Assembly: GCF_002754315.1 (NCBI RefSeq)
Contig: NZ_PEFE01000001.1
Span: 2,666,001-2,730,000 of the forward strand
DNA length: 64,000 bases
From: Flavobacterium sp. 11
Lineage (GTDB): Bacteria > Bacteroidota > Bacteroidia > Flavobacteriales > Flavobacteriaceae
Direction: 5' to 3'
Position numbers and translations under genes: made by a program. Below, piece by piece: positions 1 through 64,000 of the stretch; within the stretch, counting starts at the first letter, position 1; the number at the start of each line of letters is the position of its first letter. The notes under the pieces are model-generated. The model was not told where the DNA came from. It saw only the letters and a program-made list of their open reading frames with translations, and did not search any database.

Positions 1-2
1 AT

Positions 3-416
3 ACTAAAGATGGAATGTATCGATTGTCAAATCATTGGGGACGATTGGCGAACAGTAAATGGCGTTTAGAACCATTAGAACCAGAAACCGATTCTAAAAT
101 AAAGTTAGGTTTTGCACCTTGGACTAATTTTTATCCTGACAATGCTCTCGATGAATTATATTATTTAGAGGCAAATTATCTAAAGAAAACGGTTAATTAT
201 CAGCATAAAAAGAATCCAAATTATGATAATAAAGCCATTCTTAGAACTAGTTTTGAAACCACAAAAAGAATTAAGCAAGTTCGTAATTTATTTACGCTGA
301 CTTCTTGGGCTAAGTATTTTGATTATGAGAATTTGGATATTTTAAGAAAAAAAATCATAGAAAAACTAATCTTTACCAATAAATCATTGGAAGAAATAAA
401 AAGAGAATTGAAATAA
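3..416 (+). CDS. Unrecognised protein, C-terminal part (5' end outside window)
   Basis: The frame is already open at the left edge. The first in-window ATG is at 15, but the codons before it are also open (…T-K-D-G-M-Y-R), so the true start probably lies outside. The visible part is about 137 residues, lysine-rich, with a W/R-rich beginning (NHWGRLANSKWRLEP) and a helical, charged C-terminal half ending in TAA at 414-416. There is no signal peptide or membrane segment in the visible part. I do not recognise the family. It converges on the response regulator gene, whose end lies 33 bp downstream. Confidence 0.7.
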   Translation, partial: TKDGMYRLSNHWGRLANSKWRLEPLEPETDSKIKLGFAPWTNFYPDNALDELYYLEANYLKKTVNYQHKKNPNYDNKAILRTSFETTKRIKQVRNLFTLTSWAKYFDYENLDILRKKIIEKLIFTNKSLEEIKRELK

Positions 417-449
417 AGGTGAGTAATTATTTATTCAAATAGCTGTCTT

Positions 450-857
450 TTAATCATTCGAAGTAATTAATTCTAAATCATTCATGGTGACCGGTTTAGA
501 TAAGTAACCTAAAATATCAGAATACGTTTTTGATTTGTTTTTGTCCTCAGTGGCAATAGAAGAACTTACAATATATACGATGATGTTTTTGCTGAATTTA
601 GATTTTAGCAGTCCCATTTTTTCCATGAATTCCCATCCATCCATAATTGGCATATTAATATCCAATAGGATTATGTCTGGAAGTACGTCAGTATTATCCG
701 GTTTATTATGTACTGTATCATGCAAAGCATCTATTGCTTCTTTTCCATTTTTGAAAGAAGTAATGGTTGAAAACATTTCAGATCTTTGAATGATTTTATT
801 GATGATGATTTGATAAATTGCATCATCGTCGATTACCCAGATTGCTTTTTTTGTCAT
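450..857 (-). CDS. Single-domain response regulator
   Basis: A 135-residue receiver domain with no output domain. The acidic pocket is D10-D11-D12, the phospho-acceptor is D66 in LLDINMP, and the conserved lysine is K120 in YLSKPV. It is the size expected for a CheY/Spo0F-like regulator, as often found beside Bacteroidota hybrid or PAS-rich kinases. Its ATG overlaps the end of the upstream kinase gene by 4 bp (854-857), so the two are probably translationally coupled and form a pair. With no DNA-binding domain it presumably acts by protein contact or in a phosphorelay. The signal and target are not visible. Confidence 0.93.
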   Translation of the reverse strand: MTKKAIWVIDDDAIYQIIINKIIQRSEMFSTITSFKNGKEAIDALHDTVHNKPDNTDVLPDIILLDINMPIMDGWEFMEKMGLLKSKFSKNIIVYIVSSSIATEDKNKSKTYSDILGYLSKPVTMNDLELITSND

Positions 858-3697
858 TGGATATAGATTTTAAATGTTGTTCCTATATTGGGTTCACTTT
901 CCACAGTGATATTTCCGCCCATGGCATCAATTTGATTTTTTGTAATAAATAATCCTATTCCTTTTGAATCGGCATTATTAGTGAATGTTTTATACATTCC
1001 AAAAATTTTATCAGCATTCTTAACAAGATCTATCCCAACACCATTGTCTGAAATCTGAAGGATTTTGTTTTCGTCATCAGTTATCCACTTAATGATTATC
1101 GTGGGTTTTCGTTCTGGATGACTGTATCTGATAGAGTTAGAAATAATGTTGTAAAGGATACTTTCAAGGTATGCCGGATTATAATTTATCATGACATCAT
1201 CAGGCATAATAGTAGAAATAGAAACATCTTTTGAGCTTATTTGTTCAGAAAGCACTCTTTGAACAGTTTCTAAATATTGCTGTAAGTTTAATGATTCTGA
1301 CACCAGACCAATATTGGTTCTTATATTAATGACTTCGTTTAGGTGAATCATGGTTTCGTTTAAGGAATTCGAAACAGATTTTAATAATTGAATCATTTCA
1401 TCTTTTTCTTCTTCAGATTCCGAAGATTCTATGAGAGACATAATAGATGCGATGTTACTGGTATGCGATCTTAAATTGTGAGATACTATATAGGAAAAGT
1501 TCAGCAGTCTTTTGTTTTGCTCGGTTACTAAATTGAAAGAGTCATTTAAATCTTTCTCGGCTTCTTTTGTAGTTGTAATATCAATCATTATACCTCGCAA
1601 ACTTAGAGCTTGGTCATTTTCGGAAATTACATTTACAATATCTCTTAACCAGACAACAGCTCCATTTTTAGCAATCATCCGATATTCAAAATCATGATTT
1701 AAATTTTCTTTTGTTTTTAAAGTACAATAATCGATTGTCCACTGTCTGTCTTCCGGATGAATATGGTCTGACCAAAAAGTTTTACTCGACAGCCATTCTT
1801 CTGCGGTATAGCCTAATATTTTTTCGGCTTTTTGACTTATAAAATTAAAGGCAAATGTTTTAGCATCACATTCCCAAACGATTCCATCAATAGTATTTAT
1901 TAAGGACTCAATTCTTTGTTGCGATGAAAGAATTATGTTTTCGGACAATTTTCGGTCTGTAATGTCTTCTGTGGAAACTATGATTCTTTCCAATGATTTT
2001 TCATATCCCTGAATTACATTCCATCGTAAATTTACGTCACGATATTCGCCATCTTTATTTTTTATTTTAGTATCAACAATTAATTGTTTTTCACCCTGTG
2101 TTATGGCAATCAGTTGTTTTGTAAAATCGGGAATTGAATCTTTATCGATGATTTGCGAAAGATCAGAAATTAATTCTTCTTTAGTTTTAACTTTATGAAG
2201 GCGCAGGCACATTGTATTGACATCAATGATTTTCACCAGAGCAATACATTCATGAACTACATTAGGATGCATTTTTAGATAAAGAGAAACGGTCTCAGGA
2301 GTTTCATTGATAAGGTTTAATTTTTGAAGATAATTTTTAACTTTAGAAAAATCTTCTTCCCACAAAGGGATTGGTGAATCTTCAAATAGGCTTTGGAAAC
2401 GGGTTTCACTTTTTTTGATTAATTTTTGAGCTTCTTTTTTTAATGAAATATCTTCAACAATGGAGATATGGGTTGTTACTTTTTTATCTTTTTTAAAGAG
2501 TGGTGATACGGTAAGATTGATCCAGATAATTGTACCCGCTTTTGTATAATATCGTTTTTCTATAGAATACGCTGCGATTTTTCCATCCCGCAGTTTTTCT
2601 AAATTGATTAAATCTTCTTCTAAATCTTCTGGGTGGGTTATCGATTGAAAATTTCTCTCTTTCATTTCTTGCTCTGAATACCCCAATAATTTACAATACT
2701 GGTTATTTATCTCAATAAAATTACCTGTAAATGAATCGATATGCGCTATCCCTACAGCTGCCTGATCAAAAATAGCCTCAAATTTTATTTCAGAATTAAA
2801 AAGTTTTGTGGCTTGAATGTTTACCAGAGATTGCAGTTCTTCTGGGATTTTTAATAAAGTATAAATTAACACACCAAAAAGTGCCGCTAAAATCAGACCT
2901 ATAATGCCGGGGATTATAATTTGGGCATAAAAATAATTCTGATGTTTAGATATTAAGTATAATTTCCAGTCTCCATCAGGAATAGTTGTAGAGATATTGT
3001 ATTTTTTAGAAAAATCACTTTTGTTGGGCAAGTAAAAAACTTCCTTTTTGGTGACTATATTTTCCTTTGAAAACTGAAAATAATATTTTGAATCATCAAC
3101 AACAGTATTAATTCCGGAAGATTTTAATAAATTTTCTAATTTAATAACTACAGCAGAAAATCCCCAAAACTTATTATTCTGAAAAACAGGAAATCTACCA
3201 ACAATTCCCATTCCGCCTTGTTTGAGTTTTAAAGGACCAGCAAAATACATTTTTTGAGAGGCAACAGACTTCAAAGCTTCCTCTCTAAGATTAGGAGTAG
3301 TCAAGATATTTAAATTCATTGCTGCTTCGTTACCCTTTAATGGATAAATATATTTTATTACTCCATTAGGAACCAGTTGCACTGCACTGATGCTGTTATT
3401 TGATTCCATTAGTTTCTTACCTACATAGTCAAAGTTTTCAGGGATACCTTTATCATTAATGGTTAATGCTAATGTTAATGTAGTTGTGTAACAATTTTTT
3501 AGCGACTGCTCTAAATTTTGATTAACAATATGCATTATATTATTCATTTCTCGTTGCTCATCCTCTTTTATAAGCTGATATTGCTGATATACTAGAAATC
3601 CTACAACATAGCTAAGAAACAAGAAAGTTATGAAGCCTGTTATTTTGGGCTTATTTAAGAACCAACTGATAAATTTAGAGTATTTTTTATTGTCCAT
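854..3697 (-). CDS. Membrane sensor histidine kinase, CHASE-like sensor + multiple PAS
   Basis: 947 residues. TM1 is at about 17-38, followed by an extracytoplasmic CHASE-like sensor (about 40-255) and TM2 at about 260-285. Three PAS-type segments follow (about 305-420, 430-590 and 605-715), each closed by PAC-like endings such as VEDIS, STEDITDR and MIDIT. The dimerisation/phospho-acceptor helix is at about 735-800 with the H-box core SHNLRSH, and the HATPase domain is at about 830-947 (N-box NIISNSIRYSHP, G-boxes DNGVGID and KGIGLFI). It should autophosphorylate on the H-box histidine and pass phosphate to the overlapping receiver gene. The ligand cannot be read from sequence. The start ATG at 3697 gives a short basic N-terminus right before TM1. 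Confidence 0.93.
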   Translation of the reverse strand: MDNKKYSKFISWFLNKPKITGFITFLFLSYVVGFLVYQQYQLIKEDEQREMNNIMHIVNQNLEQSLKNCYTTTLTLALTINDKGIPENFDYVGKKLMESNNSISAVQLVPNGVIKYIYPLKGNEAAMNLNILTTPNLREEALKSVASQKMYFAGPLKLKQGGMGIVGRFPVFQNNKFWGFSAVVIKLENLLKSSGINTVVDDSKYYFQFSKENIVTKKEVFYLPNKSDFSKKYNISTTIPDGDWKLYLISKHQNYFYAQIIIPGIIGLILAALFGVLIYTLLKIPEELQSLVNIQATKLFNSEIKFEAIFDQAAVGIAHIDSFTGNFIEINNQYCKLLGYSEQEMKERNFQSITHPEDLEEDLINLEKLRDGKIAAYSIEKRYYTKAGTIIWINLTVSPLFKKDKKVTTHISIVEDISLKKEAQKLIKKSETRFQSLFEDSPIPLWEEDFSKVKNYLQKLNLINETPETVSLYLKMHPNVVHECIALVKIIDVNTMCLRLHKVKTKEELISDLSQIIDKDSIPDFTKQLIAITQGEKQLIVDTKIKNKDGEYRDVNLRWNVIQGYEKSLERIIVSTEDITDRKLSENIILSSQQRIESLINTIDGIVWECDAKTFAFNFISQKAEKILGYTAEEWLSSKTFWSDHIHPEDRQWTIDYCTLKTKENLNHDFEYRMIAKNGAVVWLRDIVNVISENDQALSLRGIMIDITTTKEAEKDLNDSFNLVTEQNKRLLNFSYIVSHNLRSHTSNIASIMSLIESSESEEEKDEMIQLLKSVSNSLNETMIHLNEVINIRTNIGLVSESLNLQQYLETVQRVLSEQISSKDVSISTIMPDDVMINYNPAYLESILYNIISNSIRYSHPERKPTIIIKWITDDENKILQISDNGVGIDLVKNADKIFGMYKTFTNNADSKGIGLFITKNQIDAMGGNITVESEPNIGTTFKIYIQ

Positions 3698-3985
3698 TTG
3701 TGCTAGTTGGAGAGATAGGGAAAGCTTAATTTTTTAATAAATAAATATAGATAAAAATAATAGAACACCATAATTTTTTAGTATTATAGTTAAAATCTTA
3801 GTTTTTAGCCTTTTAAAATGTCTTAAATGATTATTAATATTCATTGTCGTATCAAAAATTATATAAAAACTAATTTTTTTAACAAAAAGTACAATGTCTT
3901 GTTAAAAAAATTGAAATAATCAGAGAAGTATAAAAGGGAATTAAATCAAGTTTTTCAAAATGTTAAACTCTCCAATTAAAAACAA

Positions 3986-4015
3986 TTTGAATTTGAATAA
4001 ATAACCCGAACTTTG
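3986..4015 (+). promoter_or_regulatory. Bacteroidota-type promoter
   Basis: TTTG at 3986-3989, an 18-bp spacer, then GAACTTTG at 4008-4015, which matches TAnnTTTG at all fixed positions but one. It would start transcription about 45 bp before the small gene at 4066. The rest of the 3698-4065 intergenic region is AT-rich and holds nothing else I can identify. Confidence 0.45.
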
Positions 4016-4065
4016 CAGGAGTTCTCAGATTAGATATTTAATTTGATAATTTTAAAAAAAATGAC

Positions 4066-4218
4066 ATGGGTAGAAATAACGAAAGAAATATAAAAAAGCA
4101 CAATGACAAGTTGCATAAAGCGCAAGACAAAGTCAAACAAGCAGAAATGTTGCGCAAAGAAAAACTAAAACAAATCACCAAAAAGTTTAACGAGACTAAG
4201 GATTCAGAAAATAATTAA
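4066..4218 (+). CDS. 50-residue basic protein, unrecognised
   Basis: An uninterrupted 50-codon frame from ATG 4066 to TAA 4216-4218, ending 2 bp before the next ATG, which suggests a two-gene operon. The protein is highly charged and predicted helical (MGRNNERNIKK… and LRKEKLKQ), with no cysteine or membrane segment. A second ATG at 4061 is out of frame and stops after ten codons. Its codon use and spacing look like a real small gene, but I do not recognise the family. It could be a nucleic-acid-binding or ribosome-associated peptide, which is only inference from charge. Confidence 0.55.
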   Translation: MGRNNERNIKKHNDKLHKAQDKVKQAEMLRKEKLKQITKKFNETKDSENN

Positions 4219-4220
4219 AG

Positions 4221-4451
4221 ATGGAAAACAATAAATTTGCGGATCTAAAAAAAGGTGTTCAGGAAATAATTGATTTGATTGCGAGTAGAAATGGTAAAGA
4301 GGCTAATAATAAATTAGTCGAAGTCAGTGAAGATTTAGATGAATTGCTGGACTTTGCAGAAGAAGATGAAGATCTAATTGAAATTAGTAAATATCAGGTA
4401 CTATTGAATCAATTGCAACAAAAGATAATTGCACTTGACGGACAATTGTAA
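4221..4451 (+). CDS. 76-residue acidic helical protein, unrecognised
   Basis: A small protein with an amphipathic, acidic central part (VSEDLDELLDFAEEDEDLIE) and a glutamine-rich C-terminal helix. It has no signal peptide or cysteines. It follows the 50-residue basic gene after 2 bp and precedes the YchJ-like gene by 30 bp. The basic/acidic pairing of the two neighbours could reflect an interacting pair, but nothing in the sequence proves it. No family assigned. Confidence 0.7.
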   Translation: MENNKFADLKKGVQEIIDLIASRNGKEANNKLVEVSEDLDELLDFAEEDEDLIEISKYQVLLNQLQQKIIALDGQL

Positions 4452-4481
4452 CGTATAGCATTAAATAGTTTTTGATATAAA

Positions 4482-4865
4482 ATGACAAAGATAAAATGCC
4501 ATTGTGGTTCTCAAAAAAACTTTGATGAATGTTGTGAACTATTTATTAATGGAACTGAAAAAGCAACAACAGCTTTAGAGCTAATGCGTTCCCGTTACTC
4601 GGCTTACGTTACTCATGCCGCTGATTATTTATTGGCAACAACCCATATTTCAGAGCGAAAACAGTATTCGAAAACTGAAATTCTAAATTGGGCAACTTCA
4701 AATCAATGGCTTCAATTAGAAATTATTGAGGCTACAGAAAATACAGTAGAATTTAAAGCTTATTTTTTGGACAACAAACTACAAAAACAAATTCACCACG
4801 AATTTTCTACTTTCAAACTCGAAAACGGAAGTTGGTTTTATGTCGACGGAAAGTTTTTTGATTAG
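4482..4865 (+). CDS. YchJ-family (UPF0225) SEC-C metal-binding protein
   Basis: 127 residues. The N-terminal SEC-C-like zinc motif is C7-x-C9 … C17-C18 (CHCGSQKNFDECC), followed by the family signature LMRSRYSAYV and an NTF2-like/YchJ middle domain with W-rich segments. The length is about what is usual for the family when only one SEC-C motif is present. Function in the family is poorly defined; it is a cytosolic zinc-binding protein. It stands last in a short plus-strand run. Confidence 0.85.
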   Translation: MTKIKCHCGSQKNFDECCELFINGTEKATTALELMRSRYSAYVTHAADYLLATTHISERKQYSKTEILNWATSNQWLQLEIIEATENTVEFKAYFLDNKLQKQIHHEFSTFKLENGSWFYVDGKFFD

Positions 4866-4971
4866 TTTCTTTTCTAATAAAATCCAGCTTACATCTTGTC
4901 TTTATGTTTTAACTAAAAATTAGTAAACGTTTGTATAGACAACATTTTAAAATGATGTAATTTTAAAGTCT

Positions 4972-6090
4972 ATGAAAAATGACAATAAAAAAGGATTTTA
5001 TTTCAAGCAATACGAAGCCCCATTTCAATCTCCGTTTGATAAACTCTTTGGTATTTTCAAAGAGTTAATTACACACACTTCAGGAGATTTTGATGAAGCA
5101 GTCGACTGGTTGCGGGAATTAGACAAAGAATATAAACTCACCGATGAACACTACACAATCGATGATTTTATTGAAGATTTAAAGAAAAAAGGTTACATAC
5201 GCGATGAACTCAAAGACGATGGAACTTCTGGAATTGGCATTACTGCGAAAACAGAACGCGCCATTCGGCAACAAGCTTTAGACAATATTTTTGGCAATTT
5301 AAAACGTTCTGGAAGTGGCAATCACAAAACAAAACATTCTGGAAACGGTGATGAACACACTGGCGAATTTCGGGAATTTCATTTTGGTGATGGACTCGAA
5401 AGAATTTCGTTGACCGAAAGTTTGCGTAACGCCCAAATCAATAATGGAGTAGCAGATTTTATGTTGACCGAAAATGATTTGGTTGTTGAAGAAACGCAGT
5501 ACAAATCCCAAATGAGTACTGTTTTGATGATTGACATCAGCCACAGTATGATTTTGTATGGCGAAGATAGAATTACACCAGCTAAAAAAGTAGCAATGGC
5601 TCTGGCTGAATTGATTACGACCCGTTATCCAAAAGATACTTTAGATATTTTAGTTTTTGGAAATGACGCTTGGACGATTGCAATTCGGGATTTACCGTAT
5701 TTGAAAGTTGGTCCGTTTCACACAAATACGGTAGCAGGTTTGCAGCTGGCGATGGATTTACTCCGCCGAAAACGAAACACTAACAAACAAATTTTCATGA
5801 TTACGGATGGAAAACCAAGTTGTGTACGCGAAAAAGACGGTTCCTATTATATGAACAGCAATGGACTTGACGAATATATTGTTGATAAATGCTACACTCA
5901 AGCGCAACAAGCCCGAAAATTACACATTCCAATAACTACTTTTATGATTGCCAGTGATCCGTATTTACAGCAATTTGTCAACCGTTTTACAGAAGCCAAT
6001 CAAGGAAAAGCGTTTTACACGGGATTGAAAGGCTTAGGAGAAATGATTTTTCAAGATTATGAAGCAAATCGAAAGAAGAGAATTAAATAA
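4972..6090 (+). CDS. VWA-domain protein of the CoxE/MoxR-associated type
   Basis: 372 residues. The N-terminal 150 residues are charged and basic, with a G/H/K-rich linker at about 112-130. The von Willebrand A domain covers about 180-370. Its MIDAS is visible as D188-I-S190-H-S192, with a later T-D-G-K (ITDGKP). There is no signal peptide, so it is cytosolic. The next gene encodes a MoxR-type AAA+ ATPase 60 bp downstream. VWA plus MoxR pairs act as chaperone or maturation devices for other complexes, with the VWA protein as metal-dependent adaptor. The client is not apparent here. Confidence 0.88.
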   Translation: MKNDNKKGFYFKQYEAPFQSPFDKLFGIFKELITHTSGDFDEAVDWLRELDKEYKLTDEHYTIDDFIEDLKKKGYIRDELKDDGTSGIGITAKTERAIRQQALDNIFGNLKRSGSGNHKTKHSGNGDEHTGEFREFHFGDGLERISLTESLRNAQINNGVADFMLTENDLVVEETQYKSQMSTVLMIDISHSMILYGEDRITPAKKVAMALAELITTRYPKDTLDILVFGNDAWTIAIRDLPYLKVGPFHTNTVAGLQLAMDLLRRKRNTNKQIFMITDGKPSCVREKDGSYYMNSNGLDEYIVDKCYTQAQQARKLHIPITTFMIASDPYLQQFVNRFTEANQGKAFYTGLKGLGEMIFQDYEANRKKRIK

Positions 6091-6150
6091 GTGATCAGTA
6101 TTCAGATTTTAGTGTTCAGTTGATCACATAAATAACAATAAAGTAAAAAA

Positions 6151-7614
6151 ATGAAAATAGAAAATATAAAAACACTCGGAGAATTAAAAAAATCAGGTTA
6201 CGAAAGTAAAGGCATTAAAGATGAATTGCGTTCCAACCTCAGAGAAAAAATAAAATCGGGAAAACCAACATTTGAAGGCGTTCACGGTTTTGAAAATACC
6301 GTAATTCCAGAATTAGAACGAGCGATTTTATCTAGACATAATATTAATTTATTAGGACTTCGCGGTCAAGCCAAAACCAGACTGGCGCGTAAAATGATTG
6401 AATTACTCGACGAATACATTCCGTTTGTGACTGGTTCGGAAATTAATGATGATCCTTTAAAACCAATTTCGCGTTTTGCCAAAGATATAATTGAAATCAA
6501 AGGCGATGAAACTCCAATTTCGTGGTTGCACAGAAGCGATCGTTTTTTTGAAAAATTAGCTACACCAGATGTTACCGTTGCGGATTTAATAGGTGATGTC
6601 GATCCTATAAAAGCAGCAAATTTGAAACTGTCTTATGCTGATGATCGTGTGATTCATTTTGGGATGATTCCAAGAGCGAATCGTTGTATTTTTGTAATCA
6701 ATGAATTACCGGATTTACAGGCGAGAATCCAAGTAGCGTTGTTTAATATTCTCCAGGAAGGTGATATACAAATTCGTGGTTTCAAATTAAGAATGCCACT
6801 AGACATGCAATTTGTTTTCACCGCAAACCCGGAAGATTATACCAATCGTGGCAGTATTGTAACACCATTAAAAGACAGAATAGGTTCCCAAATCTTAACG
6901 CATTATCCAGATACAATAAAAATTGCGAGAACTATTACGGAGCAAGAAGCTAAACTGGATGCAGTACAAAATGATATGGTTTACGTTCCTTCTTTGGCAA
7001 GGGATTTATTGGAACAAATCAGTTTTGAAGCAAGAGAAAGCGAATATATTGATAACAAAAGTGGCGTGAGTGCCCGATTGAGTATCACGGCTTTTGAGAA
7101 TTTATTAAGCACAGCAGAAAGAAGAGCCTTGAAGTCTGGAGCAGATAAAACTACTTTGCGTTTGTCTGATTTTATGGGAATTATTCCTGCCATTACTGGT
7201 AAAGTAGAATTGGTTTATGAAGGAGAGCAGGAAGGAGCGGCTGCTGTGGCGCAGCATTTATTAGGTGATGCCATTCATACTTTTTTCCCTGCTTATTTTC
7301 CAAAAATTGAGAAATTAGAGAAACAAGACGAGAAAACACCTTACACAGATATCATTGAATGGTTTTTTGCTGAAAGTGGTTTCGAATTATTGGATGATTG
7401 TTCCGATGAGGAATATGAAAGAATCCTTGGAAGTATTGTGCCACTTGAAGTTTTAATCAAGAAATACCAACCGCAATTGGAAAAAGAAGATAAATTTTTC
7501 ATGAAAGAATTTATTCTTTGGGGATTGGTAGAATACAAGAAACTGAGCAAAGACCGTTTCTCCGAAGGCTATCAGTTCAAGGATATTTACGGAAGCTTTA
7601 TCAGTAAATTATAA
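6151..7614 (+). CDS. MoxR-like / Mg-chelatase-type AAA+ ATPase
   Basis: 487 residues. Walker A is at about 69-77 (GLRGQAKTR). Walker B is atypical, with N-E in the segment FVINELPD at about 181-188. Sensor-1 asparagine lies in FTANPEDYTNRG, and an arginine-finger region follows (PLKDRIGSQI). This resembles the ChlI/BchI-like and MoxR clade. It presumably remodels a client together with the VWA protein encoded just upstream. A strong terminator follows directly. Confidence 0.88.
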   Translation: MKIENIKTLGELKKSGYESKGIKDELRSNLREKIKSGKPTFEGVHGFENTVIPELERAILSRHNINLLGLRGQAKTRLARKMIELLDEYIPFVTGSEINDDPLKPISRFAKDIIEIKGDETPISWLHRSDRFFEKLATPDVTVADLIGDVDPIKAANLKLSYADDRVIHFGMIPRANRCIFVINELPDLQARIQVALFNILQEGDIQIRGFKLRMPLDMQFVFTANPEDYTNRGSIVTPLKDRIGSQILTHYPDTIKIARTITEQEAKLDAVQNDMVYVPSLARDLLEQISFEARESEYIDNKSGVSARLSITAFENLLSTAERRALKSGADKTTLRLSDFMGIIPAITGKVELVYEGEQEGAAAVAQHLLGDAIHTFFPAYFPKIEKLEKQDEKTPYTDIIEWFFAESGFELLDDCSDEEYERILGSIVPLEVLIKKYQPQLEKEDKFFMKEFILWGLVEYKKLSKDRFSEGYQFKDIYGSFISKL

Positions 7615-7620
7615 GTATTT

Positions 7621-7654
7621 AAAAGGGTTTGGATTCATTTCTAAACCCTTTTTT
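7621..7654 (+). terminator. Rho-independent terminator after the MoxR-type gene
   Basis: A perfect 10-bp stem, AAAAGGGTTT (7621-7630) with AAACCCTTTT (7643-7652), 12-nt loop, followed by T residues. It begins 6 bp after the stop codon at 7612-7614. Confidence 0.85.
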
Positions 7655-7783
7655 CTTATAATTTATTACAATGAAAAGAATGAATTAGAAATAAATAATT
7701 TTATTTATTTCATAATCAGTCTCTAACGGTTTTTATTAGTCTACCTTGTCCCGTTGGCCGTCTAAGCAGTCAATAAAACAGAC

Positions 7784-8377
7784 ATGGAAAATAGCTTTGA
7801 AGCTTTGATTGCTACTTATATTGAAAATAAGGTAGGTATATCCGAACATTTTTTGAGTACCAATTTGGCCAATAATCTAAAACAAAATTTGATTGTTTTG
7901 AATCAGAAGAGTCTGTTGATGGAAGCAGGAATCGGTAATTCTGAGAAAGTTTCTTATGATGGCGCGATACGAAGTGATTCTATTTATTGGTTGGATAAAA
8001 AGCACAACAACGCATTCGAAAACGAATTTTTTGCGCAAATAGAAGCATTTATTATCTATCTGAACCAAAGCTGTTATGCCGGAATAACGGGTTATGAATT
8101 TCATTATTCGTTGTATGAATCGGGTGATTTTTATTTAAAGCATTTGGATCAATTCAAAAACAATCCCAGCCGAAAATACTCTATGATTAGTTATTTAAAT
8201 AGCAATTGGCAAGAAAGTGACGGTGGCGAATTGCTGATTCATCAAGCAGATAACAATCAAAAAATTGCTCCTACACAAGGAAAAACGGTTTTCTTTAAAA
8301 GTGATGAACTGGTTCACGAAGTTTTGCTAACCCAAAATACCAGAATGAGTATTACAGGTTGGTTGAAAAGTGATTAA
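7784..8377 (+). CDS. 2OG-Fe(II) oxygenase (prolyl-4-hydroxylase-like)
   Basis: 197 residues. The facial triad is visible as H120-x-D122 (KHLDQF) and H178 (LVHEVL). R187 (NTRMSITGW) is the likely 2-oxoglutarate anchor. The double-stranded beta-helix core covers about 100-195. This is the SM-20/EGL-9/P4H-like type, a cytosolic dioxygenase that hydroxylates a protein or small molecule; the substrate is unknown. It is a single gene, with its own start 130 bp after the upstream terminator, converging on the 2H phosphoesterase gene (5 bp apart). Confidence 0.87.
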   Translation: MENSFEALIATYIENKVGISEHFLSTNLANNLKQNLIVLNQKSLLMEAGIGNSEKVSYDGAIRSDSIYWLDKKHNNAFENEFFAQIEAFIIYLNQSCYAGITGYEFHYSLYESGDFYLKHLDQFKNNPSRKYSMISYLNSNWQESDGGELLIHQADNNQKIAPTQGKTVFFKSDELVHEVLLTQNTRMSITGWLKSD

Positions 8378-8382
8378 TTTTC

Positions 8383-8943
8383 CTAAAAAAGTGTTCCCTG
8401 TATACCTTCGATTTTTGGATTGTTGTTGAATTTAAAGGAATCAGTTACTACAAACTGTTTTATAGTATCATCAAATTTTCGCAAAACAATAGTATCACAT
8501 AAAAAAGAAGTGTTTATTGTCGTAAATAAGTGTTTTGCTATTTCAAGATTTTCAGGTTTAAGTTTGCGGCCAATTGATATATGAGGATTACTACTTTTTT
8601 CCATTTTTAGGGAACGAAGCGATTGAGTAACTTTTTTCATTATCACTTTTAGCTTGATTTTGGAATCTTCATTGGGAGTAATAACAAAAGCGCCATTGGA
8701 ATATGAATCAAAATCATTCAGGTAAACTTCAAAAGGTTCAAAAGAATCACATAACAGGTTTAGTTTATTTTTGATAATTTCAATTGAAGTTTCAGTAGCT
8801 ATGAATTCACAAATCGTAATATGAGCCACAGAATTTTTACTGTTAAACCAGCCCACTTCCTCGGCCAATTGTTCTTTCACCGATTTAACTAAAGCAATAA
8901 CTGCTTCCGAAGGATATATCGCAACAGAATATTGTTTTTCCAT
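8383..8943 (-). CDS. 2H phosphoesterase (2'-5' RNA ligase / CPDase-like)
   Basis: 186 residues with the two signature H-h-T/S-h motifs, H41-I-T43-I and H121-I-S123-I, spaced as in the 2H superfamily. There is no signal peptide. Members ligate or hydrolyse 2'-5' RNA bonds or cyclic phosphates; which applies here cannot be decided. It lies 10 bp downstream of the saccharopine dehydrogenase-like gene on the same strand and is probably cotranscribed with it. Confidence 0.87.
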   Translation of the reverse strand: MEKQYSVAIYPSEAVIALVKSVKEQLAEEVGWFNSKNSVAHITICEFIATETSIEIIKNKLNLLCDSFEPFEVYLNDFDSYSNGAFVITPNEDSKIKLKVIMKKVTQSLRSLKMEKSSNPHISIGRKLKPENLEIAKHLFTTINTSFLCDTIVLRKFDDTIKQFVVTDSFKFNNNPKIEGIQGTLF

Positions 8944-8953
8944 ACCTTACCAT

Positions 8954-10096
8954 TTATATTTTTCCGTAAACGTTTAAAATATAATTCCCGTTTAAAAAAG
9001 ATTTTGAATCTATTTGGCTTTGCAAAATAACTCCGCTATGAGGAGTTTCGAGTAATAATTGTGCTGCTTGCGCTAGTGGTGCTGCGGTTGTTGTTTGGAT
9101 GGCTCTCAATTGATGTTTTCCCACTTTTTGTGGAAGTATGCATTTTGCAATTTCTCGTCTGCGCAAAATTCCAGTTGCATCTTTGCCTTCTACGGCGACA
9201 TACAAAACAATTTTATCATCTTCAATATGTGGAATTACAGCTTCCATTTTTTCTTGTAAACCTTTAATTGCGTCAGCAGTATTTCCTAAATTAGTAATTT
9301 GCTCTTGTATCCAAGCATAATGTCCCGGATGTCGTAAGGTTTTGTAATCAAGTGAACAAACCTTTCCGGATAATGCATCTGGCAAATCTGCCGCTCCTCC
9401 TGAAGTCAGGTCTTCTTGGTAGGTGATTCCATCAATTATAATGTTTTTTCTTTCGGATAAAGAAGGTAAGGTTGTTTTAATAAAGTTTCTAAGTACAATG
9501 GTATCTTCCATATATTCGGTAGCAACGCCCACAGGACTCCAAGTAAATCCGTAAAAATGTGGTGCAACGGCATGATTGGTCAGTGCGCCAACTTTAAATT
9601 CCAATTTGTCAACTTTATCTACTTCAAAGTCAGTGCAAAACTGTTGAAAAAGACCATTTGCGAGTAAATCTATATAACCTGGAGCTAAACCCGTTTGAAG
9701 TATAAACCCGGTGTTGGCATCTTTTGCCAAAGCTATTATTTCTGCTGTTTCTGCTACATATTCCGTCAGATTGGCGTAATGAAGCTTATAATCTTTGGCA
9801 AACTGTGCTATTCGTGGTGCCTGGCTACCCGGTAAGCAGTCTAGAATGATATCTCCTTGACGTAAGATTGCTATCATTTCATCCGTAAGGTCTTTTTCGG
9901 CAAGGTGAAAATCTTGAATAAATCCCGATTTTGTAGTTCCTTCTTGAATCCAATGCGCAACTTTTTTTGCTTTTGAATGGGTTCTGTCACCAATAAAAAG
10001 ACTAGGAGTTACTTCGCTCCATTCCATCAATAATAGACCTACAGCTTCGGCAATTCCACCGGCTCCGGCTATAATAATAGTGTGATGTTTTTTCAT
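8954..10096 (-). CDS. Saccharopine dehydrogenase-like NAD(P)-dependent oxidoreductase
   Basis: 380 residues. The N-terminal Rossmann fold has the nucleotide loop GAGGIAEAVG (residues 11-20), followed by the saccharopine dehydrogenase catalytic region, including GLAPGYIDLLANGL and a C-terminal alpha/beta domain. It belongs to the Sacchrp_dh_NADP group seen in many Flavobacteria, where the role in lysine metabolism is not certain. The ATG at 10096 gives a compact N-terminus immediately before the glycine loop. No other lysine-pathway gene is nearby. Confidence 0.88.
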   Translation of the reverse strand: MKKHHTIIIAGAGGIAEAVGLLLMEWSEVTPSLFIGDRTHSKAKKVAHWIQEGTTKSGFIQDFHLAEKDLTDEMIAILRQGDIILDCLPGSQAPRIAQFAKDYKLHYANLTEYVAETAEIIALAKDANTGFILQTGLAPGYIDLLANGLFQQFCTDFEVDKVDKLEFKVGALTNHAVAPHFYGFTWSPVGVATEYMEDTIVLRNFIKTTLPSLSERKNIIIDGITYQEDLTSGGAADLPDALSGKVCSLDYKTLRHPGHYAWIQEQITNLGNTADAIKGLQEKMEAVIPHIEDDKIVLYVAVEGKDATGILRRREIAKCILPQKVGKHQLRAIQTTTAAPLAQAAQLLLETPHSGVILQSQIDSKSFLNGNYILNVYGKI

Positions 10097-10376
10097 ATAC
10101 TAAAGATACTGTTTTTTCGTGGTTGATCATTTGATTTTTATGGTAATCAGATTGTTTGGGTGTGCAGTTTCTCTGTCAAGGATAGTAAAGAAAAGCCCGT
10201 AAAGGAGTATGGCCTTTTATTGAATAGCCTGGTAGTACAGTAAAATAAACATAATAAGTTGTATACTAAACTAAATAGAAGTATAATTATAACTTTTTTC
10301 TATTTCTAGAGTACTTTTATGTGTTTAGTTTAATTATTTGTTTCAGAAAAAACATAGAATTCCCTTATCCGTTTTA

Positions 10377-10859
10377 TCATTCAGAGATACAATCAATAGT
10401 TGTGAATTTAAATTTTACACGTTCAAAATCTATAGGAGAGCCTTTGACAAAATAAGTTGCACCCATAGTGGTTTGCATTTCTCCATTACCTAAAATAAGT
10501 TGGTTACCTCGTTTTAGAAATGCCATTGGGTTTTTAAATGTTACTTTTTTATTATCGCCCTGAATGAAGGTATAGCTGGCAAATAATGTATCTCCACTGA
10601 ATTCTCCTGCAATTTTGCCAACTTTTTGGGGTGTGTTAAAAAATTTCATCACCATATCGCCGGTTATTTTTCCGTTTTTTAAAGTATTCATTTTTAAATC
10701 TATAGTATCCTTTTCATACAAAGCTTTATAACATTGGACACTTATCGGTTTTTCAGCCAGGATTTGTTTAGCCTTAACGACTTCTTCGTTTTGATTTTTT
10801 TTACAGCTTTGGAATCCTATACAAGCAAACAGCAAACAAAAAAGAACTGGAGTTTTCAT
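10377..10859 (-). CDS. Hypothetical lipoprotein
   Basis: 160 residues. A lipoprotein signal ends in the lipobox GFQSC (Cys19), and the mature part is a soluble, beta-rich domain with conserved-looking glycine turns (GKITGDMVMKFF, GEFSGDTLFASY). I do not recognise a named family with certainty. Such short secreted lipoproteins are common in Bacteroidota. It is a lone gene with 280 bp before it and more than 500 bp after it holding no convincing gene. Confidence 0.75.
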   Translation of the reverse strand: MKTPVLFCLLFACIGFQSCKKNQNEEVVKAKQILAEKPISVQCYKALYEKDTIDLKMNTLKNGKITGDMVMKFFNTPQKVGKIAGEFSGDTLFASYTFIQGDNKKVTFKNPMAFLKRGNQLILGNGEMQTTMGATYFVKGSPIDFERVKFKFTTIDCISE

Positions 10860-11372
10860 AATAGTAAATGTTTAGTTTATAAAAAAGTAATAAGGATTGC
10901 TAATTTACGCATAAATAGCTTGTAGTAGTAAAGATTTGATGGCATTTAAATAATGAATGATATTAATTTTTCATTTCTTTCGGTCAATCTAATACCTTTT
11001 TATAGAAATATTTAGTATTTGTAATATCTTTTTTTACAGTCAAAAGATTTTTTCTAAAGATTTCTCATTTGCTTCGAATAAGGTTTCTAAATTACTATTC
11101 CTGAATTTATTTAAATTTTGGTAATTACTTCCCGATGCAGAAAATAACTTTCCTTACTTTAATAGAGTTTTAAACTTCAGTGGTACAATTATGGTACAAT
11201 TTAAAGCAAAATATCGCAAAATAAAACAAAGATATCCTTATCAAGATAACATAACTCATGGGAGTTGTTTATACAAAAATAGTTATAAACTTTGAATATT
11301 GATTATAACACTGACATAAAAAAAAACTAAGTGATGTATGATTAGAGTACTTATAGATGGAGGTTAAAAAGT
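10860..11372. other. Intergenic region, no convincing gene
   Basis: About 510 bp of very AT-rich DNA. A short open stretch on the minus strand around 11040-11150 (reading …NLNKFRNSNLETLFEANEK… to TGA) could be a gene remnant, but it is too short to name. A direct repeat TGGTACAATT occurs twice at about 11181-11200. Its position beside an excisionase-like gene is suggestive of a mobile-element edge, but no integrase or second att copy is visible. Confidence 0.4.
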
Positions 11373-11411
11373 AAAAGGTCAAAAATCTAAATATTAGATT
11401 TTTGACCTTTT
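11373..11411 (-). terminator. Perfect hairpin terminator overlapping a gene end
   Basis: 18-bp perfect arms, 11373-11390 and 11394-11411, with a 3-nt loop. The right arm contains the last codons and stop of the HTH gene. On the minus strand the stem ends in a short T run. It is likely a strong terminator for that gene. Confidence 0.8.
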
Positions 11412-11717
11412 TTCAATATCATTTTGGATTTCTAAATAAGTTTTTACCCGACCTGACTTAATCCATTTCATTAACTCATGTCTATAAAAATAAATACGTT
11501 TACCTTGTTTATTAACTGGGATTTCCCTTTTACATACTTTACTATAGATTGTTGATACCGATAGATCTAAAAGTTTTGATGCTTCTTGAATGTTTAGAAC
11601 TTCTTCTTTATTTTCTTCTACATTAGAGATTCTTATAATAAGTTTTTCCAAATGCTCTAATTTATCATGAATTTTGTTCATCATTACGGGTATTTGGTCG
11701 AAAGTAAATGGCTTCAT
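11394..11717 (-). CDS. Excisionase-type helix-turn-helix DNA-binding protein
   Basis: 107 residues. The first 45 are a charged helix (coiled-coil-like, HDKLEHLEKLIIRI). A MerR/excisionase-type HTH_17 domain follows at about 47-95: LNIQEASKLLDLSVSTIY, a basic turn, then KRIYFYRHELMKW. Such proteins are found as accessory or excision factors of Bacteroidota integrative elements and as orphan regulators. It stands alone with its own hairpin terminator at the boundary between ordinary genes and the mercury region, which fits a leftover of an integrated element, though no integrase is present. Confidence 0.8.
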   Translation of the reverse strand: MKPFTFDQIPVMMNKIHDKLEHLEKLIIRISNVEENKEEVLNIQEASKLLDLSVSTIYSKVCKREIPVNKQGKRIYFYRHELMKWIKSGRVKTYLEIQNDIEKRSKI

Positions 11718-11847
11718 GGCGATCTGTTATTTAAATCTCATGTAAAAGTATTTAATACCAACATTGGAGATAATACATGTCCTTTAAAGGGGGAGTTTGG
11801 CTTTTAATTTCCAATGATTACTGGTTAAAGGACTATAAGAAATCTAA

Positions 11848-11958
11848 TCCATTAAGGAGAAATGTTGGTTCGAACTGTTCGGTCAAGTAGCCCCGTCCAA
11901 ACAAATGTCGAACTATTTTATTGAAGATTTGGAAAAATTAGAAAATATTTCCAAGTAA
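11848..11958 (+). pseudogene. Possible gene fragment (C-terminal tail of unknown protein)
   Basis: An open stretch following TAA at 11845 and reading …CWFELFGQVAPSKQMSNYF… to TAA at 11956-11958. It has coding-like composition unlike the surrounding DNA, but no own start with a matching ribosome site. I do not recognise it. The rest of 11718-12031 shows nothing. Confidence 0.3.
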
Positions 11959-12031
11959 GTATTTCGAATTTAAGTTATAGATTCAATCCTTGATTCATGT
12001 TAATAATTAATTGTAAAATAGCTATACCAAA

Positions 12032-12370
12032 TTAAAACTTCATTCGCTGTATTCTAACTGCATTCAAAATAGCTAATAAAGCCACACCAACATCGGCAAA
12101 AACAGCTTCCCACATGGTGGCTAAACCTCAGGCACCAAGAACCATTACAATTGCTTTTACTGTGAATGCCAACCCAATGTTTTGCCAAACGATTTGTTTT
12201 GTTTTTCTACCAATATTTATTGCTGTAAAAATTTTCGTGGGCTGGTCGTTTTGAATAACAATGTCGGCAGTTTCGATAGTGGCATCGCTTCCTAAATCTC
12301 CCTTGGCAATTCCTGCATCGACCAAAGCGATTACTTGTGCATCATATAGAATTGTAGTCGCGTTTTTCAT
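12032..12370 (-). pseudogene. Decayed 3' remnant of a CadA/ZntA-type P-type ATPase
   Basis: From the hinge region on, this matches the C-terminal tail of the intact ATPase at 47563-49584: both read GSDATIETADIVIQND and end …AVRIQRMKF. Everything upstream (CPC motif, phosphorylation site, nucleotide domain) is missing; the segment starts with a short unrelated lead MKNATTILY. A nonsense codon at 12128-12130 (TGA in place of glycine, compare VLGAGGLATM in the intact copy) stops the frame. The frame then stays open for the remaining 31 codons to TAA at 12032-12034. It follows merA by 8 bp on the same strand. It is non-functional as a pump. Confidence 0.88.
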
Positions 12371-12378
12371 ATTAAAAT

Positions 12379-14037
12379 TTAACTAGCACAACAGCTCAAT
12401 TTGGCAACATCTTTTCCGAAAGTGATGGCTGCTAGTTTTATGCCTTCGCCTAATGTTAAATAAGGATAAAAACTTTCTGCCAATTCTTTTACGGTTATAT
12501 TATACTTGATAGCCATACTCAATTGCTGAATGAGTTCGCCACCTTCGGGAGCAACAATTCTAGCACCAATCAATTTATCGGTTTCGGTATTTCGTATTAA
12601 TTTGATAAATCCTCTTGTGTCATTGGCTGCAATAGCTCTTGGAACGTTATTTAATTCTAATTTGCTTACTTCAAAAGGAATGTTTTGGGCTTCTGCCTGT
12701 GCTTCGTCCAATCCTGCTCCTGCTACTTGTGGATCGGTAAAAACTACCCAAGGCAAGGAAGAATAATCGGCTTCATTATTGGCTCCCGTAAAAGCATTTT
12801 CTACGGCAATTTTACCTTCAAAGGCTGCCGTGTAAACAAATGCAGGCGTGTTGGTAACATCGCCTACTGCATAGATGTTAGGTAAATTGGTTTCCATTTT
12901 TTCGTTAACCAAAATGTGCCCTGTTTTAGCAAGTTCCAAACCAATATTTTGCAATCCTAATTTTTGCATATTGGGTGTTGTGCCAGATGCCACTACAACT
13001 TTTCCTTTTTCGATAATTTGTGTAAAAGAACCGTCAGGGCATTTGCAATGGATAATGGTTTCATTTCCTTTTTTATCAAATTTTACTGCTCTAAAATTTG
13101 GCAGGATTTCTATACCTTCGTTACGCATTTGTGTTTCCAAGGCTTCACTGATGTCGGGCGTTTGTGTTCTCAACACACGATCAGTAAACTCGATGATACG
13201 CACTTTTACGCCCAAACGATTGTAAGCCATAGCAATTTCTAAACCAATATAACCAGCCCCCATAATGGTCATGCTTTCGGGTTTTTCTTCTAAATCAAAA
13301 AGCGAAACGTTGGTAAGAAAACCTACTTCGTTTAGCCCTTCAATAATTGGAATATTGGTAGTTGCTCCTGTGGCAATGATAAATTTTAGAGCCGTATATT
13401 TTACTTTACCATCGACCACAATGGTTTTAGTATCTAAAAATTCTGCCCAACCCGTTAGCATTTTCAGGTTATGAAAATCACTTACCACGTCCATATATTT
13501 TTTCTTCTGGAGCGTGGCTACCAATTGTTTTTTGTCTTTAATTACTTGAGCAAAATCTATAGCAACACCTTTGGGTTTGATGCCCGAAAAATTGGAATGT
13601 GTTGCGTGATAAGCTGTTTCCGCTGCACGAATAAGGGTTTTAGAAGGGACACAACCTACGTTTACACAAGTTCCGCCAAAGTCTAAACCACCGTTTACCA
13701 TTAAGGTCGATAATCCTAAACTTTCGGCCTTTATAGCTGCCGAAAATGCCGCCGAACCACCACCGATGATAATTAAATCGAAGTGGTTTGCGTTTGTATT
13801 ACAACATTTAGTTTCAGCAGTATGAGCTACTTTATAATTTTTTGTGCTGTTAATAGTATTGATAATTTCTTCTTTACTAGTTTTAGAAGGGTCGAAAGAA
13901 CATTCGCAACTGCCGTTTTGATAACTCACTTTTACTTCTGTTACTCCTTCATTTTTGGTAAGCATTTTTTCAATGCCTGTGGCACAATGGTCGCAGGTCA
14001 TTCCTGCGATATCGAGTTTTATATTTTCTGTTTTCAT
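12379..14037 (-). CDS. merA: Mercuric reductase with N-terminal HMA domain
   Basis: 552 residues. The N-terminal HMA domain (about 5-70) has the Hg-binding pair C15-x-x-C18 (GMTCDHC). A pyridine nucleotide-disulfide oxidoreductase core follows: FAD loop GGGSAAFSA at about 92-100, redox-active disulfide C124-VNVG-C129, NAD(P) loop GAGYIGLE, and a C-terminal dimerisation domain. The C-terminal vicinal pair C549-C550 (LSCCAS) that hands Hg(II) to the active site of the partner subunit is intact. It reduces Hg(II) to volatile Hg(0) with NADPH in the cytosol. It is third in the ArsR-MerTP-MerA operon, 81 bp after MerTP. Confidence 0.97.
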   Translation of the reverse strand: MKTENIKLDIAGMTCDHCATGIEKMLTKNEGVTEVKVSYQNGSCECSFDPSKTSKEEIINTINSTKNYKVAHTAETKCCNTNANHFDLIIIGGGSAAFSAAIKAESLGLSTLMVNGGLDFGGTCVNVGCVPSKTLIRAAETAYHATHSNFSGIKPKGVAIDFAQVIKDKKQLVATLQKKKYMDVVSDFHNLKMLTGWAEFLDTKTIVVDGKVKYTALKFIIATGATTNIPIIEGLNEVGFLTNVSLFDLEEKPESMTIMGAGYIGLEIAMAYNRLGVKVRIIEFTDRVLRTQTPDISEALETQMRNEGIEILPNFRAVKFDKKGNETIIHCKCPDGSFTQIIEKGKVVVASGTTPNMQKLGLQNIGLELAKTGHILVNEKMETNLPNIYAVGDVTNTPAFVYTAAFEGKIAVENAFTGANNEADYSSLPWVVFTDPQVAGAGLDEAQAEAQNIPFEVSKLELNNVPRAIAANDTRGFIKLIRNTETDKLIGARIVAPEGGELIQQLSMAIKYNITVKELAESFYPYLTLGEGIKLAAITFGKDVAKLSCCAS

Positions 14038-14118
14038 TTTCTTATTTTAATTAAATGCTTAATAATAGAGTCAAAAAAATTATTTGCAACCGTTTAGACC
14101 ACAAACGTGTCCAGTTTG

Positions 14119-14751
14119 TCAGTGTGGAGGATTTACGGATGTTGGTACTTCTCCTGATACTTTGTAACCTGTGGTATTAATAGCTTTTATGATAGCCTCT
14201 TTGTTCGTTTTACTATTGTCAAATTTTACAACTGCGATTCCTTCGTTGCTATTAGCAGAAACGGTTACAATTCCCGGTAATTTGTTTATTTCATTTTTAA
14301 CGTGATCTTCGCAACTGGCACAAGTCATTCCACTCACATTAAATTTTACTTCTTGTATATTATCAGAAGAAACAACAATTAGCTGTTTGTCCGCTTTTGG
14401 ATAAAAAACTTGTCCATAGTATGGGAAAGCCATCATTAAAAAAGTAAACACCGTTACAATGCCTAAAAACTTTTTAGTTTTCACAAATGGTATTTTATCC
14501 TCTTCTTCACAAGTACATTGTATTTCTTCGGTCGTTCGTGGTTTTAGTTTTTGAGTCCAAGCAAAGCCCAATACCAAAACAGTTATTCCAATTAAGTAAG
14601 GGCGAAAAGGTTCTAACCACGAGAACGTTGATGCTACGCCAGAAGCTCCAGAAATAAGAGCTAAAACGGGCGTTATGCAACAAAGTGATGCTGTCACTGC
14701 TGATAAAATACTTGCTACAGCAAGTTTTCCTGATTTTGAATTTGTGTTCAT
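14119..14751 (-). CDS. merTP: MerTP: mercuric ion transporter fused to periplasmic-type HMA domain
   Basis: 210 residues. The MerT part (about 1-120) has three membrane segments and the vicinal cysteines in TM1 (ASLCCITPV). A cytosolic Cys pair follows (IQCTCEEE). The C-terminal HMA domain (about 130-200) carries GMTCASC. It takes up Hg(II) and passes it to MerA. The start ATG overlaps the ArsR gene end by 4 bp (14748-14751), so it is probably coupled. After the TGA stop the same frame stays open for 12 codons with two more cysteines (…HVCGLNGCK then TAA), as if the stop replaced a codon of a longer, Cys-rich tail. Confidence 0.93.
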   Translation of the reverse strand: MNTNSKSGKLAVASILSAVTASLCCITPVLALISGASGVASTFSWLEPFRPYLIGITVLVLGFAWTQKLKPRTTEEIQCTCEEEDKIPFVKTKKFLGIVTVFTFLMMAFPYYGQVFYPKADKQLIVVSSDNIQEVKFNVSGMTCASCEDHVKNEINKLPGIVTVSANSNEGIAVVKFDNSKTNKEAIIKAINTTGYKVSGEVPTSVNPPH

Positions 14752-15128
14752 ATGAGTTCTAAATTTGAATTTTGACTAATAATGTATTTAAAAAAGGGAC
14801 GAAGTATTTGTAATTGTTCTGATTTTAGAGAATAAAAAATAGTTTGGCCAGACCGTCTTGCTTCAATAACATTTCCGTCTTTCATTTTGCGTAGATGTTG
14901 TGAAACGGCAGGAATACTCATTTCTAAAATATCGGCAAGGTCGCAAGGACAAAGTTCATTTTCTTCTTCAAGAAGAAACATTATTTTTAGTCGTACTTCA
15001 TTGCCAGCTAATGCTAATAAACCACTCAATTGTTCAAAAGCGTTGCTGTTATTTTCTAATTTGTTTTTACAGGTATTGATTTGATTTTTATCAGCCAAAA
15101 CTCTTATACACGTTTGATTATTGTCCAT
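14748..15128 (-). CDS. ArsR/SmtB-family metal-responsive repressor of the mer operon
   Basis: 126 residues. A winged-helix domain holds the family metal site E-L-C-P-C-D-L-A in the alpha-3 region and the recognition helix SIPAVSQHLRKMKD. Extra cysteines near the N-terminus (C7, C20) could contribute to a CadC-like site. In Bacteroidota mer operons this family takes the place of MerR. It should repress its own operon and release DNA on binding Hg(II). It is the first gene of the operon, and a long palindrome overlaps its promoter. Confidence 0.92.
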   Translation of the reverse strand: MDNNQTCIRVLADKNQINTCKNKLENNSNAFEQLSGLLALAGNEVRLKIMFLLEEENELCPCDLADILEMSIPAVSQHLRKMKDGNVIEARRSGQTIFYSLKSEQLQILRPFFKYIISQNSNLELI

Positions 15129-15157
15129 TGTTGTAATTGTTTAAATTGAATACTAAA

Positions 15158-15207
15158 CAAATGTAGTTAATTGTTTTATTATTTAAGCAAATGCTTAAAT
15201 AATAAAA
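15158..15207 (-). promoter_or_regulatory. mer promoter with overlapping ArsR-type operator
   Basis: A 15-bp perfect inverted repeat, 15174-15188 and 15193-15207 (core TATTATTTAAGC / GCTTAAATAATA), with a 4-bp centre. It lies 45 bp before the repressor gene. On the minus strand a TACATTTG -7 element is at 15165-15158, and a TTTG -33 element falls in the palindrome centre (15191-15188), so bound repressor would hide the -33 element. The spacer is 22 bp, slightly long. A half-site-like GCTTAATAATA also occurs between merTP and merA (14057-14067). Confidence 0.7.
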
Positions 15208-15270
15208 ATAAGTTTAACATTTTACTTTGAAATGAATACTTCAATTTTTAAAGTAAATGATTTAGTATTG

Positions 15271-15351
15271 CTTTTCATTCAAACTGTACTCAAATTACCA
15301 TCGGTAAATACTTTGACTTGAGTCATTATAAGCATTGACAAAGTGTTATTA
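15271..15351 (-). pseudogene. Remnant of a multicopper-oxidase C-terminal region
   Basis: About 80 bp align base by base with 19544-19626 inside the intact multicopper oxidase gene. The intact copy encodes TLPMLIVAQAEVFTDGN; the remnant reads TLSMLIMTQVKVFTDGN and then hits a stop, with a 2-bp deletion further on. Nothing else of the oxidase is left. The remaining bases of 15208-15617 hold only a 21-codon frame at 15368-15433 (MAGWKDPKTRN…) after an AGAGAGG sequence, which I cannot support as a gene. Confidence 0.75.
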
Positions 15352-15617
15352 GAGAGAGGTGACGGTAATGGCAGGATGGAAAGATCCTAAAACTCGTAAT
15401 CGTTTTATGAAGTTAATCATTCCTACAGCATGATATATATTATTTATTTGTGGAAATAAAAAAATAAAAAATTCCAAGTTACATACTTAAATAAATCGTA
15501 AATTTATATTAAATCACTGAAGAATAGTGTTTTACATCTAATTCAAGTGTTTTTTAGTAAAAAGTATCGAGAATTTGTATTTCGTTGATGGTTTAATTTA
15601 AAAACTAAAACAGAACT

Positions 15618-16226
15618 ATGAAAAAATCTAAACAATATGGTGAGTTCTTCAGTCACACTCTGTGTAAACTGCTCCGAACTGCCAAAATCGAGTTTGTAAT
15701 CATTACCGCATTGATGTATGCACTGCTGATGCTTACTTCTTGCCGAAATTCCGAAAAAAACCAAGAACAAATTGAACAGAACCACCCTCAACAAAAGGGA
15801 GAAGAAAATGACAACTATGGACATAGTGGGCATTCACAACAAATGAATGAAACGCGCAAATGGTTAAAACAGGAATTGGGCGAAAAATATAATCAGTCCG
15901 TATCTCTCGGCACAGAGGAACAACTTGCACAAGGTAAAGACATATTCACAAAATATTGTCTTACTTGTCATGGAAGTGGCGGTAAAGGCGATGGTCCTGG
16001 AGCAGCAACATTACAACCAAAGCCAGCCGATTTTACTGACCCTGAACATTCATCATTTTATTCAGATCAGGGGCGAATATACCTCATAAAAAAAGGAATG
16101 AAGGGAACTGCAATGGCAGCATGGGAAAACATTTTAAGCGAAGAAGAAATCCTTTCGGTTTATGTTTATGTAAATTCTCTGAAAAATTCAGGCGAAATGA
16201 TGGAACACCAAGGGCAAAATCATTAG
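15618..16226 (+). CDS. Membrane-anchored or lipoprotein c-type cytochrome
   Basis: 202 residues. A long N-terminal region precedes a hydrophobic stretch (about 24-41) ending in a lipobox-like LTSC (Cys42). A hydrophilic linker rich in Glu/Gln/His follows. The cytochrome c domain covers about 95-190, with the haem motif C-L-T-C-H (about residues 115-119) and a likely distal methionine in the KGMKGTAMAAW region. It is a mono-haem electron carrier on the periplasmic side. The unusually long N-terminus suggests the true start may lie at a later methionine. It is alone on the plus strand between the mer operon and the copper block. Confidence 0.85.
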   Translation: MKKSKQYGEFFSHTLCKLLRTAKIEFVIITALMYALLMLTSCRNSEKNQEQIEQNHPQQKGEENDNYGHSGHSQQMNETRKWLKQELGEKYNQSVSLGTEEQLAQGKDIFTKYCLTCHGSGGKGDGPGAATLQPKPADFTDPEHSSFYSDQGRIYLIKKGMKGTAMAAWENILSEEEILSVYVYVNSLKNSGEMMEHQGQNH

Positions 16227-16322
16227 GAAAATGAATGAAAAAAACATAAATAATTCAAATGATAATAACCGATTCAGAAAAGCAATTACATACAAATATA
16301 TTTCGCAATTAAGCAAAAAGTA

Positions 16323-16874
16323 ATGGCAAAAATTCTAAAAACAGTATGGATATGCACTATAGTATTACTACTATGGAGCTTTTCAGCTAAGGCACAGCAA
16401 AGATACCGAACCCGGGAAGGAAGTATAGAGGTTATTGGCTCGTACAGAGATTCCATAATAATAGCCTATAGCAATCGTTTGTTTGTTTTAATCAATTATG
16501 AAACTGCTGTAATGGAACTAACGTTTAATCCAGCTATTTTACGTACTAAAACAGATTCATTGAATGTGAAGCTTATCAACTCAAACATGGGGCAGGTAGT
16601 CCTGAAAGGACAACTGAACATTCCTTACGTGGAGACATTACAACATCCAGATCACAAACTAAATTTTGAAGCTGAGTTGCATTTGAATGGAAAGGCGAAA
16701 AGAATATATATAAACGGATTGCTTATACACATTGCAAGTAACGAAACCATTTCCTGTTTACTTACACTCAACTTTAAATTGCGTTTAAGTGATTTTGGGA
16801 TCGATTTGCCAGAAGGATGGAACAATGAAATAACGATACAAATTTTTCAGACTGTACTTAAGAAATCAAACTAA
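16323..16874 (+). CDS. Secreted protein, possibly YceI-like
   Basis: 183 residues. A clean signal peptide (MAKILKTVWICTIVLLLWSF, cleavage near AKA-QQ) precedes a beta-rich domain with alternating hydrophobic residues, as in YceI-type lipid-binding barrels, but similarity to YceI is weak by eye. There are no cysteines in the mature part. It follows the cytochrome c gene by 96 bp and may be cotranscribed. The role is unknown. Confidence 0.65.
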   Translation: MAKILKTVWICTIVLLLWSFSAKAQQRYRTREGSIEVIGSYRDSIIIAYSNRLFVLINYETAVMELTFNPAILRTKTDSLNVKLINSNMGQVVLKGQLNIPYVETLQHPDHKLNFEAELHLNGKAKRIYINGLLIHIASNETISCLLTLNFKLRLSDFGIDLPEGWNNEITIQIFQTVLKKSN

Positions 16875-16939
16875 TGAAATCCATTCAAATCAAATAACAA
16901 TAGCTTCACTAAGAAAGTGTTGCATAAAAAAATAGAAAC

Positions 16940-17573
16940 ATGAAAACACATAGAAAATTATTTAACTATTTAATTGGTCTTCTTTTCCTCGCTATTGCCG
17001 GATGCGGGGTTTATACGAAAATCACTTCCGATTATGATCGCAGTGTTGATTTTACAAAATACAAAACGTTTGCGTGGCTACCGAATAAAGACACAGCTCA
17101 AGGCGAATACAATAATCAGATTATTCGCAACAATACACGCAACTATTTCACTCATTGCATGGGAGAGAGAGGATACAAAATAAGCATTGATACACCGGAT
17201 GTTTTTTCTTGACTTAGTTATCACTGCCGTTAAAAAGGAGAAATCAGTCAGTACTCCTGGTTACACTTATCCTTCGGGTTGGTATTATCACAACCCCTAT
17301 TACTATCATTATCCCAGCAATCACTATTACCTCCATCACTATAATTACAACTATACCACTTATGTAACCCAAAAGGTCGAATATACAGAAGGCGCAATCA
17401 CGCTGAATATAATTGACAGGAAACTGAATAAACTTGTATGGACAGGAACTGCTAAAGGGGATTTATATGACCCATCTTATATTGGGGATAACTTACATCC
17501 TGCTGTGTATGACATTCTTGATAATTATCCCATAAAACCTATTAATGGACACAAGCGTCCGAAAAAAAATTAG
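16940..17573 (+). pseudogene. DUF4136 lipoprotein gene broken by a one-base frameshift
   Basis: The N-terminal part (16940-17212, lipobox IAGC, motif DFTKYKTFAWLP typical of DUF4136) runs into a stop just after a T6 run at 17202-17207. Reading continues in the next frame without interruption (…DLVITAVKKEKS… to TAA 17573), through a Y/H-rich segment and the family's C-terminal AVYDILDNYP. Removing one T would restore a single product of about 210 residues. This is either a sequencing or assembly error, a recent mutation, or a slippage site. The family is a cell-envelope lipoprotein of unknown role. Confidence 0.85.
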
Positions 17574-17742
17574 ATTCTCTATTGGTAATGAATTAAACAA
17601 CAGACCAAGAAAAATTAATGAATATAAATCTTTTTCACAATATATTTTCAGTAACGAACTTACATTAGGTTCTTAAATCTAACAGTAAGTTCAATAATAC
17701 CGTGCTACAAAATGGAAATGTGTTTGTCCATTGTTAAGTTTT

Positions 17743-18186
17743 TTATTTACGAACAATTTCTACCGAACATTTTGCATGTAACGCAACTGAATGCGAAACA
17801 GAGCCTAAAACAAAACGCTCGATTGCTCCATATCCGTGTGAACCAACTATAATCAAATCGGCTTTAAATTTTTCGGCTTCGTTAAGTATTACACTTTTTG
17901 GTGAACCTGCAACTATTTTTGTGGTTACTAACAGATTTGGATTTTTATTTTCAAGAATTTCGGCTGCACTTTTTGCATTTTTTTCTGCATTTTTAAATGC
18001 GTTTTCATCAAATTTCGCATTGTATTCGTGAGAAACACCCATTGGTTCTAAAGTGTTTAAAATGGAGGTAATTTCATATGCGGCAAGAATGCACACTTCG
18101 GTTTTGGGCGGAAATGGCCTGTTGGCAATTTCATTAATTGCTGTTTTACTATATTTTGAACCATCGGTTGCTAGTAGAATTTTCAT
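17743..18186 (-). CDS. Universal stress protein (UspA family)
   Basis: 147 residues with the start at 18186 ([14 protein letters not shown]), where Usp proteins normally begin. An upstream extension would overlap another gene. The ATP-binding type motif G-x-H-G-x-x-x-x-x-x-x-x-G-S-V-S is visible as [20 protein letters not shown]. It is a cytosolic stress protein. Its ATG overlaps the stop of the 35-residue HMBD peptide gene (ATGA at 18183-18186), indicating translational coupling and a role within metal stress. It is last in the minus-strand run from Csp and the Met-rich lipoprotein. Confidence 0.92.
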
Positions 18187-18290
18187 TCTTTTTTCTCCAT
18201 TAAATTCATTCCGCATTTGGGACATTTTCCGGGTTTATCCGAAGTAACTTCTGGGTGCATGGGGCAGGTATACGTTTTTTGAGTTTCCAT
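18183..18290 (-). CDS. 35-residue stand-alone heavy-metal-binding-domain peptide
   Basis: ATG at 18290, TGA at 18183-18185. The whole product is one HMBD unit: [19 protein letters not shown] followed by C-G-M-N-L. The metal ligands are expected to be the C…C-x-x-C cysteines, H12 and nearby methionines. There is no signal peptide, so it should be cytosolic, unlike most HMBD units in this window. It lies 33 bp downstream of the Met-rich lipoprotein gene and overlaps the universal stress protein start by 4 bp. It matches HMBDs fused to the oxidase, ATPase and CusB-like proteins further along, so the identity is secure despite its size. Confidence 0.85.
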
Positions 18291-18323
18291 TTTTTTTATA
18301 TTTTAATGTTGTTTGTATTTGTA

Positions 18324-18746
18324 TTATTTGGACATATCCATATTTTTATCCATTCCAGTCATTTTGTGTGATTGCATTTTTTTATCATTCATCATATCCA
18401 TCATTTTAGGATTATCCATCATCGATTTACACATTTCAGACATCATCGTAGTATCTGTTTTAGATGCTTCCATCATTTCGGTCATCATTCCTTTCATCAT
18501 AGCTGGATTATCCTTCATCATTTTCATCATATTTTCGTGATTTGTCATCATCATTTTTCCTTTACTACTGTTCATCATTGCTTGCATCATATCTTTAGAC
18601 ATATCGCTATTGTTAGCAATAGTATCCATAATTGCCTTTTTTGTATCTGAATTTGAAAGAATTTGATTTACATCAGTTTTGGATTGGCACGATGTAAACA
18701 AACCAATCGATACAATAATTAATGTGATTTTTTGTAATGTTTTCAT
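18324..18746 (-). CDS. Methionine-rich lipoprotein, probable copper binder
   Basis: 140 residues. A lipoprotein signal ends in LFTSC (Cys20). About a fifth of the mature protein is methionine, in M-x-x-M and M-M clusters (MMKMMKDNPAMMKGMM) with scattered histidines. Such clusters bind Cu(I) or Ag(I) in the periplasm. There is one further Cys. There is no known fold family with certainty. It sits between the Csp-like storage protein gene and the HMBD peptide gene, and its position in the copper block supports a metal-sponge role. Confidence 0.82.
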   Translation of the reverse strand: MKTLQKITLIIVSIGLFTSCQSKTDVNQILSNSDTKKAIMDTIANNSDMSKDMMQAMMNSSKGKMMMTNHENMMKMMKDNPAMMKGMMTEMMEASKTDTTMMSEMCKSMMDNPKMMDMMNDKKMQSHKMTGMDKNMDMSK

Positions 18747-18770
18747 AGTTTATAATTTTGATTGTTTAAA

Positions 18771-18813
18771 ATCTCTTAAATAATTCCTCTAAACGAAACT
18801 TTATTTAAGAGAT
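18771..18813 (-). terminator. Inverted repeat, terminator-like
   Basis: 13-bp perfect arms (18771-18783 and 18801-18813), 17-nt loop, between the Csp-like gene and the Met-rich lipoprotein gene. On the minus strand it is followed by TTTTAAAC. It could be a weak terminator or an operator. Confidence 0.5.
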
Positions 18814-18832
18814 TGAAATACTCACATTTTAC

Positions 18833-19180
18833 TCATTTTACGGTGCTTAACTTACTCATATTACTGCACTCAACAGCACATTTTCGACAGGATTCCGCAC
18901 AATTTTTGCAATGCTCCATGTGTGCATGTTTTTCACATTCTTCGGCGCAAGCTGTACAAATTTCGGCGCATAATTTGCAGATTTTTTCCGTAAACTCACT
19001 TCCGCTTGCCATAGCCTGCATTGCAAATAAACAAATAGCTGCACAATCATGATCTAGTTTTATGCAACGCGCTAACATTTTTACGTCTTGCTCATTCAAG
19101 CATTCACTTTCGCAATGCGAACATTCTACTGCACATTCTGAACATGCATCGATACAATCTTTAAATTTTTGATGACTCAT
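18833..19180 (-). CDS. Four-helix-bundle copper storage protein (Csp-like)
   Basis: 115 residues with 19 cysteines spaced along helices as C-x-x-x-C or C-x-x-C (ACSECAVECSHCESEC, KICKLCAEICTACAEECE, HCKNCAESCRKCAVEC). This is the pattern of the Csp family (DUF326), which packs many Cu(I) ions inside a four-helix bundle. No signal peptide, so it is a cytosolic Csp3-like form. An in-bundle histidine segment HAHMEHC is present. It heads a short minus-strand run with the Met-rich lipoprotein, HMBD peptide and Usp genes. Confidence 0.92.
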   Translation of the reverse strand: MSHQKFKDCIDACSECAVECSHCESECLNEQDVKMLARCIKLDHDCAAICLFAMQAMASGSEFTEKICKLCAEICTACAEECEKHAHMEHCKNCAESCRKCAVECSNMSKLSTVK

Positions 19181-19323
19181 CTTTTTTAAATTTAAATTGC
19201 GAATTAATTTTCGCAGTTTAAAGGTAGCTTTTTAACTTGAAAAAGTATTGTGAAATTCTAATAAAAATTATATAATTCGCACATTATCAGGAATGTATAT
19301 TGGTTTGTAAAAAATGTAATTGC

Positions 19324-19360
19324 AAAAAAAGGACGCTTGTCTTTTAGAACAAGCATCCTC
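19324..19360 (-). terminator. Terminator at the end of the copper operon
   Basis: On the minus strand: GGATGCTTGT, 8-nt loop, ACAAGCGTCC (one G-T pair), followed by seven Ts. It lies 26 bp after the multicopper oxidase stop and marks the end of the long minus-strand copper block. Confidence 0.88.
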
Positions 19361-19385
19361 CATACAAATTTGAAATTTGAGTTTC

Positions 19386-22241
19386 TTAATAATTAAAAGT
19401 AGCACCTAATCCCATTCCCATATCACTATCATAGTGTGTAGTGATTCCAAAGTTTCTTTTGACAATGTAGCGTAAACCTGCCATATATTCTTTGTCGGTA
19501 TTCCACATTAAATTCATTCGTAGTCTTTTTGAAACTGGAATGTCTTTTCGTTCAAACTGTAAACGTACATTTCCGTCGGTAAAAACTTCGGCTTGAGCGA
19601 CTATAAGCATTGGTAATGTGTAATTAACCCCTGCACTAAAAACAGCTCTGTTGTCTTTGGTATTGGTTTGCCCAAAAAGATTTCTTTCTTGATTGTCTAT
19701 TCCCACTTTTCTATATCTCCAATCAAAACCTATAAAAGGCATTAACCATTGCATTTTTCCAATGTATCTTCCAATATGAGTTTCGGTTTCATAACCGTGG
19801 TGTTCTTTGTAACCCAATCGCCATTCGGTGCCGATACTCCAACGTGTACTTTGATACATCGCTTCTCCATCGTTTCCGTTTGTAGCAAAATCATTTTCTG
19901 CCATAAAATGAAATGCTCTATCATCAGCAAACAATTTGCGTTGTGCCAATTTAGGGTTTGGGATTAATGGATTTGCAGGGGAGTTTTCATAACTAAAAAC
20001 CCTGCCCATTCCGCTCATCATGTGATATAAAATATGACAATGAAAAAACCAATCACCGCTTTCGGTGGCTGCAAATTCGAGCGTATCGGTTTCCATTGGC
20101 ATGATGTCAATGATGTTTTTCATTGGAGCGTAATCTTCTTGTCCGTTGATTACCCTAAAATCATGTCCGTGCAAGTGCATGGGATGGCGCATCATAGAAT
20201 TGTTGTGAAGTATCATGCGTACGATTTCTCCTTTTTTAATTAATATTTTATCACTTTCTGAAACTACTTTGTTATCCAGACTCCAAACATAACGATTCAT
20301 ATTTCCGGTAAGTTCAAACTTTAATTCTTTTACTGGTGCATCTTTAGGAAGGGTTGTCTTGATTGGAGCTTTCAACATGGCATAGTTCAAGGTAACGATA
20401 TCAGAAAGGGCATTGGAATCATATTGATGGTCCATACCTTCCATTTTATGGTCACCCATATTCATAGCATCTTTTTTCTCCTTGTCTGTATCCTTATCTT
20501 TCATTCCCTTTTTGTTCATGTCCATTCCATTCATTTTATCTCCTTCCATATCCATGCCTTGCATTTTATCGTCGCCTTTTCGCTTTAGTTCACCAGTTAT
20601 TTCCGGATACATAACTACGTTCATATCCATTTGGTTAAGCGACATTTGCATTCCCATATCGTCTAAATCTCCGTTCATTTTCATCATGCCGTTCATCATC
20701 TTCATCCCTTCAAAATATTTTAACTTGGGTAGCGGAGCCGTTAATTGCTTGATACCATCACCTAAATATAAGGAAGCTGATTTTGTGCGATCTTCGGATG
20801 TAACTAAAAATTCATACGCAGTTTTATCAGCAGGAATGGTAACGATAACATCGTAGGTCTCAGAAACCGCAATGATTAATCGATCTACTTCAACGGGCTC
20901 TACATCGTTACCATCGCTTGCTACAACAGTCATTTTACCTCCTGCATAAGTAAGCCAAAAATAAGTGGAGGCTCCGCCGTTTGCAATTCGTAATCGGACT
21001 TTATCGCCTGCTTTAAAATGTGAAAGTTGGCTTTCACTTTTTCCGTTTATTAAGAATTTATCGTAGTACACATCGCTCACATCCATAGCGTTCATTCGCT
21101 TCCATTCGTTATTAAGTTTGGTTTTAAAATAGCCGCTTCTTATGGCTTCTGCATAACTTTGGGTTGTTCCTTTTTTAATAGCAAACCAATCCGAAGCATT
21201 ATGCAACATTCGATGTACATTATTGGGATTCAGATCCGTCCACTCACTCAAAACTATGGGCACGGTGGGAATGTCAAGCTCTTCTCTTTTATTCATAGTA
21301 AAAGAACCGTACATTCCTATTTGTTCCTGCAATCCGGTATGGCTATGATACCAATGCGTACCGTGTTGAATAATTGGAAATTTATACAAATGGGTAGTAT
21401 GTGGTTTGATTGGCATTTGTGTAAGGTTTGGCACACCATCTTCTTTGTTGGGTAAAAACAAACCGTGCCAATGCAACGATGTTTCTTCGTTCAGCTCATT
21501 GTGCACATAAATTTCTGCGGTGTCGCCTTCTGTAAACGTTAGTGGTGGCATTGGTATTTGTCCGTTTACGGCAATGGCTCTTTTAGGTTTACCCGTGAAA
21601 TTTACAATGGTGTCCCGCACGTATAAATCGTATCGAACTGTCCTTGGCGGTGTGTTGTTTACAATTGTCTTTATGGAGCCTAAGTTTGCTTTTGGCATAT
21701 CCATTTTGCCCATCTCATGATTTTTAGGAGCCTCATTATTATCCATTTTCATATTGTCCATGTTGTCCATGTTGTCTTTCTTTTCAGAACTCTTTTTCAT
21801 GGGCATTTGCATTTCATCATGCTTCTTCACTACCGATTTCTTAACTGCTTTCGGTTTTTCCTTTACCAAAGTCATTCCGCATTTAGGGCATTTCCCTGGC
21901 TTGTCAGCGTGAATCTCGGGATGCATTGGGCAGGTGTATGTTACGGATGCCACCTTATTATTATCCGTTTTCATATTGTCCATGTCGTCCTTCTTTTTAG
22001 AAGTCTTTTTCATGGGCATTTGCATTTCATCATGCTTCTTCACCACAGTTTTTTTAACCGTTTTAGCTTTTTCCTTTATCAACGTCATTCCGCATTTAGG
22101 GCATTTCCCTGGCTTGTTAGCGTGAATTTCGGGATGCATTGGGCAGGTGTATGTTGTGGGCTGCACCTTTTGCGCCTTTTCTTTTTTTGACATATCCATA
22201 CCTTTCATATCCTGTGCTTGGGCAAAGGAATTAATAGACAT
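19386..22241 (-). CDS. CopA-type multicopper oxidase with N-terminal HMBD pair and C-terminal outer-membrane-like domain
   Basis: 951 residues from ATG 22241. Two nearly identical HMBD units (about 29-57 and 101-129; CPMHPEI…KCPKCGM) are joined by K/M-rich linkers. Cupredoxin domains follow with the four copper motifs HWHGL, HWYHSH, HPMHLHGHDF and HCHILYHMMSGM. A Met-rich insert (about 520-620) lies between domains. The last 200 residues resemble a CopB-like barrel (WRLGYKEHHGY, NYTLPMLIVAQ). It oxidises Cu(I) in the periplasm. Oddity: only a stub of signal peptide is encoded from 22241. A full one (M-K-K-I-I-V-L-I-F-I-M-S…) would be encoded from ATG 22270 if the A6 run (T6 at 22262-22267 on the plus strand) had one more base. 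As written, that ATG stops after four codons. Confidence 0.92.
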   Translation of the reverse strand: MSINSFAQAQDMKGMDMSKKEKAQKVQPTTYTCPMHPEIHANKPGKCPKCGMTLIKEKAKTVKKTVVKKHDEMQMPMKKTSKKKDDMDNMKTDNNKVASVTYTCPMHPEIHADKPGKCPKCGMTLVKEKPKAVKKSVVKKHDEMQMPMKKSSEKKDNMDNMDNMKMDNNEAPKNHEMGKMDMPKANLGSIKTIVNNTPPRTVRYDLYVRDTIVNFTGKPKRAIAVNGQIPMPPLTFTEGDTAEIYVHNELNEETSLHWHGLFLPNKEDGVPNLTQMPIKPHTTHLYKFPIIQHGTHWYHSHTGLQEQIGMYGSFTMNKREELDIPTVPIVLSEWTDLNPNNVHRMLHNASDWFAIKKGTTQSYAEAIRSGYFKTKLNNEWKRMNAMDVSDVYYDKFLINGKSESQLSHFKAGDKVRLRIANGGASTYFWLTYAGGKMTVVASDGNDVEPVEVDRLIIAVSETYDVIVTIPADKTAYEFLVTSEDRTKSASLYLGDGIKQLTAPLPKLKYFEGMKMMNGMMKMNGDLDDMGMQMSLNQMDMNVVMYPEITGELKRKGDDKMQGMDMEGDKMNGMDMNKKGMKDKDTDKEKKDAMNMGDHKMEGMDHQYDSNALSDIVTLNYAMLKAPIKTTLPKDAPVKELKFELTGNMNRYVWSLDNKVVSESDKILIKKGEIVRMILHNNSMMRHPMHLHGHDFRVINGQEDYAPMKNIIDIMPMETDTLEFAATESGDWFFHCHILYHMMSGMGRVFSYENSPANPLIPNPKLAQRKLFADDRAFHFMAENDFATNGNDGEAMYQSTRWSIGTEWRLGYKEHHGYETETHIGRYIGKMQWLMPFIGFDWRYRKVGIDNQERNLFGQTNTKDNRAVFSAGVNYTLPMLIVAQAEVFTDGNVRLQFERKDIPVSKRLRMNLMWNTDKEYMAGLRYIVKRNFGITTHYDSDMGMGLGATFNY

Positions 22242-22308
22242 AATGAATATTAATACTATAATTTTTTCATTTTTTTAGTTTAAAATTAATTTACTAATTC
22301 TTATGGAA

Positions 22309-22800
22309 TTATTTGTCTAATTCTTTGAGCTTTGCTTTCATCTGGTCAATCTCTGCCTGTTGGCTGGTAATGATATTTTTAATTAATTCCTTTATTTCAG
22401 GGTCGGTAACCGATGACTCTTTACCCATTAATATTGCTGCAGCATGGTGTGGTATCATTGATTTTAAAAATTCTTTATCTCCAACCGCTGCCTGTTGCCT
22501 AATGCCTGCAAAAAATAGAATCAAAGCAATAAATCCAGTGACAACCAGTGAAATATTTAATTTCTTATTTCCGTACATGCTACCCATCACTAGAAGTTCA
22601 ATTATGAGCATCGGCATGGTCATCAGTCCAGCCATGTAAAATTGGTTTATATTGGGTATTACATTGGCAAAAACATCTACCATTGCATACATTAGTATGT
22701 ACATAGCTATAAATGATAACACTATCATAATCGCTAATTTCTTGTAAATAGTCAAACTTAATTCTTTTGAATGCTCTTCTGTTGTGTGTTTCATTGCCAT
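22309..22800 (-). CDS. DUF305 membrane protein
   Basis: 163 residues. Three or four hydrophobic segments (about 22-45, 55-75, 80-100) precede a short C-terminal DUF305 region with the hallmark MIPHHAAAILMGKE (about 114-127) and a charged final helix. DUF305 proteins recur in copper and silver islands and probably bind metal through the HH motif. The start ATG at 22800 leaves 23 bp to the upstream DUF2911 gene. It lies next to the multicopper oxidase gene, in the same operon. Confidence 0.88.
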   Translation of the reverse strand: MAMKHTTEEHSKELSLTIYKKLAIMIVLSFIAMYILMYAMVDVFANVIPNINQFYMAGLMTMPMLIIELLVMGSMYGNKKLNISLVVTGFIALILFFAGIRQQAAVGDKEFLKSMIPHHAAAILMGKESSVTDPEIKELIKNIITSQQAEIDQMKAKLKELDK

Positions 22801-22822
22801 AATTTTTTGATTTAAAATTAAT

Positions 22823-23692
22823 TTATTTTTTTAATAGTAACTCCAACTCTAAAATTTGTTTTTTAAGTGATTCAACACTTTTCATTTTTTTTAATTCTGC
22901 TATTGATAAAGCTTTTTTACCTGCTTCAATTGCACTTGGATAGTCTTTTAGTTCCGTTGCTATTTTTTGTCTCAAATTAGGATAGTAAAAATTTTGTGGA
23001 TCTAATTTTTCGGCTTCAATAAGCCAAGCTATTGCTTGTTTGGAATCTCTGTTTGTACTGTAATAATAGTTTGCTGCTTGAAATAATAAATTAGCATCTT
23101 GAGTTTTTTCTTTAATGATGTTTTTATCTATTACTGCTAAAATATTTTCATCTGCTTTGCTTTTCAATGGAATTTTCACCATCGAATTTTCCCATATTAT
23201 TTTTAGAAATCCCTCCCCTTTACTGTTAACATCATTTATTTCGATTGTAAATGTTTCATATAAATTGGGTATGCTTTCTACTGGAACTGTAAAACGAAAA
23301 ACATCTTTTTTGGCATCGTATCCGGTTTCTCCATGTAATGTAGTATCTGTATTTACAATTATTGTCCACTCCTTTTTAGAAGGTATTGTGAATATTGAGT
23401 AACTACCCATTTTTAAAGTAGTATTTCCAAATACAATATCTTCGTTGGTAGTTATTGAAGTACAATCACTAGCGCCAGTTCGCCAGAGTTTTTCAAAAGG
23501 TACTAATTCACCAAATATTTTTCTGCCTCTTGCTAGTGGTCTGCTGTAAGAAACTTTGATTATTGTGCTACCCAATTCTTGTTCAAATGATGCAGATGGA
23601 CTTGCAGAAGTTAGTTTTATTTGAACTTTTTCTTGTGCCGAAATTATTAAAGCTTGTAAAATAAAGAAGTGTATTAGAATTATTTTTTTCAT
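22823..23692 (-). CDS. DUF2911 secreted protein
   Basis: 289 residues. The signal peptide (MKKIILIHFFILQALIISAQ) is followed by the DUF2911 domain (about 25-180), recognised by SYSRPLARGRKIFGELVP, LWRTGASDCT and GSYSIFTIP. The C-terminal third is TPR-like (AANYYYSTNRDSKQAIAWL). It is periplasmic and of unknown function; it is common in Bacteroidota. Its place inside a copper operon is less usual. The 5' untranslated stretch is made of four and a half 11-bp tandem repeats. Confidence 0.88.
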   Translation of the reverse strand: MKKIILIHFFILQALIISAQEKVQIKLTSASPSASFEQELGSTIIKVSYSRPLARGRKIFGELVPFEKLWRTGASDCTSITTNEDIVFGNTTLKMGSYSIFTIPSKKEWTIIVNTDTTLHGETGYDAKKDVFRFTVPVESIPNLYETFTIEINDVNSKGEGFLKIIWENSMVKIPLKSKADENILAVIDKNIIKEKTQDANLLFQAANYYYSTNRDSKQAIAWLIEAEKLDPQNFYYPNLRQKIATELKDYPSAIEAGKKALSIAELKKMKSVESLKKQILELELLLKK

Positions 23693-23699
23693 GGTTTTT

Positions 23700-23750
23700 G
23701 ATTTTAAATTGATTTTAAATTGATTTTAAATTGATTTTAAATTGATTTTA
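23700..23750. repeat. 11-bp tandem repeat (GATTTTAAATT, about 4.6 copies)
   Basis: Copies at 23700, 23711, 23722 and 23733, plus a partial copy at 23744. They fill the gap between the PepSY gene end (23771) and the DUF2911 start (23692), just upstream of the latter's ATG. Single copies of similar sequence precede other genes of this operon, so this looks like an expansion of the leader sequence. Confidence 0.9.
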
Positions 23751-23770
23751 CTGTTTTTTATTATTTTAAA

Positions 23771-24481
23771 TTATTTTTTTATTTTCCTCCAAATTTTTCT
23801 AATAGTAGGCGATGAGATATACCAAAGTAAAAAACCACTTAAAACGGTTATTAACCCTAATAATGAAAATAGTCGCAAAACAATATTATTCATATTGTCT
23901 CTACCCTCATAATCCATGGTATGGGTCATCCATAAAAAATCAAACCATCTCCAATCGCGGTGTCTAATCGTTTGAAAAGCTCCATCATTTGCTGAAATAT
24001 AAGCCTTTAAATTATTTGGTTCTTGGTATGAAATAACATAGGCAGGTAGTAAATGCTCTCTATATTCATGGTGTTTCCCTACTTCTTTAATAAGTTGTAT
24101 TTCTTTTACTTTTAAACCTGATACAATATTTTTATCCGCAGTTGCTAATGCTTCTTCTTTAGTGATTCCTTTTTTTAAGTCTCCTGTTTTGGCATTGTAA
24201 AGCATCTTGTCATTAACCCAATAAAAAGGTTGATTATTTATTACCCTTAATTCTATAGATTGAATTGCTATCGAAGGATGAAGTAGGGAAGGACTTATTA
24301 AACCTGAAAACGACTCGGCAACAATTCCTTTTTTATGAAATTGAATTCCATGAATATCATCAATATTAGACCAACTAAAATACAGACCGCTAATGGTCCA
24401 CATTAAGAATTGAAGACCTAAAAATATTCCTAAATATCGGTGAGATTTTCTAATCCATTTTACTTTTTTTCCTTTAATCAT
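23771..24481 (-). CDS. PepSY-domain membrane protein
   Basis: 236 residues. A basic N-terminus leads into TM1 (about 16-36, HRYLGIFLGLQFLMWTISGL). The periplasmic part has PepSY-like motifs (GITKEEALATADKNI, YVISYQEPNNLKAYISAND), then the family signature DWRWFDFLWMTHTMDYEGRD and a last TM (about 205-228). PepSY-associated TM proteins in Bacteroidota occur with iron or copper handling and may work in metal reduction. It lies between the propeller lipoprotein and DUF2911 genes in the copper operon. Confidence 0.85.
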   Translation of the reverse strand: MIKGKKVKWIRKSHRYLGIFLGLQFLMWTISGLYFSWSNIDDIHGIQFHKKGIVAESFSGLISPSLLHPSIAIQSIELRVINNQPFYWVNDKMLYNAKTGDLKKGITKEEALATADKNIVSGLKVKEIQLIKEVGKHHEYREHLLPAYVISYQEPNNLKAYISANDGAFQTIRHRDWRWFDFLWMTHTMDYEGRDNMNNIVLRLFSLLGLITVLSGFLLWYISSPTIRKIWRKIKK

Positions 24482-24593
24482 TTACCTTTTAATTTTTTTT
24501 AAATTGTTAAATAAACTGAACCAACTTTGAAAATCGCATTAAAATTGCAATTATATAAAACAGAATATATTAGAATATTCATTGCCTAATTTT

Positions 24594-25658
24594 CTATTCC
24601 ATTCCGCCAGTTTCGGACGAATAACTTATTCCATTCGGTTTTTTGCCTACTGCAATTGTATTAATTACTTTTTGAGTTGTCACATCTATTACTGAAACAG
24701 TATTGTCACCACTATTGGTAACATAAACTGTTTTTCCGTCTTTACTAACCACTACACCGTGTGCCTTATTACCTACGGTTATAGTTTTAATAACTTTGTT
24801 ACTGGTTATGTCAATTACAAAAACTTTATTTGAAACAGGTCTACCCATTGTTTCCCCTTGATCGGCTACATATAACAATTTACTGTCGGGCGTGGCATAT
24901 AATTGAATTGGACCTTGCGCATCATTTGGTAATTTTATTCTTGTTATTTGAGCATTTTTAATATCATAGTTTACTACTTCTTTAGTATCATACAAACTCG
25001 CAAAAATAAATTTTTCATCTTGTGTAGTTGCAACTTGCACAGCCACTCCTCCCAGTGGAATGTCTGTTATTGTGCCATCAGAAATAGTAATAATCGACAT
25101 ACTTTTTGCATCCATATTTGCAACATAAAGTTTTCCGTTTTGATGTCTAAAACCATGTGGTAAATATCCTTTTCCTAACTCAAATTTTTGAGTTATTTTA
25201 TATGTTTTAGCATCGACTTGAAATATCTGATTTGTTTCATTTGCAGTTGCATAAGCATATTCAGATTTATTATCTAAAACTACATGAGCCAGATGCAAAT
25301 CCTTACCAAGTTCAATACGTTTTTTTATTGAATTAGTGTTTGGATCGATTACTATCAATTGATTTGTTGCTGTACTATCCATAGGTATCGCCGTCACCCA
25401 AACGGATTTCCCATCAGGTGCAACTTGTACGTTATGAGCCATAAACATCATTCCTGAAGAGTCACTAATTGATATTTCTGTATTTTTTGTGCTGTCCTGA
25501 AGGTTTATAACAGAAATGCTACCTCCATCCTCATTGGCTACATATACTTTTGCTAATTGCATTGTTTTTTTAGGATTATTGCAGCTGCCAATTATTAAGC
25601 CAGCCACTACTAATACTACCATAATCTGAAATTTTTTGAGTACTACAAGATTTTTCAT
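24594..25658 (-). CDS. YncE-like seven-bladed beta-propeller lipoprotein
   Basis: 354 residues from ATG 25658. A longer frame starts at 25724, but the lipoprotein signal M-K-N-L-V-V…GLIIGSC begins here and avoids overlapping the next gene. Blade repeats of the type VYVANEDGGSISVINL, VYVTNSGDNTVSVIDV and the ending TIAVGKKPNGISYS mark the YVTN/YncE family. It sits on a membrane facing the periplasm. A second propeller at 39282-40334 shares the same final blade motif. The function in metal islands is not established. Confidence 0.87.
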   Translation of the reverse strand: MKNLVVLKKFQIMVVLVVAGLIIGSCNNPKKTMQLAKVYVANEDGGSISVINLQDSTKNTEISISDSSGMMFMAHNVQVAPDGKSVWVTAIPMDSTATNQLIVIDPNTNSIKKRIELGKDLHLAHVVLDNKSEYAYATANETNQIFQVDAKTYKITQKFELGKGYLPHGFRHQNGKLYVANMDAKSMSIITISDGTITDIPLGGVAVQVATTQDEKFIFASLYDTKEVVNYDIKNAQITRIKLPNDAQGPIQLYATPDSKLLYVADQGETMGRPVSNKVFVIDITSNKVIKTITVGNKAHGVVVSKDGKTVYVTNSGDNTVSVIDVTTQKVINTIAVGKKPNGISYSSETGGME

Positions 25659-25669
25659 TTTTTTATTAT

Positions 25670-26914
25670 TTAAGTTGATTTTGCTATTTTTTCCATAATG
25701 GAATAATCTGAACCAAACTTGCAAATCGCATCACATTGACTTCGCAATTCTGAAAATAGTATGTATTTGATATTCATTTTTGAATTTTTAACAACAGGTC
25801 TATTCAATTGTTGTATCACATCTTTTTCGCGACTGTTTGGAATGATGATATAAAATACCTCTTCGCCATTGGAAATACTAAAATACAAGTCGGATAAACG
25901 TAAAATACCTGAATAAATACTGGTGCTTTTTTCTACTTCAAATGCTCCAATGATTTTGTTTGTTCCTTTTTTAAACCAAAGTACATCAATGAGTTTAATC
26001 GTATTTTGGGTGTCCTTATCTGTTGGTAATTCAGGAAATTTACTAATTGATATAAACGAAAAACTTTGACCATTGAATGCTTTGCTTTTATCATTACTGG
26101 CCGGAGTAACATCGTAACCTAATGAACTGCCAATTTTTAACAAATGGTATTGCATTTCGTTATGAAGGTTTTCTGCTAATTTTTCTTCCTGAATTTCTTT
26201 TTGGCGTTTTAGTATATTCTTTTCGAACTTTGTGCGTTCGTCTTCGCTTAAATATTCATCGTTACCAATTAGCATTTTTTGTGTTCCAATCTCAAAACAC
26301 AATCCGGCAATCGCTCCTAAATCGTTAGATAATTCTGCTTTGTGTTTGCTGTTAGTTTCAATTAATGTTTCTCGGATTTTTAAATATTCTGTCCAACTTC
26401 CTAACTTCTTTTTGTCTTTGAATAAAAAATTAAATCCGTTGAGAATTGCCGTATTGAATGGCGGAAACCAAGTGGGGTGCAAGAAATATAAAATACTGGC
26501 TACCGCCGGACCTAAACCTTTTATTTTTAACTCATCCAATTTAACAATCTCTTTTATAATCTGTTCTTCGGTTTTGGCATTGATGCAGTTTTCGAGAAAT
26601 TGGCCGAAAGCAATTTTATTGTTTGGATTTTCGTAAATATCTGGAATTCTTAATTTTGGTTTCCAATAAAAAGGATGTGCCACACCTACAAAAATTTGTT
26701 TTTGTTCTGCAATACAACTCAACACAAATTCTAAACTACTCCCTTTAAAATCATTTGGAAAAGTCTTGTCTTTGATATCGTCAATGACTTGTAAAATTCC
26801 TCTACGAATGGTTCGAAATGCTTTTAGCCTTTGGTCGTTATCGACAAACCAAGTATTATAAACACTTTCGGCATCGGTTTTGTATTGTTGGACTATTTGA
26901 GTAAGGTTATTCAT
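25670..26914 (-). CDS. Uncharacterised protein with candidate PD-(D/E)XK nuclease-like C-terminus
   Basis: 414 residues, no signal peptide. Residues around 130-160 contain a helix-hairpin-helix-like stretch (LKIKGLGPAVASILYFL). A long charged helix follows at about 225-260. The C-terminal half shows the pattern I-D-V-L-W … G-A-F-E-V-E-K-S-T-S-I-Y-S-G, which resembles the D…ExK core of restriction-like nucleases. If correct, D and the E-V-E-K residues would bind the metal cofactor. It is unexpected inside a copper operon (12 bp before the propeller gene, 35 bp after the ATPase gene). No methyltransferase partner is near. The assignment rests on motif reading only. Confidence 0.6.
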   Translation of the reverse strand: MNNLTQIVQQYKTDAESVYNTWFVDNDQRLKAFRTIRRGILQVIDDIKDKTFPNDFKGSSLEFVLSCIAEQKQIFVGVAHPFYWKPKLRIPDIYENPNNKIAFGQFLENCINAKTEEQIIKEIVKLDELKIKGLGPAVASILYFLHPTWFPPFNTAILNGFNFLFKDKKKLGSWTEYLKIRETLIETNSKHKAELSNDLGAIAGLCFEIGTQKMLIGNDEYLSEDERTKFEKNILKRQKEIQEEKLAENLHNEMQYHLLKIGSSLGYDVTPASNDKSKAFNGQSFSFISISKFPELPTDKDTQNTIKLIDVLWFKKGTNKIIGAFEVEKSTSIYSGILRLSDLYFSISNGEEVFYIIIPNSREKDVIQQLNRPVVKNSKMNIKYILFSELRSQCDAICKFGSDYSIMEKIAKST

Positions 26915-26948
26915 TTTAATTTACCATATAAATTTCTATTCACATGTT

Positions 26949-29486
26949 CTAAAGTTTCAAACGTCTTAATCTTAACGCATTTACAATTACGGATACTGAA
27001 CTAAAACTCATTGCCAAAGCTGCTATCATAGGAGAAAGTAAAATCCCGAAAAATGGATATAAAACTCCGGCTGCAATTGGCACACCTAAAACATTGTAGA
27101 AAAAGGCAAAAAACAAATTTTGTTTAATGTTACTCATTACTGCGTGGCTCAATTTTTTGGCTTTCACAATACCTTGTAAATCGCCTTTTACTAAAGTTAT
27201 TTTAGCACTTTCTATCGCCACGTCAGTTCCGGTACCCATGGCAATTCCGATGTCTGACTGTGCTAATGCAGGGGCATCGTTGATGCCGTCTCCTGCCATC
27301 GCGACAATTTTTCCGAGGGATTGGAGGCGCTTAATTTCATTTAGTTTGTCTTCGGGGAGGGCTCCTGCGATGAATGAACTAAGATCGAGTTCGGCAGCGA
27401 CGGCTTTTGCGGTGTTTTCATTGTCGCCCGTTATCATTATTACTTCAACACCCTGACGCATCAGTTCTTTTATTGCTTCTTTGCTTGTTTCTTTTATCTT
27501 GTCTGTAATGGTTACAAAACCCAAAGCAACCCCATCGATGGAAATATAAGAAACTGTTTTTCCTAGTTTTTGTTCGGCTACAATTTTATTTTCCAATTCA
27601 TCAGAAACTGTGGCGTTCACTTGTTCCATTAGTTTTTTATTTCCGAGGGCCACTTTTTTATTGGTTACCGTCCCAATAACTCCTTTTCCAGCAATGGCTT
27701 CAAAATCGTTGACTTCGATTAATGAAATATTTTTTGCTTTTGCAAAATTGACTACGGCTTGCGCCAATGGGTGTTCGCTGTACTGATTTAAAGAAGCGAT
27801 ATTTTGCAATAGCCCATTTTCGTCATTTTGTAAGGAGAACACTTTTTCGACAGAAGGTTTTCCTTCGGTAATGGTACCTGTTTTATCAGTTATCAGAACA
27901 TTTACCTTGTTCATATTCTCTAATGCTTCAGCATTTTTTATCAAAACACCTGATAGTGCTCCTTTACCTACGCCGACCATTACCGACATTGGTGTGGCTA
28001 ATCCCAAAGCACAAGGACAGGCAATTATTAATACTGCAATGGCATTGATAAAACCATAGACTAGGGCAGGTTCCGGTCCAAATTTTGCCCAAACAAAAAA
28101 GGTTAAGACAGAAACTACAACTACAATCGGTACAAAATATTTTGCAATGCTATCCGCGAGTTTTTGAATGGGTGCTTTGGATCGGCTCGCATCATTTACC
28201 ATCTTAACAATTTGCGAAAGCAAGGTTTCCGAACCAACTTTCTCGGCAATCATAACAAAGGATTTATTTCCGTTTATGGTTCCCGCTATAACTGAATCAT
28301 CAATCTTTTTATCAACAGGAATAGGCTCTCCTGAAATCATAGATTCATCTATAGTACTTTCTCCATCAGTAATTTTTCCATCTACTGGAATTTTATCTCC
28401 CGGTTTTACTCGTAATAAATCTCCTTTTTTGATGTCGTGAATCGAGATTACTTTGTCCCCTCCTTCGATAACCAAAGTCGCTTCGGTGGGCGCTAATTTC
28501 AATAATTCTTTTATGGCACCGCTAGTTTGACTGTGTGCTCTTGCTTCTAATAATTGGCCTAACAAAACCAAGGTTAATATGACCGTTGTTGCTTCAAAAT
28601 AAAGTAACACTGTGCCGCTTTCGGTTTTAAATTCATTTGGAAAAATATCAGGAAAAAACATGCCAACCAAACTAAACAAGAAAGCTACTCCAGTACCAAT
28701 TCCTATCAGCGTAAACATGTTGAGATTCCAGGTAACAATTGACTTCCAAGCGCGAACAAAGAACATCCAACACGCATAAAAAACCACGGGAAGCGTCAAA
28801 ATCAATTGTACCCAATTCCAGTATGAAATGCCCATTATCTTTTCTAACGGATTATTTGACATCATTTCTATAGTAGCTATTGCGAAAACAGGAATTGTAA
28901 AGGCTGTTGCTACTTTCATTTTCTTAAGCAAATCATTGTAAACCTTTTTGTCTTCACTATCTGTAGGTTCCATTGGTACTAAATCCATTCCGCAAATAGG
29001 GCAGGAGCCAGGTTCTTCTTTGATTACCTCCGGGTGCATCGGACAGGTGTATAATTTTTTAACCGCACTTAATTCATGAACTTTTTCTAAATTCATTCCG
29101 CATACTGGACAACTCCCGGGCTTATCGTAAACCTTGTCTCCTTCACAATGCATCGGACAATAGTATTTGCCTTGAGCATTACTTAGTGAAGGTATTGTAT
29201 CCATGTTATCACTAGTTTTAGTACTGCAACACGATTTTGTTATTGGCTCATTGACAGTTTTGTGAGTTGTATCGTTAGCGCTACTCATTTCTATAGTGTA
29301 CTTTCCAACGGTTGTTAATGCCTCTTGAAATTGATCCAGTGGAATGTGTTTTTCCATTGTTATAGTTGCAATTGGAGGATTCAAAGTAACCGTTGCTTGA
29401 ATTCCATCGATGGCATTCAATGTTTTTTCCACTTTAGAACGACAGCTATCGCAAGTCATTCCGGTAATTTTATAGGTATGTATCAT
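26949..29486 (-). CDS. copA: Copper/silver-translocating P1B-type ATPase (CopA-like)
   Basis: 845 residues. HMA at about 1-70 (GMTCDSC), a CC pair (KSCCSTK), two HMBD units (about 108-133, first variant CPMHCEGDK; and about 147-171), then eight TMs. The Cu(I)-type intramembrane motif is C490-P-C492, the phosphorylation site is D534-K-T-G-T, and the hinge is GDGINDAPAL. It pumps Cu(I) or Ag(I) from cytosol to periplasm, feeding the Cus-type system. Its start overlaps the end of the upstream AAA-ATPase gene by 4 bp (29483-29486). Confidence 0.95.
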   Translation of the reverse strand: MIHTYKITGMTCDSCRSKVEKTLNAIDGIQATVTLNPPIATITMEKHIPLDQFQEALTTVGKYTIEMSSANDTTHKTVNEPITKSCCSTKTSDNMDTIPSLSNAQGKYYCPMHCEGDKVYDKPGSCPVCGMNLEKVHELSAVKKLYTCPMHPEVIKEEPGSCPICGMDLVPMEPTDSEDKKVYNDLLKKMKVATAFTIPVFAIATIEMMSNNPLEKIMGISYWNWVQLILTLPVVFYACWMFFVRAWKSIVTWNLNMFTLIGIGTGVAFLFSLVGMFFPDIFPNEFKTESGTVLLYFEATTVILTLVLLGQLLEARAHSQTSGAIKELLKLAPTEATLVIEGGDKVISIHDIKKGDLLRVKPGDKIPVDGKITDGESTIDESMISGEPIPVDKKIDDSVIAGTINGNKSFVMIAEKVGSETLLSQIVKMVNDASRSKAPIQKLADSIAKYFVPIVVVVSVLTFFVWAKFGPEPALVYGFINAIAVLIIACPCALGLATPMSVMVGVGKGALSGVLIKNAEALENMNKVNVLITDKTGTITEGKPSVEKVFSLQNDENGLLQNIASLNQYSEHPLAQAVVNFAKAKNISLIEVNDFEAIAGKGVIGTVTNKKVALGNKKLMEQVNATVSDELENKIVAEQKLGKTVSYISIDGVALGFVTITDKIKETSKEAIKELMRQGVEVIMITGDNENTAKAVAAELDLSSFIAGALPEDKLNEIKRLQSLGKIVAMAGDGINDAPALAQSDIGIAMGTGTDVAIESAKITLVKGDLQGIVKAKKLSHAVMSNIKQNLFFAFFYNVLGVPIAAGVLYPFFGILLSPMIAALAMSFSSVSVIVNALRLRRLKL

Positions 29487-30061
29487 ATGTTTTTTAAAAT
29501 AAAATTTACTCTTTCATTTGGTGTTAATAATGGAACAAAAATGACTGGAAAACTTAATAAATTGTAAACCTCGAAAATTAATCTATGAATGGTTTTTTGT
29601 GCTTCTTCGTCTTCTGTTCTTGCATAGTCTTTTGTAAAAGGTAATCGGTCTAAAATAAAAATCTTTTTATAAGACACCCTCTTAATGGCATTAAGTAATT
29701 TTTCGTCATAATCAAGATTTAAAAACTGATAATAGGTCATCGCATCAGGAATAGCCCTGTCAAGAAAAACAGTTTCAATAGGTGATAATTCCGCTTCTTG
29801 TTCAATTTGCATATCTAGCACAGCTAATTGAAATTGTCTTTTATTTTCTCTTATTTCTTCTAGACTTTTACCTTCTTCCCTCATGCTATCAATGTAATGT
29901 CTGGCGTGTTCAATAGTTGTTTTGTAGCCCCTTTTCGATAACATATCAATTACTGTTGTTTTACCTGTACTAGGTCCACCTGTAATAACATACCAATTGG
30001 TATCTACTTTTTGATTGTCCATTTTCATCACTTTTAAAATTGCAAGTAGAACATAATTCAT
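29483..30061 (-). CDS. AAA_28 / NadR-like ATP-binding protein
   Basis: Up to 192 residues. Walker A GGPSTGKTT is near the N-terminus, then FLDRAIPDAMTYY and a lid-like RTEDEEAQ segment, resembling the AAA_28 group (small kinase-like P-loop proteins, related to the NadR ribosylnicotinamide kinase fold). ATGs at 30061, 30028 and 30022 are all possible; the last two give the usual N-terminus close to the P-loop. It is coupled to the copper ATPase gene by a 4-bp overlap. The substrate is unknown, and its reason for being in a copper operon is not clear. Confidence 0.8.
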   Translation of the reverse strand: MNYVLLAILKVMKMDNQKVDTNWYVITGGPSTGKTTVIDMLSKRGYKTTIEHARHYIDSMREEGKSLEEIRENKRQFQLAVLDMQIEQEAELSPIETVFLDRAIPDAMTYYQFLNLDYDEKLLNAIKRVSYKKIFILDRLPFTKDYARTEDEEAQKTIHRLIFEVYNLLSFPVIFVPLLTPNERVNFILKNI

Positions 30062-30209
30062 TCATACTAGTTTCAATTCGTTTTCTATTTATTATGGTTT
30101 TCAACCTTTGGCTATGATTTTTGCAAAGCACGCAGATCGAATATAATATTATTTTTGAACACGTGCCGTCTCAATAATACTATAGGTATGTGTCATTTCT
30201 TGCTAAACA

Positions 30210-31424
30210 CTACATTTTCATTCCCTCCATAGGATCATTTCCTTTTCGGAATTTATATTCGCTATTTATGGCATACGCTCCAGTAATGACTACTTTTTTA
30301 GATGGATCCATTTCTGATTTAATTTCAATCATCCCATTGGTTTCTACTCCTGTTTCCACCATTATGCTTTCAAATACTCCTGGTCTTTTTTCAATCCAGA
30401 TGTAAGAAGCATTTTCTTCCCTGATGACAGCATCAGTAGGTATGAATACTCCTTTTATATTGGATTGTGTCAATCTTGCAATTGCCTGCATTCCGGGTTT
30501 CAACAGCAAGTTTTGATTGGGCACTTCCATTCGAATTAAAAGCAGTCTGGTGTCTGGATTTATTTCAGGATTTATAAATGAAATTTTTGCGATTATAGTT
30601 TTATCAGGATAATCAGTAAATGAAACTTTGGCGTTTTGTCCAAGGTGCATGCTTTTTGCATAATTTATATTCACCTGTGTTTCGAGCCAAAGACTATTTA
30701 AATTTGCCAATTTAATTATACCAGTACCCTCCATTGCATAACTGCCTTCTGTTGCTATTATCTCCGAGATAGTTCCACTGCTATTACTATAGAAAATAGT
30801 GTACGGAGAAATCTCTTTACTCGATTTTATAGTTTCAATTTGGGCATTGGATAAACCAAAGAATAATAGTTTTTGTTTGGCAGCAATGAGCATCGTACGT
30901 GCATTTTTTCCAAAATCACCTGGCATGGTAAGTTGTTTGTATGCTGTGAAGTAATCTTGTTTGGCTATGGCAATATCTTCACTATACAATTGATATACTG
31001 GTTCGTTTTTAGCAACATAATCTCCGACCGTTTTGAAGTATAACTTTTCAATTCGCCCCATTGCTCTAGCAGAAATGGTGTTAATTTTTTCTTGATTAAT
31101 TGTTAAAACCCCTGTATAATTTTGTTCTAAACTGCTTTGAGTTGTTGCGACAGTTTGCGTGATGATGTTCCCCAATTGGAGCTGCTGTTTACTCAAGCTT
31201 ATCTCGTTTGCAGCTGTGTCGTCACTTTTTATTGGAGTTAACTCCATGTGGCAAATGGGACATTTCCCAGGCTTATCCTCCTTTACTTGAGGATCCATAG
31301 AACAAGTGTAAAAAACAGTTTCTTTACTTTTATGTGCGCTATGGTCTTCTTTGTTTTTAGTATTACAAGCTATACATACAGTAAGTAGTATTGATAGAAT
31401 TCCTATTATATTTATCGTTTTCAT
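30210..31424 (-). CDS. cusB: CusB-type RND membrane-fusion protein with HMBD (copy 1)
   Basis: 404 residues. Lipobox-like signal (VCIAC), then an HMBD at about 37-62 with a variant end (CPICHMEL instead of CGM). Next come the adaptor's barrel-sandwich, helical hairpin and beta-barrel domains (e.g. ISARAMGRIEKLY, LRLLLIRMEVPNQ-like stretch, GVFIPTDAVI). It links the inner-membrane pump to the outer-membrane channel and can hand Cu(I) or Ag(I) to CusA. It lies 2 bp after the second adaptor gene. An intergenic gap of about 150 bp separates it from the AAA-type gene; nothing recognisable is in that gap. Confidence 0.93.
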   Translation of the reverse strand: MKTINIIGILSILLTVCIACNTKNKEDHSAHKSKETVFYTCSMDPQVKEDKPGKCPICHMELTPIKSDDTAANEISLSKQQLQLGNIITQTVATTQSSLEQNYTGVLTINQEKINTISARAMGRIEKLYFKTVGDYVAKNEPVYQLYSEDIAIAKQDYFTAYKQLTMPGDFGKNARTMLIAAKQKLLFFGLSNAQIETIKSSKEISPYTIFYSNSSGTISEIIATEGSYAMEGTGIIKLANLNSLWLETQVNINYAKSMHLGQNAKVSFTDYPDKTIIAKISFINPEINPDTRLLLIRMEVPNQNLLLKPGMQAIARLTQSNIKGVFIPTDAVIREENASYIWIEKRPGVFESIMVETGVETNGMIEIKSEMDPSKKVVITGAYAINSEYKFRKGNDPMEGMKM

Positions 31425-31426
31425 AA

Positions 31427-32674
31427 TTATTCGGTTTTAATAAAGCTTTCGCTATCAATTAAATATTGTGCATTTTTAGCAATAGTATCCTCAACGGAAA
31501 TTCCACTGATAATTTGAATAAAATCATCTATTTCAATTCCTGCTTTTATTGCAGTTGCTTTAAAGCCATTATTCTTTTTTATAAAAACTATTCTCTTGTT
31601 GCCAATACTCACTAATGCTTGTTTTTGCAGCCAAACCCCTTGTACTGAATTTGTTTTCACAATTCCTTGTAATCGCAGACCTATTGGGAATTTTAGTTTA
31701 ATGTTGTTTAGGTATACCCTAATTCTATTGGATTTATCTGCTGGATTAAATTGAGTTTCAATAAAATTTATTTTTGCATCCATGAATTCATTTTTGTCTA
31801 ATTCTGTAGCAATTTTGATAGCTTGATTGGTTTTGATTAGACTATTGTACCCTTGACTAACATTAAAGATACCCCATACTTTATCTGTATTTACTAATTT
31901 AAAAACGACTTCTCCCTTTTTTATGTAGTTACCTTCCTTTATGTTTAATATTTCTGTATTATTACTTGTACTTTGCATCGTCGAATTGCTTGTATTATCC
32001 ATTTTTTCTGTTCCTTGAATAATTCCAGAAGCTGGACTGTAAATTGAAACTTGAGGATTTACTTTTTTGGAGGAAGACAATGAATTTATCTGATTTTTAG
32101 TCATTCCATAAAGCAATAATTTTTGCTTTGAGGCTTTAATAATTGAGGTATTATCGGAATCATTGGAAACTAAATAAATAAAATTTTGCTGTTCTGTCAA
32201 TAATTCAGGGCTGTATAAATCAAATAATTTCTGTCCTTTAGCTACTTTTTGGTACTTATAATTGACATACATTTTTTCTATTCTTCCACTTATTCGAGCA
32301 GCAATATTTACTGATGAATTTGGATCATAAGACACTATTCCAGGTAAGTCTACCTCACTGCTTAATGTCGTGTCTTTAGCTGTTGTAGTTTGATAATTCC
32401 CGACGATAAAATTATCAGTAGGTTTCAAAAGATTATCAATAGAATTGTCTTCCTCAGCTTGGCTTTCTGTTATTTTTTTTATCAAAGTCATTCCGCAAAT
32501 AGGACAATTGCCAGGTTTGTCGCGAATAATTTGGGGATGCATAGAACAGGTGTATACTTCTTTTTGATGTAAATTCTCCAAGTGATTGTCTGATTTTATT
32601 GGAAAGAAATAGATAGCAAATCCTATACTAGAAATTACGATTAAAACCAAACTATATTTTAAATATTTATTCAT
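31427..32674 (-). CDS. cusB: CusB-type RND membrane-fusion protein with HMBD (copy 2)
   Basis: 415 residues. An N-terminal signal/anchor (about 5-25), an HMBD at about 41-66 (CSMHPQIIRDKPGNCPICGM), then the usual adaptor domains (IAARISGRIEKMYVNYKYQ, GIVSYDPN, and a C-terminal barrel). It is only distantly similar to copy 1 encoded 2 bp further on. Two different adaptors in one pump operon are uncommon in proteobacterial Cus systems. They could form hetero-hexamers or serve different metals. It lies 2 bp after cusC. Confidence 0.93.
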   Translation of the reverse strand: MNKYLKYSLVLIVISSIGFAIYFFPIKSDNHLENLHQKEVYTCSMHPQIIRDKPGNCPICGMTLIKKITESQAEEDNSIDNLLKPTDNFIVGNYQTTTAKDTTLSSEVDLPGIVSYDPNSSVNIAARISGRIEKMYVNYKYQKVAKGQKLFDLYSPELLTEQQNFIYLVSNDSDNTSIIKASKQKLLLYGMTKNQINSLSSSKKVNPQVSIYSPASGIIQGTEKMDNTSNSTMQSTSNNTEILNIKEGNYIKKGEVVFKLVNTDKVWGIFNVSQGYNSLIKTNQAIKIATELDKNEFMDAKINFIETQFNPADKSNRIRVYLNNIKLKFPIGLRLQGIVKTNSVQGVWLQKQALVSIGNKRIVFIKKNNGFKATAIKAGIEIDDFIQIISGISVEDTIAKNAQYLIDSESFIKTE

Positions 32675-32676
32675 AA

Positions 32677-33930
32677 TTATTTGATTTCTAGTTGTTTTTC
32701 GATTTCTACTTGTGTGCTTAAAATATTTTGCAATTTATCCAGAGCATCAATTTGTGCCATATTTAACGCTTCCCAAGCATCCAATACTACAAATAAATCT
32801 CCCGTATTATTCTGCCAAGCCAATATTGCAGTATCATAGTTTCGTTTTAAGGCAGGAATGATATTTTTTTCAGCAATATCATATTGTTTTTTTAGGTTTA
32901 TCAATTCTGTATTCATACCCGAAATCATTCCTGCTGCTTCATTCAAAATCATTTGCTTTTGCCAGTTGAGACCTTCATTCTTGATTTTAAAACTGTTGAT
33001 ATTGGCTTTATTCATTTTTGTTGACCAAGGCATGGGAATAGTAATCATTCCCATTAAAGAGAATTGTTTTGGCTGTTCTCCAAAGGCAAACATATGGTCA
33101 TATTTGACACCAAATTCTGGTAATAATTTTGCTTTTTCGGTTTCAATTTTTAATTGATTTAATACCATTGTTTTTTCAATAGCTTTAACATCACTTCGGT
33201 TTTGGGAAAGTGAGGTTGTATCTGCTTTTATGGTATCAAAATCATTTAATTTATAGGTTTCATCTATTTCAAACAAAGTGTTTTTATCTCTAGCCATCAA
33301 GGTATTTAGCATAATTCGCTTCTGGGAAATATCGTTTTGTAACATTACAATCATACTTTGTAATGCACCGTATTGCGATTTTGCTTTGTAATAGGTTGGC
33401 AATTTATCCATATTATACTGATAGCGTATTTCCATACTTTTTATCATATAGTCTAAGAGCAATAAATTATCATCCGCAATTTTTATTTTTTTATTTAATA
33501 CCAGCCATTGGTAATAATTCGTTTTTGCCAGTGCCTTTAATTGATTAATTGTATAACCTTTATTCTCTTTTTCAACAGATGACATTGCATTCATGTAATT
33601 GAAATCAGACTTAAGTTTTCTAGCATTCGGTATCATTTGTGTAACACCAACCATGTAAGATCCCATACCAGGCCCCATTTCATCGGCTTTCCATAATTTA
33701 CTATTGTAAGGCGTCATAAAAAAACCCGTTTCCACTTGCGGAGGCATCCAACTTTTTGCTCCTTTTGCTGCTGCATCCATACTTTGAATATCAGCATCAT
33801 ACATTTTTAGTTGTGGATTATTTGTTTTGATATTCGTCAAAACAGCATCCAACGAAAGTGTTTGCGCCGCCATATTAGCAGTACTTAAAATCAAACAGCT
33901 TATTGCGATATAACAGTTATTCTTTAACAT
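32677..33930 (-). CDS. cusC: TolC-family outer-membrane channel (CusC-like)
   Basis: 417 residues. A signal peptide ends near MAAQ-TLSL, then two TolC repeats of long helices with barrel strands (TLSLDAVLTNIKTNNPQLKM opens the first repeat; …WEALNMAQIDALDKLQ closes the second). It is the outer-membrane exit duct of the Cus-like pump. Its start overlaps the end of the pump's second half-gene by 14 bp (33917-33930), and it runs 2 bp before the adaptor gene. Confidence 0.92.
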   Translation of the reverse strand: MLKNNCYIAISCLILSTANMAAQTLSLDAVLTNIKTNNPQLKMYDADIQSMDAAAKGAKSWMPPQVETGFFMTPYNSKLWKADEMGPGMGSYMVGVTQMIPNARKLKSDFNYMNAMSSVEKENKGYTINQLKALAKTNYYQWLVLNKKIKIADDNLLLLDYMIKSMEIRYQYNMDKLPTYYKAKSQYGALQSMIVMLQNDISQKRIMLNTLMARDKNTLFEIDETYKLNDFDTIKADTTSLSQNRSDVKAIEKTMVLNQLKIETEKAKLLPEFGVKYDHMFAFGEQPKQFSLMGMITIPMPWSTKMNKANINSFKIKNEGLNWQKQMILNEAAGMISGMNTELINLKKQYDIAEKNIIPALKRNYDTAILAWQNNTGDLFVVLDAWEALNMAQIDALDKLQNILSTQVEIEKQLEIK

Positions 33931-35854
33931 CTATAAGTTCTATTTTGCCTTTTGTTTTTAATTCTCGAAGTTTTACCATCTCAAAAACTATAGGAGTTAC
34001 TAATAATACATAAATTGTTGAGGTAATTGTACCCCCAATGAGTGGAACCGTAATTGGCAACATCACATCGGCTCCAGTTCCTGTTGCCCAAAGGATAGGG
34101 ATTAATCCAAATAGGGAAACGGAAACGGTCATCAATTTTGGTCTTAATCTTTTGGCAGAACCGTCAATAATGTACTGTTTCAAAATTGCTTCTGTGATTG
34201 TTGCTGCACTGTTCCCGTGTTTTTCTACCATTTTGTTCATCGCTTCATTCAAATAAATAGTCATTAACATAGCGGTTTCGATTGCCATTCCAAACAATGC
34301 TATAAAACCAACTGCAACGGCTACGGATAAATTTATTCCATAAAAATAGACCATAAAAATTCCTCCAATCAAAGCAAACGGTACGGTTATCATTGTAATC
34401 AGTGCTTCTTTCATAGAATGATAGGTGAAGTACAGAATGAGGAAAATAATGATGACAACTATAGGTAAAATCATGCTTAATGTTTTATTGGCTCTGATTT
34501 GGTTTTCCCATTGTCCGCTCCACTCCACATAATAGCCTTTTGGCATTTTAGTGATCATTGCATTCAATTTTTTTTGCGCTTCTTTTACCGTACTTCCTAG
34601 ATCACGCTCTCGCACATTAAACAGGACACTGCCTCGTAGCATTGCATTTTCGCTATTTATCATTGGAGGACCATCGCTTATTTTTACATCGGCAACGGCT
34701 TCTAATGGAATAGGACCAAACTCCATTGTTTGCACTTGGAGTTTTTTTAATGCCTCAATACTATTTCTGTATTCTTGAGCATATCTTGCATTTACAGAAA
34801 ATCGTTGTCTTCCCTCAATGGTTGTAGTAAGTTTCATTCCACCAATAGACGCTTCTACCACATTGTTTATATCATCTATTGTAAGTCCGTATCTGCCAAT
34901 GGCCTCTCTTTTTGCCTCGATATCGATGTACTTTCCGCCAGTAATCGGTTCCGCATATAAATCTTTTACGCCAGAAGTACCTTCAAGGGCTTTTTTTATT
35001 TTTTGAGATAAAACATTGATAGTGTCTAAGCTTGCTCCGTAAATCTTTATTCCTACATCGGTTCTAATACCAGTAGAAAGCATATTAATCCTATTAATGA
35101 TGGGCTGTGTAAAACCATTCGTAACTCCTGGAATTTGAAGTTTATTATTTATTTCATTAACAATATCGGCTTTCGTTTTGTCTTCTCTCCATTCGTTTTG
35201 GGGTTTCAGCAAAACAATAGATTCAATCATGCTAATTGGACTATTATCGGTAGCAGTATTAGCCCTTCCTGCTTTTCCCAATACGTGTGCTACTTCGGGT
35301 ATCGATTTTATCAATTTGTCTTGCACTTGTAAAATTCGTTTCACTTCAGAATTGGATACATCTGGCAATGTTACAGGCATAAAAAGCACGGAACCTTCAT
35401 CTAAAGGTGGCATAAATTCTGTCCCTAAACGGGTAAACATTAAAACGCCAATCAGGAGCGCAATTATATTAATACCTAATACTGTTTTCCTCCATTTTAA
35501 ACAAAAAATTAAAATAGGAGTATATATGCTTTCCAGTTTTTTATTAATTGGATTTTTGTTTTCTGGACGAAGTTTACCTTTAAGCAGAAAACTAATTAGA
35601 ACTGGAGTAAGTGTAATGGCTAAAAAAGCATCTACTATAAGTATAAACGATTTTGTCCAAGCCAATGGGCTGAATAATTTACCTTCCATACCTGTGAGAA
35701 GAAATACAGGTAAAAAAGATGCTATTACAATGAGTGTTGAATAAAAAACACCTGGGCCAACTAATTTCGAAGAACTTTCTATAAGTTGTAATTTTTCTTC
35801 AGAAGATAACGGGTCGTGTTCTTTTTTGAATATATTTTTTATTTTGTCTTTCAT
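33917..35854 (-). CDS. cusA: CusA-type RND pump, C-terminal part (split gene)
   Basis: 645 residues corresponding to the pump from just after TM4 to the end: SSKLVGPGVFYSTLIVIASF, the second large periplasmic loop (EFMPPLDEGSVLFMP) and TM7-12 (FMVYFYGINLSVAVAVGFIALFGMA…). The start ATG overlaps the stop of the N-terminal gene (ATGA at 35851-35854). Together the two make about 1077 residues, the size of a complete CusA. The break lies in a variable cytosolic loop. One extra A in the A4 run just before the stop would fuse both frames. It is either a true two-subunit pump, an error, or a slippage-linked pair. Confidence 0.92.
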   Translation of the reverse strand: MKDKIKNIFKKEHDPLSSEEKLQLIESSSKLVGPGVFYSTLIVIASFLPVFLLTGMEGKLFSPLAWTKSFILIVDAFLAITLTPVLISFLLKGKLRPENKNPINKKLESIYTPILIFCLKWRKTVLGINIIALLIGVLMFTRLGTEFMPPLDEGSVLFMPVTLPDVSNSEVKRILQVQDKLIKSIPEVAHVLGKAGRANTATDNSPISMIESIVLLKPQNEWREDKTKADIVNEINNKLQIPGVTNGFTQPIINRINMLSTGIRTDVGIKIYGASLDTINVLSQKIKKALEGTSGVKDLYAEPITGGKYIDIEAKREAIGRYGLTIDDINNVVEASIGGMKLTTTIEGRQRFSVNARYAQEYRNSIEALKKLQVQTMEFGPIPLEAVADVKISDGPPMINSENAMLRGSVLFNVRERDLGSTVKEAQKKLNAMITKMPKGYYVEWSGQWENQIRANKTLSMILPIVVIIIFLILYFTYHSMKEALITMITVPFALIGGIFMVYFYGINLSVAVAVGFIALFGMAIETAMLMTIYLNEAMNKMVEKHGNSAATITEAILKQYIIDGSAKRLRPKLMTVSVSLFGLIPILWATGTGADVMLPITVPLIGGTITSTIYVLLVTPIVFEMVKLRELKTKGKIELIDVKE

Positions 35855-37149
35855 TTTATTTCCGAATTATTTTGATTACTCTCCATCTCTTCCTGTTTCT
35901 CCGAAATTGTCCTATACGCATTTTCCACCATTACAATTCCGTCATCGACGACAACACCTATAGCTAATGCAATACCCGTTAATGACATGATATTAGATGA
36001 TATACCAAATGCTTCAAGCAAAATAAAGCCAATGGCCACAGATATAGGCAATTGTATTAAGATAATTAAAGCACTTCGCCAATGAAAAAGAAAAAGTAGT
36101 ATGACAATTGAAACAACAATCATTTCTTCTATTAAAGTTCCTTTAACAGATGCGATTGCATTTTCTATCAATTCACTTCGGTCATAAGACGTTTTAAAAG
36201 AAACGCCTTCAGGCAATCCTTTTTCAACTTCTTTCATTTTTTCTTTTACTGCTTTTATAACTTTATCTGCATTTTCACCATAACGCATGACTACAATTCC
36301 TCCTACAACTTCACCTGTTCCATTTTCATCAAAAATTCCCAAGCGTAAATCTCCACCCATTTGTATCGAACCAATGTCTTTTACCTTTACTGGAACGGAA
36401 TTATAATTTTTAATAGCAATATCTTCTACATCTTTTATGTTTTTTATGTACCCTAAACCTCTTACTATGTAAGACATATTACTCATCTCAAATTTTCGAC
36501 CACCAACATCATTGTTATTTGCTTTGACTGCATTCATCACTTCCATCATACTCACATTATAGTACTGCATTTTCAAGGGATCTAGCACTAATTGGTACTG
36601 TTTTTCAAAACCACCAAATGATGCTACTTCAGCCACGCCAGGAACAGTTTGTAATGCAAATTTCACGTACCAATCTTGTAAAGCTCTTTGTTCTCCCAAG
36701 TCCATACCGTTAGCCTCTAAATGATACCAAAAGACGTGACCAACTCCAGTTCCATCTGGGCCTAATGTCGGCACTACGTTTTGAGGTAGTAATCGTTGGG
36801 CATAATTTAATCTTTCCAATACACGAGTTCTTGCCCAATAGACATCTACATCATCTTCAAAAATGATATATACAAAGCTCATCCCAAACATAGATGCACC
36901 ACGAATATTTTTGACTTTTGGTATACCTTGTAGGTTAGAGACCAAAGGATAGGTTACTTGTGCTTCTATAACCTGCGGGCTTCTTCCCATCCATTCCGTG
37001 AAGACAATGACTTGATTTTCGGATAAATCTGGAATGGCATCTATAGGATTTTGTTGCACGCTATAAATACCCCAAGCTAATAAGCAAGCTGAGACGAGAA
37101 GAACAACAAATCTATTTTTTAGTGAAAATGATATTAATTTTTCTACCAT
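35851..37149 (-). CDS. cusA: CusA-type RND pump, N-terminal part (split gene)
   Basis: 432 residues: TM1, the first periplasmic loop (PDLSENQVIVFTEWMGRSPQ), then TM2-4 with the proton-relay/typing motif AIGVVVDDGIVMVENAY. This is of the copper/silver (HME4-like) type rather than the DFG…DGA type of Zn/Co pumps. It ends in a hydrophilic tail rich in E, N and Q. See the C-terminal partner for the split. Upstream lies a haem-binding protein gene, 5 bp away. Confidence 0.93.
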   Translation of the reverse strand: MVEKLISFSLKNRFVVLLVSACLLAWGIYSVQQNPIDAIPDLSENQVIVFTEWMGRSPQVIEAQVTYPLVSNLQGIPKVKNIRGASMFGMSFVYIIFEDDVDVYWARTRVLERLNYAQRLLPQNVVPTLGPDGTGVGHVFWYHLEANGMDLGEQRALQDWYVKFALQTVPGVAEVASFGGFEKQYQLVLDPLKMQYYNVSMMEVMNAVKANNNDVGGRKFEMSNMSYIVRGLGYIKNIKDVEDIAIKNYNSVPVKVKDIGSIQMGGDLRLGIFDENGTGEVVGGIVVMRYGENADKVIKAVKEKMKEVEKGLPEGVSFKTSYDRSELIENAIASVKGTLIEEMIVVSIVILLFLFHWRSALIILIQLPISVAIGFILLEAFGISSNIMSLTGIALAIGVVVDDGIVMVENAYRTISEKQEEMESNQNNSEIK

Positions 37150-37154
37150 AATGT

Positions 37155-37625
37155 TTAGTTTTCTAATGAAAGACTATCTTTTGTTTTATTTATCCAATTG
37201 ATTACTTCCTCTTTTTGAGCAGGTGTTACTATTGCATTTTTATGAAGTAACGTGTAGGACGCTAAGGGCATTTCATCAGATTTTATTTGTTTGATGATAG
37301 CTTCTAATTTGTTTTCTTGTTTTCGCTTGGAGTACTTTCCAAATTCATTAAAGTTCAAATCCTTCTTACCATCTTTAATGTGTTCTTCCATAAAAAACCG
37401 TGCTGGCTGAATGTAAGAATATAATGGATAATTAGTATTGTTACTGTGACAATCGTAGCAAGATGTCCGTAAAATAGTTTCAACATTTTTAGGAACATCG
37501 TACATTTTTGTGAAATTTGCAGTTAATTCCTGCTCATAACTTTCATTACGAGCAGGTTGATATAACTGCATCAACAAAAAAATAACAAACCCGATTATGA
37601 GTATTTTCTTGATGATTTTTTTCAT
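37155..37625 (-). CDS. Haem-binding-domain protein
   Basis: 156 residues. An N-terminal anchor or signal (ILIIGFVIFLLMQLYQP) precedes the haem-binding domain (Haem_bd type), with C-x-x-C-H visible as CYDCHSNNTNYPLYS and a downstream DEMPLASYTLLH stretch. It is periplasmic. Such proteins occur with cytochromes and metal-handling genes in Bacteroidota. It lies 5 bp from the pump gene and 1 bp from the DUF3347 gene, clearly in the same operon. Confidence 0.87.
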   Translation of the reverse strand: MKKIIKKILIIGFVIFLLMQLYQPARNESYEQELTANFTKMYDVPKNVETILRTSCYDCHSNNTNYPLYSYIQPARFFMEEHIKDGKKDLNFNEFGKYSKRKQENKLEAIIKQIKSDEMPLASYTLLHKNAIVTPAQKEEVINWINKTKDSLSLEN

Positions 37626-37626
37626 T

Positions 37627-38361
37627 TTATAATTGTTTTTTCATAGAACCACAAGTAAGCATTTTCGAACCGTAGTAAGGATTTTTTATTTCTTTGCTTT
37701 CACTTATCCAAATAGCCCCTTTTCCTTCATTATACATAGGACAAAAATCTTGATATAGTTTTTGTTTTGCTCCAAATATTTTTATCAAATCATTCACATC
37801 TTTACTCAACATCGCAAAATGTTCTCTTTGGTGGTCAATTTTCCCACCATTATCACCAATGTGTTCTGCGTGTTCTTTAGCATCATCAGCAATATCAATA
37901 TATTCTGTTTTCAATTTTGGATCTATTGCATTAGTATTGACTTTATTGAAAGTTGCATATAATGCTTTACCCGCATTGGCTGCTCCTTTTGTATCGTCTT
38001 TTGTGAGTGCGTTTTTGAGTTTTAAATAACCAGAGATTATTTCGCTTGTTGAAAATGTTGTTTGGGTAACCGATGTAGCTTCAGTATTAACTTCAACTGT
38101 TGTTGTATCATTATGACTATGACTACCATCAGTATGATCATGAGCTGCTTCATTTTGTACAACTGGTTCGGTTAATTCCATTCCACATTTTGAACATTTT
38201 TCACCTTTTTTTCCTGTAACCTCTGGGTGCATTGGACACGCGTATAATTGCGAGGTACTCTCTGTTGTTTCCGAATTAGTTGTTGCAGCTTCTTTATTTT
38301 TTTGATTACAAGAAACAAGTACAAATGCCATCGCTATGGCTGAAAGGATTAGATTTTTCAT
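37627..38361 (-). CDS. Lipoprotein with HMBD and DUF3347 domain
   Basis: 244 residues starting at ATG 38361 (lipoprotein signal ending FVLVSC). A longer frame from 38433 would add a non-signal leader. An HMBD at about 40-63 ([20 protein letters not shown]) precedes a His-rich linker (HDHTDGSHSHND) and DUF3347 (about 100-240), which ends with the family motif NPYYGSKMLTCGSM. DUF3347 proteins are periplasmic and found with CusB-type adaptors; they probably bind copper. A related DUF3347 is fused to an HMA domain at 40363-41208. Confidence 0.9.
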   Translation of the reverse strand: MKNLILSAIAMAFVLVSCNQKNKEAATTNSETTESTSQLYACPMHPEVTGKKGEKCSKCGMELTEPVVQNEAAHDHTDGSHSHNDTTTVEVNTEATSVTQTTFSTSEIISGYLKLKNALTKDDTKGAANAGKALYATFNKVNTNAIDPKLKTEYIDIADDAKEHAEHIGDNGGKIDHQREHFAMLSKDVNDLIKIFGAKQKLYQDFCPMYNEGKGAIWISESKEIKNPYYGSKMLTCGSMKKQL

Positions 38362-38551
38362 TTTATTATTTTTTTTAATTGATATTGTTGGTATTTGCAA
38401 CATTTTTTGATGAATATTTTTTTGAAAACCCATTTTTATATAGAAATTAATTTTTTCATTTTATAGGGTCATTAAAATCATTGCATCCTTATTATTGGTA
38501 TCATGTGCATTGAATTAAACTAAAAGGAAATTTAAAATTTATGCGACTGGA

Positions 38552-39178
38552 TTATTTTTTCTTACCCTCCGTTTTAGCCATTTCCATTCCACATTTAGGA
38601 CATTCCCCCGGTTTGTCAGAAGTTGAGCCATCCATTGGACAAACATATTTTGTTACAATTTTAGTTTTAGGTTGACTGCCTTTTGTAGCGTGAGTATCTA
38701 TCTTTTCGGTAATTTTTACCATTCCAGTTCCACATTTAGAACATTTCCCTTCGGTATCAGAAGTTGAGCCGTCCATTGGACAAACATATTTTGTTACAAT
38801 TTTAGTTTTAGGTTGACTGCCTTTTGTAGCGTGAGTATCTATCTTTTCGGTAATTTTTACCATCCTAGTTCCACATTTAGAACATTTCCCTTCGGTATCA
38901 GAAGTTGAGCCGTCCATTGGACAAACATATTTTGTTACAATTTTAGTTTTAGGTTGACTGCCTTTTGTAGCGTGAGTATCTATTTTTTCAGTGGTTTTTA
39001 CCATTGTCATTCCACATTTGCTACATTTTCCTTCTATTAAACTCACTTCTTCTGGATGCATTGGGCAAGTATAAGTTGTTTTTTGAGCTTCCTTTTGCGA
39101 AGATTTTGTAGCTTCTTGAGCTGATGCTACTGTGCTAACTGCTAAGAATACGCTTAGTACGATAATTAGATTTTTCAT
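38552..39178 (-). CDS. Secreted protein with four tandem HMBD units
   Basis: 208 residues. A signal peptide (cleavage near ASAQ) precedes four HMBD-like units. The first is canonical (CPMHPEEVSLIEGKCSKCGM). The next three share a 47-residue period, with Y-V-C-P-M-D-G-S-T-S-D replacing the His-containing loop. Units 2 and 3 end in CGTRM/CGTGM instead of CGM, and the last is CPKCGMEM. Linkers contain THATKGSQPK. It is periplasmic and probably holds several metal ions. Loss of the His and of the Gly-Met end in the middle units suggests altered metal preference or decay after duplication. Confidence 0.88.
   Translation of the reverse strand: MKNLIIVLSVFLAVSTVASAQEATKSSQKEAQKTTYTCPMHPEEVSLIEGKCSKCGMTMVKTTEKIDTHATKGSQPKTKIVTKYVCPMDGSTSDTEGKCSKCGTRMVKITEKIDTHATKGSQPKTKIVTKYVCPMDGSTSDTEGKCSKCGTGMVKITEKIDTHATKGSQPKTKIVTKYVCPMDGSTSDKPGECPKCGMEMAKTEGKKK
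38671..39011. repeat. 141-bp tandem DNA repeat inside the HMBD-repeat gene
   Basis: The same 10-mer GTTGACTGCC recurs at 38671, 38812 and 38953, a period of exactly 141 bp, with near-identical sequence between copies. It encodes the 47-residue protein repeat. Near-identity at the DNA level implies recent duplication or ongoing copy-number change. Confidence 0.93.
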
Positions 39179-39281
39179 TTTTTACAGTTTTAATTAATTG
39201 TTTATAATATTAACACTGATCAATTGCAAGCCATTTTAATCGTTTATCAAATTTACATTTGATATTTTAGAAATTAATAGT

Positions 39282-40334
39282 TTACATTTTTATTACAACC
39301 CCATTTGGTTTTTTACCAACATTGATTGTTTTAGTAACGGTATGATTGGTAACATTTACAACAGAAACTGTATTTGCTGTTTGGTTGGTTACATAGGCAG
39401 TGTTTCCGTCCATAGTGAAAGAAATTGCGTGAGCACCAGCACCCGTATTAAAAGCGCCACCGTGCATCCACATCATCATACCAGCATCCCAAGTCCAATA
39501 ATGTACTTTTCCATTCATTGGATCTGAAACCCATAATTCGCTTTTTGTTCCGTTGTGTGAGGCAATTCCGGGCATAAATCCTAAAATAATAGTTTGGTCA
39601 ACGGCATTTGTAGCTACATTTATAACAGAAATAGATTGTCCGTCTTCGTTATCAACATACATTTTACCATCTGTACCAGTCCAAGCTCCAACAGGATTGT
39701 TACCAACTGTAACCGTTGCAACTACTGATTTTGATGCTACATTGATTACTGAAACGTTATCATCATCGCCATTAGCAACATAGGCTTTTGTCCCGTCCGA
39801 AGAGAAAGTTAATTCTGCAGGCATCATACCTACAGTAATTGTACTTTTCAACGCATAAGTTGTAGCGTCATACACCAATACTTTTCCGTTCATATCCATT
39901 TGAGGCACCCAAATTTCTGCACCATTTGGAGAATAAATAGTATTGTGGTTCATTACAGGTAAACCCATTTTTTTAACAATTGAACCAGTTGTTGCATCAA
40001 TAACAACAAGTTTACCCGACATAGTTCCTGTCACTGCGTGTCCTGCGCTTAAATCCATTCCCGGAACTCCAATTGCAAGATGATTTGAATGTGAAGAAAT
40101 ATGGTGTGGCCACATTATCATATCTGTACCGGTTCCCATCAATGGAATAGTTCCTGTAACTTCATTAGTTGATAATTTGATTACTGAAATTGTTGCATCT
40201 TCACCATTGACAACATACGCTGCTGGATAATTAACGTTTAATGCTGCATTTGTCATATCCATATTATCATCTTTATTACAAGATGATAAAAGTATTGCTC
40301 CAATTATTGATGCGGTAAAAGATATATTCTTCAT
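39282..40334 (-). CDS. YncE-like beta-propeller lipoprotein (second copy)
   Basis: 350 residues. Lipoprotein signal LLSSC, then YVTN-type blades (YVVNGEDATISVIKL, KAYVANGDDDNVSVINV, NTVSVVNVTNHTVTKTI) and the ending VGKKPNGVVIK, shared with the propeller at 24594-25658. A His/Met-rich loop (MIMWPHHISSHSNHLA, GMDLSAGHAVTG) and MMMWMHGG could bind copper. It is periplasmic. It has its own spacing of about 100 bp on each side, but the same strand and context as the Cus genes. Confidence 0.87.
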   Translation of the reverse strand: MKNISFTASIIGAILLSSCNKDDNMDMTNAALNVNYPAAYVVNGEDATISVIKLSTNEVTGTIPLMGTGTDMIMWPHHISSHSNHLAIGVPGMDLSAGHAVTGTMSGKLVVIDATTGSIVKKMGLPVMNHNTIYSPNGAEIWVPQMDMNGKVLVYDATTYALKSTITVGMMPAELTFSSDGTKAYVANGDDDNVSVINVASKSVVATVTVGNNPVGAWTGTDGKMYVDNEDGQSISVINVATNAVDQTIILGFMPGIASHNGTKSELWVSDPMNGKVHYWTWDAGMMMWMHGGAFNTGAGAHAISFTMDGNTAYVTNQTANTVSVVNVTNHTVTKTINVGKKPNGVVIKM

Positions 40335-40362
40335 TTTTTAAAGTTTTAATTTTATTATTTTA

Positions 40363-41208
40363 TTATTTTATTGTTTCTACTGTTTTACCACAACTCAACA
40401 TTTGTGATCCGTAGTAAGGATTTTTAACTGTATTTTCTTTACTTAACCAATTGGCATCTTGCATCGGGCAATATTGATAATAAACCGGTTCAGTAAATTT
40501 TGAAACTTTTATCAACTCATACGTATTTTTAGATAATGATTTGAAAAGTTCTCTTTGCTTTTTGATATCCTGTGTTTCAGAAATATTTTTTGCATCAGCA
40601 GTTAAATCTTTATAAACTTTCATCCAAGTCATATGTACATCCATTTTCAATGTTTCCATTTTTACGACAGTGATTGCGGTTAAAAAATCTTTTGACTTTG
40701 CAGAAGCCGTTTTACTATCTGTTTTTACCAAGGCATCTTTCAATGAAAAATAATTATCGAAAACTGGTTTTAGTTGGTCTGTTCCTTGGTTTTCAGTCAT
40801 TGTAGAATGGTCGTTCATTTCCATTTTAGTTTCTTCGGATTTTGTTTCCGTTTTTACTGCAACTTTTGCTTCACGATCGTATTGACAACATCCCGGAAGT
40901 TTTGAATATGCAGCATCTGGAGCAAGGAATTTTTCGCTATCATAACCCGCAAGTGCAATACGTTTTAAGATTTCATCCTGATTGGTTTTTTTAGCATCAT
41001 AAGTAAGCGTAGCCATTTTGGTGTCTTTATTCCAATCAACATTGGCAATTTTCTTGAGACTTCCTGCTTTTTCTATGGTGGTTTCGCACATTCCACAATT
41101 CCCGAATATTTTTACGGTTTCAGTTTTAGCGTTTTTGATTTGCGCATTAGACACTGTGAATGATAGCAATAGAGTTATTGCCATCACTATTTTTTTTAGT
41201 GATTTCAT
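40363..41208 (-). CDS. Secreted HMA + DUF3347 protein
   Basis: 281 residues. A signal peptide (cleavage near SNAQ) precedes an HMA domain (about 25-95) with the variant site N-C-G-M-C, then the extra motif GCCQYDREA, an M/H-containing linker and DUF3347 (about 145-275, ending NPYYGSQMLSCGK). Its HMA half is closely similar to the protein at 42982-43344 on the other strand. It is a likely periplasmic copper carrier feeding the Cus adaptor. It follows the Cys-rich small gene by about 150 bp. A TCATTTTG sequence at 41253-41246 is a weak possible -7 element. Confidence 0.9.
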   Translation of the reverse strand: MKSLKKIVMAITLLLSFTVSNAQIKNAKTETVKIFGNCGMCETTIEKAGSLKKIANVDWNKDTKMATLTYDAKKTNQDEILKRIALAGYDSEKFLAPDAAYSKLPGCCQYDREAKVAVKTETKSEETKMEMNDHSTMTENQGTDQLKPVFDNYFSLKDALVKTDSKTASAKSKDFLTAITVVKMETLKMDVHMTWMKVYKDLTADAKNISETQDIKKQRELFKSLSKNTYELIKVSKFTEPVYYQYCPMQDANWLSKENTVKNPYYGSQMLSCGKTVETIK

Positions 41209-41361
41209 TGTAAAATAATTTTAAATTGAATTAGTTAAACAAGAACAAAATGACAGCACAACAAAGCCAGCCTTTTGAAAATGAAATTAACTGAGAAAGT
41301 AAATGATTTAAAGCAATAATTGCTTTTGATTTGACACAATTATGGCTATCAAATTTAAAAT

Positions 41362-41730
41362 TTAGCCTATTTTTGGTATAAGCCATAAAGAATTGAAACC
41401 AGAAGAAATGGAGGTTTCGTAATTGTAAAAATTTTGTTTTTCTGAAAAGAAATTAAAAATATTTTTATTAAAGTTCAATTCATTAATAGAAACAGATGTG
41501 TTGCAAGAAGAAGCACAACCACATTTAGAATGGCTGCATTTTCCTCCACAACCTTTATGATTTTTATTCTTCGAATGATTATCACCTTCGCAACAATCTT
41601 TTTTATCTGTTTTAGAAGAGATTTCTTTTTTGCAAGATTGTTTTTCTGAATTGTTTCCACACGCAAAAGTTACCATTGGCATCAAGAAGAAGCCAAGTAC
41701 AACGATTAATAAAATGTGAAACTTTTTCAT
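41362..41730 (-). CDS. Small secreted Cys-rich protein, F-x-S-x-W-x-x-P type (A)
   Basis: 122 residues from ATG 41730, chosen because a good promoter lies just upstream and a longer frame to 41784 would run through it. Signal peptide MKKFHILLIVVLGFFLMPMV, then a Cys/Lys/His-rich middle (CCEGDNHSK, GCGGKCSHSKCGCASSC) and a C-terminal tail ending SSGFNSLWLIPKI. The cysteine pattern suggests metal binding in the periplasm. It is homologous to the protein at 42472-42828. As first gene of the minus-strand copper block it could be a sensor, chaperone or metal trap; the family is not characterised. Confidence 0.82.
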   Translation of the reverse strand: MKKFHILLIVVLGFFLMPMVTFACGNNSEKQSCKKEISSKTDKKDCCEGDNHSKNKNHKGCGGKCSHSKCGCASSCNTSVSINELNFNKNIFNFFSEKQNFYNYETSISSGFNSLWLIPKIG

Positions 41731-41754
41731 TTGTATAGAAAATCTAATATTGAA

Positions 41755-41785
41755 CAAAGTTAGAGAAATAATCTTAATTTTCAAT
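41755..41785 (-). promoter_or_regulatory. Promoter of the Cys-rich gene and probably of the copper block
   Basis: On the minus strand: ATTG (-33, 41785-41782), 19-bp spacer, perfect TAACTTTG (-7, 41762-41755). Transcription would start about 15-20 bp before ATG 41730. Confidence 0.65.
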
Positions 41786-41857
41786 AAAGACTTGTTAAAA
41801 AAATTTCATCACTACTATTTTGTTTTGATTTATATTCTCATTAAAAGTATTATTAGG

Positions 41858-41900
41858 GAAGCAAATAGATGAAGCAAATAGATGAAGCAAATAGATGAAG
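41858..41900. repeat. 13-bp tandem repeat (GAAGCAAATAGAT, 3.3 copies)
   Basis: Copies at 41858, 41871 and 41884, plus GAAG at 41897. It lies between the minus-strand promoter at 41755 and a decayed gene. It has no open frame of its own. Confidence 0.9.
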
Positions 41901-41911
41901 ACTAAACTACT

Positions 41912-42229
41912 TTAATCTTTGTTATGAGTGTTAATCTCATCTATGTAAAATTTTAAATCATATAAATGGATTAATTCCTCATTATAATCTGGTATTTGAG
42001 CCAGTTGATATAAATTTTAGTTTTTCAGGAAAACTATTATATCGAAATTTTGAGTTTTCTCATCATAATCTAAAGTTAGAAATTTGAATTCACTAGCTTT
42101 TAATGTGATTTCATGGAAGATATATGACTATTCAAATCCATCGATAATTTTATCAATTCTTTCCGTTTGTGGAATAAAAGCGATGAATTTCCAGTTCTTC
42201 AGTTGGGATACGTTATCAATTAACTGGTT
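41912..42229 (-). pseudogene. Decayed gene with two in-frame stops, family unknown
   Basis: One continuous frame of 105 codons plus a terminal stop reads as protein on the minus strand: …QLKNWKFIAFIPQTERIDK…, TAG, …ASEFKFLTLDYDEKTQNFD…, TAA, then …LAQIPDYNEELIHLYDLKF… and a final TAA at 41912-41914. Composition is clearly coding, yet two nonsense codons interrupt it and no start is left. I do not recognise the family. It occupies the centre of the mirror-image Cys-rich/HMA arrangement. The remaining DNA to 42433 shows no gene. Confidence 0.65.
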
Positions 42230-42433
42230 TCATAATCAACAATTATATTTCTTTTAATTTGTAAAAATTACTAATCTACATGTTACAAGTGTTCAGTAAA
42301 TTAAAAACGATCTTTTAGTCCTAAAAACAAAAATACTGATTATCAATTAATTAAACTGTTTTTATTTCAGCGGGGTGTCACTAAACATAATTGAAGAATC
42401 AATTATAATAGAACATTTACAAAAAAATTAACA

Positions 42434-42463
42434 TTCGAGTCAGCTAATAAAATTGTAGATTTG
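42434..42463 (+). promoter_or_regulatory. Promoter giving a nearly leaderless mRNA
   Basis: TTCG (-33, 42434-42437), 18-bp spacer, perfect TAGATTTG (-7, 42456-42463). The expected transcription start is only a few bases before ATG 42472, which rules out the GTG at 42463 as start codon. Confidence 0.65.
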
Positions 42464-42471
42464 TGCCCAGT

Positions 42472-42828
42472 ATGACAAAAAAGTTCTACATATTGCTACT
42501 CGTTACGCTTGGTTTTCTTTTGGGACCAACGCTTACTTATGCGCATGGGACAAAAAAAGAAATGCCATGTTGTAAAAAAGAATTTACAGTAAAAGACTGT
42601 TGCAAGAAAAAAGATTCTAATAAGAGAGAACACAATTGCGATACTAGTTGTTTAAGTAATTCTTGTGGTTGCCCAACTGCTTACTGTGGCTATAGCTCTA
42701 TTCTTAATTTTCAAACAGAAAACAATTCACTTTTTAGTTTTTCTGAAAGAAAACAAAATCACTATTATTCAGAAATCTTTATTTCTTCAGATTTCCGTTC
42801 TATCTGGCTTCCACCTAAATTAAGCTAG
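42472..42828 (+). CDS. Small secreted Cys-rich protein, F-x-S-x-W-x-P-P type (B)
   Basis: 118 residues from ATG 42472. Signal peptide MTKKFYILLLVTLGFLLGP, then cysteine clusters (PCCKKEFTVKDCCKKK, CDTSCLSNSCGCPTAYC) and the tail SSDFRSIWLPPKL. It aligns along its length with the protein of 41362-41730, but has different Cys spacing in the middle. It is the first gene of the plus-strand HMA-TlpA-DsbD set. Likely a periplasmic metal-binding protein of undefined role. Confidence 0.82.
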   Translation: MTKKFYILLLVTLGFLLGPTLTYAHGTKKEMPCCKKEFTVKDCCKKKDSNKREHNCDTSCLSNSCGCPTAYCGYSSILNFQTENNSLFSFSERKQNHYYSEIFISSDFRSIWLPPKLS

Positions 42829-42981
42829 ATTCCTTTTTGACATCCATAAGTCTGTCTCTTCCAAAGCCTATTTAAGGCTAAAAATTATTAAAATATTTAA
42901 TCCGATTCATTTTCAGATATAGCTGTATTTGCTATGCTTCTGTCATGCTTTAGGATTAATTCATTCAAAATTATAAAAACA

Positions 42982-43344
42982 ATGAACTCAATAAAAAAAT
43001 TATTGATGGCAATGACTCTATTGCTATCAGTCACTTTCGCCAGCGCGCAAATAAAAAACAAAACAACTGAAACCGTAAAAATCAATGGTAATTGTGGCAT
43101 GTGCAAAAAAACTATTGAAACGGCTGCAAACATTGATAAAGTTGCCAAAGTAAATTGGGACACGAACACCAAAACCGCTACAGTTACCTACGATACTAAG
43201 AAAACCAATCTTGATGCCATACTAAAACGTGTTGCAGATGCTGGATATGACAATGAAAAATTTAGTGCCCCAAATGCTGTTTACGATGAATTGCACGGAT
43301 GTTGCCAATATGATAGAGAAGCAAGTCCTAAAAAAGCGGAGTAA
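42982..43344 (+). CDS. Secreted HMA-domain copper carrier
   Basis: 120 residues from ATG 42982 (a longer frame from 42934 lacks a signal-like start). Signal peptide (cleavage near ASAQ), then HMA with the variant N-C-G-M-C site and the trailing GCCQYDREA motif. It is almost a copy of the HMA half of the 40363-41208 protein but lacks DUF3347. It should bind Cu(I) in the periplasm. It is followed 29 bp later by a TlpA-like reductase gene, which may keep its cysteines reduced. Confidence 0.9.
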   Translation: MNSIKKLLMAMTLLLSVTFASAQIKNKTTETVKINGNCGMCKKTIETAANIDKVAKVNWDTNTKTATVTYDTKKTNLDAILKRVADAGYDNEKFSAPNAVYDELHGCCQYDREASPKKAE

Positions 43345-43373
43345 TCATAATCAAATCATTTAAATTAAATTTC

Positions 43374-43862
43374 ATGTTCAAAATAAAAAATATAATCACA
43401 TTACTCTCCCTGATAGCAACTGTTTCTATAGCAAGTGCACAAATAAAAATAGGAGATTCTTTTCCAGATGTTCAGCTTCAAAACAATAAGAACGCTACAG
43501 TTAAACTAAATACTTTTAAAGGAAAAACAGTTTTGGTAGATTTTTGGGCATCATGGTGCGCACCTTGCCGAATGGCTAACAAAAAATTGGTAAAAATGTA
43601 TGACCAATACAAAGGTCAGAGTTTTGAAATTGTTGGAATTTCAATTGATATCGATAAATCAAAATGGTTAAAAGCCATTGAAAAAGACAAAATGAAACAC
43701 CAGCAATTAATCGACCCGAAAGGTTTTGATGCCAAAACGGCTGTGGCTTTTGGAGTTGAAGCACTGCCTGCAACCTATCTTTTTGATGCATCAGGAAAAC
43801 TGATTGCCATAAACCCAACCGAATCACAAATAATTGCTCAAATCAAAAAAAACAAAAAATAA
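43374..43862 (+). CDS. TlpA/ResA-like thioredoxin-fold protein
   Basis: 162 residues. Signal peptide (cleavage near ASAQ), thioredoxin fold with active site W-C-A-P-C (FWASWCAPCRMANKK at about 58-72) and cis-proline region EALPATYLFD. It is a periplasmic thiol-disulfide reductase of the TlpA type. Such proteins reduce Cys of copper carriers or cytochromes c. Its neighbours are HMA proteins on both sides and DsbD downstream, which could supply the electrons. Confidence 0.92.
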   Translation: MFKIKNIITLLSLIATVSIASAQIKIGDSFPDVQLQNNKNATVKLNTFKGKTVLVDFWASWCAPCRMANKKLVKMYDQYKGQSFEIVGISIDIDKSKWLKAIEKDKMKHQQLIDPKGFDAKTAVAFGVEALPATYLFDASGKLIAINPTESQIIAQIKKNKK

Positions 43863-43863
43863 A

Positions 43864-44391
43864 ATGAAAACATTACATATAAAATTCGTAGCCGCTGCAC
43901 TTTTAGTATTATTAACTGGTGTAAAATCATATTCTCAAATCACTAAAGTCAAAATAATGGCAACGGGATTAACTTGTTCTATGTGCTCTAATGCGATAAA
44001 TAAACAATTAAAATCTTTTACCGAAGTAGATAGTATTGGTACTGATTTAAACACAAATACGTTTACCGTTTATTTTAAAAAAGATAACTCATTACAACCT
44101 AAAGTATTAAAAAACGCTGTTGAAAAAGCTGGTTTCTTTGTAGGTTCTATGGTTTTGACTGCAAAGTTTCATACGCCAACAATTGAGGATAATACAACCT
44201 TAAAAGTTGATGATGTAACTTATAATTTCATTGATATTAAAACCCCAGTAGCTCATGCAGAAACAAGATACAGAGTTCTGGATAAAGGTTTTGTAACCCA
44301 AAAAGAGTATAAAAAACTAGTTAAATCATATTCAAAATATCCTGGTTATGCTACGGAAAATGAAAATGATTATTATTTAAAGACCCTATAA
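43864..44391 (+). CDS. HMA-like secreted protein with extra C-terminal domain
   Basis: 175 residues from ATG 43864, 1 bp after the TlpA stop (a longer frame inside tlpA lacks a signal). Signal peptide (cleavage near SYSQ), HMA-like domain with GLTCSMCSNAI, then a C-terminal region of about 90 residues (DDVTYNFIDIKTPVAHAETR…) that I do not recognise; it might resemble a small redox or DUF fold. Probably a periplasmic copper carrier. It ends 2 bp before the next gene. Confidence 0.82.
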   Translation: MKTLHIKFVAAALLVLLTGVKSYSQITKVKIMATGLTCSMCSNAINKQLKSFTEVDSIGTDLNTNTFTVYFKKDNSLQPKVLKNAVEKAGFFVGSMVLTAKFHTPTIEDNTTLKVDDVTYNFIDIKTPVAHAETRYRVLDKGFVTQKEYKKLVKSYSKYPGYATENENDYYLKTL

Positions 44392-44393
44392 AA

Positions 44394-45200
44394 ATGAAAT
44401 ATCTATCAATTGTTTTCTTATTACTTGTTTCATTCAAAATAGATGCACAGGAATTATTTGTAGTAACCGAACCCGCTAGTAATGTTCCGGCGGGTTCTAT
44501 TGGGGTTCGGGTTGGTCAATCTCTTATGAAAAATCAACTGGAAAGTGGGTCTATGTATAATTTAACGCCCGAAGTTACTTGGGGAATAAATAAAAATATC
44601 ATGGTTCGTACCTCAGCTTTTCTTAGTAACCAAGAAAATGGATTGGGACTTAAAGGTGGTGGTTTTTATGCTAAATATCGTTTCTTTTCTGTAGATGATT
44701 TACAAAGTCATTTTAGGATGGCTGCCTTTGGACGATACAGTTATAATAACTCTTTTATTAATCAGGAAGCTATAGACTTAATGGGAGGAAACTCTGGTTA
44801 CGAAGCTGGTCTGGTAGCTACTCAGTTAATCCATAAAGTTGCCATAAGTTCTTCTGCAAGTTACGCGCGGGCACTTAATAACAGTGATTATAGCTTTCCG
44901 GATTTTTTGGGTAACAGCGCAGTAAATTATACGTTCTCAGTAGGGAAATTAATGTATCCAAAAAATTATACAAGTTTTAAACAAACCAACATCAATGCGA
45001 TGCTGGAATTTACTGGACAAACGATAACCGAAAACGGAAAATCATATCTGGATGTAGTTCCTTCGATTCAGTTTATCATTAACAGTCAGGCGAGAATTGA
45101 CCTTGCATACAAAAAAGAATTGTATAGCTCGATGCAACGTGCCACATCTGATGGTGTTTTCTTAAAACTGGAATATACTTTTTTTAATGTGACCAAATAA
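44394..45200 (+). CDS. Outer-membrane barrel-like protein, unrecognised
   Basis: 268 residues. Signal peptide (cleavage near IDAQ), then alternating strands with aromatic girdle residues and glycines (RTSAFLSNQENGLGLKGGGF, MAAFGRYSYNNSF), ending in Phe-containing strands (VFLKLEYTFFNVTK), typical of outer-membrane barrels. No named family recognised. It lies in the HMA/TlpA/DsbD set, so it may serve as exit or anchoring partner of the carrier proteins; this is inference from position only. Confidence 0.75.
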   Translation: MKYLSIVFLLLVSFKIDAQELFVVTEPASNVPAGSIGVRVGQSLMKNQLESGSMYNLTPEVTWGINKNIMVRTSAFLSNQENGLGLKGGGFYAKYRFFSVDDLQSHFRMAAFGRYSYNNSFINQEAIDLMGGNSGYEAGLVATQLIHKVAISSSASYARALNNSDYSFPDFLGNSAVNYTFSVGKLMYPKNYTSFKQTNINAMLEFTGQTITENGKSYLDVVPSIQFIINSQARIDLAYKKELYSSMQRATSDGVFLKLEYTFFNVTK

Positions 45201-45244
45201 ATTACTTCGCCAAGATTTTAATTTAAATCTAAAGTTCATAAAAT

Positions 45245-45279
45245 AAGTGTTTCGATGGCAAAAGACCATCGAAACACTT
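45245..45279. terminator. 14-bp perfect hairpin after the barrel-protein gene
   Basis: AAGTGTTTCGATGG (45245-45258), 7-nt loop, CCATCGAAACACTT (45266-45279). There is no T run on either side, so termination is uncertain. It could be a bidirectional structure or mRNA-stabilising hairpin between the carrier set and dsbD. Confidence 0.6.
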
Positions 45280-45355
45280 CCTATGGCTTATCGGGAAATG
45301 ACACGTGTAAAATCAAATTATCACCAGAACAAATCGTTCTGATTAAACTTATAAA

Positions 45356-47326
45356 ATGAAGAAAATCTTTTATTTATTACTCTTGGGCTTTGTTTTTGTC
45401 AAAGTCCAGGCACAGATTATAAATCCTGTGAAATGGGAACCTAGAATCGAGAAGAAATCCACCTCAGAATATGTACTTACTTTTAATGGTAATATCGAAG
45501 CAGGTTGGCACGTATATTCTCAATTTACACCTGAAGATGGTCCTCTTCCTGCCGAATTCATTTTTCATGATAACAAAAGCAATTATGAATTTATTGGAAA
45601 AGCAACCGAAAGTGAAACCAAACGAGAGTTTAATGAAATCTTTGGTGTCGATGAAATCTTCTTTTCCGATAAAGTTACTTTTACCCAATTAATCAAACAG
45701 ATTAATCCAGAAAAGGAAATTATACAAGTGGAGCTTTCTTACCAAGTTTGCAAGGAAAACTGTATCAGCGAAACAAAATATTTTGAGTTTGATATTAAAA
45801 CGCTTGAAGCAAAAGAAATCCAGGCTTCCGATATTGCAAACGAAAAAACTACCAAAGCTGATGCAAATACTGCGGTAGAAAAACAACCAGAATCTAATGA
45901 ATCTGATTCGAGTTTATATATGATTTTCTTTATCGCTTTCTTATCTGGTTTTGCAGCCTTGCTTACTCCTTGCGTATTTCCTATGATTCCCATGACAGTA
46001 AGTTTCTTTACAAAACAAAGTAAAACCAAAGCCAAAGGGATCAAAAATGCGATTATTTATGGTATTTCGATTATCTTGATTTATGTATTTTTGGGAACAG
46101 TAATTACCTTAATTTTTGGTGCCGATGCACTAAATGCATTATCTACCAATGTATGGTTTAATGTTATTTTCTTTGTATTATTAGTTGTATTTTCGTTATC
46201 ATTTTTAGGTGCTTTCGAAATCATGTTACCTAATTCTTGGGCAAATAAGGTAGACCGTCAAGCGGATAAAGGTGGAATATTAGGAATCGTATTCATGGCA
46301 TTGGCTCTTGCAATCGTTTCCTTTTCTTGTACCGGACCAATTATAGGAACTTTACTGGTTGAAGCAGCTTCCAAAGGAGGTATCGCACCAATTGTAGGAA
46401 TGTTAGGTTTTTCTTTTGCTTTAGCATTACCCTTTATGTTATTTGCCATGTTCCCAGGTTGGTTAAATACATTACCAAAATCTGGCGGATGGTTAAATAC
46501 AGTAAAAGTATTTTTAGGTTTTATAGAATTAGCTTTAGCATTTAAATTCTTGTCTAATGCCGATTTAGTATTGCAATTGCACTGGTTTGAAAGAGAAATA
46601 TTTTTAGCCATTTGGATAGCGATATTCGGTACTTTGGCATTCTACTTATTCGGAAAGATAACTTTGCCACATGATTCTCCTTCATCTTCTATTTCGGTAG
46701 GACGTTTATCTGTTGGATTATTAATATTGGTATTTACAATATATCTTATTCCAGGTTTATGGGGTGCTCCATTAAAATTAATAAGTGGCTTTCCTCCACC
46801 TATGACCTATAGCGAATCTCCATACGGTGTAGGCGGCTCCAACAGAGAATCTACATCAGCAATAGCATTACCAGACGGAGCACATAAAGGACCACATGAT
46901 ATTATGGCTTTTACCGATTATGAAAAAGGATTGGCTTATGCCAAAAGTGTAAACAAACCTATTCTCTTGGATTTTACAGGATTTGCTTGTGTAAATTGCC
47001 GAAAAATGGAAGATTATGTTTGGTCGGATCCTCGCATTTTATCTATTTTAAATAATGAAGTAGTTCTTATTTCACTATATGTTGATGACAAAAGAGAATT
47101 GCCTATCGAGGAACAATATGTCTCTAAAGAAACTGGCAAAAAGATAAAATCAATAGGAAACAAATGGAGTGATTTCCAAATCACTCGTTATAAGGCAAAC
47201 GCTCAGCCGTATTATATCATTTTGGATACAAAAGAGAAAAGTTTAAACCAACCAGTTGGATATATGCCAGACATTACTGAATATGAACAATGGCTGAAAT
47301 ATGGCATTAAACAGTTTCAAAAATAG
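45356..47326 (+). CDS. dsbD: DsbD-type thiol:disulfide interchange protein
   Basis: 656 residues. A signal peptide (cleavage near VQAQ) precedes the N-terminal immunoglobulin-like domain with Cys pair VCKENC (about 125-130). The eight-TM core carries LLTPCVFPMIPMTVSFF and SFSCTGPIIG, the two membrane cysteines. The C-terminal thioredoxin domain has CVNCRKME (about 541-548). It moves electrons from cytosolic thioredoxin to periplasmic proteins. As last gene of the plus-strand set it probably powers the TlpA-like protein and keeps Cys-rich and HMA proteins reduced. Confidence 0.95.
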   Translation: MKKIFYLLLLGFVFVKVQAQIINPVKWEPRIEKKSTSEYVLTFNGNIEAGWHVYSQFTPEDGPLPAEFIFHDNKSNYEFIGKATESETKREFNEIFGVDEIFFSDKVTFTQLIKQINPEKEIIQVELSYQVCKENCISETKYFEFDIKTLEAKEIQASDIANEKTTKADANTAVEKQPESNESDSSLYMIFFIAFLSGFAALLTPCVFPMIPMTVSFFTKQSKTKAKGIKNAIIYGISIILIYVFLGTVITLIFGADALNALSTNVWFNVIFFVLLVVFSLSFLGAFEIMLPNSWANKVDRQADKGGILGIVFMALALAIVSFSCTGPIIGTLLVEAASKGGIAPIVGMLGFSFALALPFMLFAMFPGWLNTLPKSGGWLNTVKVFLGFIELALAFKFLSNADLVLQLHWFEREIFLAIWIAIFGTLAFYLFGKITLPHDSPSSSISVGRLSVGLLILVFTIYLIPGLWGAPLKLISGFPPPMTYSESPYGVGGSNRESTSAIALPDGAHKGPHDIMAFTDYEKGLAYAKSVNKPILLDFTGFACVNCRKMEDYVWSDPRILSILNNEVVLISLYVDDKRELPIEEQYVSKETGKKIKSIGNKWSDFQITRYKANAQPYYIILDTKEKSLNQPVGYMPDITEYEQWLKYGIKQFQK

Positions 47327-47363
47327 AAAAAAGCTGTCTAAAATGATTTGGACAGCTTTTTTT
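47327..47363 (+). terminator. Terminator after dsbD
   Basis: AAAAAAGCTGTC (47327-47338), 12-nt loop, GACAGCTTTTTT (47351-47362) and one more T. It starts immediately after the stop codon and, being A- and T-flanked, could work from both sides. Confidence 0.88.
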
Positions 47364-47425
47364 ATAACGCAATATTTTTAGGGTTAAAAATAATAACTTT
47401 TAAAATACTTTGATTTTATTGGGTA

Positions 47426-47512
47426 ATGGTTCTAGTCTCTAATGAGAAAAAATCTTGTAGTGTAGATGGTTCTTGTTGTGCAGGAGGAAAAACACCTCCA
47501 AAAAAATCATAA
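47426..47512 (+). CDS. 28-residue Cys-rich peptide
   Basis: ATG 47426 to TAA 47510-47512. The peptide carries S-C-S-V-D-G-S-C-C-A-G-G-K between a short N-terminus and a K/P tail: three cysteines in C-x5-C-C spacing. It lies alone between two hairpin terminators (47327-47363 and 47524-47545), so it would be a separate transcript. A stop codon lies 15 bp upstream in frame. It could be a metal-binding micro-protein, or the surviving tail of a lost Cys-ended protein. No clear ribosome-binding site is visible. Confidence 0.45.
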   Translation: MVLVSNEKKSCSVDGSCCAGGKTPPKKS

Positions 47513-47523
47513 ATATTTTAAAG

Positions 47524-47548
47524 AGCGTCCCTATTAATGGACGCTTCT
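47524..47548. terminator. Bidirectional hairpin terminator
   Basis: AGCGTCC (47524-47530), 8-nt loop, GGACGCT (47539-47545), flanked by A-rich and T-rich bases. It lies between the 28-residue peptide and the convergent ATPase gene end at 47563. Confidence 0.65.
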
Positions 47549-47562
47549 TATTAATATCAGAT

Positions 47563-49584
47563 TTAAAACTTCATTCGCTGTATTCTAACTGCATTCAAAA
47601 TTGCTAATAACGCTACACCCACATCGGCAAAGACAGCTTCCCACATGGTTGCTAAACCACCCGCACCTAGCACCAAAACAATCCCCTTTACCACAAAAGC
47701 CAAAGTAATGTTTTGCCACACTATTTTCTTCGTCTGTTTTCCTATGTTTATTGCTGTGAATATTTTATGCGGTTGATCGTTTTGAATAACAATGTCAGCA
47801 GTTTCAATTGTTGCATCACTTCCTAAACCGCCCATTGCAATGCCGGCATCGGCAAGGGCAACTACTGGCGCATCGTTTACACCATCGCCAACGAATGCAA
47901 TTTTTAGGTTTTTTAATTTCAATTCCTCTACTTTTTCCACCTTGTTTTCCGGTAATAAATCGCCATAAGCCTGGTCAATGTTTAATTCTTTTGCTACTGC
48001 ATCTACAACGGCTTGTTTATCACCTGAAAGCATTACAGTTTTCACGTTTATTTTATGTAAACTGTGAATCGCTTCTTTGGCATCTTCTTTGATTTCATCA
48101 GCAATTAAAAAATATCCTGCATATTTTTGATTGATTGCAATAACAATAATCGTGAAAGGTGTAGTATCGATTTCTGGATCATAAATGATATTGAATTTTT
48201 TCATCAGTTTTACATTCCCTGCCAAAATTTCTTTTCCATCTACTTTTCCTTTAAGACCATGACCTGCAATTTCTTCTACGTCGGTAACGGTTACATTTTT
48301 TTCAGTACCTTTTGCATATTCAATAATAGCAGTTCCAACAGGATGAGTAGATTTGGTTTCGAGTGCCGATGTATATTTTACTAAATCGGCTTCTGAAATA
48401 TCAACGGCTACTACTTTTTGAACTTTGAAAACACCTTTGGTCAACGTTCCTGTTTTATCCATTACCACTACTTGAATGGATGCCATTATATCGAGAAAAG
48501 TAGAACCTTTGAATAAGATTCCGTTTTTACTGGCTGAACCAATTCCTCCAAAATATCCTAAAGGTATAGAGATTACCAATGCGCAAGGACAGGAAATCAC
48601 CAAGAAAATTAAAGCCCGGTATAGCCAATCATTAAAGATGTAATTTTCGACAAATAGCATTGGAACGAAACAAATTCCGATTGCCAGAAAAACAACTATT
48701 GGCGTATATATTTTAGCAAATTTTCGGATAAATAGTTCGGTTGTTGCTTTTTTTGCGGTGGCTTCCTGAACCATTTCCAAGATTTTTGAAAGCTTGCTAT
48801 CTAAATAAGCTGTTGTAACTTCAACTTGAGCGACCGTATTCAGGTTAATCATTCCGGCAAAAACGGTTTCTCCTTTTTGTTTTGTATCAGGCTTACTTTC
48901 ACCCGTTAAGGCAGATGTGTTTAAGGAAGCATTGTCGGAAAGTAATTTTCCGTCAAGAGCCAATTTTTCTCCAGGTTTTAATTGGATGATTTCCCCGATA
49001 GTAATTTCGGATGCTTTTTTATCAATAGTATTTCCATCTTTGATGACTGTAGCGGTATCTGGTCTTTGATCTAATAATAATTTAATGTTTCTTTTTGCTC
49101 TTTGAACTGCCAATGCCTGAAATATTTCGCCAATAGCATAAAACAACATCACAGCAACTCCTTCAGGATATTCTCCAATGGCAAATGCTCCAATAGTTGC
49201 AATTCCCATTAATAAAAATTCCGAAAATATTTCTCCTTTGCGAATACTTTCAAAAGCTTCTTTTATTACTGGAAAACCCACAGGCGTATAAGCTACTATA
49301 TACCAAACAATGCGTGTCCAGCCTGTGAACCAAGATTGAGTAAAATAGTGGTCAAAACCAATAGCGATAAGTAATAGCACAAGGCTTATTATTGCAGGCA
49401 AGAACATTTGAAAAGTAGATTTTTCTTTGGCTGAATTTCCTTGACCATCATCATCAGAATGATTTTCAGGACCATTATCAGTACAGGAACATTCTGTTTG
49501 TTTGTTGGTTTTGTTATTTATTTCTTCTTCCGATGTGCAACAAAGCTGTTTGCCATTTTCATCGTATTTGTGTTGATGTTTCAT
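47563..49584 (-). CDS. zntA: Zn/Cd/Co-type P1B ATPase (CadA/ZntA-like)
   Basis: 673 residues. There is no HMA domain; the N-terminus instead carries H/C motifs (HQHKY, LCCTSEE, ECSCTDN) and an acidic H-containing stretch. Eight TMs, intramembrane motif S331-C-P-C334 (SCPCALVISIP), phosphorylation D376-K-T-G-T, hinge GDGVNDAPVVALADAG. This matches divalent-metal (Zn/Cd/Pb/Co) pumps rather than Cu(I). It is last in the czc-type operon. Its 3' end is duplicated as the pseudogene at 12032-12370, including the downstream flank. Confidence 0.93.
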   Translation of the reverse strand: MKHQHKYDENGKQLCCTSEEEINNKTNKQTECSCTDNGPENHSDDDGQGNSAKEKSTFQMFLPAIISLVLLLIAIGFDHYFTQSWFTGWTRIVWYIVAYTPVGFPVIKEAFESIRKGEIFSEFLLMGIATIGAFAIGEYPEGVAVMLFYAIGEIFQALAVQRAKRNIKLLLDQRPDTATVIKDGNTIDKKASEITIGEIIQLKPGEKLALDGKLLSDNASLNTSALTGESKPDTKQKGETVFAGMINLNTVAQVEVTTAYLDSKLSKILEMVQEATAKKATTELFIRKFAKIYTPIVVFLAIGICFVPMLFVENYIFNDWLYRALIFLVISCPCALVISIPLGYFGGIGSASKNGILFKGSTFLDIMASIQVVVMDKTGTLTKGVFKVQKVVAVDISEADLVKYTSALETKSTHPVGTAIIEYAKGTEKNVTVTDVEEIAGHGLKGKVDGKEILAGNVKLMKKFNIIYDPEIDTTPFTIIVIAINQKYAGYFLIADEIKEDAKEAIHSLHKINVKTVMLSGDKQAVVDAVAKELNIDQAYGDLLPENKVEKVEELKLKNLKIAFVGDGVNDAPVVALADAGIAMGGLGSDATIETADIVIQNDQPHKIFTAINIGKQTKKIVWQNITLAFVVKGIVLVLGAGGLATMWEAVFADVGVALLAILNAVRIQRMKF

Positions 49585-49595
49585 TTTTTAGATTG

Positions 49596-49670
49596 ATTAA
49601 CCCATTAGGGTAATTAGTTTTTAAAATTTTAGTGAACTGCTATTTATAATAATTACACCAATGGGTTGAT
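49596..49670. repeat. Imperfect 21-bp inverted repeat in the czcB-zntA gap
   Basis: Arms 49596-49616 and 49650-49670 match at 18 of 21 positions (core AACCCATT / AATGGGTT), with a 33-bp AT-rich loop. It fills the 92-bp gap between the adaptor gene and the ATPase gene. It may be an attenuating hairpin in the mRNA or a pair of repressor sites. Confidence 0.7.
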
Positions 49671-49676
49671 TACTCT

Positions 49677-50915
49677 TTATTCTTCTCCCTTGTTGGTTAA
49701 TTTTGCATTTACAAAAAATGCACCTTTTGTTACAATTTTTGCATTTGCAGGAACCTCTTTTACCAATGTTATAGCGGTATAACCCATATTAGAAACGCCT
49801 TTTGCTACTTCTATTTTTTCAAAATTTGTCGTTGGTTCCTTCGCTTTTTGTTCTTCGGGTTTATCGTTTTCTTCTTTTGGTTCTTCTTCGGCTTTTTTAT
49901 CCGTTACAATAAAAATATAGTCTTTCCCATCAGCACTTACTATGGCATCCGTAGGGATTGCATCGGTAGTAACATTATTTAAACTTACAATTGCCGTTAT
50001 ATTCATTCCGTCTATGAGTCCGGTTTTATTACCTTGAACAGTAGCGTGCACTGGAATACTTTTACTATCACTCTCAAATGAAGCCCCTACTGAATATACT
50101 TTTGCATTGTAATCTTCCCCTGAATTATTGGTGATTCTAAAATGGATAATTTGCCCCACTTTTAGCATAGGCAAATCTTTTTCAAATACGTTTAGATCTA
50201 AATGTAGTTGTGTGTTATCAACAATTTCGGCAACTGGTGAAGAGACATCAACATAACTTCCGATTTTAGAGAAAACATTACTAATTGTACCGCTTATAGG
50301 GCTTGTTACTGATAATGCGGAACGTAAATTACCGTTGTTTAAGCTATTTGGATTAATACCCATCAATTGAATTTGCTGTTGCAAAGATGCTCTGCGGGTT
50401 CTCATTGCTTTTAATTCGGCATCAGCATTTTGATAATTTTTTAATGCGCCTGCATTTCCTTCATTGAGTTCTTTCTGTCTTGCTAATTCTTGTTCGGCAA
50501 AGATTATTTTACTGGAAGTACTCAAATATTCTTCCTGTAATTGAAGGAATTGCGGATTGGCGATTGTGGCAATTATTTGTCCCTTTTTTACAAAATCGCC
50601 TAACTGTACATTAATTGTTTTTATTACACCTCCGTACATCGAAGTAGCATTGGCTTTGTTATTATTAGGCACCCGTAATGCTCCATTGGCTTTCAATGTG
50701 GCTGTTAATTCTTTTTGTTCTATGCTTCCGTATTGTATACCCACAGTTTTAATTTGTTCAGCAGTTAATGATGCAATTGATGCTGGTGCTTCTTCAGTTT
50801 TAGGTTTCTCAACTACTTCTTCTGGTTTCGTTTCTTTACTCCCGCAAGAAATTAACGTTACGCATAAAGTGGTGAGTAAAAGATAATTTTTATATTTTAT
50901 TTTTAAAGATTTCAT
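49677..50915 (-). CDS. czcB: CzcB-type RND membrane-fusion lipoprotein
   Basis: 412 residues from ATG 50915 (lipoprotein signal ending TLISC). A longer frame would overlap the pump gene. Adaptor domains: lipoyl-like half motifs (GGVIKTINVQLGDFVKKGQI and GTISNVFSKIGSYVDVSSPV), helical hairpin about 150-210, beta barrel, and an E/K-rich loop (about 335-365, KKAEEEPKEENDKPEEQKAK). No HMBD, unlike the two Cus adaptors. It couples the CzcA-TolC fusion pump; 10 bp separate the genes. Confidence 0.93.
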   Translation of the reverse strand: MKSLKIKYKNYLLLTTLCVTLISCGSKETKPEEVVEKPKTEEAPASIASLTAEQIKTVGIQYGSIEQKELTATLKANGALRVPNNNKANATSMYGGVIKTINVQLGDFVKKGQIIATIANPQFLQLQEEYLSTSSKIIFAEQELARQKELNEGNAGALKNYQNADAELKAMRTRRASLQQQIQLMGINPNSLNNGNLRSALSVTSPISGTISNVFSKIGSYVDVSSPVAEIVDNTQLHLDLNVFEKDLPMLKVGQIIHFRITNNSGEDYNAKVYSVGASFESDSKSIPVHATVQGNKTGLIDGMNITAIVSLNNVTTDAIPTDAIVSADGKDYIFIVTDKKAEEEPKEENDKPEEQKAKEPTTNFEKIEVAKGVSNMGYTAITLVKEVPANAKIVTKGAFFVNAKLTNKGEE

Positions 50916-50925
50916 TTTTTTGAAT

Positions 50926-53900
50926 TTATTTGTTTGTGAAATAATTGTATTCAATAATCGCTTGGTTGTATGCATTTAGATTGTCTAAATAGTTTTTTCG
51001 TATTTCGATGGCTTGACTTAAATACAATGAAAAATCGGCATAACTTATTTCTCCTGCTCGATAGGATTGATTCGCGGCTTTTATGATTTCGTCAGCTTGT
51101 TGTAAGCCTGAAATTTCGTAAAATTGCAAACCTGACACACTTTTTTCAACTTCGGTTTGACGTTGTGCTAAAGAAGATTTAAGTATTTGTGTTTGATATT
51201 GCAATTGTTGTTCTTGTACTTCTTTTTCGGTTTTGGCGGCTTTTATTTTATTGCGATTGGCACCACTTCCAAATATTGGAAATGATGTTGCAAATGAGAA
51301 ACCAGTATATGGATCGGCTACGCCATATAATTTTTGTGAAAAAACACGACCGGAAAATTCAGGTAAGCGATTGCTTTTTTGGATTGCAATTTCACTATTG
51401 GCAATCGACACATTTTGTTGCAATAACAGAAGACTGGGATGGTTTTCTGTTGAATTTTGCAAACCATATTCTAACTTTTCTAATGATTTTGAAAGCGGTA
51501 AAATGGCTTCCGAACTATTCAATAACTGCATTAGTGCCTGTTGCTGTACAATCATTTCTTTTTGAAGTTGAATGATATTTGTTTCAATTTCTTTCAACTT
51601 TACATTTGCTGAAATTTTTTCAATACCAGCACTTTCTCCTGTTTTAACTTTTATAATTGTGGTCTTTAGTAAACCAATATAGATACTGTCCAGTCGCTGA
51701 TACAAAGCTGTTTTATCTTGTAAATACCATAATTGGTAATAAACAGAACGGATATTTTTTTTCAGCTCTGTATTGATTACTTCCTTGTTGAACTCATAGT
51801 ATTTGGTTTGCTCTCGATAGTAATTCTTCTTGGCTTGGTTTACTTGAGGCATATAGAAGCTCTGCTGTAAACCAATTTTCCAAATACCTGTTTTATCCGA
51901 AGGGCGCAAATCTTCATTTTCCACAAAGATGCCAGTTTTGGGAAACTCCTTGTTTCCTTTTATCAAAAGTTGATTTTTTGAGATTTGGGACTGATTGATA
52001 TTGTATTGCAAATTATCCTTTAAGCCTAAATTCAAAACTTCATCAATAGTTTTTCGAGATTGCGCCTGACTGGTGTTAAAAGATAAAAATAATCCAATAA
52101 CTAAAATTGTTACGATTGATTTCACTTTTGGTTTTCTTTTTAATTTAATTTTTGTATTGAATATGATATACAACAAAGGCAATACAAATAAGGTTAAAAA
52201 TGTAGCAGACAGTAAGCCGCCAATAACTACTGTTGCTAGTGGTTTTTGAACCTCTGCGCCCGCACTATGCGATAACGCCATTGGTAAAAATCCTAATGAG
52301 GCAACAGTTGCTGTCATTAATACTGGGCGTAGTCTGATTTTTGTTCCTTCAATTACCCGTTTTATAACATCATCCCAACCTTCTTTTTCGAGTTGGTTAA
52401 ATGTTCCTACTAATACAATTCCATTTAATACTGCTACACCAAACAATGCAATAAAACCAATTCCTGCTGAAATACTAAATGGCATTCCACGAAGTAGTAA
52501 TGCAAATACGCCACCAATTGCACTCATTGGTATTGCGGAAAATATTAAACTGGCTTGTTTCATAGAATTGAATGTGAAATACAAAAGCATAAAAATTAAT
52601 AATAAGGAAATAGGAACGGCAATCATCAATCGATTAGATGCTTTTTGTAAGTTCTCAAATGTACCTCCATAGGTAAAGTAATAGCCAGATGGCAATTTTA
52701 CTTTTGTAGCTAACTTATCTTGAATTTCTTTTACCACACTCTGAACATCTCTATCTTGTATGTTAAAACCTATTACAATTCTACGTTTTCCAGATTCTCT
52801 ACTGATTTGTGCTGGACCTAATTTAAAATCTACTTTTGCAACTTGAGACAATGGTATTTGATTGCCAGTAGGTGTAGGTATCAATAAATTATTCACATCA
52901 TCAATACTTCTTCTTGACGTACTGTCTAATCGCACCACTAAATCAAATTTTCGCTCATTTTCGTAGACTACACCTGCTGCTTTTCCTGCAAAAGCAGTAC
53001 TTACGATACTGTTTATGTCTTCGACATTTAGACCATAATTGGCAATTCGCAAACGGTCATATTCTATATTGATTTGTGGTAATCCATCCACTTGCTCTAC
53101 TTGTGGAGAAGAAACGCCTTTTACGTTTGTTATTACACTTTCCACTTTTTTGGCATATACGGAAAGGCTATCCAAGTTTTCGCCAAATATTTTTATAGCT
53201 ACATCTTGTTTGATTCCAGTCATCAGTTCATTAAAACGCATTTGAATAGGTTGACTTTTTTCGATAAAAACACCGGGTATTACCCTTAATTTTTCTTCTA
53301 TTGCATCACCCAATTCTTCATACGATCTCCCGGATTTCCATTCGCTTTGCGGTTTTAGAATAATCATCATATCTGTTGCTCCAGGAGGCATTGGGTCGGT
53401 AGGTACTTCACCAGCACCCGTTTTTCCAACTACAATTTTTACTTCGTCAAATTGCTTGGCGATTCTTGCGCCTTGCATCGAGGTTTCAATACTTTGGGAT
53501 AAAGAAGTTTCGATAGGCATTTTAAATTCAAATGCATAATCTCCTTCGGCTAATGTGGGAATAAATTCGCCCCCCATTTTACTAAAAACAAAAATTGTTA
53601 CTAAAAATAATATTATAGTAATTCCTACTACTTTATATTTTATTTGTATTACTTTTTCCAAAAGAGGTTCATAGATTTTATATAAAAAACCCATCATTTT
53701 ATCTGAAATGTTTTTTTTATGACTGATCTTTTTGGGTAAAAATAAAGCACACATCATGGGGATATAAGTAATAGAAAGTACTAATGCGCCTAATATGGCA
53801 AAACCAACGGTTTTTGCCATAGGACTAAACATTTTGCCCTCAATACCTACTAATGTAAGGATTGGAATGTAAACGATCAGTATTATAATTTCACCAAAAG

Positions 53901-55308
53901 CAGCACTCTGACGAATTTTTGATGAAGAAGTAAAAACTTCTTCATCCATTTCTGATTGTGTAAATGTTAAATTATTTGTTTTTACTATTTTATCAGAGGT
54001 GTCAAAATTATTATTTAGATTTTGGATTCTTAATTTTCCTTTTATCATTAAATGATGTATTGTAGCCTCTACTATAATGACGGCACCATCTACAATTAAA
54101 CCAAAATCTATAGCTCCTAAACTCATTAGATTTGCACTTACTCCAAAAATTTTCATCAATCCTAAAGCAAACAACATAGAAAGTGGTATAGCCGATGCTA
54201 CAATAAGTCCCGCACGAAGGTTCCCCAGGAATAAAACCAATACAAAAATCACGATTAATGCTCCTTCAATCAGGTTTTTTTCAACGGTAGAAATGGCACG
54301 GTTTACAAAGTTGCTTCGGTCAATAAATGGTTCAACTACAACATCATTTGGTAATGATTTTTGTATGATTAGCATTTTGTCTTTTATCCTTTGTACCACT
54401 TCATTACTGTTCGCACCTTTAAGCATCATCACAATACCACCAACAGCATCTACTTTTCCGTTAAAGGTCATTGCTCCATAACGTACTGCATTACCAAACT
54501 TTACATCGGCAACATCTTTTATAAAAATTGGAACACTGTTGGGGTTGCTCTTCACAACGATATTTTTTACATCTTCCAAGGAAGTAACCAGACCAACTCC
54601 ACGAATGAAGTAAGCACTTGGTTTTTTGTCAATGTATGCACCTCCTGTATTTTGATTGTTTTTCTCCAAAGCACTAAAAATATCAGGAATTGTTACTCCC
54701 ATCGCTTTTAATCGATTTGGATTCACGCCAACTTCATATTGTTTCAATTTACCCCCAAAACTATTTATTTCTGCAATACCGGGCGTTCCGTTGAGTTGTC
54801 TTGCTACTATCCAGTCTTGCATAGAACGCAAGTCCATCGCAGAATATTTATTTTCACTTCCTTTTTTTGGATGTAAAATATATTGATACACTTCACCAAG
54901 TCCTGTACTTACTGGACCTAACTCAGGTCTTCCAATACCTTCAGGTATTTGGCTAATAGCTTCTTTAAGTCTTTCACTGATGAGTTGTCGGGCAAAATAA
55001 ATATTGACATCATCATCAAAAACGACTGTGATTACCGATAAACCAAAGCGAGAAATACTTCGGGTTTCTACTAAATCGGGAAGATTTGCTATGCTTTGTT
55101 CAATTGGAAAAGTTACTAATTGTTCGACTTCCTGCCCTGCCAAAGTGGGGCAAAGCGTAATAATTTGAACCTGATTATTTGTGATATCCGGCACGGCATC
55201 AATGGGTAATTTGGATGCACTCCAAACTCCCCAAATGATGAGAAATAAAGTCATCAAACCAATGATGAATTTATTATTTATACTAAAATGAATGATTTTG
55301 TCTAACAC
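50926..55308 (-). CDS. czcA: CzcA-type RND metal pump fused to a TolC-family channel
   Basis: 1460 residues. The RND pump covers about 1-1045 and has the heavy-metal typing motif DFGLIVDGAVIIVEA in TM4, matching the Co/Zn/Cd or Ni (HME1-like) group. Periplasmic loops (FIDRSNFVNRA, GGEFIPTLAEGDY) are complete. After TM12 and a basic linker (KLKRKPKVK) comes a signal-like segment (SIVTILVIGLFLSFNTSQAQ), then a TolC-family domain (about 1075-1460). This pump-channel fusion is known in Bacteroidota and needs the linker or processing to place TolC in the outer membrane. It exports divalent metals with the adjacent CzcB. Confidence 0.94.
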   Translation of the reverse strand: MLDKIIHFSINNKFIIGLMTLFLIIWGVWSASKLPIDAVPDITNNQVQIITLCPTLAGQEVEQLVTFPIEQSIANLPDLVETRSISRFGLSVITVVFDDDVNIYFARQLISERLKEAISQIPEGIGRPELGPVSTGLGEVYQYILHPKKGSENKYSAMDLRSMQDWIVARQLNGTPGIAEINSFGGKLKQYEVGVNPNRLKAMGVTIPDIFSALEKNNQNTGGAYIDKKPSAYFIRGVGLVTSLEDVKNIVVKSNPNSVPIFIKDVADVKFGNAVRYGAMTFNGKVDAVGGIVMMLKGANSNEVVQRIKDKMLIIQKSLPNDVVVEPFIDRSNFVNRAISTVEKNLIEGALIVIFVLVLFLGNLRAGLIVASAIPLSMLFALGLMKIFGVSANLMSLGAIDFGLIVDGAVIIVEATIHHLMIKGKLRIQNLNNNFDTSDKIVKTNNLTFTQSEMDEEVFTSSSKIRQSAAFGEIIILIVYIPILTLVGIEGKMFSPMAKTVGFAILGALVLSITYIPMMCALFLPKKISHKKNISDKMMGFLYKIYEPLLEKVIQIKYKVVGITIILFLVTIFVFSKMGGEFIPTLAEGDYAFEFKMPIETSLSQSIETSMQGARIAKQFDEVKIVVGKTGAGEVPTDPMPPGATDMMIILKPQSEWKSGRSYEELGDAIEEKLRVIPGVFIEKSQPIQMRFNELMTGIKQDVAIKIFGENLDSLSVYAKKVESVITNVKGVSSPQVEQVDGLPQINIEYDRLRIANYGLNVEDINSIVSTAFAGKAAGVVYENERKFDLVVRLDSTSRRSIDDVNNLLIPTPTGNQIPLSQVAKVDFKLGPAQISRESGKRRIVIGFNIQDRDVQSVVKEIQDKLATKVKLPSGYYFTYGGTFENLQKASNRLMIAVPISLLLIFMLLYFTFNSMKQASLIFSAIPMSAIGGVFALLLRGMPFSISAGIGFIALFGVAVLNGIVLVGTFNQLEKEGWDDVIKRVIEGTKIRLRPVLMTATVASLGFLPMALSHSAGAEVQKPLATVVIGGLLSATFLTLFVLPLLYIIFNTKIKLKRKPKVKSIVTILVIGLFLSFNTSQAQSRKTIDEVLNLGLKDNLQYNINQSQISKNQLLIKGNKEFPKTGIFVENEDLRPSDKTGIWKIGLQQSFYMPQVNQAKKNYYREQTKYYEFNKEVINTELKKNIRSVYYQLWYLQDKTALYQRLDSIYIGLLKTTIIKVKTGESAGIEKISANVKLKEIETNIIQLQKEMIVQQQALMQLLNSSEAILPLSKSLEKLEYGLQNSTENHPSLLLLQQNVSIANSEIAIQKSNRLPEFSGRVFSQKLYGVADPYTGFSFATSFPIFGSGANRNKIKAAKTEKEVQEQQLQYQTQILKSSLAQRQTEVEKSVSGLQFYEISGLQQADEIIKAANQSYRAGEISYADFSLYLSQAIEIRKNYLDNLNAYNQAIIEYNYFTNK

Positions 55309-55457
55309 TATTGAAAATAATTAATGTTTAATAATTGATTTTTGATTTACAGTAATTGATAGAATCAAATACAGTAAGCTGAATAATGGTAAACAATAGT
55401 GTGATTAATGCACAAGACATTAATCGCTATTCATTTAAACATTAATCAAAAAAAAAA

Positions 55458-55778
55458 TTAAGCATTAATTTGAGGCGGTTGCCAGATACTTCCGAAGAAA
55501 TTGGAAGTAAGAATTGATTTGTAGTTTGGTAGTTTCTTGTCAATTATGTTTTTGACGGCAATAAAATTGAAATTGAACATTGTACTATTGTAGGCGAAAC
55601 CTTGGCAACCACAACAGTTACAAACGCATAAAGGAGAACAAGCTTCTTTTTCTTGGTGCTGTTTTGAGCTATTGGTTATAGTGACTTTTTCAGATGAAAC
55701 ACCTTGTTCCTTGTCTGCGCAAGGCATACAGGAAAGAACTACGATGATAATTGACAATATGATGTTTGCAAATTTCAA
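55458..55778 (-). CDS. Small secreted Cys-rich protein, DUF6660-like (C)
   Basis: 106 residues with a TTG start at 55778 (no ATG is available before the signal peptide; the paralogue at 56414 starts the same way). Signal-like N-terminus FANIILSIIIVVLSCMPCAD, then a Cys cluster (CSPLCVCNCCGCQG) and the tail TSNFFGSIWQPPQI. The cysteines are probably metal ligands. It lies 150 bp upstream of czcA on the same strand. A TATTTTTA element lies a few bases upstream, so the mRNA would be almost leaderless. Confidence 0.8.
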   Translation of the reverse strand: MKFANIILSIIIVVLSCMPCADKEQGVSSEKVTITNSSKQHQEKEACSPLCVCNCCGCQGFAYNSTMFNFNFIAVKNIIDKKLPNYKSILTSNFFGSIWQPPQINA

Positions 55779-55836
55779 GGCTGTAAAAATAAGATTTTTA
55801 TTTTTATAATTAATAATTATTTATAATGATTATTAA

Positions 55837-56004
55837 TTATTTGTAATATTTATTGTAGTAGTACCAATATTTTGCAGCAACTCCCAATAACAAAAGCAAC
55901 AAAACGAGTATTATCATTATAGTACGAATAACAGTATATACCGTTATTGGCTTTTTGGATTTAGGTTTAGGGTTGTTCGGTCTTTTTGTTTTTTGCTTTG
56001 CCAT
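55837..56004 (-). CDS. 55-residue single-TM protein, unrecognised
   Basis: Starts at ATG 56004 (a longer frame to 56124 overlaps the end of the neighbouring gene without signal features). A basic, proline-rich N-terminus (KQKTKRPNNPKPKSKKP) is followed by one TM helix (IRTIMIILVLLLLLLGVAA) and a tyrosine/lysine-rich tail (YWYYYNKYYK). It sits between two DUF6660-like Cys-rich genes. Function unknown. Confidence 0.6.
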   Translation of the reverse strand: MAKQKTKRPNNPKPKSKKPITVYTVIRTIMIILVLLLLLLGVAAKYWYYYNKYYK

Positions 56005-56096
56005 TATTATATCTATAACTGTAATTAATTTAAATAAAGAAAACTTTGTAACTAACTCTATCCAGTAGAATTGTATTCTTTTAATCATCAAAAAAA

Positions 56097-56414
56097 TTAA
56101 GCAATAATTTGTGGGGGTAGCCAAATACTCCCGAAGAAATTGGAAGTAATAATTGATTTGTATTCAGGAAGATTTTTATCAATTATAGTTTTAACCGAAA
56201 AGATATTATAAGAACAAATAGTGTTGTGAACGTAACCTTGACATCCACAGCAACTACAAACACATAAAGGGGAGCAAATATCTTTATTGTGATGTTGCTT
56301 TGAAGTATTGTTTATAGTCATTTTTTCAAACGATACATCTTGTTCCTTATCTGCACAAGGCATACAGGAAAGAATCAGAATTATAATTGACAATATGGTG
56401 TTTGTAAGTTTCAA
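56097..56414 (-). CDS. Small secreted Cys-rich protein, DUF6660-like (D)
   Basis: 105 residues if started at TTG 56414, which aligns with the start of its paralogue at 55778 (both T-T-G-A-A-A, then a segment reading L/F-x-N-x-I-L-S-I-I). A longer frame from a TTG at 56462 lacks a signal-like start. Signal segment ILSIIILILSCMPCAD, Cys cluster CSPLCVCSCCGCQG, tail TSNFFGSIWLPPQI. It is closely similar to protein C. It is the first gene of the czc-type operon, just behind a promoter. Confidence 0.78.
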   Translation of the reverse strand: MKLTNTILSIIILILSCMPCADKEQDVSFEKMTINNTSKQHHNKDICSPLCVCSCCGCQGYVHNTICSYNIFSVKTIIDKNLPEYKSIITSNFFGSIWLPPQIIA

Positions 56415-56419
56415 GATTG

Positions 56420-56448
56420 CAAAAATAGTTTTTTTTATGCTATTGAAA
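56420..56448 (-). promoter_or_regulatory. Promoter of the DUF6660/czc operon
   Basis: On the minus strand TTTC (-33, 56448-56445), 17-bp spacer, perfect TATTTTTG (-7, 56427-56420), about 5 bp before the proposed TTG start, giving a nearly leaderless transcript. For the divergent di-haem gene, a TAGTTTTG -7 element is at 56490-56497, with no clear -33 element. Confidence 0.55.
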
Positions 56449-56519
56449 ATTAAATGTTTCAAAATATAATATTATTCTAAATATTTTTTTAGTTTTGTCT
56501 AAAAATAAAGTTTATAATA

Positions 56520-57716
56520 ATGAAAAATAAAATTTTACACATACTTATTCTCATGTTGTTATTGATAGGTTTAACATCCTGCGAGACAAGTTATGTAGAT
56601 ATTCCTGCTGATGACGAGTTATTAGACGGAACAATTGATGGGCTTTCCAGTTCACAATTATCTCAATTTTTGCGAGGCGATGCAGCAGTAAATGAGGTTT
56701 TTACCAGAGAAACAGGGTTGGGTTCAACTTTTGTTGGAACCAGTTGTATCAATTGTCACGCTGGGGACGGTAAGGGACATTTGTTTACTACATTGACACG
56801 TTTTGGTCAGGTTGATGAAACTGGAAATCAATTTTTAAATCAAGGCGGACCACAATTGCAAAATAGAGCGTTACCTGGTTTCTTGCCAGAGCAAATCCCT
56901 GTTGGAGCAACGTTTTCTAAATTTACTCCTCCTGCGTTTTCAGGTTTAGGCTTTTTACAAAATGTTACTGACGCCGATTTATTAACAATGGCAGATCCAA
57001 ATGACAGTGATGGGGATGGAATTTCCGGAACAGTAAATTGGATTGTAATTCCCAGTTATTCTATACCATCTTCGGCTTCAATTACAAAAAGCGGAAAGCA
57101 TATTGGGCGATTTGGCAAAAAAGCATCTGCATTTGATTTATTGCATCAATCCGTTAATGCCTACAACCAAGATATGGGGATAACGTCTTTTTTCAGTCCA
57201 AAAGACCATTATTCCAATTTAGAAATTGACCCGGAAGTGGCCACCAATAAAGTAAACGATGTGGTTTTTTATTTGAATGTGTTAAAAGCACCAATTCAAC
57301 GTAATAAAAATGATGAAGTTGTAAATCAAGGCAAGCGAATTTTTAAACAAATTAATTGTACAGGTTGTCATAAACCGGAACTAACCACAGGATATTCATC
57401 AATAAGTCCGCTTTCTTTTAAAACATTTTCACCGTACACCGATTTGCTTTTACATGATATGGGAGCAGGTTTAGATGATGGTTATACGGAAGGAAGTGCC
57501 AAAACTTTCGAATGGAGAACACCCGCACTTTGGGGAATTGGTCTTTCTGAAAACTCACAGGGAGGTAACTTTTTCTTGATGCACGATGGAAGAGCAAGAA
57601 GTATTGAAGAAGCAATAACTATGCACGGTGGGGAAGCAAACAATAGTAAAAATGCTTTTCAAAACCTTTCTGAATCGGATAAAAATGCTTTGCTAAAATT
57701 CATAAAATCATTGTAA
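56520..57716 (+). CDS. Di-haem c-type cytochrome oxidoreductase (thiol-oxidoreductase-like)
   Basis: 398 residues. Lipoprotein signal IGLTSC (Cys21), first haem motif C-I-N-C-H at about 80 (TSCINCHAGDGKG), second C-T-G-C-H at about 281 (NCTGCHKPELTTG), calcium-like loop DPNDSDGDGISG, and a C-terminal cytochrome-like fold (LHDMGAGLDDG, FFLMHDGRARSIEEAI). This matches the di-haem oxidoreductase family often paired with imelysin or iron/copper-uptake genes. It is periplasmic. The next gene, 2 bp downstream, is cut off by the insertion element, so its usual partner is lost. Confidence 0.9.
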   Translation: MKNKILHILILMLLLIGLTSCETSYVDIPADDELLDGTIDGLSSSQLSQFLRGDAAVNEVFTRETGLGSTFVGTSCINCHAGDGKGHLFTTLTRFGQVDETGNQFLNQGGPQLQNRALPGFLPEQIPVGATFSKFTPPAFSGLGFLQNVTDADLLTMADPNDSDGDGISGTVNWIVIPSYSIPSSASITKSGKHIGRFGKKASAFDLLHQSVNAYNQDMGITSFFSPKDHYSNLEIDPEVATNKVNDVVFYLNVLKAPIQRNKNDEVVNQGKRIFKQINCTGCHKPELTTGYSSISPLSFKTFSPYTDLLLHDMGAGLDDGYTEGSAKTFEWRTPALWGIGLSENSQGGNFFLMHDGRARSIEEAITMHGGEANNSKNAFQNLSESDKNALLKFIKSL

Positions 57717-57718
57717 AT

Positions 57719-57817
57719 ATGGACAGAAAACAATTTTTAAAAACATGTGGTTTTGGATGTTTAGTGCAAATTCCAGTGATATTGACCACCCAATTCCAAT
57801 TTAAAGTGAGCACCTGA
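57719..57817 (+). pseudogene. 5' end of a gene truncated by the IS21-type element
   Basis: ATG 57719, 2 bp after the di-haem cytochrome stop, gives M-D-R-K-Q-F-L-K-T-C-G-F-G-C-L…, a basic start running into a hydrophobic, twin-arginine-like or lipoprotein-like signal. After about 20 codons the reading enters the IS terminus (from 57781) and stops at 57815-57817. The rest of the gene is not on the other side of the element. It probably encoded a secreted partner of the di-haem protein. Confidence 0.7.
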
Positions 57818-57926
57818 TTCCAATTCAAAATGACCACCTAATTCCGGAGCAAAATGACCACCTACATTTTACATCAAAAACTACTTTTTTTCATCTGTTA
57901 ATTAGTGTTCAAATATACTTAAAATA

Positions 57927-58664
57927 TTACCCTTTGTTTATTCCTCTTTTCTTTCTCATAGATTCTCCATGTAATTCGAGTCGGTGAGATTGATGTATGA
58001 GTCTATCCAGAATTGCATCAGCTATGGTTTTTTCTCCAATGATGTCATACCAGCCTTGTACCGGGATTTGTGATGTTACAATTATAGAACCATTATTATG
58101 CCTGTCTTCAATGATCTCTAAAAGGGTAATTCTGTTATGACTGTCTAGTGCTTGGAGTCCAAAATCGTCTAATATAATGACATCTTGCCGTTCTATTTTG
58201 GCCAATTCTCGTAGGTAAGAACCATCTGCTTTGGCCATTTTTAATTTAGCAAACAACTTCGAGGTATTAAAATAACTTACTTTAAAACCTTGTATGCAGG
58301 CTTGGTAACCCAATGCGGTACCTAAATAACTTTTACCTACACCGGTACTTCCCGTGATTAAAATGTTTTCGTTTTTCTCTACAAATTCACATTCTGCCAG
58401 ACGCAGTACTACGTTTCGGTCAAGATTACGGGTTTGGTCAAAATTGATACTTTCAATATTTGATTTGTAATGGAATCGGGCATTGGTGATACTGCGCTGA
58501 ATACGACGATTGTGCCTTTCGTCCCATTCGGCATCAATAATCATCGATACAAACTGATCGAGCGTGTAATGGTCTGTTTTTCCGCTTTCAATGGCTGTTT
58601 TAAAAGCATTGAACATGCCATAAAGCTTCATTTGTTTCATTTTTGTTACTGTGGATTCATTCAT
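57927..58664 (-). CDS. istB: IS21 helper ATPase IstB
   Basis: 245 residues, full length. AAA+ ATPase with Walker A GSTGVGKSYLG (about 106-116), Walker B VIILDDFGLQ, and sensor-type segment IIVTSQIPVQGWYD. A DnaA/DnaC-like helicase-loader fold is expected. It selects target DNA and activates IstA. It starts 17 bp after the end of istA. No frameshift, so the element may be active. Confidence 0.95.
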   Translation of the reverse strand: MNESTVTKMKQMKLYGMFNAFKTAIESGKTDHYTLDQFVSMIIDAEWDERHNRRIQRSITNARFHYKSNIESINFDQTRNLDRNVVLRLAECEFVEKNENILITGSTGVGKSYLGTALGYQACIQGFKVSYFNTSKLFAKLKMAKADGSYLRELAKIERQDVIILDDFGLQALDSHNRITLLEIIEDRHNNGSIIVTSQIPVQGWYDIIGEKTIADAILDRLIHQSHRLELHGESMRKKRGINKG

Positions 58665-58681
58665 GATTACTTGGTTTTAAT

Positions 58682-60229
58682 TTAATTATAATACTGTTTT
58701 CCTCTTATGTTACCGTGACTCGGGAGTTCCTGCTCGGGTTCCTGTTCAAAATCAATATGGTCTAGGTTGTTTTCTAAAATATTTTGAATGGTCTTAAAAT
58801 TGTAAATTTTAAAATCAAGTGCCCGCCTGCAGGCATTTATTAATCGCTCTTTCCCTACCTTTTTCTCGAAGCTTAGTATTCCTAAACAACTTTTATAGGC
58901 CTGTTCAGGATGGTTTCTACTTTCGATTATCTGCATAATATATTCTCCTACTGACTCATCAATACTATTAGCCCAATCAATGAAGCGAGCAGCGCTCCAC
59001 TGAGCTACAAATTGATGCGTACTGGCTAAATGTTCCGGGGTGGTGGTATAGACATAAGGTTTGTAATTTCGTGCATGGACAGCTACCCGATTGTATTTGT
59101 GATAGATCTCTACGGTTGATTTGGTATACAATAGTTTCGCTTTTTTCTTTACGTATTGATACGGAACGCTGTAGTAATTTTTGTCTTGACTTAATTGAAC
59201 ATGCCCGTTTTGCATTACTGTTGCAAAGGATTGGTATTTGATTTCAAAACGTTCTTGTGGTAGTGGACGTAGTTTTTGTTTCTCATCTTCTAAAAATAAT
59301 TCCAGGCGAGAATAAGGACGTCCTGTGAGTTTTCTACCATTATGAGAGTCAAGTAAATCCCATACCTGCTGGTTTAGTTCTTCCAGAGAAAAGAATTTAG
59401 TTTCTTTTAGATTTACATAAATCCTTCGGTACAATATCTTGACAGCTCCTTCAACCAATGATTTATCTCTTGGTTTATAAGCCCTGGCAGGCAAGATAGT
59501 AGTTTCGTAATGTTCGGCTAAATCAGCCAAGGTTTCATTAATTGTTGGTTCAAAACGACTGCTTTTTATCACTGCAGATTTTAAATTATCGGGGACAATT
59601 GCCGCAGGAGTGCCTTCAAAAAAACGCATGGCATTTTCTACCGATGTAACAAAATCTTCCTTTTGTTGGCTCATAGAAGCTTCGGCATAGGTGTATTGAC
59701 TGGCTCCCAATATGGCTACAAAAAATTGTACTTCTTTGATTTCTCCCGTGTCTTTATCAATAAGGGAGAGTGTTTTTCCTGCATAATCCACATACATTTT
59801 ATCACCAGCTTTGTGATTCATGTGCATCACTGGATTGACTCGTTTACCCCATGTTTTGTAATGATGACCAAATTGTGAACTCCTGTAACCATCAGGGTTT
59901 ACGGCAATATATTGCTCCCACATATGTTGTACGGTAACACCAACTTTTTTTAGTTCGCGTTCCATTTTAGGAAAAAAATCATGAAGTATCTGCAATTTGG
60001 GACTAATTGATTCCACGGTAGTGTGTGAAAACAAAAGTTCCAGTTCTGCATCTGTTTTTTCATTAATCACTTCAATACTTAATCCTAGGACTTCAAATAA
60101 AGAAATATACTTCTTTACCGTATTCCTAGAAAGGGATAAGTAGCTACTTATAAACAACTTACTCTTGCCGTTACAATAGAATTTAATTGCTTTTCTAATT
60201 TTACTCATGTCTGTTATTTTGTTTGCCAT
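58682..60229 (-). CDS. istA: IS21 transposase IstA
   Basis: 515 residues, full length. An N-terminal HTH (SSYLSLSRNTVKKYISLFEV at about 28-47) precedes the rve-type DDE core. The first Asp is in MYVDYAGKT, the second in AIVPDNLKSAV, and the Glu in KPRDKSLVEGAV. A C-terminal beta-barrel and tail follow. It cuts and joins the IS ends with help from IstB. The promoter would lie in the right-end repeat region. Confidence 0.95.
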   Translation of the reverse strand: MANKITDMSKIRKAIKFYCNGKSKLFISSYLSLSRNTVKKYISLFEVLGLSIEVINEKTDAELELLFSHTTVESISPKLQILHDFFPKMERELKKVGVTVQHMWEQYIAVNPDGYRSSQFGHHYKTWGKRVNPVMHMNHKAGDKMYVDYAGKTLSLIDKDTGEIKEVQFFVAILGASQYTYAEASMSQQKEDFVTSVENAMRFFEGTPAAIVPDNLKSAVIKSSRFEPTINETLADLAEHYETTILPARAYKPRDKSLVEGAVKILYRRIYVNLKETKFFSLEELNQQVWDLLDSHNGRKLTGRPYSRLELFLEDEKQKLRPLPQERFEIKYQSFATVMQNGHVQLSQDKNYYSVPYQYVKKKAKLLYTKSTVEIYHKYNRVAVHARNYKPYVYTTTPEHLASTHQFVAQWSAARFIDWANSIDESVGEYIMQIIESRNHPEQAYKSCLGILSFEKKVGKERLINACRRALDFKIYNFKTIQNILENNLDHIDFEQEPEQELPSHGNIRGKQYYN

Positions 60230-60389
60230 AATCCGTATTTTTTTAACGAATGTATGGTGCTAACAACATGAAAAAGTTAGTAGTTTTTAATGGTCAATTG
60301 TACCCCAAAATCAGGTGGTCAATTTGCACTGGAAAGTGGTGGTCAGTTTGCTCCGAAACTGGTGGTCAATTTACACTGGAATAGGGTGG

Positions 60390-60557
60390 TCAATTTGACC
60401 GGTTTTTCCAGGCATTGACAGGATTTCCGTTTTTGTCCATATCAAAATGCTCCACGTACATATTGGTATTCGTTCCTTTGGTTTGATAAAAAACCAATGC
60501 GGATTTTGGGTGGTAAAGCGTTCCAAAATTCTCAGTTATGTCATTTATGTTGTTCAT
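60390..60557 (-). pseudogene. PRTRC system protein B, 5' fragment truncated by the IS
   Basis: ATG at 60557 overlaps the stop of the preceding gene (ATGA), showing coupling. The 55 codons begin NNINDITENFGTLYHPKSAL and continue through YVEHFDMDKNGNPVNAW before running into the IS end and stopping at 60390-60392. This start matches what is expected for PRTRC protein B, the usual next member of the cassette. The remainder, and the ThiF-like gene normally following, are absent from this window. Confidence 0.75.
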
Positions 60558-61729
60558 TTTCTAGAGGTTTTATAGTCATATAATAGTGTGCATAGTTCAT
60601 CCAAAAGGGCAAATAAACGGTTCTCAAAATCAAGATTGGTTTGTGTTATGTTGCTTCCGTCAAAGCGTTTGCAAATAGTAGGTTCTTCCATTGCTCCATA
60701 CTCGTTAAACTCATTGTTAATGCTGTCGGTAAGCCTCTCATACAGCCAACCTGTGGTATCTGCTATAAAGGAGATATACTTTTCCATTCCAACGGTTTCG
60801 GAGTCATTCTCATCATTATAGGGGTCTACTTCGGGTCTTGGAGCGTTTCGAAAAATGCTCTCGTGTGGATATTGCGTATAGAGAACAAAGGCATCGCAAG
60901 CCACTTTTTGACATTCCAAGTCGAATGTATCACGGCTTTTAAAGTGTCTTAAGCGTTGTTCAAATATCTGTAAATTGATACGGTTGAATAGTTTTTGTTC
61001 TATCCGTTCGCCTATCCATTCGGCTTTTACAATCTCTGCAATACAGCTATTTGTTTCTTCGGTATAATCATCCTGTTCAATCCAATCGTTCATCATTTCG
61101 TACATCCAATACAGATAGCTGTTTTCCTGTCTGTAATAGGGTATATCGGCAATATGATACAGATAACTGCAAACCGAAACGAGCAATTGAGCCGTCTTTT
61201 TACGCTTTGGGTCATTGAGCATTTGAAAGAGTGGAACAATTGGAATATAGTACAGGGTTGTACCTGTGCCGTATCGTTCCTCGCTTGTAAAAAATGTTTT
61301 CTTACTATCCTGTACCAAACGTAAATTATCCCAATTGACATTGTTCTTTTTTAACTTGTTTTCCGCATCCCACATAGCCAAAGCTATATTATAGGGATAG
61401 CCATAATCTTTCGTTTGTAACGGTTCAATGCCGTAATGTTCTGCAAGTTGGGAAAGGGACTTGTAAAAATCCCTCTCTATTTTTGCTGTTTTCTTACAAG
61501 CTTGTACGGATTGAACTGTTTTGAGTTTTGGCAGAAACGCACACTTTAGAAAACCATTGGCAGCATTGCTATCGGTACGGATTTCTGTTTGTCTTTCTGT
61601 ACTTCGTTTGTGTCTTTGGCTCTCTGCATACATTGTGCGAACTCGCCCAATTGTCGGTGCAGTTGCCGTTGTGTTTTTTGTTCGGGTATGCTGATAGTTC
61701 CCGATAGGATATTGCTTTGCATAGTTCAT
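60554..61729 (-). CDS. PRTRC-associated protein (candidate PRTRC protein F equivalent)
   Basis: 391 residues, soluble, without a recognisable enzymatic motif. An N-terminal basic, low-complexity stretch (TRTKNTTATAPTIGRVRT) is followed by helical regions rich in Y, E and N. Its place between the PRTRC C and B genes, with a 4-bp overlap to B, is the usual slot of the PRTRC cassette's larger uncharacterised protein in Bacteroidota. Identification is by position more than by sequence. Function unknown. Confidence 0.65.
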   Translation of the reverse strand: MNYAKQYPIGNYQHTRTKNTTATAPTIGRVRTMYAESQRHKRSTERQTEIRTDSNAANGFLKCAFLPKLKTVQSVQACKKTAKIERDFYKSLSQLAEHYGIEPLQTKDYGYPYNIALAMWDAENKLKKNNVNWDNLRLVQDSKKTFFTSEERYGTGTTLYYIPIVPLFQMLNDPKRKKTAQLLVSVCSYLYHIADIPYYRQENSYLYWMYEMMNDWIEQDDYTEETNSCIAEIVKAEWIGERIEQKLFNRINLQIFEQRLRHFKSRDTFDLECQKVACDAFVLYTQYPHESIFRNAPRPEVDPYNDENDSETVGMEKYISFIADTTGWLYERLTDSINNEFNEYGAMEEPTICKRFDGSNITQTNLDFENRLFALLDELCTLLYDYKTSRK

Positions 61730-61746
61730 CGTTTTTAATTTTTGGT

Positions 61747-61965
61747 TTAACCTTTTGTTCCCATTACGCTTTCCAATTTGTATTCTATCCTATCATCACG
61801 GATAATAGGGGCAGATACTTTTGCCGTGGTTAGTATGGGATACGTATTGGCGTAAAAATTCAATACCGCTTCCACACTCCAACGTGGTTCGGGGTCGGTC
61901 AGTCTGATGTCCTGTCCTTTATCTTTAAGTATAAATACTCTTTCTAACTGTGTTGCTAATAACAT
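61747..61965 (-). CDS. PRTRC system protein C
   Basis: 72 residues, the usual size of this family: RVFILKDKGQDIRLTDPEPR, then VEAVLNFYANTYPILTTA and a short beta tail. It has a ubiquitin-like-sized fold and is thought to partner the cassette's ThiF/E1-like and JAB-like members. The gene lies 17 bp after the protein E gene and 17 bp before the next. The DNA here is visibly less AT-rich than the metal island. Confidence 0.87.
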   Translation of the reverse strand: MLLATQLERVFILKDKGQDIRLTDPEPRWSVEAVLNFYANTYPILTTAKVSAPIIRDDRIEYKLESVMGTKG

Positions 61966-61982
61966 AACTCTTGGATTTTGTA

Positions 61983-62519
61983 TTAAACATTAGGTTGCTC
62001 TGTCGCAAACAGACCTGTTGAAGAAAATTGGTTTGATAGTTCCGATTTGCGTTTTCGTATCTCGTCCGCTTTTTCGGGGTAGTCGGTAATTTCGGGTACT
62101 TTCATCCACGCATCACGGAATTTGCCTTCTTTTTCCAATTCATCCGCTTTTGCCATTCCCTCTTTAAATTTCTTGTCTTTGGCTTCCTGTTCCTTTTTCT
62201 CTTTTTCGCCTTTTTCCTTTTCCATTGCCGATTGCTTTTTAGCTTCTTCCAACTGTTTCATAAAGGCTTCCATATTTACCATTAAACCCGAAGCGGTTTG
62301 TAAAGGTGTTGCTATCTGCTGAAAAAATCCCTCATCCAATTCATCTGCTGTTCCCCTTAAATTAAGCGGAGGTATCAGTTGTTTTGCAGTATCTCCGCAT
62401 TGTTCGTTTTGGAGAATAACCGATACAATAAGGTTGTTTTCTGCTCCCTTTGCTATGGTTAGGTGCAAATCTCCTTGTATGTCCATTTGTGCTATCTGAT
62501 TGAAAAAATTTGTGTTCAT
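61983..62519 (-). CDS. PRTRC system protein E
   Basis: 178 residues. The N-terminal domain NTNFFNQIAQMDIQGDLHLT and the segment GTADELDEGFFQQIATPL are typical of PRTRC protein E. A long charged helix follows (about 85-130, KKQSAMEKEKGEKEKKEQEA) that may form a coiled coil, then a short C-terminal helical region. Cytosolic. First of the truncated cassette, 17 bp before protein C. Confidence 0.87.
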   Translation of the reverse strand: MNTNFFNQIAQMDIQGDLHLTIAKGAENNLIVSVILQNEQCGDTAKQLIPPLNLRGTADELDEGFFQQIATPLQTASGLMVNMEAFMKQLEEAKKQSAMEKEKGEKEKKEQEAKDKKFKEGMAKADELEKEGKFRDAWMKVPEITDYPEKADEIRKRKSELSNQFSSTGLFATEQPNV

Positions 62520-62569
62520 CGTTCTAAAATTTAATTGTCCATTTTTTTAATGTCTTCACATTATAAAGT

Positions 62570-62604
62570 TTTTTAAAGGCTACCACCATTTAAGACGGTA
62601 GCCT
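62570..62604 (-). terminator. Hairpin terminator after the DUF932 gene
   Basis: AGGCTACC (62577-62584), 12-nt loop, GGTAGCCT (62597-62604). On the minus strand it is followed by TTTAAAAAACTTT. It starts 9 bp after the DUF932 stop. Confidence 0.75.
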
Positions 62605-62612
62605 AAGGGTAT

Positions 62613-63686
62613 TTAATTAAGGTTTAAGATTTCCGCTCCTTCTGTTGCAAAAGAGGTACACAGTTCAAAAGCCTTTTGGGTTTTTAGCTGTGCCGTACCA
62701 CCCATTACAATACTCTGTAGCTTGGCTTCATTATCTTTGTAATTGCGTACATTCTGATAGTATCCTGTCACGGCGTTATACGCTCCAAACAAAGTACCTT
62801 TGGTTGTTTCCATCTGCTGTGTATCACTAAGCATAGCGTAGGTAAAAGCATCTTCTACTGTGTTTTTGAACAAGGTGGAAACTTCATCTTCCGCACCTTT
62901 TTTCAATAAATCAAATGTTTCCTTATTTGGACAAAGCGATAATTGGATTAGCTTTTTTACCTCTTGGTCAGTTACCTTTACTTTAGCCCATTGGTTGAAT
63001 ATGCCCTCTAATTGGTTGCTCAGTGTATTTGCCAATCCCATAACCTTGTGAGCATCATCCAAACGCTGTTTTGCTCCCGAAGTATGTTTGATGCGTACCA
63101 CGTTACTCATCGAACGAAGCGAAGCATTAAGGGTGTTTTGGCATACGATTCGGATAGGTGTAAATGCTGCGGTAATGCTTCCGCTGCCATCGTGCGAAGT
63201 AGTCAAAAAAATGTACTTTTCGGTAACATCGTCTCCATTGCCTACTCGGATGTAGTCGGGCAGTTTTGCGGTGATAAAAATGCGCTCCCCGTTGCCCAAT
63301 GCTCCTGCGGTTTCATATAATATGCCTTCGTCACCGCCTACAATGGCATCGAAGAAATTGAACGCTTCACGGTTTTGTACAATGTGGTAATCCTTGCCGA
63401 CTACTCCCAATACAGCATTGTTATCGGTGCGTATGTTGGCGAAATAGTTAGGTACTTCCAATTCGCTGTTGCCTATCTCTATGCCGTTAGCCGTTTCGAT
63501 AATGCCGGAACCTTTTGTAAATAGGGGGCTTTTAGCTACTTCATAGTCTAATCCTGCATGTTTTATCGCTTCTCCGCTTGTTGGGTATTGCTCCACAATC
63601 TGCCCCAATCCGTGCCATGCTTTTTCTTTTACGCTAAAGAATGAATAACGTCCTGTTTCGCTGTTAAAATTGATATTATGTGCCAT
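62613..63686 (-). CDS. DUF932 (phage/plasmid-like) protein
   Basis: 357 residues. The family start SVKEKAWHGLGQIVE, the central NREAFNFFDAIVGGD and GNGERIFITAKLP, and the helical C-terminus (GTLFGAYNAVTGYYQN) are typical of DUF932/TIGR03299 proteins encoded by plasmids, phages and ICEs. Function is unknown; it is presumed to be linked to DNA maintenance. It lies between an SSB gene and the PRTRC genes, a common plasmid/ICE arrangement in Bacteroidota. Confidence 0.9.
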   Translation of the reverse strand: MAHNINFNSETGRYSFFSVKEKAWHGLGQIVEQYPTSGEAIKHAGLDYEVAKSPLFTKGSGIIETANGIEIGNSELEVPNYFANIRTDNNAVLGVVGKDYHIVQNREAFNFFDAIVGGDEGILYETAGALGNGERIFITAKLPDYIRVGNGDDVTEKYIFLTTSHDGSGSITAAFTPIRIVCQNTLNASLRSMSNVVRIKHTSGAKQRLDDAHKVMGLANTLSNQLEGIFNQWAKVKVTDQEVKKLIQLSLCPNKETFDLLKKGAEDEVSTLFKNTVEDAFTYAMLSDTQQMETTKGTLFGAYNAVTGYYQNVRNYKDNEAKLQSIVMGGTAQLKTQKAFELCTSFATEGAEILNLN

Positions 63687-63731
63687 GATTTTAAAATTCT
63701 AAATTGTTAAAAATTATTTAGATGCTCGTTG

Positions 63732-64000
63732 TTAAAACGGGAGGTCGTCCTTTGTATCGTCATTGTTGTTTCCTGTAGAAGCCTGTTCCGCTTCGGTTTT
63801 CTTACCGCCCCCGTGAAGCTTGATTTGCGAGGTGTTGAAGTTCAGTCCTGCGTGTGGTTGTCCGTCACTGCCTGTCCACGCTCTTGCACTCACTTTGCCT
63901 GTCAGTTCTACCACCGTGCCTTTTGTGAGTATCTGCGCTACTTTTGGACTAAGCCAATAGGCGCAGTCGAAATACGTTGTCTGCTCTATGCGCTCACCCG
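63732..64000 (-). CDS. ssb: Single-stranded DNA-binding protein, C-terminal part (5' end outside window)
   Basis: The frame continues to the right edge (…YFDCAYWLSPKVAQILTKGT…VVELTGKVSARAW), showing the OB-fold strands that follow the SSB middle, then a hydrophilic linker and the acidic tip D-D-L-P-F that recruits replication proteins. It is probably a plasmid/ICE-type SSB, since it is followed by DUF932 and PRTRC genes. The N-terminal half is missing from the window. Confidence 0.88.
   Translation of the reverse strand, partial: GERIEQTTYFDCAYWLSPKVAQILTKGTVVELTGKVSARAWTGSDGQPHAGLNFNTSQIKLHGGGKKTEAEQASTGNNNDDTKDDLPF

Follow-up and report, generated by a model that had tools for sequence, protein, structure and literature searches.

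A probable one-base deletion directly after the start codon of a multicopper oxidase–barrel gene in Flavobacterium sp. 11 suggests recent silencing of a redundant copy

Results

The oxidase gene and its reading frame

The window analyzed here is a stretch of 64,000 nucleotides from Flavobacterium sp. 11 (contig NZ_PEFE01000001.1; the genome is a single contig of 3.76 Mb), and it carries on its minus strand a multicopper oxidase gene flanked by a DUF305 gene and a DUF326 gene (Table 1). Read directly from 22270, the minus strand gives ATG AAA AAA TTA TAG (M-K-K-L-stop), the start codon being followed by AAAAAATTATAG with exactly six As immediately after the ATG, which confirms the statement of the earlier note that translation from this codon would yield MKK and then a stop after four codons. 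The residues that the note had assigned to a signal peptide (KIIVLIFIM, then SINSFAQAQ) are likewise found in the oxidase frame, where they include its hydrophobic core. The frame of the oxidase, which ends at 19386, runs without a stop up to 22274 (962 codons), and between the TAA that closes it upstream and the ATG at 22241 it contains no ATG, GTG or TTG; ATG 22241 is the first usual start left to the oxidase, as had been proposed. With the frame as read, the normal signal peptide is lost, and the window allele has no usual in-frame start from which signal-peptide export of the CopA/PcoA kind could proceed.

Table 1. Features of the oxidase locus, in positions of the window
Feature	Position	Strand	Basis or remark
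Upstream DUF305 gene; its stop lies 38 bases from the old oxidase start	22309..22800	-	Domain search
In-frame TAA closing the oxidase frame upstream	22275..22277	-	Frame open from 22274
Ancestral start codon and abortive ORF (M-K-K-L-stop)	22256..22270	-	Aligned to the intact starts of relatives
A6 run	22262..22267	-	A7 in G007, G031/L040, G243, L041 and L050; A6 also in G393
Signal-peptide-coding stretch (KIIVLIFIMSINSFAQA) in the oxidase frame, cut off from the start	22215..22265	-	Continuous with the start where relatives are intact
Multicopper oxidase ORF from the internal ATG, 951 codons	19386..22241	-	ORF and domain search
First HMBD motif, limits approximate	22071..22151	-	Pfam PF19335 (two stretches); limits from the translation
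Second HMBD motif (residues 102-127)	21861..21938	-	Pfam PF19335
Cu-oxidase_3, Cu-oxidase and Cu-oxidase_2 (residues 210-752)	19986..21614	-	Domain search
C-terminal domain, predicted 12-strand outer-membrane beta-barrel, PcoB-like	19389..20009	-	Structure prediction and structure search
Downstream DUF326 gene	18833..19180	-	Domain search

An oxidase fused to a predicted outer-membrane barrel

The protein is a multicopper oxidase, with PF07732, PF00394 and PF07731 all matching above cut-off, and its best named matches belong to Flavobacterium. Its translation contains the motifs HWHG, HWYHSH, HPMHLHGH and HCHILYHMMSGM, which we take to be the copper ligands. It resembles the copper-resistance oxidase CopA/PcoA (TIGR01480) in having three Cu-oxidase domains and in matching that family over residues 200-748 (E 4.8e-117), but its score of 391.9 bits falls below the curated cut-off of 478.95, and it differs further in its N-terminal heavy-metal-binding (HMBD) motifs, its fused C-terminal barrel and its cut-off signal peptide; it appears to work like a CopA, though it is not filed as one. 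The number of HMBD repeats varies among relatives: by a simple motif count there are two in the window, G201 and G323, and at most one in each of the other full-length relatives.

The last 207 residues are predicted to form the barrel (model pLDDT 83.8, 12 strands), the outer-membrane beta-barrel fold being assigned from the predicted model only. The best match among solved structures is the outer-membrane copper protein PcoB (7pge; Z 14.3, rmsd 3.3, 156 aligned), which Foldseek also ranked first (E 3.0e-4), although OMPLA, Tsx, VhGalP, KdgM and NanC tie with it within 1 Z. Of 73 other distinct full domains, 43 (sharing 55 to 95% identity with that of the window) were aligned with the window sequence, and all 44 carry the predicted oxidase–barrel fusion. 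In two proteobacterial plasmids where both genes are present, copB lies directly after copA; in a third record, copA lies at the record edge and no copB is shown. Membership of the barrel in the CopB family was rejected: PF05275 gave no hit for the C-terminal domain (E ≤5), for the 44 aligned members (E ≤1) or in 61 Flavobacterium genomes, and hhalign against an alignment of just two CopB proteins, a thin profile, returned a probability of 2%. From the model, the protein looks like an oxidase fused to its outer-membrane partner, and a predicted outer-membrane barrel implies that the protein needs export. The product from ATG 22241, which begins MSINSFAQAQDMKG, has no hydrophobic stretch, and loss of the signal peptide should, if the model is right, disable both the oxidase and the barrel parts.

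Elsewhere in the window, a CusA-like RND pump is encoded in two pieces, the ORFs 33917-35854 and 35851-37149, which overlap by ATGA; six other copies in five genomes, compared by their C-terminal halves alone, have such a half (open frame 648-669, 89-100% identity).

The start region in relatives

When 301 bases spanning the start were used to query 398 Flavobacterium genomes, 280 gave some match at E ≤0.001, mostly a short one. The resulting alignment comprised 22 loci, 18 from the genome search (including the window's own) and four named protein-search records. The close set within it consists of the distinct records that reach at least 90% identity across 190 bases or more, with G031 = L040 and G323 = L038 each counted once. 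The start and signal peptide are intact in seven of the nine close records other than the window (MKKIIVLIFIMSIYSFAHAQ and variants), either with seven As (G007, G031, G243, L041 and L050) or with other codons (G201 and G323). The remaining two are broken, so that counting the window, three of ten starts are damaged: G393 carries the same six-A allele as the window, and G260 has its start ATG deleted. Both of these copies have decayed further, that of G393 being a pseudogene with multiple frameshifts and multiple stops and that of G260 containing many of each. The next nearest relative beyond the close set, G228 (84%), has an intact start. In place of the A run, intact relatives have AAAAGAATA, AGAAAAATT or AGAAGAATA, codons other than the run being found at the tract site in G201, G323, G257 and G315. 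Relative to these intact orthologues, the window copy is disrupted.

Among the best 80 of 589 protein relatives, a sample biased towards intact genes, an in-frame start and a signal-peptide-like stretch were present at all 80 loci. A crude hydropathy rule passed 79 of them, including six at an internal Met; these six and the sole failure (L107, which has unknown residues) were checked by eye, so that 73 loci were scored by the rule and seven by inspection. Given that seven of the nine close records are intact, the comparison indicates that the in-frame signal-peptide stretch is more than chance. A pattern search for the A6 allele with up to two mismatches in 397 genomes (three Flavobacterium, G393 not among them) returned only the window's own and so adds little, and a plasmid collection gave no near match to the query, the distant matches covering at most 47% of it (among the 10 of 21 matches listed).

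Selection and history of the gene

The body of the oxidase is intact, with 951 codons open. Its dN/dS is 0.067 against G201 over 676 codons and 0.222 against the dead G260 copy, and the window branch carries 45 synonymous and 15 non-synonymous changes, with 28 unassigned. These values indicate that the body has evolved under purifying selection, and neither further lesions nor relaxed selection of the kind expected in an older pseudogene were found. As strong constraint is combined with the lack of any other lesion, either the loss is very young, or it is an error, or the gene is somehow still working; if the copy is a pseudogene, then it is a very young one.

The gene is also a mosaic (19386-22800), with a G201-like body, a 5' end that is partly G393-like and G007-like flanks. 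The flanks, below ~19800 and from ~22750 to 23700 (the end of the comparison), are 99 to 100% identical to G007, and G201 is closest to the body (~22152 to 19880) over most of its length; a tree of 20750-19880 places the window beside G260, with a support of only 0.48. Over 22525-22268, the window and G393 have in common the A6 and two SNPs (22491 and 22486) that set them apart from G260, G007, G243, L050 and G228; G201 and G323 are not alignable there, the G323 row nonetheless showing the same letter (G) at 22486. At the adjacent sites 22306 and 22305, G393 groups with G260 against the window, and a tree of 22700-22260 places G393 with G228, apart from the window. The A6 may have come along with a 5' segment acquired by recombination, or it may have arisen twice; judged from these sites, the case for common descent of the two A6 alleles is weak.

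A second oxidase copy in the genome

A second oxidase copy is present in the same genome (C1:1489515-1491746), with its own intact signal peptide (beginning MKKYSIIIILLFALNAAAQ). The G393 and G260 genomes, in which the island copy has decayed, each contain another intact copy as well. Single matches (E ≤1e-20) were obtained in G029, G228 and G315, all intact; three such genomes are too few for a test. We infer that redundancy is the reason the loss of the signal peptide is tolerated, since a second, intact and exported copy is available.

Is the deletion real?

The main rival to a real deletion is an assembly or base-calling error, in which one A of an A7 was missed and the gene of the strain is in fact intact. 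The earlier note had raised a sequencing error as one of its two explanations, and it survives here in weakened form, as an unlikely but serious alternative. Its appeal is that a single base is missing from a homopolymer, within a gene that is otherwise intact and constrained. In a comparison with G007:C27, ~36 kb of the window aligned as three blocks (9289, 7541 and 19259 columns; identity 95.5 to 98.8%); the stretch at ~20415-21956, the divergent middle of the oxidase gene, lies between two of the blocks and outside the comparison. Within the blocks, no indel other than that at the A6 site leaves a gene out of frame: the rest fall between genes or at the ends of ORFs, come in threes or are compensated close by. 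G007 contains 166 A/T runs of at least six there; four of these carry an indel, and only the A6 site breaks a gene, which argues against frequent miscalling of such runs. A separate difference from G007, at ~41862, is a 26-base insertion that repeats a 13-base unit outside the listed ORFs.

A wider survey of frame breaks was made against G007:C1 (400 kb), covering 53 genes at first and, with more of the strain's own sequence, 183 by tblastn and 197 by blastn; the 197-gene comparison spans ~200 kb with a 78% identity limit, below which the oxidase and its G007 counterpart fall, so that the oxidase itself is uncounted. When G007 ORFs were compared with the strain's own genome, nine entries were listed and one was a clear internal break, at ~1007051 of its own C1 (locus L271, outside the window), where a T run has lost one base; the affected gene is an intact 931-residue ORF in G007. 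Six of the nine are called ORFs that extend upstream of a conserved start intact in both genomes, and in the remaining two (C1 230944 and C27 39420) the alignment is gapped and lies in a poor stretch or close to where an ORF ends. The reverse comparison of the same 197 genes gave seven entries (the ~1007051 break again, three upstream extensions with intact conserved starts and three near ORF ends) and no clear internal break in G007. The loss at ~1007051, a second one-base loss in a homopolymer, favors an error in the assembly, yet it is the only clear internal break of the strain's own among the 197 genes; such errors are therefore not widespread in the assembly, although a few may exist. 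The strongest point on the other side is that an independent genome of a second species, G393, carries the same A6, which is the best sequence-level evidence that the allele of the window is real.

Could the allele still be expressed or switched?

It is also conceivable, but improbable, that the gene remains in use, with some protein, either exported or left in the cytoplasm, being made by reinitiation at ATG 22241, from a rare AUU start at 22262 or by slippage on the As (a low-level minus-one ribosome slip or an extra-base polymerase slip). Continued use would account for the purifying selection on the body, but both relatives with a lost start have decayed. For reinitiation, ATG 22241 is placed just 14 bases past the TAG and has an A at -3, one of the positions (-3, -6, -12 and -13) at which adenines favor initiation in F. 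johnsoniae according to PMC6847099. Its upstream context is otherwise poor, with a score of -1.58 that is exceeded by 43 of the 44 window starts from which the scoring matrix itself was derived, compared with 4.11 for ATG 22270, which is not among the 44 matrix starts; its predicted accessibility is lower (0.354 against 0.564), and the codon is missing in G323, G228 and G257.

For slippage, a one-base slip on the As would restore the signal peptide to frame, much as in the slippage rescue at poly(A) runs known from bacterial IS elements and other genes, where a frame broken at an A run is rejoined by a slipping polymerase. The run here, however, is of six with only two AAA codons, below the lengths given in PMC1088944 and PMC6260861. 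E. coli RNA polymerase is described as showing no detectable slippage until a run reaches eight As (PMC6260861), and in many genomes slippery runs are visibly selected against at nine, with the proviso that some bacteria may slip on shorter ones (PMC1088944). A tract of six thus falls short of the approximately eight or more As that such rescue would call for, with thresholds measured in other bacteria; RNA-polymerase slippage was rejected on the E. coli data, and rescue by slippage of any kind is unlikely but not impossible.

A variant, for which we see little likelihood, would have the out-of-frame leader itself in use: infrequent slippage, or reinitiation once the four-codon peptide is made, would yield a little exported or cytoplasmic oxidase–barrel protein, and recombination may have spread the allele between species. 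If true, it would explain a constrained body despite a broken start.

The second explanation of the earlier note, a contingency locus in which the tract alternates between six and seven As to turn export off and on, fares worst and is very improbable: both forms do exist among related genomes, but these two lengths are the only ones seen, contingency tracts are usually longer, runs of at least seven A/T are common (53 in the ~36 kb of aligned relative DNA), other codons replace the run in intact relatives, and the other A6 allele sits in a dead gene. Phase variation was rejected as unlikely, the tract being short, common and not conserved.

Discussion

The best reading of the locus is a real and recent one-base deletion that silences a redundant oxidase–barrel copy, which we regard as probable. 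One A would have been lost from an A7 directly after the start codon, placing the start and the signal peptide of the island copy out of frame. A ribosome starting at 22270 would then produce a four-residue peptide and stop, and the poor internal ATG at 22241 would give at most a little signal-less protein that stays in the cytoplasm. As the predicted barrel would need export and the product from ATG 22241 lacks a signal peptide and is poorly initiated, we infer that the allele is functionally silent: the deletion would be real in the strain and recent, and the product would not be exported. The silencing would be tolerated because the genome has a second, intact and exported copy. The earlier note offered two explanations, neither of which was that a redundant copy had been inactivated, in a gene whose copies in two relatives are dead as well; most likely this is ordinary recent gene loss rather than a switch.

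The proposed loss resembles a recent frameshift pseudogene of a duplicated and exchanged metal-resistance gene in its one-base lesion, intact relatives, spare copy and decayed relatives; it differs in that the window copy is without further decay as yet. As for the comparison of the C-terminal domain with PcoB/CopB, PcoB is its best structural match and copB follows copA in two proteobacterial plasmids, but the barrel has no PF05275 match and other outer-membrane barrels tie with PcoB structurally. Literature searches returned nothing specific on a CopA–CopB fusion in Bacteroidetes, on a copper oxidase with a signal peptide and a frameshift, or on homopolymer phase variation or copper-resistance transfer in Flavobacterium, and we make no claim that these are absent from print.

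One practical consequence concerns annotation, as a tool that accepts ATG 22241 would call a normal 951-residue enzyme and miss the absent export signal. The oxidase–barrel fusion, notable in its own right, makes the consequence of losing the signal peptide clear. The locus shows what looks like early-stage gene loss in a copper-resistance island common to Flavobacterium species: of ten close copies of the gene, this one included, three have a damaged start.
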